Positions 1 through 22,193 of a stretch of 22,193 bases of DNA are shown here, piece after piece. Source of the DNA: a virus. The notes below the pieces were generated by a model, which had not been told where the DNA came from, ran no database searches, and worked only from the letters and a program-made list of their open reading frames with translations. Both the position numbers and the translations under genes were made by a program. The first letter of the stretch is position 1. Every line of letters begins with the position of its first letter. Location of the stretch: IMG/VR virus record IMGVR_UViG_3300028600_000021, positions 1-22,193 of that record; one strand, written 5' to 3'.

Positions 1-1308
1 TTTTTCGACGGCGGTAAGGTCTAATTTTGTCCGGCCAATACTAAAGGGTAATTGGACTTCCGTAAGGCCCTTAATATTTACGTAGTCTTGGTTTATTACA
101 TTTATCGGCGTTGTAATGGCTTGGAAGACCCGGCCCGCTTGGTCGTCTAAGGTGTTTTGGTCTTGGGTGTCGAATTGCCAAGCTATATTATAATTCGCTA
201 CGATTTCGTCGGTATTAAAGCCGTTAAAATCCAATAACCGGTCTTGGTCGTTAAAGTAAGCCGGAATTACGTAGGCCCCGGCTATTTCGAATTGGTCCCG
301 GCGTTCAAAAGTAAAGACGTTGTTTTCTATACGGAAATCGGCATTAAACATTTTTTTAAGTTCCCGGATAAGGTCGCCGAAGGTGTAAATATTCCCGGAA
401 TTATCCGGTACCCCGGTTTCGCCGGAAGACCCGCCCTTTTTATCCTTGGCGGGAACGTGGACCCAATCTAATTGGCTAATACTGCTTTGGAAGGATAAGC
501 CCAAATATTGGCAAGACCTTTCGAACATTCGGCGAAATGTCATTCCTAAATGATTTCGAAGCGGCGGTAAAAGTTGCAAGAATATTTCTTCGATAAGGTT
601 TATAATTGCCAAGGTAATAGCAATGGTATAAGCTATTCGCGCGACTACTTCCAAGCCGGCGAAAACGTAGTCCCCAATATCCCAAGCGGTAACGACCCCG
701 GCGCCAAGACCAACCGACGCGCCGACGACCGGCGTACCGGCATTTACCAAAATCCCAATGGCCCGGGCTATATTTTCGACGTTTTCTATAAGTTCTTTGG
801 TCATTAAATAAAGCGAAAGGCTTAATAAGATTAATTGGGTACCGTCCGGGACGAAATTTATAACGTAAGGGACCTTTACAAAGTCCCCGGAAGTTATTAC
901 CCCTTGGTCTTCCAAATACGCAAAGCTAAAGCCGTCGGCTACGTCGTTAAGCCAATCGGACCCCTTGCGCTTCTTTAGGCCGACGCTTATTTCTTCGCGC
1001 CCGAATACCGTTACTTCGTCGGTAAAATCCAAGTACCCTTCGAAAGTGTAAACCGGGTCGTTTGGGTCCCCTACCTTAATCGTATACGGTTCCCCTTCGA
1101 ATATCCCGACCCCGCCGGAAAGTCCGTTTAAGATACGTTCTTGTAAAAACCTATTGGCTTCCAAGACGAAATCCAAATCGGCAATATTGATATTTACGCC
1201 GTTTTGGTCGTTTACCCAATCGACGTTAATTACCAAGTCTTGCCAGTTACGCGGCGTTCCTAAGTCTTGGCCGTTAATGTATTGGGTTATATTTGGGCGA
1301 ATAATCAT
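1..1308 (-). CDS. Tail protein downstream of tape measure, C-terminus cut by window edge
   Basis: An open frame of 436 codons starts at ATG 1308 and runs off the left edge without a stop, so the C-terminus is missing. The start overlaps the tape measure stop as ATGA. The N-terminal 110 residues look beta-rich with many Asp, Asn and Gly. Residues about 155 to 240 are strongly hydrophobic (for example GASVGLGAGVV and AIAITLAIINL), which is unusual for a virion protein. From about 308 a segment beginning TFGDLIRELKKMF and followed by DFRIENNVFTFER resembles tail hub or baseplate-type proteins. A position directly after the tape measure gene is typical of distal tail or tail-tip proteins. I infer a tail-tip or baseplate component; the exact family is not recognised. 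Confidence 0.85.
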   Translation of the reverse strand, partial: MIIRPNITQYINGQDLGTPRNWQDLVINVDWVNDQNGVNINIADLDFVLEANRFLQERILNGLSGGVGIFEGEPYTIKVGDPNDPVYTFEGYLDFTDEVTVFGREEISVGLKKRKGSDWLNDVADGFSFAYLEDQGVITSGDFVKVPYVINFVPDGTQLILLSLSLYLMTKELIENVENIARAIGILVNAGTPVVGASVGLGAGVVTAWDIGDYVFAGLEVVARIAYTIAITLAIINLIEEIFLQLLPPLRNHLGMTFRRMFERSCQYLGLSFQSSISQLDWVHVPAKDKKGGSSGETGVPDNSGNIYTFGDLIRELKKMFNADFRIENNVFTFERRDQFEIAGAYVIPAYFNDQDRLLDFNGFNTDEIVANYNIAWQFDTQDQNTLDDQAGRVFQAITTPINVINQDYVNIKGLTEVQLPFSIGRTKLDLTAVEK

Positions 1309-4300
1309 AAACGCGGCTTCTTAATTTGGTAATGGTTTCTTTTTGTGGTCCTTCGGGCCGTTACGGTTTCGGTAAAGGTTAAAACCCCGTCTACTATTTC
1401 CGGGACGCTAATAATTTGCGTTGGCTTTTCCTTAATCGCTTTTTTGACTTCCCGAAGTTCGCTAATAATCCGGGTATCGGTTTTTTGGATAACAGTACCG
1501 CCGGCCAAGAATTCTTCTTTTTGCCCGGTAAAGAAATTTCGGTCTATTGGACCAAGACCGGCCGCGCTTTTAATATCGTAGAAGTTTCCTTTTCCAAGGT
1601 TTGCCATTTCCTTTTTAGAAAAGATACCTTCTTGGCCTTCTACTAAGACCGGAATACCGCCGCCCTTGCCGCTATGGCTACGGCCCCGGATAATTCCTTT
1701 ACCGTCGGTCGTTTTAAGGACGTCTTCGATAATACCCCCTTCGCCAAAGCTTGCGGCCAAGGCTTGCAGTATTGCGAAATCCTTAAGGGTAGCCGCCAAG
1801 GCCCCGCCCGGTATTTTAGCTAATTCCGCATTTTGCGCGTTTGCAGTATAGGCGGTAAATAACGCCCGGGCTTGTTCGGCCCGTTGTAAGCGTTTTTGTT
1901 GCTTCTGCAATTCCAATTCCGCTTTGGCCCGTTCCCTTTGTTCAAAGGCCAAAGTATTAGCCAAGCCGTTTTCGGCCCGCGTCCTTTGTTGGTCTTCCCT
2001 TTCTTCTACGTCGGTAATACGCTTTTCGGCGGCGCTTACCCTTTCTTGGTTGCTTTCGACGACCTTATCCAATATTTGATTAAGGGCCGCGAAGGTAGCG
2101 TCCCGGATTTTCTTTTGTAAAGCTTCTTGTTTTTTGGCGGCGTCTTCGGCGGCTTTTATTTCTTCTTCTTTGGCGGCTTTTTTGTCGGCTAATTCTTGGT
2201 CTATTAAACCTTTGATAATGGCCGCTTTTTCCCGTTCCAATTCGATAGCCCGGTCCGAACCTTCTTTAAGGCCCCTTAATTCTTCGTCGATAGCTAAAAG
2301 CCGGTTTCCTTTCCTTTGGTCTTCGGCGCGCTTAGAAATTGCGGTCCGTTCTTCTTCCAAGTCTTCCAGTTGCTTAAGAAGCGCCGTTCTACCTTCGGAA
2401 GAAAGCCCGGCGGGGTCTATTTCCCCAAGGGCGTTAATTCTTTCGTTAAGCGCGTCCAAGGCGTCTAATTCGGCTTGGTCGACCAATAGATTTTCCGAAA
2501 GTTCATTTACAAGCCTACCGGTTTCGGCCAATTCTATATTAAGGGTTTTAAAATCGCGTTGGCCGTTTCGGGCTTCTATGATAAATTCCCGGAAGCGGTT
2601 AATTACGATTTCGGGTAAACCAAGGCTTTGCAATTCTTCGTTAAGGTCGACTATGTTATCGGTCGAAAGCGCTATACCTTCGTTAAGGACTTGGAAGTTA
2701 CCTTCTTCGTCGAATTCTATTTCCAAATCCAAGTCGGCGCCGATTTGTTGGGCGAACTTATTAAATTCGTTTAATTCCCTTTGGGCGTTTTCCCGGAACT
2801 TTTTAACGAACCTTTCGAATTCGATAACCCGGTCCGCGAATCGTTCCCGCGTATTGGTTATGGCTTGTTCGTTCAAATTCTTTTCGGTATCTATAAAGTC
2901 GATAAGAAGGTCTAAATTTTGTTCGAATAAGTCCCGTTGGATTTCCCGGCGTTCTTTGGCATTTTCCGCGCTATTGGCGGCTTGTTCGTTTTCCGCTTCG
3001 GTTAAAGCTACCAAGGCTTCCGCTTGTTCGACGATAAGGTCTTTATTAATTTCCAAGTCTACGCCCCTTTGTTTGGTAAGTTCCGCCGTCGCTACGGCAA
3101 AGGCCGCGCCCTTTTGGGCTAAATCAATATTGGCGACTTCTTGGGCGTTAAGTTCTATATTCGCTTTTACCCGTTCGTTAACTTCTTCCAAACTTTGGCG
3201 CGCAATTTCTACCCGGCGTTTGGCTATTTCGTCTTGTAAACGTAAGCTTTCCCGGTTGGCGTCTAATTGTTGGCGAAGGCTTCGCGTACTATCGGCGCTT
3301 GCAATTTGGGCAAGTTGTAACCGGCCTTCCAATTCGGCTAATTCCCGGTTAAGTTCCCTTATATTGGTTTCGATATTAAAAGCGTTTTCGATATTGTCCA
3401 AGCCGGCTACTATTCCGGTCCCGACGTTATCAATAGTTTTGCCCAAGTCTACGAAGGCTTGTTCTATACGGTCCAAGTTATTACCGAAGTTTTCAAATAC
3501 GGCGGCGGGTCCTTTGGTAAATAAGGTCGTTATACTATCAAAACTTATACTTGCGGCTTCCCCAATAGCGCTAAAAATTTCCCGGGCTATTTGTCCGAAG
3601 CCAGTTAAGGCGGCTTGCAAAGTCGTAAGGGCCTTTTCTAAGCGTATGGACCCGGCGACGGTATTACCGAAGGCGGAACCAAGGGCGGCAATTCCCAAAA
3701 CGACTACCCCGATAATCGAAGCTTTAAGGACCTTATTAAGCCGGCCAAATTGTACTATAAGGCGTTTGGCCCCGCCGGCCCCGTTTTCCAAGCCTTCTTC
3801 CAAGTCGGCTAATTGTTTGCTATTTAAGGTTAAGGCTTGGACTACATTATTTAACGCCTTATCCAAGACCCCTATACCGGTCGCGAAGCCTTCCGTTCCG
3901 GCTAAAGCGTTTTGGATGCTTTCTTCGTAGTTACCGACGTTAATTTTATTTTGGATAAACTTGTCGCTATTTTCTTCTAACGTATCGGTAAGGCTATTAA
4001 TTTCGTCGTTAAGGGCGGCTACTTCCGCGACCCCTTCCGGCGTGGTAATATCAATTTCGGAAGCGACCAAACGAAGGGCGGCCAAACGTTCCCGGATTTC
4101 TTGAAGGCTTCGGGCTTGGTTGGTCCTTAAGGTTTCTTGGGCCTTTAATAATTTTTGTTGTCGAACGCTTAATTTATTGTCGTTTAAAACTTCCTTGGTA
4201 TACTTGGAAAGTTCTACCCGGGTCGCCTTGGTTTCCAGTTGCAAACGCCCCCGGGCTTCGGCGGCTTTGGTTATACTTATTTCCCCTTGTTTTTCCGCTT

Positions 4301-4664
4301 CGTTTATAATCTTAAGCGCGGTTTTTTGTTGGGCCAACGTTACGTTAAGTTTGGCTATTGCTTTGTCTTGTTCTTCGGTAAGCTTAAGGCCCTTTTCTTC
4401 GGTTTCGTTAAGGTCTTCGGTAAGTTCTTCGACTTCTTCCAAAGTATCGGCGTAAGCTTTTTGGGTCTTGGTAAGGCTTTGTATTTGGTCTTCCAAATCC
4501 GATACGGCCCGGATATTGGCAATGTCGGCCAAGTCGGCCCCTTTCCTAATTCGGTCCGCTTCCTTAATAAATTCGTCGCCCAACTTTTTAAAATCGTCGA
4601 TAGCCTTTTGGAAGCCGCCGTCGTCTTCGAAAAAGTCGCTATATTTTATTAAGATATTATCCAT
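1305..4664 (-). CDS. Tail tape measure protein
   Basis: This 1119-residue protein sets tail length and is carried inside the tail tube. It is the largest gene in the window and follows the G/GT chaperone pair, the normal place for a tape measure. Residues 1 to 250 and about 410 to 1000 are long charged coiled-coil stretches rich in Glu, Lys, Leu, Ala and Gln. Residues about 314 to 340 are a hydrophobic segment (IIGVVVLGIAALGSAFG), common in tape measures and linked to DNA injection. Near the C-terminus is a Gly-rich segment with HSGKGGGIPVLVEGQEGIF, a type of motif I associate with tape measures of Bacteroidota phages. By the usual rule of about 1.5 angstroms per residue, the tail would be near 170 nm. 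ATG 4664 directly follows the stop of the frameshifted chaperone. Confidence 0.93.
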   Translation of the reverse strand: MDNILIKYSDFFEDDGGFQKAIDDFKKLGDEFIKEADRIRKGADLADIANIRAVSDLEDQIQSLTKTQKAYADTLEEVEELTEDLNETEEKGLKLTEEQDKAIAKLNVTLAQQKTALKIINEAEKQGEISITKAAEARGRLQLETKATRVELSKYTKEVLNDNKLSVRQQKLLKAQETLRTNQARSLQEIRERLAALRLVASEIDITTPEGVAEVAALNDEINSLTDTLEENSDKFIQNKINVGNYEESIQNALAGTEGFATGIGVLDKALNNVVQALTLNSKQLADLEEGLENGAGGAKRLIVQFGRLNKVLKASIIGVVVLGIAALGSAFGNTVAGSIRLEKALTTLQAALTGFGQIAREIFSAIGEAASISFDSITTLFTKGPAAVFENFGNNLDRIEQAFVDLGKTIDNVGTGIVAGLDNIENAFNIETNIRELNRELAELEGRLQLAQIASADSTRSLRQQLDANRESLRLQDEIAKRRVEIARQSLEEVNERVKANIELNAQEVANIDLAQKGAAFAVATAELTKQRGVDLEINKDLIVEQAEALVALTEAENEQAANSAENAKERREIQRDLFEQNLDLLIDFIDTEKNLNEQAITNTRERFADRVIEFERFVKKFRENAQRELNEFNKFAQQIGADLDLEIEFDEEGNFQVLNEGIALSTDNIVDLNEELQSLGLPEIVINRFREFIIEARNGQRDFKTLNIELAETGRLVNELSENLLVDQAELDALDALNERINALGEIDPAGLSSEGRTALLKQLEDLEEERTAISKRAEDQRKGNRLLAIDEELRGLKEGSDRAIELEREKAAIIKGLIDQELADKKAAKEEEIKAAEDAAKKQEALQKKIRDATFAALNQILDKVVESNQERVSAAEKRITDVEEREDQQRTRAENGLANTLAFEQRERAKAELELQKQQKRLQRAEQARALFTAYTANAQNAELAKIPGGALAATLKDFAILQALAASFGEGGIIEDVLKTTDGKGIIRGRSHSGKGGGIPVLVEGQEGIFSKKEMANLGKGNFYDIKSAAGLGPIDRNFFTGQKEEFLAGGTVIQKTDTRIISELREVKKAIKEKPTQIISVPEIVDGVLTFTETVTARRTTKRNHYQIKKPRL

Positions 4665-5428
4665 TTACTTAGGTTTATTTTTGTCTTTTAAATGTTCTAA
4701 AGAAGCGTAAAAAGTAAAGGTCGAAACCTTGTTAATATCTACGCCGACTTGGGCGGCTACGGCTACCCCGAATTTTTGGAAATCTACTTCTAATTCGCGT
4801 TCCATATTATGGTCGTCGTAAACGTTCCAAGAATTGGGCTTATCATAGTTTAAAATTTCCTTTTCTACCTTATAAAGTTCGTCTTTAAATTCTTCCGTTT
4901 CTATTTTATTTTCCCTTACGGCTTCGGCCAACATTTTGACCCGCTTAAGCCTTAAGGCCGTATGGTTTGGCTTTGCGACGCGCGGGAAAAAAGCCGGGAA
5001 ATAAAGGGTAAGTTCGGTTTCGACTTTTTTTTTATTTCCATTAACTTTTTAAGGCTCAAATCTTGGCCCAACCCTATTTCTTCCAAATGCCGCAAAACTT
5101 CGTCCAGTTCGTCCGGGGAAATCCCGGTATATTTTTTCCCGTCGATAGATTTTACCAAAATAGCAAAGCCCCTTCCGGCCGGGGAATATTCGTTATAAGC
5201 ATTAAAGACCGCTTGGCGCCGGTTGTTTAGTTCTTGTATTGCTTCCGGGACCATATCTTTTTGAAGAAACTGTAAAGTTTTGGTCGTCCGCCGGTCGTAG
5301 TCTTCGAAGCTATTACCAACTTCGTTGGATAGCATTAAATATTTGTTGAATTTCTGAAATCTAAGAATCGGCAAATTTTGCGTATTGTCGTAAATTTCTA
5401 TTTTATGGCCGTTAACTTCTACTATCAT
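4665..5428 (-). CDS. Tail assembly chaperone GT, made by -1 frameshift
   Basis: Two frames join at a slippery A AAA AAG at 5030 to 5024. After a -1 slip, translation continues in the frame that starts GTC at 5024 and stays open for 119 codons to the TAA at 4667 to 4665. The product would be about 254 residues: 135 from the upstream gene and 119 from the T part. The 30 codons between the slip site and the first ATG of the T frame (4934) read like real protein, with LTLYFPAFFPRVAKPNHTAL, which supports read-in over independent initiation. In lambda, G and GT bind the tape measure during tail assembly, and this gene abuts the tape measure start. Independent initiation at ATG 4934 (89 residues) cannot be excluded. 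Confidence 0.78.
4952..5428 (-). CDS. Tail assembly chaperone G (unshifted product)
   Basis: This is a 158-residue protein. I chose ATG 5428, which overlaps the upstream stop as ATGA and begins MIVEVNGHKIEIYDN. A longer reading from 5536 would lie mostly over the upstream membrane gene in another frame. The protein has a beta-like N-terminus and a helical, charged middle with LDEVLRHLEEIGLG. Its position just before the tape measure and the slippery run near its C-terminus match the lambda G type. The unshifted tail after the slip site, ending QSQTIRP, is basic and looks poorly constrained, as expected if only the shifted frame is under strong selection. The function is inferred from position and the frameshift arrangement, not from sequence similarity. 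Confidence 0.75.
   Translation of the reverse strand: MIVEVNGHKIEIYDNTQNLPILRFQKFNKYLMLSNEVGNSFEDYDRRTTKTLQFLQKDMVPEAIQELNNRRQAVFNAYNEYSPAGRGFAILVKSIDGKKYTGISPDELDEVLRHLEEIGLGQDLSLKKLMEIKKKSKPNLPFISRLFSRASQSQTIRP
5024..5030 (-). promoter_or_regulatory. Slippery heptamer A AAA AAG for -1 frameshift
   Basis: The coding strand holds nine A residues (5033 to 5025) followed by G (5024). In the frame of the upstream gene the codons are ATA AAA AAA AAG, so the heptamer A AAA AAG is correctly phased; the same heptamer drives E. coli dnaX frameshifting. A -1 slip enters the open T frame. I see no strong stem in the usual 5 to 9 base spacer; a weak 6-bp pairing GGCTTT with AAAGCC begins about 28 bases downstream. 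Nine A residues could also cause polymerase slippage, giving the same fusion by another route. Confidence 0.75.
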
Positions 5429-5697
5429 TTTTCTAAAATTTGAAAGGCGCCCCCGACTAAAAAGGGAACGGCCAATATTCCGGGGAATAAACCCCAAATT
5501 GTAAAGAAGACCCCGGAAATTATGACCGAAAGCCAAAAGCGTTTACACAAATGGCAAAAACTTAAATTATAAGCCCACCGGTAACGGGAATTAGCGGCCC
5601 AAGCTTGGTACTTGGACCATATACCCCATTTATCCAAAAGGGCGTCTAAAAACGCCGTTAAAAGCGTTACGTATATTATAACTTCTACGGTTCGCAT
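5425..5697 (-). CDS. Small membrane protein with CxxC motif
   Basis: This is a 90-residue protein with a hydrophobic N-terminal helix (VIIYVTLLTAFLDALL) and two hydrophobic C-terminal segments (LSVIISGVFFTIWG and FPGILAVPFLVGG). Between them lies FCHLCKRFW, a Cys-x-x-Cys followed by aromatic residues. The pattern recalls the CPxCxxFW motif of DUF1360-type membrane proteins, but the match is from memory and weak. ATG 5697 overlaps the previous gene by 13 bases, and its stop overlaps the chaperone start. A membrane protein between tail completion and chaperone genes is not a standard virion part. It may act at the host membrane, for example in infection exclusion, or simply be co-transcribed. 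Coding is well supported; the role is unknown. Confidence 0.8.
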   Translation of the reverse strand: MRTVEVIIYVTLLTAFLDALLDKWGIWSKYQAWAANSRYRWAYNLSFCHLCKRFWLSVIISGVFFTIWGLFPGILAVPFLVGGAFQILEK

Positions 5698-6290
5698 ACT
5701 TCCTGAATCGTTACTAATAAATCGAACCTAAAACATTGTATAGGCGCGCGGTTATATTGTTCTATTTCGTCCAATACGAATTCCCGGTAGACCGTCTTAA
5801 GGTCCCGGCTTTCGCGGACGATTTGAATTTGAAAGTTAAGGCCCGCTATTCCCCGGGTAAGGACCCCGCGCGCTTCGCTTATAAGTTCTTGGGTAAATAG
5901 TCCCAATTCCAATTTAACCGGGTCGATTTTCTGCAAGTTTACCGAAAAGATAATGGCTACCGGATATTGGATAAAATTGTATTGGTACTTTTCGAAGTTT
6001 ACCAAGGTCCCGTCGCCTACGTAGAAAAAGAACATTCCTTCGTAATCGTTGTCGGGGGTTAATCTATGGTAATCGTATTTTCCTTCGGGCGTATTGGCGT
6101 CGACCGCGTAAGTTTCCGGGTAGAAGAAAGCGCGTTGGTTTTCCTTGCGGTAAAATCGTTGGGCTATAAAGTAGGGGTAATCGACCCAAGTAAGCCCGGC
6201 AAGTAATAACCTTATTTGGTTGCAAGCGTTTTCGATTTCTACCGGCGTCCCTATGGTAATCGGCGCGTCTTGTAATTTTGTTATACTCAT
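5685..6290 (-). CDS. Probable tail completion or tail terminator protein
   Basis: The 201-residue protein starts at ATG 6290, which overlaps the previous stop as ATGA. It opens with a helical stretch (EIENACNQIRLLLAGL), then aromatic-rich beta-like segments such as YPYFIAQRFYR and YEGMFFFYVGDG, and ends with a beta-like segment before EVCEP. No catalytic motif or signal peptide is visible. In the usual order capsid, connectors, gp10-like protein, tail completion, chaperones, tape measure, this gene fills the tail terminator slot. That assignment rests on position and size only. Confidence 0.7.
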   Translation of the reverse strand: MSITKLQDAPITIGTPVEIENACNQIRLLLAGLTWVDYPYFIAQRFYRKENQRAFFYPETYAVDANTPEGKYDYHRLTPDNDYEGMFFFYVGDGTLVNFEKYQYNFIQYPVAIIFSVNLQKIDPVKLELGLFTQELISEARGVLTRGIAGLNFQIQIVRESRDLKTVYREFVLDEIEQYNRAPIQCFRFDLLVTIQEVCEP

Positions 6291-6745
6291 GCGAAGGCCA
6301 TTTTAATTTCTTGTTCTACTTCTTTTTTAAGGTCCGGTATATAAAACTTTTCGAAGAATTCGCCCAAGGTTTCTTCGGAAGGTCTTAGAATATCAATTCC
6401 GTATCGGTTTCCTTCGGTCGTTAAATATCGCGTATAAGGAACGGTCGCTTTAACTTCCAAAGCAAGCGGGAACCCTTCGACCGAAAGGGACTTATAAAAA
6501 GCCCCGGTATCTTTAAGGGTTGTCCGGTCCGTTGGTTGCCCCTTCTGCCTTTTTATTCTTATTGTGGTCCGGGCGTAGCCGCGAAGCTTTTTACCCTTAC
6601 CGTCTTCCCCTTTTTCGAATAACTGTTTTTCCGTTATACGGTCTTCTATAAATACCCGGTTTTGGTTTATGCTTGTTTGCAAAACCGAAAAGGCTACTTC
6701 TTGCAAGCCTTCCAAAAACTTTATGGCCGGCCTAAATGACGCCAT
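6287..6745 (-). CDS. HK97 gp10-like head-tail connector protein
   Basis: The 152-residue protein has a basic segment (GKGKKLRGYARTTIRIKRQK) followed by LKDTGAFYKSLSVEG at about residues 77 to 91. The pattern of a Leu-x-x-Thr-Gly motif and a short beta segment, then a YTRYLTTEG-like stretch, is typical of HK97 gp10-type and virion-morphogenesis proteins that complete the neck between head and tail. The C-terminus is an acidic helix (KKEVEQEIKMAFA). It starts at ATG 6745, overlapping the upstream gene by 14 bases. Similarity is judged by eye, so a related neck protein family is possible. Confidence 0.65.
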   Translation of the reverse strand: MASFRPAIKFLEGLQEVAFSVLQTSINQNRVFIEDRITEKQLFEKGEDGKGKKLRGYARTTIRIKRQKGQPTDRTTLKDTGAFYKSLSVEGFPLALEVKATVPYTRYLTTEGNRYGIDILRPSEETLGEFFEKFYIPDLKKEVEQEIKMAFA

Positions 6746-7880
6746 AAGCGGGGGTATAACTTACGTCCGTACAGGGCAAACATTTTTCGTTAAGGCCCGC
6801 CGTATTCCAAGAAACGGCCTTAAGTTCTATTGCATATTTTCGGGTTATATTATTCATTCGGGTTTCTAAGTCGCCTTCTAAATCCCTGATAATCATCATT
6901 TTAATATTTTCTTCGATAAAGTTTATTTGTTGGCTAAACTTCATTTGGTTAAGTATCTTTTCCGTAACCTTAAGGCTTAATAGGTTTTGGAAATTAAGCT
7001 TATTACGGACTACGAAATCGGTTAAATTACATTTGGCCGAAAGCCGCAAATTAAGCCCGAAGCTTTGGTCGTTCGAATAGATAGCGTCGTTAAGGTCGAA
7101 CATTTCCCCGACGACGTAGGACCCTTGGGGAACGTATAGCGGGTAAATAGTAAAAAATTCGTTTATAGACTGCCAACCCTTATAATTTGACTTATTGCAC
7201 GAACCGCAAGCGCCCCGGTCCCAATTAAAATTAGTACAGTTTATCGCGTTCCCGGTTAAGTCGTCTTGGTAGTACCCAAGGACGTAGACGCCGCCTTGTT
7301 TATCGGTATTGGTAAAGGCCGGTAATCTTTGGACGTCGGTAAGGTTGGTCCAATTCCATTGCGCGCCGCCGGTTGTGGCTACCGTAATTTGGGCGACCGG
7401 TGCCGTTAAGCTACTATGGAAAAGGTACAAATCGAAGTTTTCTATTTCCGCGAATTGTAAGCCAATTTGGTTTAACAAAAGTTCGAAGCCTTCGGCGGTC
7501 TTGGGCCGAATCTGCAAGCCAACGAAGCGGCTTTGGTTCGCTATTTTGTCGTTAAGAAAACCGTACTTATTAAGTAATTGGGTTTCTTCTAATATCGTTT
7601 TACCGAATTCCTTTATTCCCCGGTATTGGGCCAAGTCGTTAAGCATTTCTACCGAAGCGTCGGTAATTTGGTCCCGCAAGTAAGTATCTAACGGGTAATT
7701 ATCCGGGATAAGGGCTTGCACTATATCCAATCTTAACGCGGGGTGTTTTTGTTGGTAATATTCCCCGGTTTCGGTTGTAGTCAGCGACGCGGGAAGCGCC
7801 GGAATTTCGCTTAAGTCGTAATGGTCCTTCCAACCAAGTAAGTTGGCAAAGGCCGTAATTATTGCGGGGAAGTCGAACAT
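6732..7880 (-). CDS. Virion structural protein of unknown family
   Basis: A 382-residue protein is read from ATG 7880, preceded by an A-run leader. It is mixed alpha and beta, with a central segment rich in aromatic and Asn/Thr residues (TTGGAQWNWTNLTDVQRL). It carries two Cys clusters, CGSC near residue 229 and CLPC near the C-terminus, that could bind a metal. No enzyme motif is seen. It is the first gene after the terminator that follows the capsid gene and starts the neck and tail block, so a head-tail connector or neck protein is plausible. I do not recognise the family. Confidence 0.8.
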   Translation of the reverse strand: MFDFPAIITAFANLLGWKDHYDLSEIPALPASLTTTETGEYYQQKHPALRLDIVQALIPDNYPLDTYLRDQITDASVEMLNDLAQYRGIKEFGKTILEETQLLNKYGFLNDKIANQSRFVGLQIRPKTAEGFELLLNQIGLQFAEIENFDLYLFHSSLTAPVAQITVATTGGAQWNWTNLTDVQRLPAFTNTDKQGGVYVLGYYQDDLTGNAINCTNFNWDRGACGSCNKSNYKGWQSINEFFTIYPLYVPQGSYVVGEMFDLNDAIYSNDQSFGLNLRLSAKCNLTDFVVRNKLNFQNLLSLKVTEKILNQMKFSQQINFIEENIKMMIIRDLEGDLETRMNNITRKYAIELKAVSWNTAGLNEKCLPCTDVSYTPAYGVI

Positions 7881-7896
7881 TTTTTATACTGGTTTT

Positions 7897-7933
7897 AAAA
7901 AAAGCCCTTACCCGCGTTAGGGAAGGGCTTTTT
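7897..7933 (-). terminator. Rho-independent terminator after the major capsid gene
   Basis: On the coding strand a stem AAAGCCCTT pairs with AAGGGCTTT and continues with CCC/GGG around a 6-base loop, with one unpaired base. The T run on the coding strand (complement of 7897 to 7903) follows the stem directly. T and A runs on both sides mean it could work in both directions. It lies 24 bases after the capsid stop and 17 bases before the next start, with no clear promoter between, so it probably lets part of the transcripts through. Confidence 0.85.
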
Positions 7934-7957
7934 ACATTTATACAATTAATTTAATCC

Positions 7958-9001
7958 TTACGGCAAGAATTCGAATTTACGAATAGCCGAAGAATCTACG
8001 GCTAAGTTAACTTGGTAAGGTACGATTATCGCGTAATCGAAGCTTATTTGCCAATGTTCTACCTTGGTCGCCGTTAGGTAGCCCAATCCCGTAGCTACCG
8101 TTTCGTCGCTACATTCGGAATCGTACTTAATACCAACGGTAAAAGGTAGGTCCGGCAAGGTGTCTTCGAACCATTCGGTACCGCGTGTCGCTACGGCTCG
8201 CATACGCGCGTCGCAATCAACCCGGGTTAAAAGGCCCATAGACCCGTCGGGCATAAAATACCCCGTTCCGTAAACCCCTACGCCGTTAACGATACGGTTC
8301 GAAAAGGTAAAGTCCTTCCCGGCAAACTGGTAAGCGGTATTAGCCGCGTTCCCCGGTCCTTGGTTTATGTACCGCATAACGGTAGACATAATCGAAGGCG
8401 AAGCGATAACCTTTACGTTTTCGTCGTAATAGTCGTCGGCAAAGTTAATCGGGTCTATATCGTTAAAGAAGAAGTCGCGGTCTACGGCTTGGACTTGTAG
8501 CGCGTCCCCGGCTAACGGGTACTTCGTCGGTACGATTTGACTATTATAAACTTGGTTTTTGTTGGCGTCCAAGGCCAAATCCAAGTCGGTTTCGATTTCG
8601 TTTTTAAACGCTTCTACGATTTCCCTAATTTTCTTGGCTAAATCGGCCGTATAGGTAATTTCGTTTACTTGGTATTCGCAAGGAATCATGCAAATATCGG
8701 CTACAAGTGTTTTCCAGTTAATACGGACCAAGGCGCTATCGCTTTCCGAACAACTAACGACGCAAGAACGAACGTTAGTAAGGGTAACCGGCCCTTTTTG
8801 TAATACGGGAACGTCCAAGTTACGGCCTTCGGACGCTAAAGCTTTCGCCCGTAGGTCCGCCGAAACTATGGAATTCGCGGAATTGGTCATTTCCAAAACG
8901 GCGGTTAAAAGTCCGTTCCGGGTTACTCTAAGTTGGTCGCGGTCTAAACGCGACGGGTACAATACCCTAATATCTTGTAAATACGTTGCTGCAATACTCA
9001 T
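7958..9001 (-). CDS. Major capsid protein
   Basis: The 347-residue protein builds the icosahedral head. The call rests on order (portal, linker, scaffold, this gene, terminator) and on size. The protein has a helical segment at about 120 to 145 (LAKKIREIVEAFKNEIETDL) resembling the spine helix of HK97-type capsids, followed by beta-rich regions. VIASPSIMSTVMRYI in the second half resembles capsid P-domain segments of the kind that read viaspe. Several Cys residues (for example CVVSCSESD) occur in the first third. The start is ATG 9001 after seven A residues. The strong terminator right behind it suits a highly expressed gene. HK97 fold is inferred, not shown. Confidence 0.8.
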   Translation of the reverse strand: MSIAATYLQDIRVLYPSRLDRDQLRVTRNGLLTAVLEMTNSANSIVSADLRAKALASEGRNLDVPVLQKGPVTLTNVRSCVVSCSESDSALVRINWKTLVADICMIPCEYQVNEITYTADLAKKIREIVEAFKNEIETDLDLALDANKNQVYNSQIVPTKYPLAGDALQVQAVDRDFFFNDIDPINFADDYYDENVKVIASPSIMSTVMRYINQGPGNAANTAYQFAGKDFTFSNRIVNGVGVYGTGYFMPDGSMGLLTRVDCDARMRAVATRGTEWFEDTLPDLPFTVGIKYDSECSDETVATGLGYLTATKVEHWQISFDYAIIVPYQVNLAVDSSAIRKFEFLP

Positions 9002-9027
9002 TTTTTTACTGCTTTAAAGGGTTAAAA

Positions 9028-9993
9028 TTATCTTGGCATATTTTGGACCCCGTAGCGTTGGTAAGCTTCGTTTTTTAGTTTGTCCCAATCGTCCGAACCG
9101 CGCGCAATACCGGAAGCCAACAAAGCTTCTTCCGCCTTGTTTACAAAATCCGATTTTGTCTTAAAGTCCGTAGGATTAAGCGCCAATCTTTGCGTATTGG
9201 TCCCTTCTACCGTTACGCTTTCGATGCTACCTACTACCTTGGTAGGCGCGCCACCGCCGCCCCCTTGGTCTTTTGTTTGGATAATTTCTTTAAGCAAATT
9301 GGAAAGAATCCCTTTTGCGCTTTCCGGCTTATATTCATTATCGTTAATTTGCGCGCCGCTATCGTCCAAGTAAACTACTTTCCCTTCTTCTACTTTCGAA
9401 TTTTTAACCATTTTATTAATGGCTAAATCTATTAACGCTTGGCGCGCGCTTTCCGGTACTTCGCTTTTGAATTTAAAGCCCCTTAAGCCCGCTTCTATAT
9501 CGGTCCTTTTTTTCGAATCGACCATATTCGTACTTAATTCCGATAAACGGGAATTTAAGCTATTCTTTTCTTCCAACCATTTTTCGCGCTCTTTTTTAAA
9601 GGTTTCTTCCCAATGGGCGCCGGGTCCATTTGTTTTAAGGTCGTTTATTTCTGTTTTAAGGCGCGCTACTTCCGCGTCCTTGCTTAAACTATCCTTTTGG
9701 CCCCTAAGTTCTTTAAGTTCGCCGTAAAGCCCCTTAATTTTATCGTATGTTTTTTGCTTACTACCGTCTTCCAGTTGCCCGGGCTTTTCCCCTAAGATTT
9801 CTTCCATATCCTTATCGTATTGGCTATGGATTTGGGAAACTTCCCCGGTAATCTTTTCTTTATAAATAGTTTCGGCCTTGTTGCCGATAACTTCTTTTAT
9901 TTTGTCCGTTTCCAAAAGGACCGGCGTTAAATCGTTTATTAATTCCGGCTTTTCTGTAAGCGCGGCGGTAATTGCTTCTACTGTTATTTCCAT
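9028..9993 (-). CDS. Capsid scaffolding protein
   Basis: The 321-residue protein is highly charged and mostly helical. Residues about 25 to 170 read as coiled coil (LYGELKELRGQKDSLSK, EREKWLEEKNSLNSRLSEL), followed by a Gly-rich linker QGGGGGAPTK at about 242 to 251 and a short C-terminal helical domain (DDWDKLKNEAYQRYG). This layout and its position directly before the capsid gene fit a scaffold that guides shell assembly and is later removed. No protease motif is visible in it and no separate protease gene is seen between portal and capsid. ATG 9993 follows the upstream stop by 22 bases. Confidence 0.75.
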   Translation of the reverse strand: MEITVEAITAALTEKPELINDLTPVLLETDKIKEVIGNKAETIYKEKITGEVSQIHSQYDKDMEEILGEKPGQLEDGSKQKTYDKIKGLYGELKELRGQKDSLSKDAEVARLKTEINDLKTNGPGAHWEETFKKEREKWLEEKNSLNSRLSELSTNMVDSKKRTDIEAGLRGFKFKSEVPESARQALIDLAINKMVKNSKVEEGKVVYLDDSGAQINDNEYKPESAKGILSNLLKEIIQTKDQGGGGGAPTKVVGSIESVTVEGTNTQRLALNPTDFKTKSDFVNKAEEALLASGIARGSDDWDKLKNEAYQRYGVQNMPR

Positions 9994-10015
9994 TACTTCC
10001 CGTTTTCGTGGTTAA

Positions 10016-10561
10016 TTAGACTTTGTTTGTTTGTTCGTCTTGCCAAGCTTTAATCTTGGTTTTAATATCGTTCTTAAGGTCGTCTTCCAAAAGTTCGATA
10101 TTATTTTCTTCGGCGAATTCGCGTAATTCGGCTACGCGGGCCGTATTAACGTCGAAGGCTTCTTCTACCTTTTCCGGGGCCTTCATTCCCGGGGTAATAT
10201 TCTTGGCTTCCCCTTCCATTCCGTTAGGTCCGGGACCTTGGGGTAATTCCCCGCCGCCGGGTAAAATTTCCGGGCTTGTTGTTTGCCCTTCTTGTTTGCT
10301 TGGGTCGTGTACGACTATGGTCGTATTATAGCCCAAAAATGGAAAGCCTTTTTGTAGCTTTTCCAGTTGGCGCGCGTTAAAGCTTTGTACGTGGAAGGTC
10401 GTTATATACCGTTCCCGCTTTACGTCGTTAACTTTACGGACTAAGGCTATTTGGTAATGGCCTTGGTTGCCGATTTTAACTTCCGGGTTAAGCGTTTCGC
10501 CTAATCCGGGTTGTAATTCGTTTAATTTTTGCTTTGCGTGTTCGTAATTATTGGCTTTCAT
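10016..10561 (-). CDS. Head-associated protein with HeH/LEM-like C-terminus
   Basis: The 181-residue protein has three parts. Residues 1 to about 90 are mixed alpha and beta (for example YITTFHVQSFNARQLEKLQ). Residues about 90 to 132 are a Gly/Pro-rich linker (LPGGGELPQGPGPNGMEGE). Residues about 140 to 175 (VAELREFAEENNIELLEDD) resemble HeH/LEM helix-extended-helix modules often found at the ends of phage structural proteins. It sits between portal and scaffold, so it may be a minor head protein or a head assembly accessory. The module call is by eye; the overall family is not known to me. Confidence 0.7.
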   Translation of the reverse strand: MKANNYEHAKQKLNELQPGLGETLNPEVKIGNQGHYQIALVRKVNDVKRERYITTFHVQSFNARQLEKLQKGFPFLGYNTTIVVHDPSKQEGQTTSPEILPGGGELPQGPGPNGMEGEAKNITPGMKAPEKVEEAFDVNTARVAELREFAEENNIELLEDDLKNDIKTKIKAWQDEQTNKV

Positions 10562-10582
10562 ATTTTCCCATTTTTAGAAAGG

Positions 10583-12379
10583 TTAAATTTCCGCGCCGGT
10601 CGTTCCGGGTACGGGGGTAATCGGTGCCGCTATTGCCGGAAATTTTGCCAAGCTTTCCGAATTGTAGCGGTCTATTATTTCCATAATTCTAACTAAGCGG
10701 CGGTCCATTGGTAACGAACTTCCGAATTCAGTTACGGCCGTTTGTTCTTCTTCGAACCGTTGTATAAAATTATAGAAATTTAATTTTAAATTCAATTCTT
10801 CGCGCGTAATTGCGCCGTCTTTAAATAATTGGACCGCTTCGGCTTGCGTATAAAGCGGCAAAGGTTCCAACTTAAAAAGCATTTTTTGCCTAAGTATTTT
10901 TGTCGAATTCCCTTTATATTTTGTTTCGATTATTTGGTCGAAAATTGCGGCTTGTTCGTAATGCGGAAGGCCAATTCGTTTGGCTTCTTCGAATCGTCCT
11001 TGTAATTGTTCTTCCGAAACCAAATACCATTCGGTCCCGTAATTTGCTTCGACGCTTAAAGTACTATCCGGGTAATATAGTCCGCCAACGGTATAGATAA
11101 TCCAAGAATAAATAAAGTCTAATTCTTCTTTGGTCCGAAGCAAAATATTATCCATACTGGCAAAACTTCCCCGGGCTTGGATTTCGTTTACTGCTTGGTC
11201 GTCCAAAAGCGAAGAAATCCCGACGGTTTTATAGCGGACTTCTATTTCTAAGTCGTCCAACTTTTCGGGTATATACTTCATTTTGTCCGTATCGGGGAAG
11301 TACATATTAAATTTACCGCTACCGTCTTCGGCGTTTTTGTCGGCTTGGACTTTAATACCGATATGCGTACCGGGACCAATTAAATTAAGTTTGTCGGCTT
11401 TCTTGCATACCGGGCAATCGGTCCAAATGGTCCGGGTTTCGCCGGTTTCCCCGTCTATTACTTGTTCGTCGCTTTGCTTCCCGTTCTTACATTTTACATT
11501 CGGGCATTTACTTATCGGGCTTTCCGTTACCGGGAAGGGCGCGTAATAGTCCGTATAATTTCGGAAAATATCAAAGGTCGTCCAGTCTTCCAATTTACTT
11601 ATGGACTGCCCAAAAGGCGTTCGGCGTTTTAGCCAGTTATGCGAATTTGCCGGGGTCTTTACGAATAAATGGGCCGGGCAATAACCTAAATTATGTTCGG
11701 AATCTATGATTTTACGGAAGTTCCCGGAACCGTTGTTATATTCATAAACGCGGTACCGTTCCGAATCGTAAACGCTATAAAGTTCGACTAAGACGGTTTC
11801 CAATTCCCCGTCGTCTTGTAAGCGCATACGGCGCGTTTTTTTGCTATGCCTAAAGACGATATAGGCTAATTCCCCGCTTTCGTCCTTAACCCAAGCGTCG
11901 ACCAAACGGTCTAAACCAACCGAAATTAAATACGGCGTTCCTTCTTCGTCCCGGTCTACTACTACAATATTAGAAGGTTTGTTCCGGAAGACTTCGCGGC
12001 CTTCTTCTTCTACCCAAGTTTCGGGGTCGTTCGCTACTATCCATTCGCGAAGGTCCGTTATATCGTCCGGGCTATTAACCGCAAAGAATCGGTTTTTTCC
12101 TTCGAATACTTTATAAAAGTCGTTTAAGATAGCGTCGGTAATGCCGACTACGGGAAGCGGGAAACGGAAAAATTCTACCAATCTTTGGTATTTTTTTTCG
12201 ATACGCTTTTCCAAGTGGTTAAGGAATTTTGGCCAATAGCTTTCCTTTAACAACTCGGTTGCGCTCATTTCTTCCGTAAAAACCCTTAAGCTACTTTCTT
12301 GGTCGCGTACTTCTTCGATACGTATACTATTCTTCGGGCTTTGTATTATTTCCTTCGCTTGGGCGTCGCTTAATGTCAT
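10583..12379 (-). CDS. Portal protein
   Basis: The 598-residue protein would form the ring at the head vertex through which DNA is packaged. Size, helix-rich N-terminus, central beta-rich region with DIAMKG-free anchoring segments, and helical C-terminal third (EAVQLFKDGAITREELNLKL) fit phage portals, and the order terminase, portal, scaffold, capsid is standard. Residues 292 to 325 carry four Cys in two pairs (CPNVKC at 292/297, CPVC at 322/325), a likely zinc ribbon inserted in the middle of the protein. The start ATG 12379 overlaps the previous small gene by 53 bases; a later in-frame Met at residue 38 is the alternative. Assignment rests on context and general architecture. Confidence 0.82.
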   Translation of the reverse strand: MTLSDAQAKEIIQSPKNSIRIEEVRDQESSLRVFTEEMSATELLKESYWPKFLNHLEKRIEKKYQRLVEFFRFPLPVVGITDAILNDFYKVFEGKNRFFAVNSPDDITDLREWIVANDPETWVEEEGREVFRNKPSNIVVVDRDEEGTPYLISVGLDRLVDAWVKDESGELAYIVFRHSKKTRRMRLQDDGELETVLVELYSVYDSERYRVYEYNNGSGNFRKIIDSEHNLGYCPAHLFVKTPANSHNWLKRRTPFGQSISKLEDWTTFDIFRNYTDYYAPFPVTESPISKCPNVKCKNGKQSDEQVIDGETGETRTIWTDCPVCKKADKLNLIGPGTHIGIKVQADKNAEDGSGKFNMYFPDTDKMKYIPEKLDDLEIEVRYKTVGISSLLDDQAVNEIQARGSFASMDNILLRTKEELDFIYSWIIYTVGGLYYPDSTLSVEANYGTEWYLVSEEQLQGRFEEAKRIGLPHYEQAAIFDQIIETKYKGNSTKILRQKMLFKLEPLPLYTQAEAVQLFKDGAITREELNLKLNFYNFIQRFEEEQTAVTEFGSSLPMDRRLVRIMEIIDRYNSESLAKFPAIAAPITPVPGTTGAEI

Positions 12380-12545
12380 TTCCCGAATATATAAAGTTAT
12401 CGTCGTTAATTTCCCAAGCCGAATTAGGAAGCCTTAATATCCTTAAGGCTTGCGCTAATTCAAAATCTTGGCTTTTTTTTGGGTCGCTTTTAGTCCGTAG
12501 GGTTACTTTTGGGTTCTTAGGCAACGATTTTTTCCTTTTTGCCAT
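12327..12545 (-). CDS. Small basic protein of unknown function
   Basis: A 72-residue protein starts at ATG 12545 ten bases after the upstream stop. The N-terminus is strongly basic (MAKRKKSLPKNPKVTLRTK), followed by a helical stretch (DFELAQALRILRLP) and a polar C-terminus. The last 53 bases overlap the portal start in another frame. It has no recognised motif. A basic small protein next to the portal could bind nucleic acid or the packaging complex, but nothing in the sequence proves this. Confidence 0.6.
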   Translation of the reverse strand: MAKRKKSLPKNPKVTLRTKSDPKKSQDFELAQALRILRLPNSAWEINDDNFIYSGNDIKRRPSEGNNTKPEE

Positions 12546-12555
12546 AACCTAAAGT

Positions 12556-13173
12556 TTAAATGTCCGTAAGTGGATTAAAAGCGGGTGTAACGATAACTAA
12601 ATTTTCGGACCAACCGGAAGGGAACGCCCAAGAAATAGTATTGGTATCTAACGTCGCAAATCCGGCGTTATTTCGGTCCGAAACGAACATACTTTGCAGT
12701 AAGAAACCGCGTTGGTTCGTCGGGTCGATTTCGTAAGCGGCAATTCTACCGCCTTCCAAGAAAAGGTAAACGGTAAGGCTTTTTTCGCAAGTAAGAAGCT
12801 TAAGCGCCAATTCGATTTCGGGGGTTAATTCCCGGAATTCAGCACTAAAGGCCGAAGGGTTAACCCCTTGGACTTCTTCTACCCCGTTTAACGTGGTATT
12901 GTCCCCGCCGCCTATCGTAATAGCCGTTCCGGCTTCGATAACAGGGTTACCACCAAGTAAGGGGGTTACGACGATTTTCGTATCGTCTACGGCGGCAATT
13001 AACGTTTGCCAATCGGCAAGTACCGTTATATCGTCCGGGGGTACCGCACCGGTCCCGAATTGATTACCGCTTCTTTGAAAAGCAAGTCTTTGAATTTGTT
13101 TAAGATTTACGCCGCAATCTAAAGCGGGTACGTCGCCTAACGCGGTTGGAAGTGGGCATACACAATCGGCCAT
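12556..13173 (-). CDS. Beta-rich structural protein, candidate major tail protein
   Basis: The 205-residue protein has few charged residues and many Thr, Val, Gly and Asn, as in beta-sheet virion proteins. It contains ITIGGGDNTTLNG at about residues 86 to 98, FSAEFRELTPEIELALKLL after it, and SWAFPSGWSENLVIV near the C-terminus. I recall similar proteins in Bacteroidota phages and prophages, mostly unnamed. A Gly/Thr-rich strand, a paired helix and a final beta sandwich strand recall tail tube proteins, and no other gene in the window fits a major tail protein. Its own promoter-like box and 103-base leader support high expression. The location between terminase and portal is unusual for a tail tube gene. 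The role is inference. Confidence 0.75.
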   Translation of the reverse strand: MADCVCPLPTALGDVPALDCGVNLKQIQRLAFQRSGNQFGTGAVPPDDITVLADWQTLIAAVDDTKIVVTPLLGGNPVIEAGTAITIGGGDNTTLNGVEEVQGVNPSAFSAEFRELTPEIELALKLLTCEKSLTVYLFLEGGRIAAYEIDPTNQRGFLLQSMFVSDRNNAGFATLDTNTISWAFPSGWSENLVIVTPAFNPLTDI

Positions 13174-13247
13174 TTTTTAGCTTTTTAAGTTAATAATTAG
13201 TAAATATTTAGATTAAAAAGCGTTCCCGTAGCCTTTCGAAGTTCTAA

Positions 13248-13274
13248 CAAAATTATAAAAAAAAGCAAAGCAAA
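13248..13274 (-). promoter_or_regulatory. Bacteroidota-type promoter candidate
   Basis: The AT-rich gap between 13174 and 13276 holds TAATTTTG (complement of 13248 to 13255), an exact match to the TAnnTTTG -7 element of Bacteroidota promoters. TTTG triplets lie 10 and 15 bases upstream, closer than the usual spacing of about 19, so the -33 element is weak. A leader of about 65 to 70 bases would precede the start at 13173. No terminator hairpin is visible in the gap. Confidence 0.45.
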
Positions 13275-13276
13275 AT

Positions 13277-13732
13277 TTACTTTACCCCTTTGTTCTTTAA
13301 ATACGCTTTTATTATTTCGGCATGGTCCGGCAAATTTGCCATTTCAAAATAAGGCGCGCTTTCGATTAATTCTTGGATATTCCCTTGGTCCAACCAGTCG
13401 GCGAAATCGTCGTAACTCATTTTAGCGAATAATTCGCGTTGGTCCTTAACCCATTGCCTATTCTGCGAAGCGATAATATTTTCGTCGACGAATCCTATTT
13501 TAACTTGCGGCGGTTCCGCGTATTTGCTTTCGATTTCTTGTATTAGCCTATTATTTTCCGCGATAAGTTCTTTAAATACCAAGCTATCTTTTTCCAGTTG
13601 GTCGCGTTCCTTAATAACTTCTTCCCGGGCCTTTGTCGCGACTTCGGCGTAAAGCTTCGAAGCCATATAAGCGAATAAGTTTATAAGGGCAAAAATTACA
13701 TTTACAAGAATAAAAAGGGCCGCGCCGTCCAT
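13277..13732 (-). CDS. Membrane-anchored coiled-coil protein
   Basis: I chose ATG 13732 (MDGAALFILVN), preceded by six A residues, over a TTG eight codons upstream. The 151-residue protein has an N-terminal membrane helix at about residues 4 to 24 (ALFILVNVIFALINLFAYMA), then a coiled coil to about residue 75 (EEVIKERDQLEKDSLVFKEL) and an acidic C-terminal domain with YDDFADWLDQGNIQELI. A single N-terminal anchor plus coiled coil is the layout of inner-membrane spanins, but no partner or lysis gene is nearby, and the position after large terminase is not typical. The function is open. Confidence 0.75.
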   Translation of the reverse strand: MDGAALFILVNVIFALINLFAYMASKLYAEVATKAREEVIKERDQLEKDSLVFKELIAENNRLIQEIESKYAEPPQVKIGFVDENIIASQNRQWVKDQRELFAKMSYDDFADWLDQGNIQELIESAPYFEMANLPDHAEIIKAYLKNKGVK

Positions 13733-13774
13733 TTTTTGGCTTTTGTGGTTTACCAAATATAAGAACTTTTTGTA

Positions 13775-15253
13775 TTAACTGTAAAATACTTCCGGTTCTT
13801 CCGGTGTCAAATCGAAAATTTCTAACATCATAAAAGTTTCGATAACGTCCGGGCTTTGGCCGTTTAAAAATGGCTTTTGTTCGTTCTTGGGAATTACTGC
13901 CAATTTCCCTTCGTGGTCCGGCTTGGCCCGCTTTATAGCCTTTCGTTCGAAAAGTAAGCGTTCCTTTAAAGTTTGTTTTTCGTCGTAAGGCTTATTAGCT
14001 ACTTCCGGGGGTATATAATATTCGCCGCGTTCTACCGCGTCGGCCGCTTTGTAAAAACATTGGCTTTTAAGGTCCTTATAGTTTTCCCCGCCTACCGGTC
14101 GGGAACCGTTGTTAAATTCCTTGGCCCCGTCGATAAAGCCGTCTACGAATTGGCCTACCCCGTCGTTATCGAAAGCAATATCGGTATATTGGACCCGGTG
14201 CCGGACTGCCATTTTACGAATAGCGTTAATTACTTCGTTCCCTTTGGTCTTGGGTAGGATTTCGAAGTCGATAAGCATTTTACCGCGCCAACAAAAAACG
14301 ACCATTTTATCGCTTCCCTTCATAGCTATATCGGTCGTAATATGGACCGTTTTATATTTGCTTTCGGCTTCTACGTAAGAATTGGTAAAAATATTTCGGA
14401 ACCGGTCGAAATTAAATAGGTCCTTATTGTCGGTTCGTCGCTTCCAGTTCCCAAGAAGTAAGCGGGCCTTTTCGTCTTCGCTTTGGGCGTTAAGGTTCCC
14501 TAAATATTCCGGGTTCGTCTTAAGAAGTTCTACGTTTTGGTAAATATTCCCGCCGATAAAAGTAAGGGACTTAATAAAGCGCCTTGGATTAATGCCGCTT
14601 TCCTTTACCAAGGGTTCTAAAACGTGCCAACCCTTCTTAACTACTTCGTCTTTAGTGTCGCCCCAAATGTAATTATTATTGTCGACCATAAAATAGCGAA
14701 GGACCCCGGCGCGTTCCTTAATCGGGAAGCCTTCGTCGTCGATATACCAGTCTATAAAATTGGCGACCCAACTATCCGGGTCCGGGTTGCAAGTCGCCCG
14801 GACGTATGGCCGGACCCCGCAAGTTGAACGGTTCCGGGATAAAAGGTAAAAAAACATATTCCGGGAAAAGTGGGTAAGTTCGTCGAAGCCGATAAAAGGA
14901 ATTTCGGAACCTTGCCAGTCGTAGACGTTCTTTTCGTATTCTAAATGGGAAAATTTAAGTTTCGTATAAGGGCTTAAGGACCATTCTAAAGAAGAACGGG
15001 TCCCAACGGTCCCGCTAATTTGGTTATAAAGCTTTTCGCTTGCGTCCCATAAGCCGCCCTCCGCGCGAATTTGCGGACTTGTTCTTCTGAATATAACCCC
15101 ACCAAAGCCGCGAACGTGGGCGTAACGTATCGGTTCCAATAAAAGCGTAAAGGTCTTACCGACCCCGGCCGCCCCGCCGCCTATTACAATATCGGCCGGA
15201 CTTTGTAACGCGGCTACTTGGTAACCGTCTTGGGGTTTAATGTCTTTTATCAT
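13775..15253 (-). CDS. terL: Terminase large subunit
   Basis: The 492-residue protein is the ATP-driven packaging motor and nuclease. Walker A is GGAAGVGKT at residues 26 to 34, Walker B is IPFIGFDEL at about 118 to 126 with the catalytic DE pair, and TCNPDPDSW a little later fits the coupling motif. The C-terminal RNase H-like nuclease shows acidic motifs TTDIAMKGSD, FDNDGVGQF and SPDVIETFMM. Full length is normal for the family, and all key motifs are present. The start ATG 15253 overlaps the small subunit stop as ATGA, so the two are translationally coupled. Confidence 0.96.
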   Translation of the reverse strand: MIKDIKPQDGYQVAALQSPADIVIGGGAAGVGKTFTLLLEPIRYAHVRGFGGVIFRRTSPQIRAEGGLWDASEKLYNQISGTVGTRSSLEWSLSPYTKLKFSHLEYEKNVYDWQGSEIPFIGFDELTHFSRNMFFYLLSRNRSTCGVRPYVRATCNPDPDSWVANFIDWYIDDEGFPIKERAGVLRYFMVDNNNYIWGDTKDEVVKKGWHVLEPLVKESGINPRRFIKSLTFIGGNIYQNVELLKTNPEYLGNLNAQSEDEKARLLLGNWKRRTDNKDLFNFDRFRNIFTNSYVEAESKYKTVHITTDIAMKGSDKMVVFCWRGKMLIDFEILPKTKGNEVINAIRKMAVRHRVQYTDIAFDNDGVGQFVDGFIDGAKEFNNGSRPVGGENYKDLKSQCFYKAADAVERGEYYIPPEVANKPYDEKQTLKERLLFERKAIKRAKPDHEGKLAVIPKNEQKPFLNGQSPDVIETFMMLEIFDLTPEEPEVFYS

Positions 15254-15729
15254 TCGTCCGGGTCGGGTTCGTTACGTCCGTTATCCGGTATATAAATTCT
15301 TACTTGTTGTTCGATAGGTTGGTTACCGCTTGTTATGTCTACTTTGTCGCCGTAAACGCGCGGCTTCTTCTTGGCGGCGGTCCATTTAAGCGCGTCTATG
15401 GCTACCCGGGCGGCGGCGGGGTCTACTTTCCCTTTTAAAACTTGGTTTTTAATATGTTCGATTTCTTCGGCGTTGTGGTCTGCCGTATTTTCCCGGGCGC
15501 GCGCGTAATTGTCGGCGAAGTTTACGTCGAAATGGTCGTCTTCGTTCGGGTTTAACCAACGGTAAACCGTAGACCGGTTCGGCGCCCCGACGCGCTTAAG
15601 CTTGCGTAGTATGCTTAATAAAGATTTCCCGGCGCTTATTTCTTCTACTATAAGGTCCTTCCATTCTTTGGCCTTTTCCGGGTCGTATGGTAAGGCCCCT
15701 TTCTTCTTCTTCTTAGCTTCGTTTCCCAT
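15250..15729 (-). CDS. terS: Terminase small subunit
   Basis: The 159-residue protein recognises the packaging site and hands DNA to the large subunit. Residues about 20 to 65 form a helix-turn-helix region with GAPNRSTVYRWLNP, the usual DNA-binding segment of Sf6-type small terminases. The middle is a helical oligomerisation region (RARENTADHNAEEIEHI), and WTAAKKKPRVYGDKVDI near residue 115 to 131 is the typical C-terminal family signature. The N-terminus is very basic (KKKKKG). The start ATG 15729 follows a T- and A-rich leader with a perfect 14-bp palindrome just upstream. Confidence 0.93.
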   Translation of the reverse strand: MGNEAKKKKKGALPYDPEKAKEWKDLIVEEISAGKSLLSILRKLKRVGAPNRSTVYRWLNPNEDDHFDVNFADNYARARENTADHNAEEIEHIKNQVLKGKVDPAAARVAIDALKWTAAKKKPRVYGDKVDITSGNQPIEQQVRIYIPDNGRNEPDPDE

Positions 15730-15741
15730 TTTAAAAGCTTT

Positions 15742-15755
15742 ATTACTTAAGTAAT
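15742..15755. repeat. Perfect 14-bp palindrome upstream of terS
   Basis: ATTACTTAAGTAAT is its own reverse complement and lies 12 bases before the terS start codon. It could be an operator for a dimeric regulator or a terminase recognition element. AT-rich palindromes of this size can also arise by chance in AT-rich leaders. Confidence 0.5.
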
Positions 15756-15780
15756 TATGTTCTATATCCTATTCTTATTA

Positions 15781-15805
15781 TAACGGTTTTTGTCCTTAAC
15801 GGTTT
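15781..15805. repeat. Direct repeat of 9 bp, 16-base period
   Basis: TAACGGTTT occurs at 15781 to 15789 and again at 15797 to 15805. The second copy covers the stop of the 57-residue gene. The 16-base period is about one and a half helical turns, so copies would not face the same side of DNA exactly. It may be a protein-binding site near the terminase gene or a small tandem duplication. Confidence 0.45.
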
Positions 15806-15969
15806 AATCGGCTTACCGGACTATTTGGATTTCTTACGGGTTGGTCGCTTGGCACCCTTTCCGGTAACTTGGATAAGTCTACCCCTACGCTTTCGGCTAA
15901 GAACTTTTGGTATACTTCGGGTTCGTTGGCTTTAAGGTAAGCCATTTGGGCTTTAGATACGAAGGGCAT
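15796..15969 (-). CDS. Small phage protein starting MPFVSKAQ
   Basis: A short frame of 57 residues runs from ATG 15969 to a TAA at 15798 to 15796. The N-terminus MPFVSKAQMAYLKANEPEVY matches a type of small protein common near terminase genes in phages and prophages, usually beginning MPFVSxAQ and followed by an aromatic residue and a short helix. The rest is polar and Pro-rich (VPSDQPVRNPNSPV). No function is known to me. The start codon is covered by a dyad that could form a hairpin in the mRNA. Confidence 0.7.
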   Translation of the reverse strand: MPFVSKAQMAYLKANEPEVYQKFLAESVGVDLSKLPERVPSDQPVRNPNSPVSRLNR

Positions 15970-15994
15970 AACTTTTGGATTTTACCAAAGTTAT
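15968..15994 (-). promoter_or_regulatory. Dyad covering a start codon
   Basis: On the coding strand ATAACTTTGG, a 6-base loop, then CCAAAAGTTAT make a 10-bp stem with one extra A. The end of the right arm includes the first two bases of the ATG at 15969. As RNA it could hide the start; as DNA it is operator-like. TAACTTTG inside the left arm also matches the TAnnTTTG -7 box, so a regulator bound here could control a promoter for the terminase operon. No good -33 element is seen. Confidence 0.5.
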
Positions 15995-16045
15995 AAAAAA
16001 CCCGGGCTATTTAAAAACTATGGGCTTACACAAAACGCGCCCGGG
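15995..16045 (-). terminator. Terminator-like hairpin with large loop
   Basis: On the coding strand CCCGGGC (complement of 16039 to 16045) pairs with GCCCGGG (complement of 16001 to 16007), followed at once by six T residues (complement of 15995 to 16000). The 7-bp GC-only stem plus T run looks like a rho-independent terminator, but the loop of about 31 bases is longer than usual. It would separate the early module from the terminase operon. Confidence 0.6.
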
Positions 16046-16052
16046 CTTCTAA

Positions 16053-16122
16053 GGTACCGGGGGGAAGAATCAAAACAACAATATAAAAACCAACCAATTA
16101 TATAAACAATACCCCCCGGACC
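16053..16122. repeat. Long GC inverted repeat with AT-rich loop
   Basis: GGTACCGGGGGG at 16053 to 16064 is complementary to CCCCCCGGACC at 16112 to 16122, apart from one unpaired T. The arms enclose 47 bases of A-rich sequence. Runs of six G and six C are rare in this window. The element begins four bases after the stop of the 158-residue gene and precedes the terminator-like hairpin. Candidate roles are an RNA end structure, a small RNA, or a DNA element for packaging or replication. Confidence 0.6.
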
Positions 16123-16125
16123 GTA

Positions 16126-16602
16126 TTACTTAACCGGGGTTGGTCCCGGGTAGCTTTTCTTTTCCGGGCCGCCGCCTTCGGTTTTGTCGTCTACGATTTT
16201 GGACCGGATAAATTCTTCTTGGCCGGCTTCCTTAATTTTTTGTTCGGCTTGCTCGGCTAAAGTTTGTTGGGCCGCTTTTTGGGCCTTTACTTGTTCCATT
16301 AATACCGGGTTATTGCTCGCGTAGTCGTTTAAGATATTCGCGACGTAATTAACCGCCTTGGTTTGAAGTTCCGGGCTTCCCATTCTTGGAACGTCCATTG
16401 CTAAGACTACGTACATTTGGGAAAGGCCGCCAAAATAAGCGTGGCGTATTTCCATTAAGCTATCGTAGCCGCCTTTTTGTTCTACCAGTTTCCGCGCGTC
16501 AATTCCGCGAAGACTTAAGAAATTCGAGAAGGCGAAGTCGAAGTCGAATACTTTTTGTTCGTCGTTCTTCTTCTGTAAGTTTTCTTCGTTTTTGTTTTCC
16601 AT
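16126..16602 (-). CDS. Conserved-looking phage protein of unknown function
   Basis: The 158-residue protein starts at ATG 16602 after six A residues. The N-terminus is acidic and polar (MENKNEENLQKKNDEQK), the middle is hydrophobic and helical (YFGGLSQMYVVLAMDVP at about 56 to 72), then comes a Gln/Ala-rich helix (QKAAQQTLAEQAEQKI) and a Gly/Pro-rich tail. There is no clear membrane helix or catalytic motif. It is the last gene before the structured region and terminator, so it may close the early transcript. The role is unknown. Confidence 0.75.
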   Translation of the reverse strand: MENKNEENLQKKNDEQKVFDFDFAFSNFLSLRGIDARKLVEQKGGYDSLMEIRHAYFGGLSQMYVVLAMDVPRMGSPELQTKAVNYVANILNDYASNNPVLMEQVKAQKAAQQTLAEQAEQKIKEAGQEEFIRSKIVDDKTEGGGPEKKSYPGPTPVK

Positions 16603-16702
16603 TTTTTAAGGGTTTTATTTCGTTTCTGTATCTGCTATAAAGCTTTTCCCGGGTTTCGTTGTCTACGCCCTTTAACAAGCTGAAAAATTTACGCTTGTTC
16701 AA
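16499..16702 (-). CDS. Possible small basic protein from a TTG start
   Basis: A frame of 67 residues starts with TTG 16702, which overlaps the TGA of the upstream gene. The first 31 residues lie in an otherwise empty gap and look like real protein (FFSLLKGVDNETREKLYSRY). The remaining half overlaps the following gene by 104 bases in another frame and is a very basic, low-complexity reading (RLRLRLLEFLKSS) that may be a shadow of its neighbour. Either a real overlapping gene, a decayed gene, or a chance frame is possible. Confidence 0.35.
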   Translation of the reverse strand: MNKRKFFSLLKGVDNETREKLYSRYRNEIKPLKNGKQKRRKLTEEERRTKSIRLRLRLLEFLKSSRN

Positions 16703-17052
16703 TTCGCGAAAGTTTTAGAATAACAACATTTCTTAAACTTCGCCCCGGACCCGCAAGCGCAAGGCTCATTCCTTCCCGGGGTTTTAGGCCGTCTAATTGT
16801 CGGCATTTTAATAAGCGGTATTCGCTTTAAGACCCAAGTAATACCCATTTTTTGGGCGTGGGGTTTATTGGTTTCGTTCGTAGCGAAGTCCGCGACTTCT
16901 AAATAAGTGTACCTATGGCCCCGGTCGTAAATCGTATTGGTAACGTCGAAAAGCAAATTTACGTCTTCTAAAGAATAAAATACTTCGCGTTCCGCCCATA
17001 GGTCCCGGATTTGTGTAACTATTTTTTGTCTAAATTCGTCGGTTTCGCTCAT
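16699..17052 (-). CDS. SEC-C zinc-motif protein
   Basis: The 117-residue protein ends in GRNEPCACGSGAKFKKCC at residues 93 to 110, a complete SEC-C motif with Cys98, Cys100, Cys109 and Cys110 as likely zinc ligands. SEC-C motifs occur at the end of SecA and in many small proteins that bind partners. The first 90 residues are helical and show no recognised domain. The start ATG 17052 overlaps the upstream gene by 23 bases. The motif is certain; the partner and role in phage growth are not known. Confidence 0.85.
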   Translation of the reverse strand: MSETDEFRQKIVTQIRDLWAEREVFYSLEDVNLLFDVTNTIYDRGHRYTYLEVADFATNETNKPHAQKMGITWVLKRIPLIKMPTIRRPKTPGRNEPCACGSGAKFKKCCYSKTFAN

Positions 17053-17380
17053 TTTTAAGCCTTCTTATCTTATCCTTACGCCAAGGTAATTGGCGAATAT
17101 TGATAATTACAATATGTAAAATATTGTACAAGATAAAAAGGCCGACGGCAATATACAAGGCTTCCGCCCAACCGAAGGAAAAACATATTAACAAAAGCGC
17201 CGATAAAACCAAGACGTTAACTACGCGATACCAGTTAATTCGCTCGCGGAATTGGTTTACGTAGTCGATTTTTTCGTCTTGGATAATTTTTTCGACTTCT
17301 TCCAGTTCTTCCAAGGTTAAGCGTAAATCGTACTTCTTCCAAAGTAAATTAAATAAGCGGTTTTCGGTTCTTGCTCGCAT
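17030..17380 (-). CDS. Small two-helix membrane protein
   Basis: A 116-residue protein with an N-terminal helical charged region (LTLEELEEVEKIIQDEKI), two hydrophobic segments at about residues 53 to 70 (VVNVLVLSALLLICFSFG) and 73 to 96 (ALYIAVGLFILYNILHIVII), and a basic C-terminus (RRLKNERNRRI). Positive charges on both outer ends suggest both termini face the cytoplasm. It lies between RusA and the SEC-C gene. No family is recognised; a host-membrane role is the natural guess. Confidence 0.8.
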   Translation of the reverse strand: MRARTENRLFNLLWKKYDLRLTLEELEEVEKIIQDEKIDYVNQFRERINWYRVVNVLVLSALLLICFSFGWAEALYIAVGLFILYNILHIVIINIRQLPWRKDKIRRLKNERNRRI

Positions 17381-17381
17381 T

Positions 17382-17714
17382 TCAATAATTATTTATTTTA
17401 AAGTCTATAAATTCCCGGCCCTTGGGTACTATTTTCTTTTTAATCGTAAGCTTATAAATTTGGTTATCATTAAAGCCGTATTTACGTTGCAAGACGTCTA
17501 AAAAAGATTTGGTCGGGTTATCCAAGTCGTTAGCCCGGGAAGAAAAACCATAGGTAACCGAAACTTTTAGCCGCCCTTTGCAATCCGGCTTAATCCGGGG
17601 AAGCAAATAAAAAAGGTCCCGTTCGTACTGCTTAAGCGCGTCGGTCTTCGTTAGCTTACCTTTGTAGCCTTTATTAATGCTTAAGGGCTTTAATCTTACC
17701 CGGGTTTTGTGCAT
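17382..17714 (-). CDS. rusA: RusA-family Holliday junction resolvase
   Basis: The 110-residue protein matches RusA in length and motif order. NDLDNPTKSFLDVLQ at about residues 62 to 75 gives the acidic pair Asp63 and Asp65, Asn66, Lys69 and Asp73, and FNDNQIYKL at 81 to 89 gives Asp83. RusA enzymes are magnesium-dependent dimers that cut four-way junctions, which for a phage means resolving branched DNA made in replication and recombination. ATG 17714 follows the upstream small gene by three bases. All expected acidic residues are present, so it should be active. Confidence 0.9.
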   Translation of the reverse strand: MHKTRVRLKPLSINKGYKGKLTKTDALKQYERDLFYLLPRIKPDCKGRLKVSVTYGFSSRANDLDNPTKSFLDVLQRKYGFNDNQIYKLTIKKKIVPKGREFIDFKINNY

Positions 17715-17717
17715 AGC

Positions 17718-17876
17718 TTAACGCTTGTTTTCGTTCCAAAAAGCTATTAAAGCTTCCATTACTTCCGGTTCCAAATAAATTACGGTATTTAAGTGATGAT
17801 TTGCCGCAAGGGAAATCCGGTTACCGTCGAAGTTCGCGTAGGCGCCGTCGCCTAAATATCTATTTTGGCCGTCCAT
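17718..17876 (-). CDS. Small conserved-type phage protein
   Basis: A short frame of 52 residues starts at ATG 17876 two bases after the SSB stop and ends three bases before RusA. The sequence reads NRYLGDGAYANFDGNRISL then a His-Leu segment and VIYLEPEVMEALIAF. I recall many phages and prophages carrying small proteins with the YLGDGVYxxFDG and LExxVxxAL pattern; no function is known to me. Its tight packing between two recombination genes supports a real gene. Confidence 0.8.
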   Translation of the reverse strand: MDGQNRYLGDGAYANFDGNRISLAANHHLNTVIYLEPEVMEALIAFWNENKR

Positions 17877-17878
17877 AA

Positions 17879-18325
17879 CTAAAAGGGCAAGTCGTCGTCG
17901 TCTTCCGGTTCTAAATGGTCCGCCGGTAGGTCCTTGGCCTTATTAAAGGCGCTTTGGGCCGTTGGCGCTTCGGCTACGTGGTCCAAAGGCGTAGTTTCCT
18001 TCTTGGTGTCTAAGAATTCGAAGCCGAAGACCCGAATTTCCGTTACCCAAAATTTGTTCCCGTCCTTTTCGTAGCTTCGGTAATCTATTTCGCCTTCTAC
18101 GTACAATTTAGACCCCTTCCCGGCGTATTGGTTTACAGTTTCGGCGGCCTTTCCGTTAAAGACTAAATTATGCCAATTCGTCTTACTTTGGGTTTCCCCG
18201 GTTTGCTTGGATTTCCATTTCTTCGTCGTCGCTAAACTGGCTTTGCCAATTATTCCGCCGTTATCGAAATAGACCATTTCCAAATCGGAACCAAGGTTGC
18301 CGATTAAAATAGCTTTGTTTGTCAT
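17879..18325 (-). CDS. ssb: Single-stranded DNA-binding protein
   Basis: The 148-residue protein has the full OB-fold of bacterial-type SSB: NKAILIGNLGSDLEM at the N-terminus, WHNLVFNGKAAETV in the middle and KLYVEGEIDYRSYEKDG near residues 73 to 90. The C-terminal linker is polar and acidic and ends DDDDLPF, the tail that recruits replication and repair proteins. It would coat single-stranded DNA during phage replication and recombination. It stands five bases after a small gene and two before another, with RusA close behind. Confidence 0.97.
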   Translation of the reverse strand: MTNKAILIGNLGSDLEMVYFDNGGIIGKASLATTKKWKSKQTGETQSKTNWHNLVFNGKAAETVNQYAGKGSKLYVEGEIDYRSYEKDGNKFWVTEIRVFGFEFLDTKKETTPLDHVAEAPTAQSAFNKAKDLPADHLEPEDDDDLPF

Positions 18326-18329
18326 ATCG

Positions 18330-18497
18330 TTATTTTAAATTTAATTCGCGGGCGCTTTCTTGCGCCGCTTCTTTTGTTAATCCGCTATCTAAGATAACCC
18401 GTTGGCCGGTTATAAAATGCTTCCGATAAACCCCGTACCCTTCCGGGTAAGGCCAAATCGTCCGCGCTACCTTCCAACGGGACCAAAATAAACCCAT
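18330..18497 (-). CDS. Small basic protein upstream of SSB
   Basis: A frame of 55 residues runs from ATG 18497, three bases after the previous stop, to a TAA at 18332 to 18330, just before the SSB start. It begins MGLFWSRWKVARTIWPYPEG, is rich in Trp and Tyr, and ends with a helix (TKEAAQESARELNL). The exact fit into the gap with close spacing at both ends is strong support for coding. No family is recognised. Confidence 0.75.
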   Translation of the reverse strand: MGLFWSRWKVARTIWPYPEGYGVYRKHFITGQRVILDSGLTKEAAQESARELNLK

Positions 18498-18500
18498 AGG

Positions 18501-18758
18501 CTAATATTTACGTTTACATTCGCAATTAATTTCCTGACAATTAGGGCATACCATTAAGGCGCCCTTCGGCGGCGGTTCGGCCCTAAAAACTTCCAAGTTC
18601 TTTTCCGCTTCCGCCAACTTGCTTTCGGCTAACTTGGTTTGTTCGGTATGGAAGGTCCCTAACATTCCTTCGACTTCGTTTAAAAATTGCCGTTGTTCCG
18701 CCGGGTTGTAATTTAATAACAGTTGGAAAACTTGTTCGGGTGTTATTTGTTCGCTCAT
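18501..18758 (-). CDS. Small protein with C-terminal Cys cluster
   Basis: The 85-residue protein is helical for about 60 residues (EQVFQLLLNYNPAEQRQFLN, then EQTKLAESKLAEAEKNLEVF) and ends with CPNCQEINCEC at about 71 to 81, four Cys that could hold one zinc ion. The coiled-coil part may make it a dimer. It starts at ATG 18758 three bases after the upstream stop. The function is unknown. Confidence 0.75.
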   Translation of the reverse strand: MSEQITPEQVFQLLLNYNPAEQRQFLNEVEGMLGTFHTEQTKLAESKLAEAEKNLEVFRAEPPPKGALMVCPNCQEINCECKRKY

Positions 18759-18761
18759 AAT

Positions 18762-19193
18762 TTAGTCTTCTTTTAATCTTGTTAATTCAACTATAATATA
18801 TTTACCGTCTATTGTTCGGCTTCCGCTTACTTCGTATTTTCCCTTAAAGTTTTTCGCAAAGTCGCGCGAATTTTTCGGTACGTTAATATGAAAGCTTTGT
18901 CTTTTCTTGCCGCCTTGCAAAGTGTATAATTCCGGGTCGTTTTGGTCGCGAAGAACTAAACCGACTTTTTTATCGTCTAAAATAAGCGCGCCGGAATATC
19001 CTTTCTTAATATTAAATTGTTCGCAAATTGCCGGGCGAATACTTACGGTTTTTTCGCCGATAGTTACAAGGTCTAAGCGTCTATTTTTTCTTGGTCCGCC
19101 GCTTGGCCTTGTTTTCTTGAATAAGAAATTAAAATCGTCTAACTTTTCTTCTTTTTCCTTTTTCTTTAAATCGAAACTTTTTAAAATACTCAT
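18762..19193 (-). CDS. Unknown basic protein, possible DNA binding
   Basis: The 143-residue protein has a charged N-terminus (DLKKKEKEEKLDDF), a basic patch (GGPRKNRRLD) and a beta-rich core with IGEKTVSIRPAICEQFNIKK followed by SGALILDDKKVGLVL. The core loosely recalls swapped-hairpin AbrB-like folds in which a short strand-helix-strand unit follows a basic patch, but this is a weak visual likeness. Its place before SSB and RusA is consistent with a nucleic-acid role. I do not recognise the family. Confidence 0.75.
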   Translation of the reverse strand: MSILKSFDLKKKEKEEKLDDFNFLFKKTRPSGGPRKNRRLDLVTIGEKTVSIRPAICEQFNIKKGYSGALILDDKKVGLVLRDQNDPELYTLQGGKKRQSFHINVPKNSRDFAKNFKGKYEVSGSRTIDGKYIIVELTRLKED

Positions 19194-19216
19194 TTGTGTA
19201 TAATTTTAGTTAATAT

Positions 19217-19483
19217 TTATTCTTGTAATAATTCTTCGAATATTTCGACAAGCCTTACGGCCCTTTCCAATCTTGTAAATTGGACCATACCTTCGGGTTC
19301 GTCGTAGATAAGCCAAATTAGGTTCTTTTCCCGCATTTTGGCGCGCGCTAAGACGATTTCCCGGTCTTCCGGCCCGGATAGGTCCCAATAAACCTTTAAA
19401 ACCGCTACGGCTTCCCTAAATAGTCCCTTTGGCGCGTAGGTCCGCCGGGGCGTATTTTTAAATTTTGCAATGATATTGGTCAT
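19217..19483 (-). CDS. Small unknown protein
   Basis: The 88-residue protein starts at ATG 19483, thirteen bases after the UVR-motif gene. It is basic at the N-terminus (KFKNTPRRTYAPKG) and helical after that (LFREAVAVLKVYW, RLERAVRLVEIFEELL). The other long frame in this stretch (19206 to 19388) is a shadow rich in Arg and Gly. No motif is recognised. Confidence 0.75.
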   Translation of the reverse strand: MTNIIAKFKNTPRRTYAPKGLFREAVAVLKVYWDLSGPEDREIVLARAKMREKNLIWLIYDEPEGMVQFTRLERAVRLVEIFEELLQE

Positions 19484-19496
19484 AAGCTGATATTTA

Positions 19497-19670
19497 TCAT
19501 GTTTTACGCTTTACCGAATCTAAAAGGGTAATTCGGTCCCGGATATGGGCGGCTAATTCGAATTGGTCCCTTTTTATCGCGTCGGCTAAATGTTGGTCTA
19601 AGAATTTGCGCGGGCTTTTGTCGGCAATCGTTTTGTATTCTTCAAGACCATAAGGCGCGTATTCTTCCAT
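19497..19670 (-). CDS. UVR-motif mini-protein
   Basis: A 57-residue frame begins at ATG 19670, sharing one base with the upstream TAA, and ends at a TGA at 19499 to 19497. Residues about 24 to 48 read LDQHLADAIKRDQFELAAHI then RDRI, a clear match to the UVR (UvrB/UvrC) helical hairpin motif, whose core is a helix, a Phe-Glu-x-Ala-Ala turn and a basic RDxI end. In UvrB and UvrC this motif holds the two proteins together; the same motif occurs in ClpC and McsA. A free-standing motif could bind one of these host proteins. That role is inference; the motif is seen directly. Confidence 0.8.
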   Translation of the reverse strand: MEEYAPYGLEEYKTIADKSPRKFLDQHLADAIKRDQFELAAHIRDRITLLDSVKRKT

Positions 19671-20053
19671 TACTTCAAATTTAAGTCCTTAATCCCGACT
19701 AAAATAGAAGGGGGCCGGGGTATTTCTTCCCCTACCGGTCGCCAAAGGTGTAAAACGTTCTTCGCGTTATTGATATAATCGCTTTCGGGCGGGTGTAATT
19801 GCATTACGCAATCTTCGGGACCCCAAAAAATACCCTTAACCTTACACATTTCCGACCAGTTGGGAAGACGCCTTCGCCGGCTTCGGGTAATTATGCTTAC
19901 GCTAATATGTTCCCAACCGGCGCCGTCCGAAGCTATGCAAATAGCCAAGGTTTGTTCGCCTACTTTTATTTGAAAAACGCCGTTATTCCCTTCGCTTTCG
20001 GTCGACCGCATAGGGCCGGTTATTACTCTATTTTCTTCCGGTACTCTAAACAT
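19670..20053 (-). CDS. DUF7694-type phage protein
   Basis: The 127-residue protein has the signature I associate with DUF7694: GWEHISVSIITRSRRRRLPN, WSEMCKVKGIFWGPEDCVMQ, LHPPESDYINNAKNVLHLWR and a final PRPPSILVGI. Proteins of this kind are frequent in phages and have no assigned function. Conserved Trp, Cys, His and Pro residues suggest a compact fold. The start ATG 20053 overlaps the upstream gene by 31 bases and the stop overlaps the next start as TAATG, so translation is probably coupled. Confidence 0.8.
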   Translation of the reverse strand: MFRVPEENRVITGPMRSTESEGNNGVFQIKVGEQTLAICIASDGAGWEHISVSIITRSRRRRLPNWSEMCKVKGIFWGPEDCVMQLHPPESDYINNAKNVLHLWRPVGEEIPRPPSILVGIKDLNLK

Positions 20054-20244
20054 ATTTCTTTGAAGTTTTCGGGGTTAATAAAAACGCTATCTATTTCGGC
20101 GCTATTGGGCCGCTTATAGTTATAATGGTCGTGAAAAAGGCGCGCGGCCCTTCCTTCGAAGAAGACGGCTTTTTCCTTTACGTCGCCGTTCCCGGTTGCT
20201 ATCAAATAAGTAATAAAATATACCCACATAATTAAATCGTCCAT
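20023..20244 (-). CDS. Small unknown protein, helical and aromatic
   Basis: I chose ATG 20244 (MDDLIMWVYFITYLIATGNG), which overlaps the stop of the upstream gene by 13 bases. A longer reading from 20316 adds a Gly- and Arg-rich stretch over the upstream gene and looks like a shadow. The product is 73 residues with a hydrophobic first 17 residues that may form one membrane helix or a packed core helix, then a polar region with LFHDHYNYKRPNSAEID. No family is recognised. Confidence 0.65.
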   Translation of the reverse strand: MDDLIMWVYFITYLIATGNGDVKEKAVFFEGRAARLFHDHYNYKRPNSAEIDSVFINPENFKEICLEYRKKIE

Positions 20245-20432
20245 TTGCCTACCAAATCCCGGTCGTCCGTTTTGGCCCCGGTGTAATTTTGGTAATTTTC
20301 CCAATCCCCGCCGCAATTATAGACGACGAAATAACCGCCGTCGGGCGCTTGGCTTTTTACTATTCCGTTTTCAATTAAGCCGCTATCGCTAACGTAGGCG
20401 ACTTTATCCCCGGGGTTAAATCTTGCTTCCAT
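20232..20432 (-). CDS. Small SH3-like beta protein
   Basis: The 66-residue protein starts MEARFNPGDKVAYVSDSGLI and continues ENGIVKSQAPDGGYFVVYNC. The spacing of FxxGDKVxY, a turn, and GIVxS...YFVVY fits a small SH3-like or KOW-like beta barrel of the type often found in phage DNA metabolism clusters. It overlaps the HNH gene upstream by 17 bases. Role unknown; the fold guess is by eye. Confidence 0.65.
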   Translation of the reverse strand: MEARFNPGDKVAYVSDSGLIENGIVKSQAPDGGYFVVYNCGGDWENYQNYTGAKTDDRDLVGKWTI

Positions 20433-20826
20433 TGTGTAACTTGCTAAGTTGATATTTCCGGCTTAATTCCGGGTTGCGTTCAAATTCTAAATTATGGTCC
20501 AAACAACAAGGGCGCCAAAATTCCTTATTAAGTAGCATTTCCCCGGACCGGCCTTTAATATGTTCGACCGTCGTAGCGGGTTTACCGCAACCGTCGACGA
20601 AGCAAAACTTATTTACCGGGTCTTCTAAGAATACGCGCCGTTCCTTGCCGTAAATTCGTTCTTCTGCTTGCCTTTTAGGCGTCCGGTAAGGTATTCGCTT
20701 CCGCTTCTTTTTCGGTTTGTCCTTGGTTGCCATTGCGGTACAACTAAACGAACAATATTTTTCCAAGCTATTATAACGCGGGGTAAATCTATTACCGCAT
20801 TGTTTACAAATTTTTTCTTTAGGCAT
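20416..20826 (-). CDS. HNH endonuclease with N-terminal zinc finger
   Basis: The 136-residue protein has two metal sites. The N-terminus has Cys7, Cys10, Cys25 and Cys29 (CKQC and CSFSC), a zinc finger. The C-terminal half has Cys75 and Cys80, then TTVEHIKGRSG with Glu88-His89 as the first catalytic pair, LLNKEFWRPCCLDHN with Asn100, Cys107/Cys108 and His111. The pattern fits an HNH nuclease, in which the first position is often Asp or Glu before His. A basic linker (KDKPKKKRKRIPYR) would help bind DNA. In a cluster with RusA and SSB it may trim recombination intermediates. Free-standing homing activity is less likely. Confidence 0.85.
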   Translation of the reverse strand: MPKEKICKQCGNRFTPRYNSLEKYCSFSCTAMATKDKPKKKRKRIPYRTPKRQAEERIYGKERRVFLEDPVNKFCFVDGCGKPATTVEHIKGRSGEMLLNKEFWRPCCLDHNLEFERNPELSRKYQLSKLHNGSKI

Positions 20827-21277
20827 TTTGTAAAATTTCTTCGTTTGGAAATGGTATTGGATAATCTAAATTAACCGCGACCCACCGTATACAATGGCCG
20901 CAAAATTCTTTAAAGTCCCTTTGGGTTATTGGGGAACTTTTCGACTTCTTAAGGGTTGTTCGTTCCCGGGTAATTTCCCAAGAAAGGGGGTTAATTACTT
21001 CGGTCGCTAAAAACTTATCGCGGAAATATTCGTCGATTTCTGCAAGGCTATAAATCATTCCCATAGATTTTAAAGCTTCTTGCGTATGTTTAAGCAATAC
21101 CCCGAAGTAATAACCCCGCATATTGTCCCTAAATTGGTAGGTTTGTTCCCGGACCGTAACTTCTACGTTCTTCCGGGAAAAATGGCTTTCCAGTATGCCG
21201 CCCATTATTCGCGGCTTATGTATCTTAAGGCGGCCTTCTTCGTCTACGTGGCCGTAAAAAGTAAATTCCTTTTGCAT
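20819..21277 (-). CDS. NinB-like recombination accessory protein
   Basis: The 152-residue protein begins with a beta segment (EFTFYGHVDEEGRLKIH), then VEVTVREQTYQFRDNMRGYY followed by helices with LLKHTQEALKSMG and EIDEYFRDKFLATEV. The order, a strand with basic residues, an RDNMRGYYFGVLL helix in place of the SxxQNRxYW segment of NinB, then a DEYFRDKFL helix, resembles NinB-type proteins that assist phage recombination. The key Gln-Asn-Arg is replaced by Asp-Asn-Met-Arg. Its place next to an HNH nuclease, SSB and RusA supports a recombination role. Family call is moderate. Confidence 0.6.
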   Translation of the reverse strand: MQKEFTFYGHVDEEGRLKIHKPRIMGGILESHFSRKNVEVTVREQTYQFRDNMRGYYFGVLLKHTQEALKSMGMIYSLAEIDEYFRDKFLATEVINPLSWEITRERTTLKKSKSSPITQRDFKEFCGHCIRWVAVNLDYPIPFPNEEILQNA

Positions 21278-21280
21278 GGC

Positions 21281-21733
21281 TTACCGGTTATAGTAGTCCT
21301 TATGGTCCGGGAAATCCGGTTCGTTATTTTCTTCCCAATCGCAATTATTACAACTTCGGTTAAGCCAAGTTTTGCCGTAGGCGCCGTCTTCGGTCGCTTC
21401 GGTTTCGAAACCACATTCCGGGCAATCTTCTAAAGTTGATTTTATTACAAGACCTTGCATTAATCGGGCGGCCTTAAACCAAGTTGGCCCGGTCTTCCAA
21501 ACTGGCAAAGCGTCGATAATATCGAAAACGTTTACCCCGGAATTCTTAAAGACTTCTTCCAAGGTTAAGCCCGCGTCGGCTATACCGTCTTCGGTTGCTT
21601 CTTTGTCTACTAAAATTTGCAATGTTTTTCTAATAAGGCTTACTTCGTCTACGCCGGTAAGTTCGCAAAGGCCCTTTAATTCTTCGTCGCCGAATAACCA
21701 AATTTCGGTTACTGTTTTTTTTGTGGTTTCCAT
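21281..21733 (-). CDS. Zinc-ribbon protein of unknown function
   Basis: The 150-residue protein has a helical N-terminal half (ELKGLCELTGVDEVSLIRKT) and a C-terminal four-Cys zinc ribbon, with CPEC and CNNC pairs separated by about 22 residues and flanking acidic residues (DWEENNEPDFPDH). Zinc ribbons of this kind occur in phage replication and transcription regulators, but no such domain is identified here. ATG 21733 is preceded by an AT-rich gap of about 55 bases that may hold a promoter. Confidence 0.75.
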   Translation of the reverse strand: METTKKTVTEIWLFGDEELKGLCELTGVDEVSLIRKTLQILVDKEATEDGIADAGLTLEEVFKNSGVNVFDIIDALPVWKTGPTWFKAARLMQGLVIKSTLEDCPECGFETEATEDGAYGKTWLNRSCNNCDWEENNEPDFPDHKDYYNR

Positions 21734-21788
21734 AATTACTTCGTTTTGTGTAATGCTAAGATAATATTATATTGATTAACTGCCAAAC

Positions 21789-22193
21789 TTAATACGGCGG
21801 CGGGTTTTTTCTATTTTCTTCGTCTATTAAATCTTGGAAATATTCTTCTAAAGCCAAACGTTTAGCTTCTGCAATTTGTCGCCCTTCGCTTGGTACATAT
21901 TTCGAAAGTATAGAATCGGACTTTTTTAAGCTTACGGCCGCTTCGGCAAATAACCGGCGCTTTGTTGTATTGGAAATTTTTAAGGTCCCGTTTTCGTATA
22001 AATAATCGTAAATATGCGGGTTACCCGGTAGGACCATTCCGAATTCTTCGTATTCATTCCGGCACCGCTTAACCCCGCCTTTAAGCATTTCTTCTTTGTC
22101 CCTTTCCGAAAAAGGTTTGGTTTCTACTACCGGGGTTTTGGGTCGGGGTTTTATTTCCCGGTATTCTTTAAAAATCTTACCGACCAAAACGAC
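21789..22193 (-). CDS. Unknown protein, N-terminus cut by window edge
   Basis: The frame is open to the right edge (V V L V G K I F), so the start may lie outside; the only start-like codon inside is a TTG at 22187. At least 134 residues are visible, with a basic Pro-rich beginning (KPRPKTPVVETKPF), a helical middle (TTKRRLFAEAAVSLKKSDSI) and a helical end (EEYFQDLIDEENRKNPPPY). No motif is recognised. It is the most upstream gene of the module in view. Confidence 0.7.
   Translation of the reverse strand, partial: VVLVGKIFKEYREIKPRPKTPVVETKPFSERDKEEMLKGGVKRCRNEYEEFGMVLPGNPHIYDYLYENGTLKISNTTKRRLFAEAAVSLKKSDSILSKYVPSEGRQIAEAKRLALEEYFQDLIDEENRKNPPPY

Follow-up and report, generated by a model that had tools for sequence, protein, structure and literature searches.

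A poly-A run as candidate site of transcriptional slippage in a tail-chaperone-type gene of Bacteroidota siphophages

Tail chaperones made in two lengths serve as a textbook example of ribosomal frameshifting that has been conserved. In the stretch of DNA analyzed here (referred to as the window, a virus record of 22.2 kb), the gene directly preceding the tape-measure gene contains a run of nine A residues shortly before its reading frame closes, and an open frame displaced by -1 extends from this run to the tape-measure gene. This arrangement raises the questions of whether the two frames give rise to one long protein in addition to a short one and, if so, whether it is the ribosome or the RNA polymerase that slips on the A-run.

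The recoded gene and its products

All genes of the window are encoded on the minus strand, where terminase, portal, capsid, and tail genes and the tape measure are found in the core order of a siphophage. The features surrounding the A-run are collected in Table 1. The run, which is read in the zero frame as GAA ATA AAA AAA AAG TCG, is the sole A or T run of at least nine nucleotides within the 22.2-kb window, and an exact-match scan found no further copy of the slip site. The heptamer A AAA AAG at positions 5030-5024 is in the phase required for -1 slippage. Whereas the short product consists of a conserved N-domain (residues 1-135) and a non-conserved tail of 23 residues, joining of the zero-frame and -1 parts leads to a long product of 254 aa, and the C-domain contributed by the -1 part is in frame in continuous relatives. 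The start of the tape-measure ORF directly adjoins the stop of the -1 frame (TAA ATG), and the stop of the small gene on the other side overlaps the start of the recoded gene by 4 nt (ATGA). A preliminary description of the locus had reported nine A followed by G near the end of the upstream gene with A AAA AAG in phase, a -1 frame open for 119 codons from inside that gene, and the end of this frame where the tape measure starts, and all three statements proved exact. Two minor observations concern other proteins of the window: in Parabacteroides phage PDS1, the homologue of the small membrane-like protein at the corresponding position carries a DUF1360 annotation, and a 117-aa protein (16699-17052, minus strand) carries a C-terminal SEC-C-like zinc motif (PCACGSGAKFKKCC) spotted by eye only.

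Table 1. Features at and around the A-run of the window.
Feature	Positions	Strand	Particulars	Evidence
Small membrane-like protein gene	5425-5697	-		phrog_13297; comparably sized gene at the equivalent position in several relatives
Zero-frame ORF, short (G-like) product, 158 aa	4952-5428	-	Start ATG at 5428, stop at 4952	Reading frames; match of residues 1-138 to phrog_8914
Slip site A9G	5024-5033	-	A-run 5033-5025, G 5024	Sequence; codon-level run conservation in 87 of 88 family representatives
-1 frame part, C-domain of long (GT-like) product	4665-5024	-	From G5024 through 119 codons, stop ending at 4665	Match to phrog_8914 positions 137-249
ATG-started ORF within the -1 part, 89 aa	4665-4934	-		First in-frame ATG of the -1 part
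Tape-measure gene	1305-4664	-	ORF start at 4664	Homologue annotated as tape measure at the equivalent place in relatives; phrog_14476

In profile searches, the zero-frame part matches positions 2-139 of phrog_8914 (E 1e-51) and the -1 part matches positions 137-249 (E 3e-27) of the same family, which comprises 250 positions and is labelled “virion structural protein”. As both halves match contiguous parts of one family, covering its full length, the 254-aa fusion seems to be a real natural protein. It also aligns end to end and in one piece with uninterrupted proteins of Flavobacterium phage isolates (54% identity, E 3e-89). In a confident model of the full-length family protein (mean pLDDT 91.9), the Lys-Lys-Lys site encoded by the run is situated inside one helix (residues 122-143), and in the model of the short product of the window the N-domain is folded and the tail (residues 136-158) is disordered. 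What is supported is a gene of the tail chaperone type with two products, placed immediately ahead of the tape measure, whose two frames are connected through -1 recoding at the A-run. Searches of Pfam, PDB sequences, and PDB folds identified no characterised chaperone matching the family, and viral fold searches matched the family itself only. A role as tail assembly chaperone is suggested by synteny and by the annotation of others.

The A-run in related phages and its surroundings

Searches with the fusion protein by tblastn matched 77 phage records, consisting of phages of Flavobacterium, Bacteroides, Parabacteroides, Croceibacter, Elizabethkingia, and Alistipes, and in most of these relatives the protein is encoded by a single uninterrupted ORF. 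Profile searches of IMG/VR and GTDB genomes provided about 95 further loci; some 700 Bacteroidota genomes gave few matches, one of them being a very distant prophage (L131) with A10 and a -1 split. In a representative set of 88 sequences with less than 85% nucleotide identity to one another, the gene is continuous in 71, split in -1 direction in 14, and split in +1 direction in 3, although individual frame states in metagenome contigs might reflect homopolymer errors. On a quick tree with many weak forks, the frame state changes at least 10 times. Flavobacterium phage 1/32, an isolate, is split by -1 at A10 and its depositors annotated a joined CDS, whereas P2559S and BF8P1 are split in the opposite direction. 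The nearest kin of the window (L026 and L128) possess the same A9 split, although the base after the run is not the same. Of the two sister genomes L027 and L020, one is A10-split and the other A11-continuous. According to Antonov et al. (PMC3711429), transcriptional realignment is recognized by a shift direction that differs among orthologues, and ribosomal frameshifting by one uniform direction; since the direction is not conserved among the orthologues studied here, the family reads as transcriptional by this rule.

At the nucleotide level, all of the 105 sequences examined at first have an A-run at this point, A9 to A12 in 104 cases and A8 in one. This result is not built into the search, because the peptide search patterns were back-translated with both Lys codons. 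Among the 88 representatives, the run is retained at the same codons in all but one (one A8, otherwise A9-A12), and the three Lys columns are AAA in 87 of 87, 88 of 88, and 87 of 88 sequences. Observed over expected synonymous diversity amounts to 0, 0, and 0.05 for these columns vs. a median of 0.976 over 238 columns, meaning that codon choice elsewhere is essentially saturated. AAA makes up 57% of the other Lys codons of the gene, just 3 of 29 Lys-Lys-Lys stretches elsewhere in the loci are encoded by three AAA codons, and the run is kept even in loci which employ mostly AAG at other Lys positions. A naive probability for this codon choice of about 1e-74 is a guide only, as the sequences are not independent. 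Chance A-richness was rejected as an explanation, since just 8 other A or T runs of at least nine are encountered in about 354 kb of loci (nine were listed, one of which, a T10 in L131, corresponds to the slip site).

The preliminary description had taken a dnaX-type heptamer for the slip element. This heptamer is present in the window, yet it is the whole A-run that is conserved, and this in three genomic frames. The last codon of the run can be AAG, AAC, or AAA, and this variation extends to the clade of the window, where L026 and L128 have A9C. In the phase of the window, the first A is the third base of the preceding codon, and phase-0 genomes mostly have GTC followed by a full A10. The conserved element is a run of nine or more and not a heptamer, the dnaX heptamer being incidental. 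Programmed transcriptional slippage calls for an A/T stretch of at least about nine residues that is conserved at the nucleotide level, and this is about the length of the RNA polymerase hybrid (PMC5009743). One exception to run conservation is L125 (with its near copy L126), where around position 1581 Arg-Lys-Lys is encoded by CGA AAA AAG, a bare in-phase heptamer within a continuous ORF. There the long run is lost and A AAA AAG is kept, and slippage by the polymerase has perhaps given way to slippage by the ribosome.

Codons immediately 5' of the run displayed low synonymous diversity, which led to the detection of a stem with a 3' arm that terminates 0-1 nt ahead of the run. Its arms are formed by pairs such as GACCGC/GCGGTC, GATCGGGTC/GACTCGATC, ACTGGCTGAA/TTCAGCCGGT, GACAGGCTT/GAGTCTGTC, and others, 25 distinct pairs being found in continuous-A10 genomes. 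This hairpin is encountered in 49 of the 59 continuous-A10 genomes vs. 12.3 expected from synonymous shuffling, and the control at other codon boundaries of these genomes yielded 3.0. The clade displaying it consists mostly of Bacteroidales phages. An excess of folding exists only at the hairpin position (mean z -2.3), with values near 0 elsewhere, including downstream. Only one register is alignable; there, 95% of the cells are paired with 6 double changes, and the covariation score is 0.150 vs. 0.067 in shuffles and at most 0.06 when slid, the slid control being biased in favour of the hairpin because the structure was read from the same sequences. An intrinsic terminator was considered and rejected, as a hairpin followed by A residues on the sense strand has the wrong polarity. 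In the Flavobacterium-phage clade, to which the window belongs, the hairpin occurs in 4 of 28 genomes vs. 2.2 expected and is absent from most. In agreement with the preliminary description, which had noted the lack of a close stimulatory stem, no significant local fold was detected in the window 3' (z -0.43) or 5' of the run, and hairpin assistance is not indicated for the window itself. A conserved downstream stem of the dnaX type was not found in any of the genome groups.

Transcriptional slippage and its alternatives

We consider it likely that the gene contains a frame-agnostic poly-A slip site which acts chiefly through RNA polymerase slippage and gives short and long products. For the window alone, with its heptamer and without a hairpin, polymerase slippage as the main mechanism is slightly less likely, though still probable. 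According to this proposal, a tail-chaperone-type protein would be made in two lengths, the N-domain up to Lys-Lys-Lys being common to both and the C-domain being restricted to the long form, and a poly-A slip site, A9 in the window and A8-A12 across the family, would act as the switch in place of a fixed heptamer for the ribosome and its stimulators. On the A-run, RNA polymerase would slip, generating mRNAs with one A more or fewer. In the window, the 158-aa short form would be translated from unslipped mRNA and the 254-aa long form from mRNA carrying an additional A (A10). A single-A insertion, precisely what the window genome requires for the long form, is a common, if not the commonest, transcription indel in A/T runs of E. 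coli (PMC5574713). In relatives with both parts in register, the roles would be inverted, such that unslipped mRNA would encode the long form and slipped mRNA, on which translation stops soon, the short one. In continuous genomes a change by one A leaves 0-30 codons before a stop, and 113-124 codons are regained when a single A is added in -1 genomes. Re-initiation at ATGs located just past the run in some relatives was rejected, as the shifted frames close within 30 codons. In the Bacteroidales-phage clade, slippage is probably promoted by the hairpin adjoining the run on its 5' side, acting from the RNA exit channel. That the run is kept even in unsplit relatives suggests slippage in all of them, with one gene giving proteins of both lengths. 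We infer that both products are made and needed and that it is the polymerase rather than the ribosome that slips. The genomic frame might drift between continuous, -1, and +1 states because the slip site would work in any register, and one-base indels, lethal in another gene, would here change only the default product. The wider picture, in which a family of Bacteroidota siphophages forms its tail chaperone pair by RNA polymerase slippage, assisted by a hairpin in one clade and with a drifting genomic frame, seems moderately likely.

The main alternative is a programmed -1 shift of the ribosome as known from lambda G/GT and E. coli dnaX, taking place on A AAA AAG in the window and on A AAA AAA in relatives, with the long run merely providing a good heptamer. 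Such a shift would yield the same product in the window because the window carries A AAA AAG. This is the most shift-prone ribosomal heptamer in E. coli, it is present in the right phase and without a hairpin in the window, 14 of the 17 split genomes are -1, and L125 keeps CG A AAA AAG without a long run. Ribosomal shifting is also the usual route for tail chaperone pairs of this type (PMC5009743). However, the conserved run of nine or more includes bases outside the heptamer, such as the third base of the preceding codon in those genomes whose phase calls for it, and in the nearest kin of the window the heptamer is A AAA AAC, which is much less effective in E. coli (PMC5009743). Furthermore, the direction of the shift varies in the family, there is no 3' stem, and a hairpin situated 0-1 nt from the run would be expected to be melted by a ribosome positioned on the slip site. 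A purely ribosomal explanation is thus rather unlikely, and polymerase slippage, which the preliminary description had offered as an alternative, is favoured at the family level by run conservation and varying shift direction.

It seems very improbable that the split in the window results from a sequencing error or a dead mutant and that the true gene is continuous with A10. Homopolymer runs are prone to error and most relatives are continuous. Also, the near-identical Bacteroides phage isolates BF8P1 (L007) and B124-14 (L008) differ by A11 vs. A10, the ORF of BF8P1 being broken, a difference for which real variation and sequencing error are both possible. Yet L026 and L128, which are independent contigs, share the A9 -1 split, phage 1/32 is an isolate whose split gene was annotated as joined, and the distant prophage L131 is likewise split, and sequencing error as sole cause was rejected on the basis of L026, L128, and phage 1/32; codon-level conservation of the run stands even if one genome is wrong. 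Hardly credible is a third possibility, that two independent proteins are formed and the 89-aa ORF is translated from its own ATG without any fusion being made. Such an ATG-started ORF is present and some annotators call two genes in split relatives, but the 30 codons before the ATG, which the preliminary description had rightly regarded as natural protein, are conserved in the family and match phrog_8914 from the run onward. In addition, relatives make one continuous protein, and the Lys-Lys-Lys site lies within one helix of the family model. The 89-aa ORF is probably not an independent gene.

Comparison with known recoding systems

The genes G/GT of phage lambda resemble the window in that a gene with products of two lengths is located directly upstream of the tape measure and the long form arises by a move into the -1 frame close to where the short ORF ends. 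The likeness to lambda G/GT proposed in the preliminary description therefore stands for the layout of the gene, but homology to a characterised chaperone does not, there being no detectable kinship in sequence or fold. Unlike lambda, most relatives are continuous, with the long product as default, and the slip site of the family is a poly-A run in any frame. In lambda, the ratio of short to long form is about 30:1. As a large excess of the short form is required there (PMC5009743), continuous genomes would need very efficient slippage or another stoichiometry. Whether tail assembly needs a fixed ratio of short to long form or tolerates an inversion can be tested in these phages.

Related slippage is known for dnaX and for insertion sequences. 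In dnaX (ribosomal in E. coli, transcriptional in Thermus thermophilus, and the two-ORF type of Chlorobi), an A-run leads to short and long products as proposed for the phage family, and orthologues exist in continuous as well as split forms (PMC3711429, PMC5009743). The phage gene differs in identity and function, in uniting continuous, -1, and +1 forms within one family, and in the 5' hairpin of one clade. In the transcriptional slippage of IS1447 and of the Roseiflexus IS630 element, the run directly follows a stem-loop, as it does in the hairpin clade (PMC5009743, PMC6211511). In IS1447, slippage of about 16% in each direction was measured for an A9, and its hairpin is predicted and not proven necessary (PMC6211511). 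In contrast to the phage tail genes, these elements encode transposases, and most members of the clade to which the window belongs lack the hairpin.

Among phages, the homologous pair F132_37/F132_38 of Flavobacterium phage 1/32, annotated as “tail assembly chaperone” (KJ018210), is the annotation of a single genome. In the open-access literature searched, no paper was found on poly-A slippage for tail chaperones or in these phages, nor on continuous homologues keeping the run, nor on the hairpin. The conserved signal of the family looks transcriptional and is hidden in most genomes inside an uninterrupted gene, so that annotators and frameshift predictors relying on split ORFs would miss it. 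Runs of A6 to A12, with and without hairpin and in three frames, constitute a natural series for the measurement of slippage in Bacteroidota. A minor feature of the continuous-A10 relatives concerns the Ile codon after the run, which is ATA in 37 of 59 genomes vs. 36% of Ile codons elsewhere (p 3e-5). With ATA at this place, loss of one A creates a TAG stop directly after the run, and the enrichment is suggestive only.
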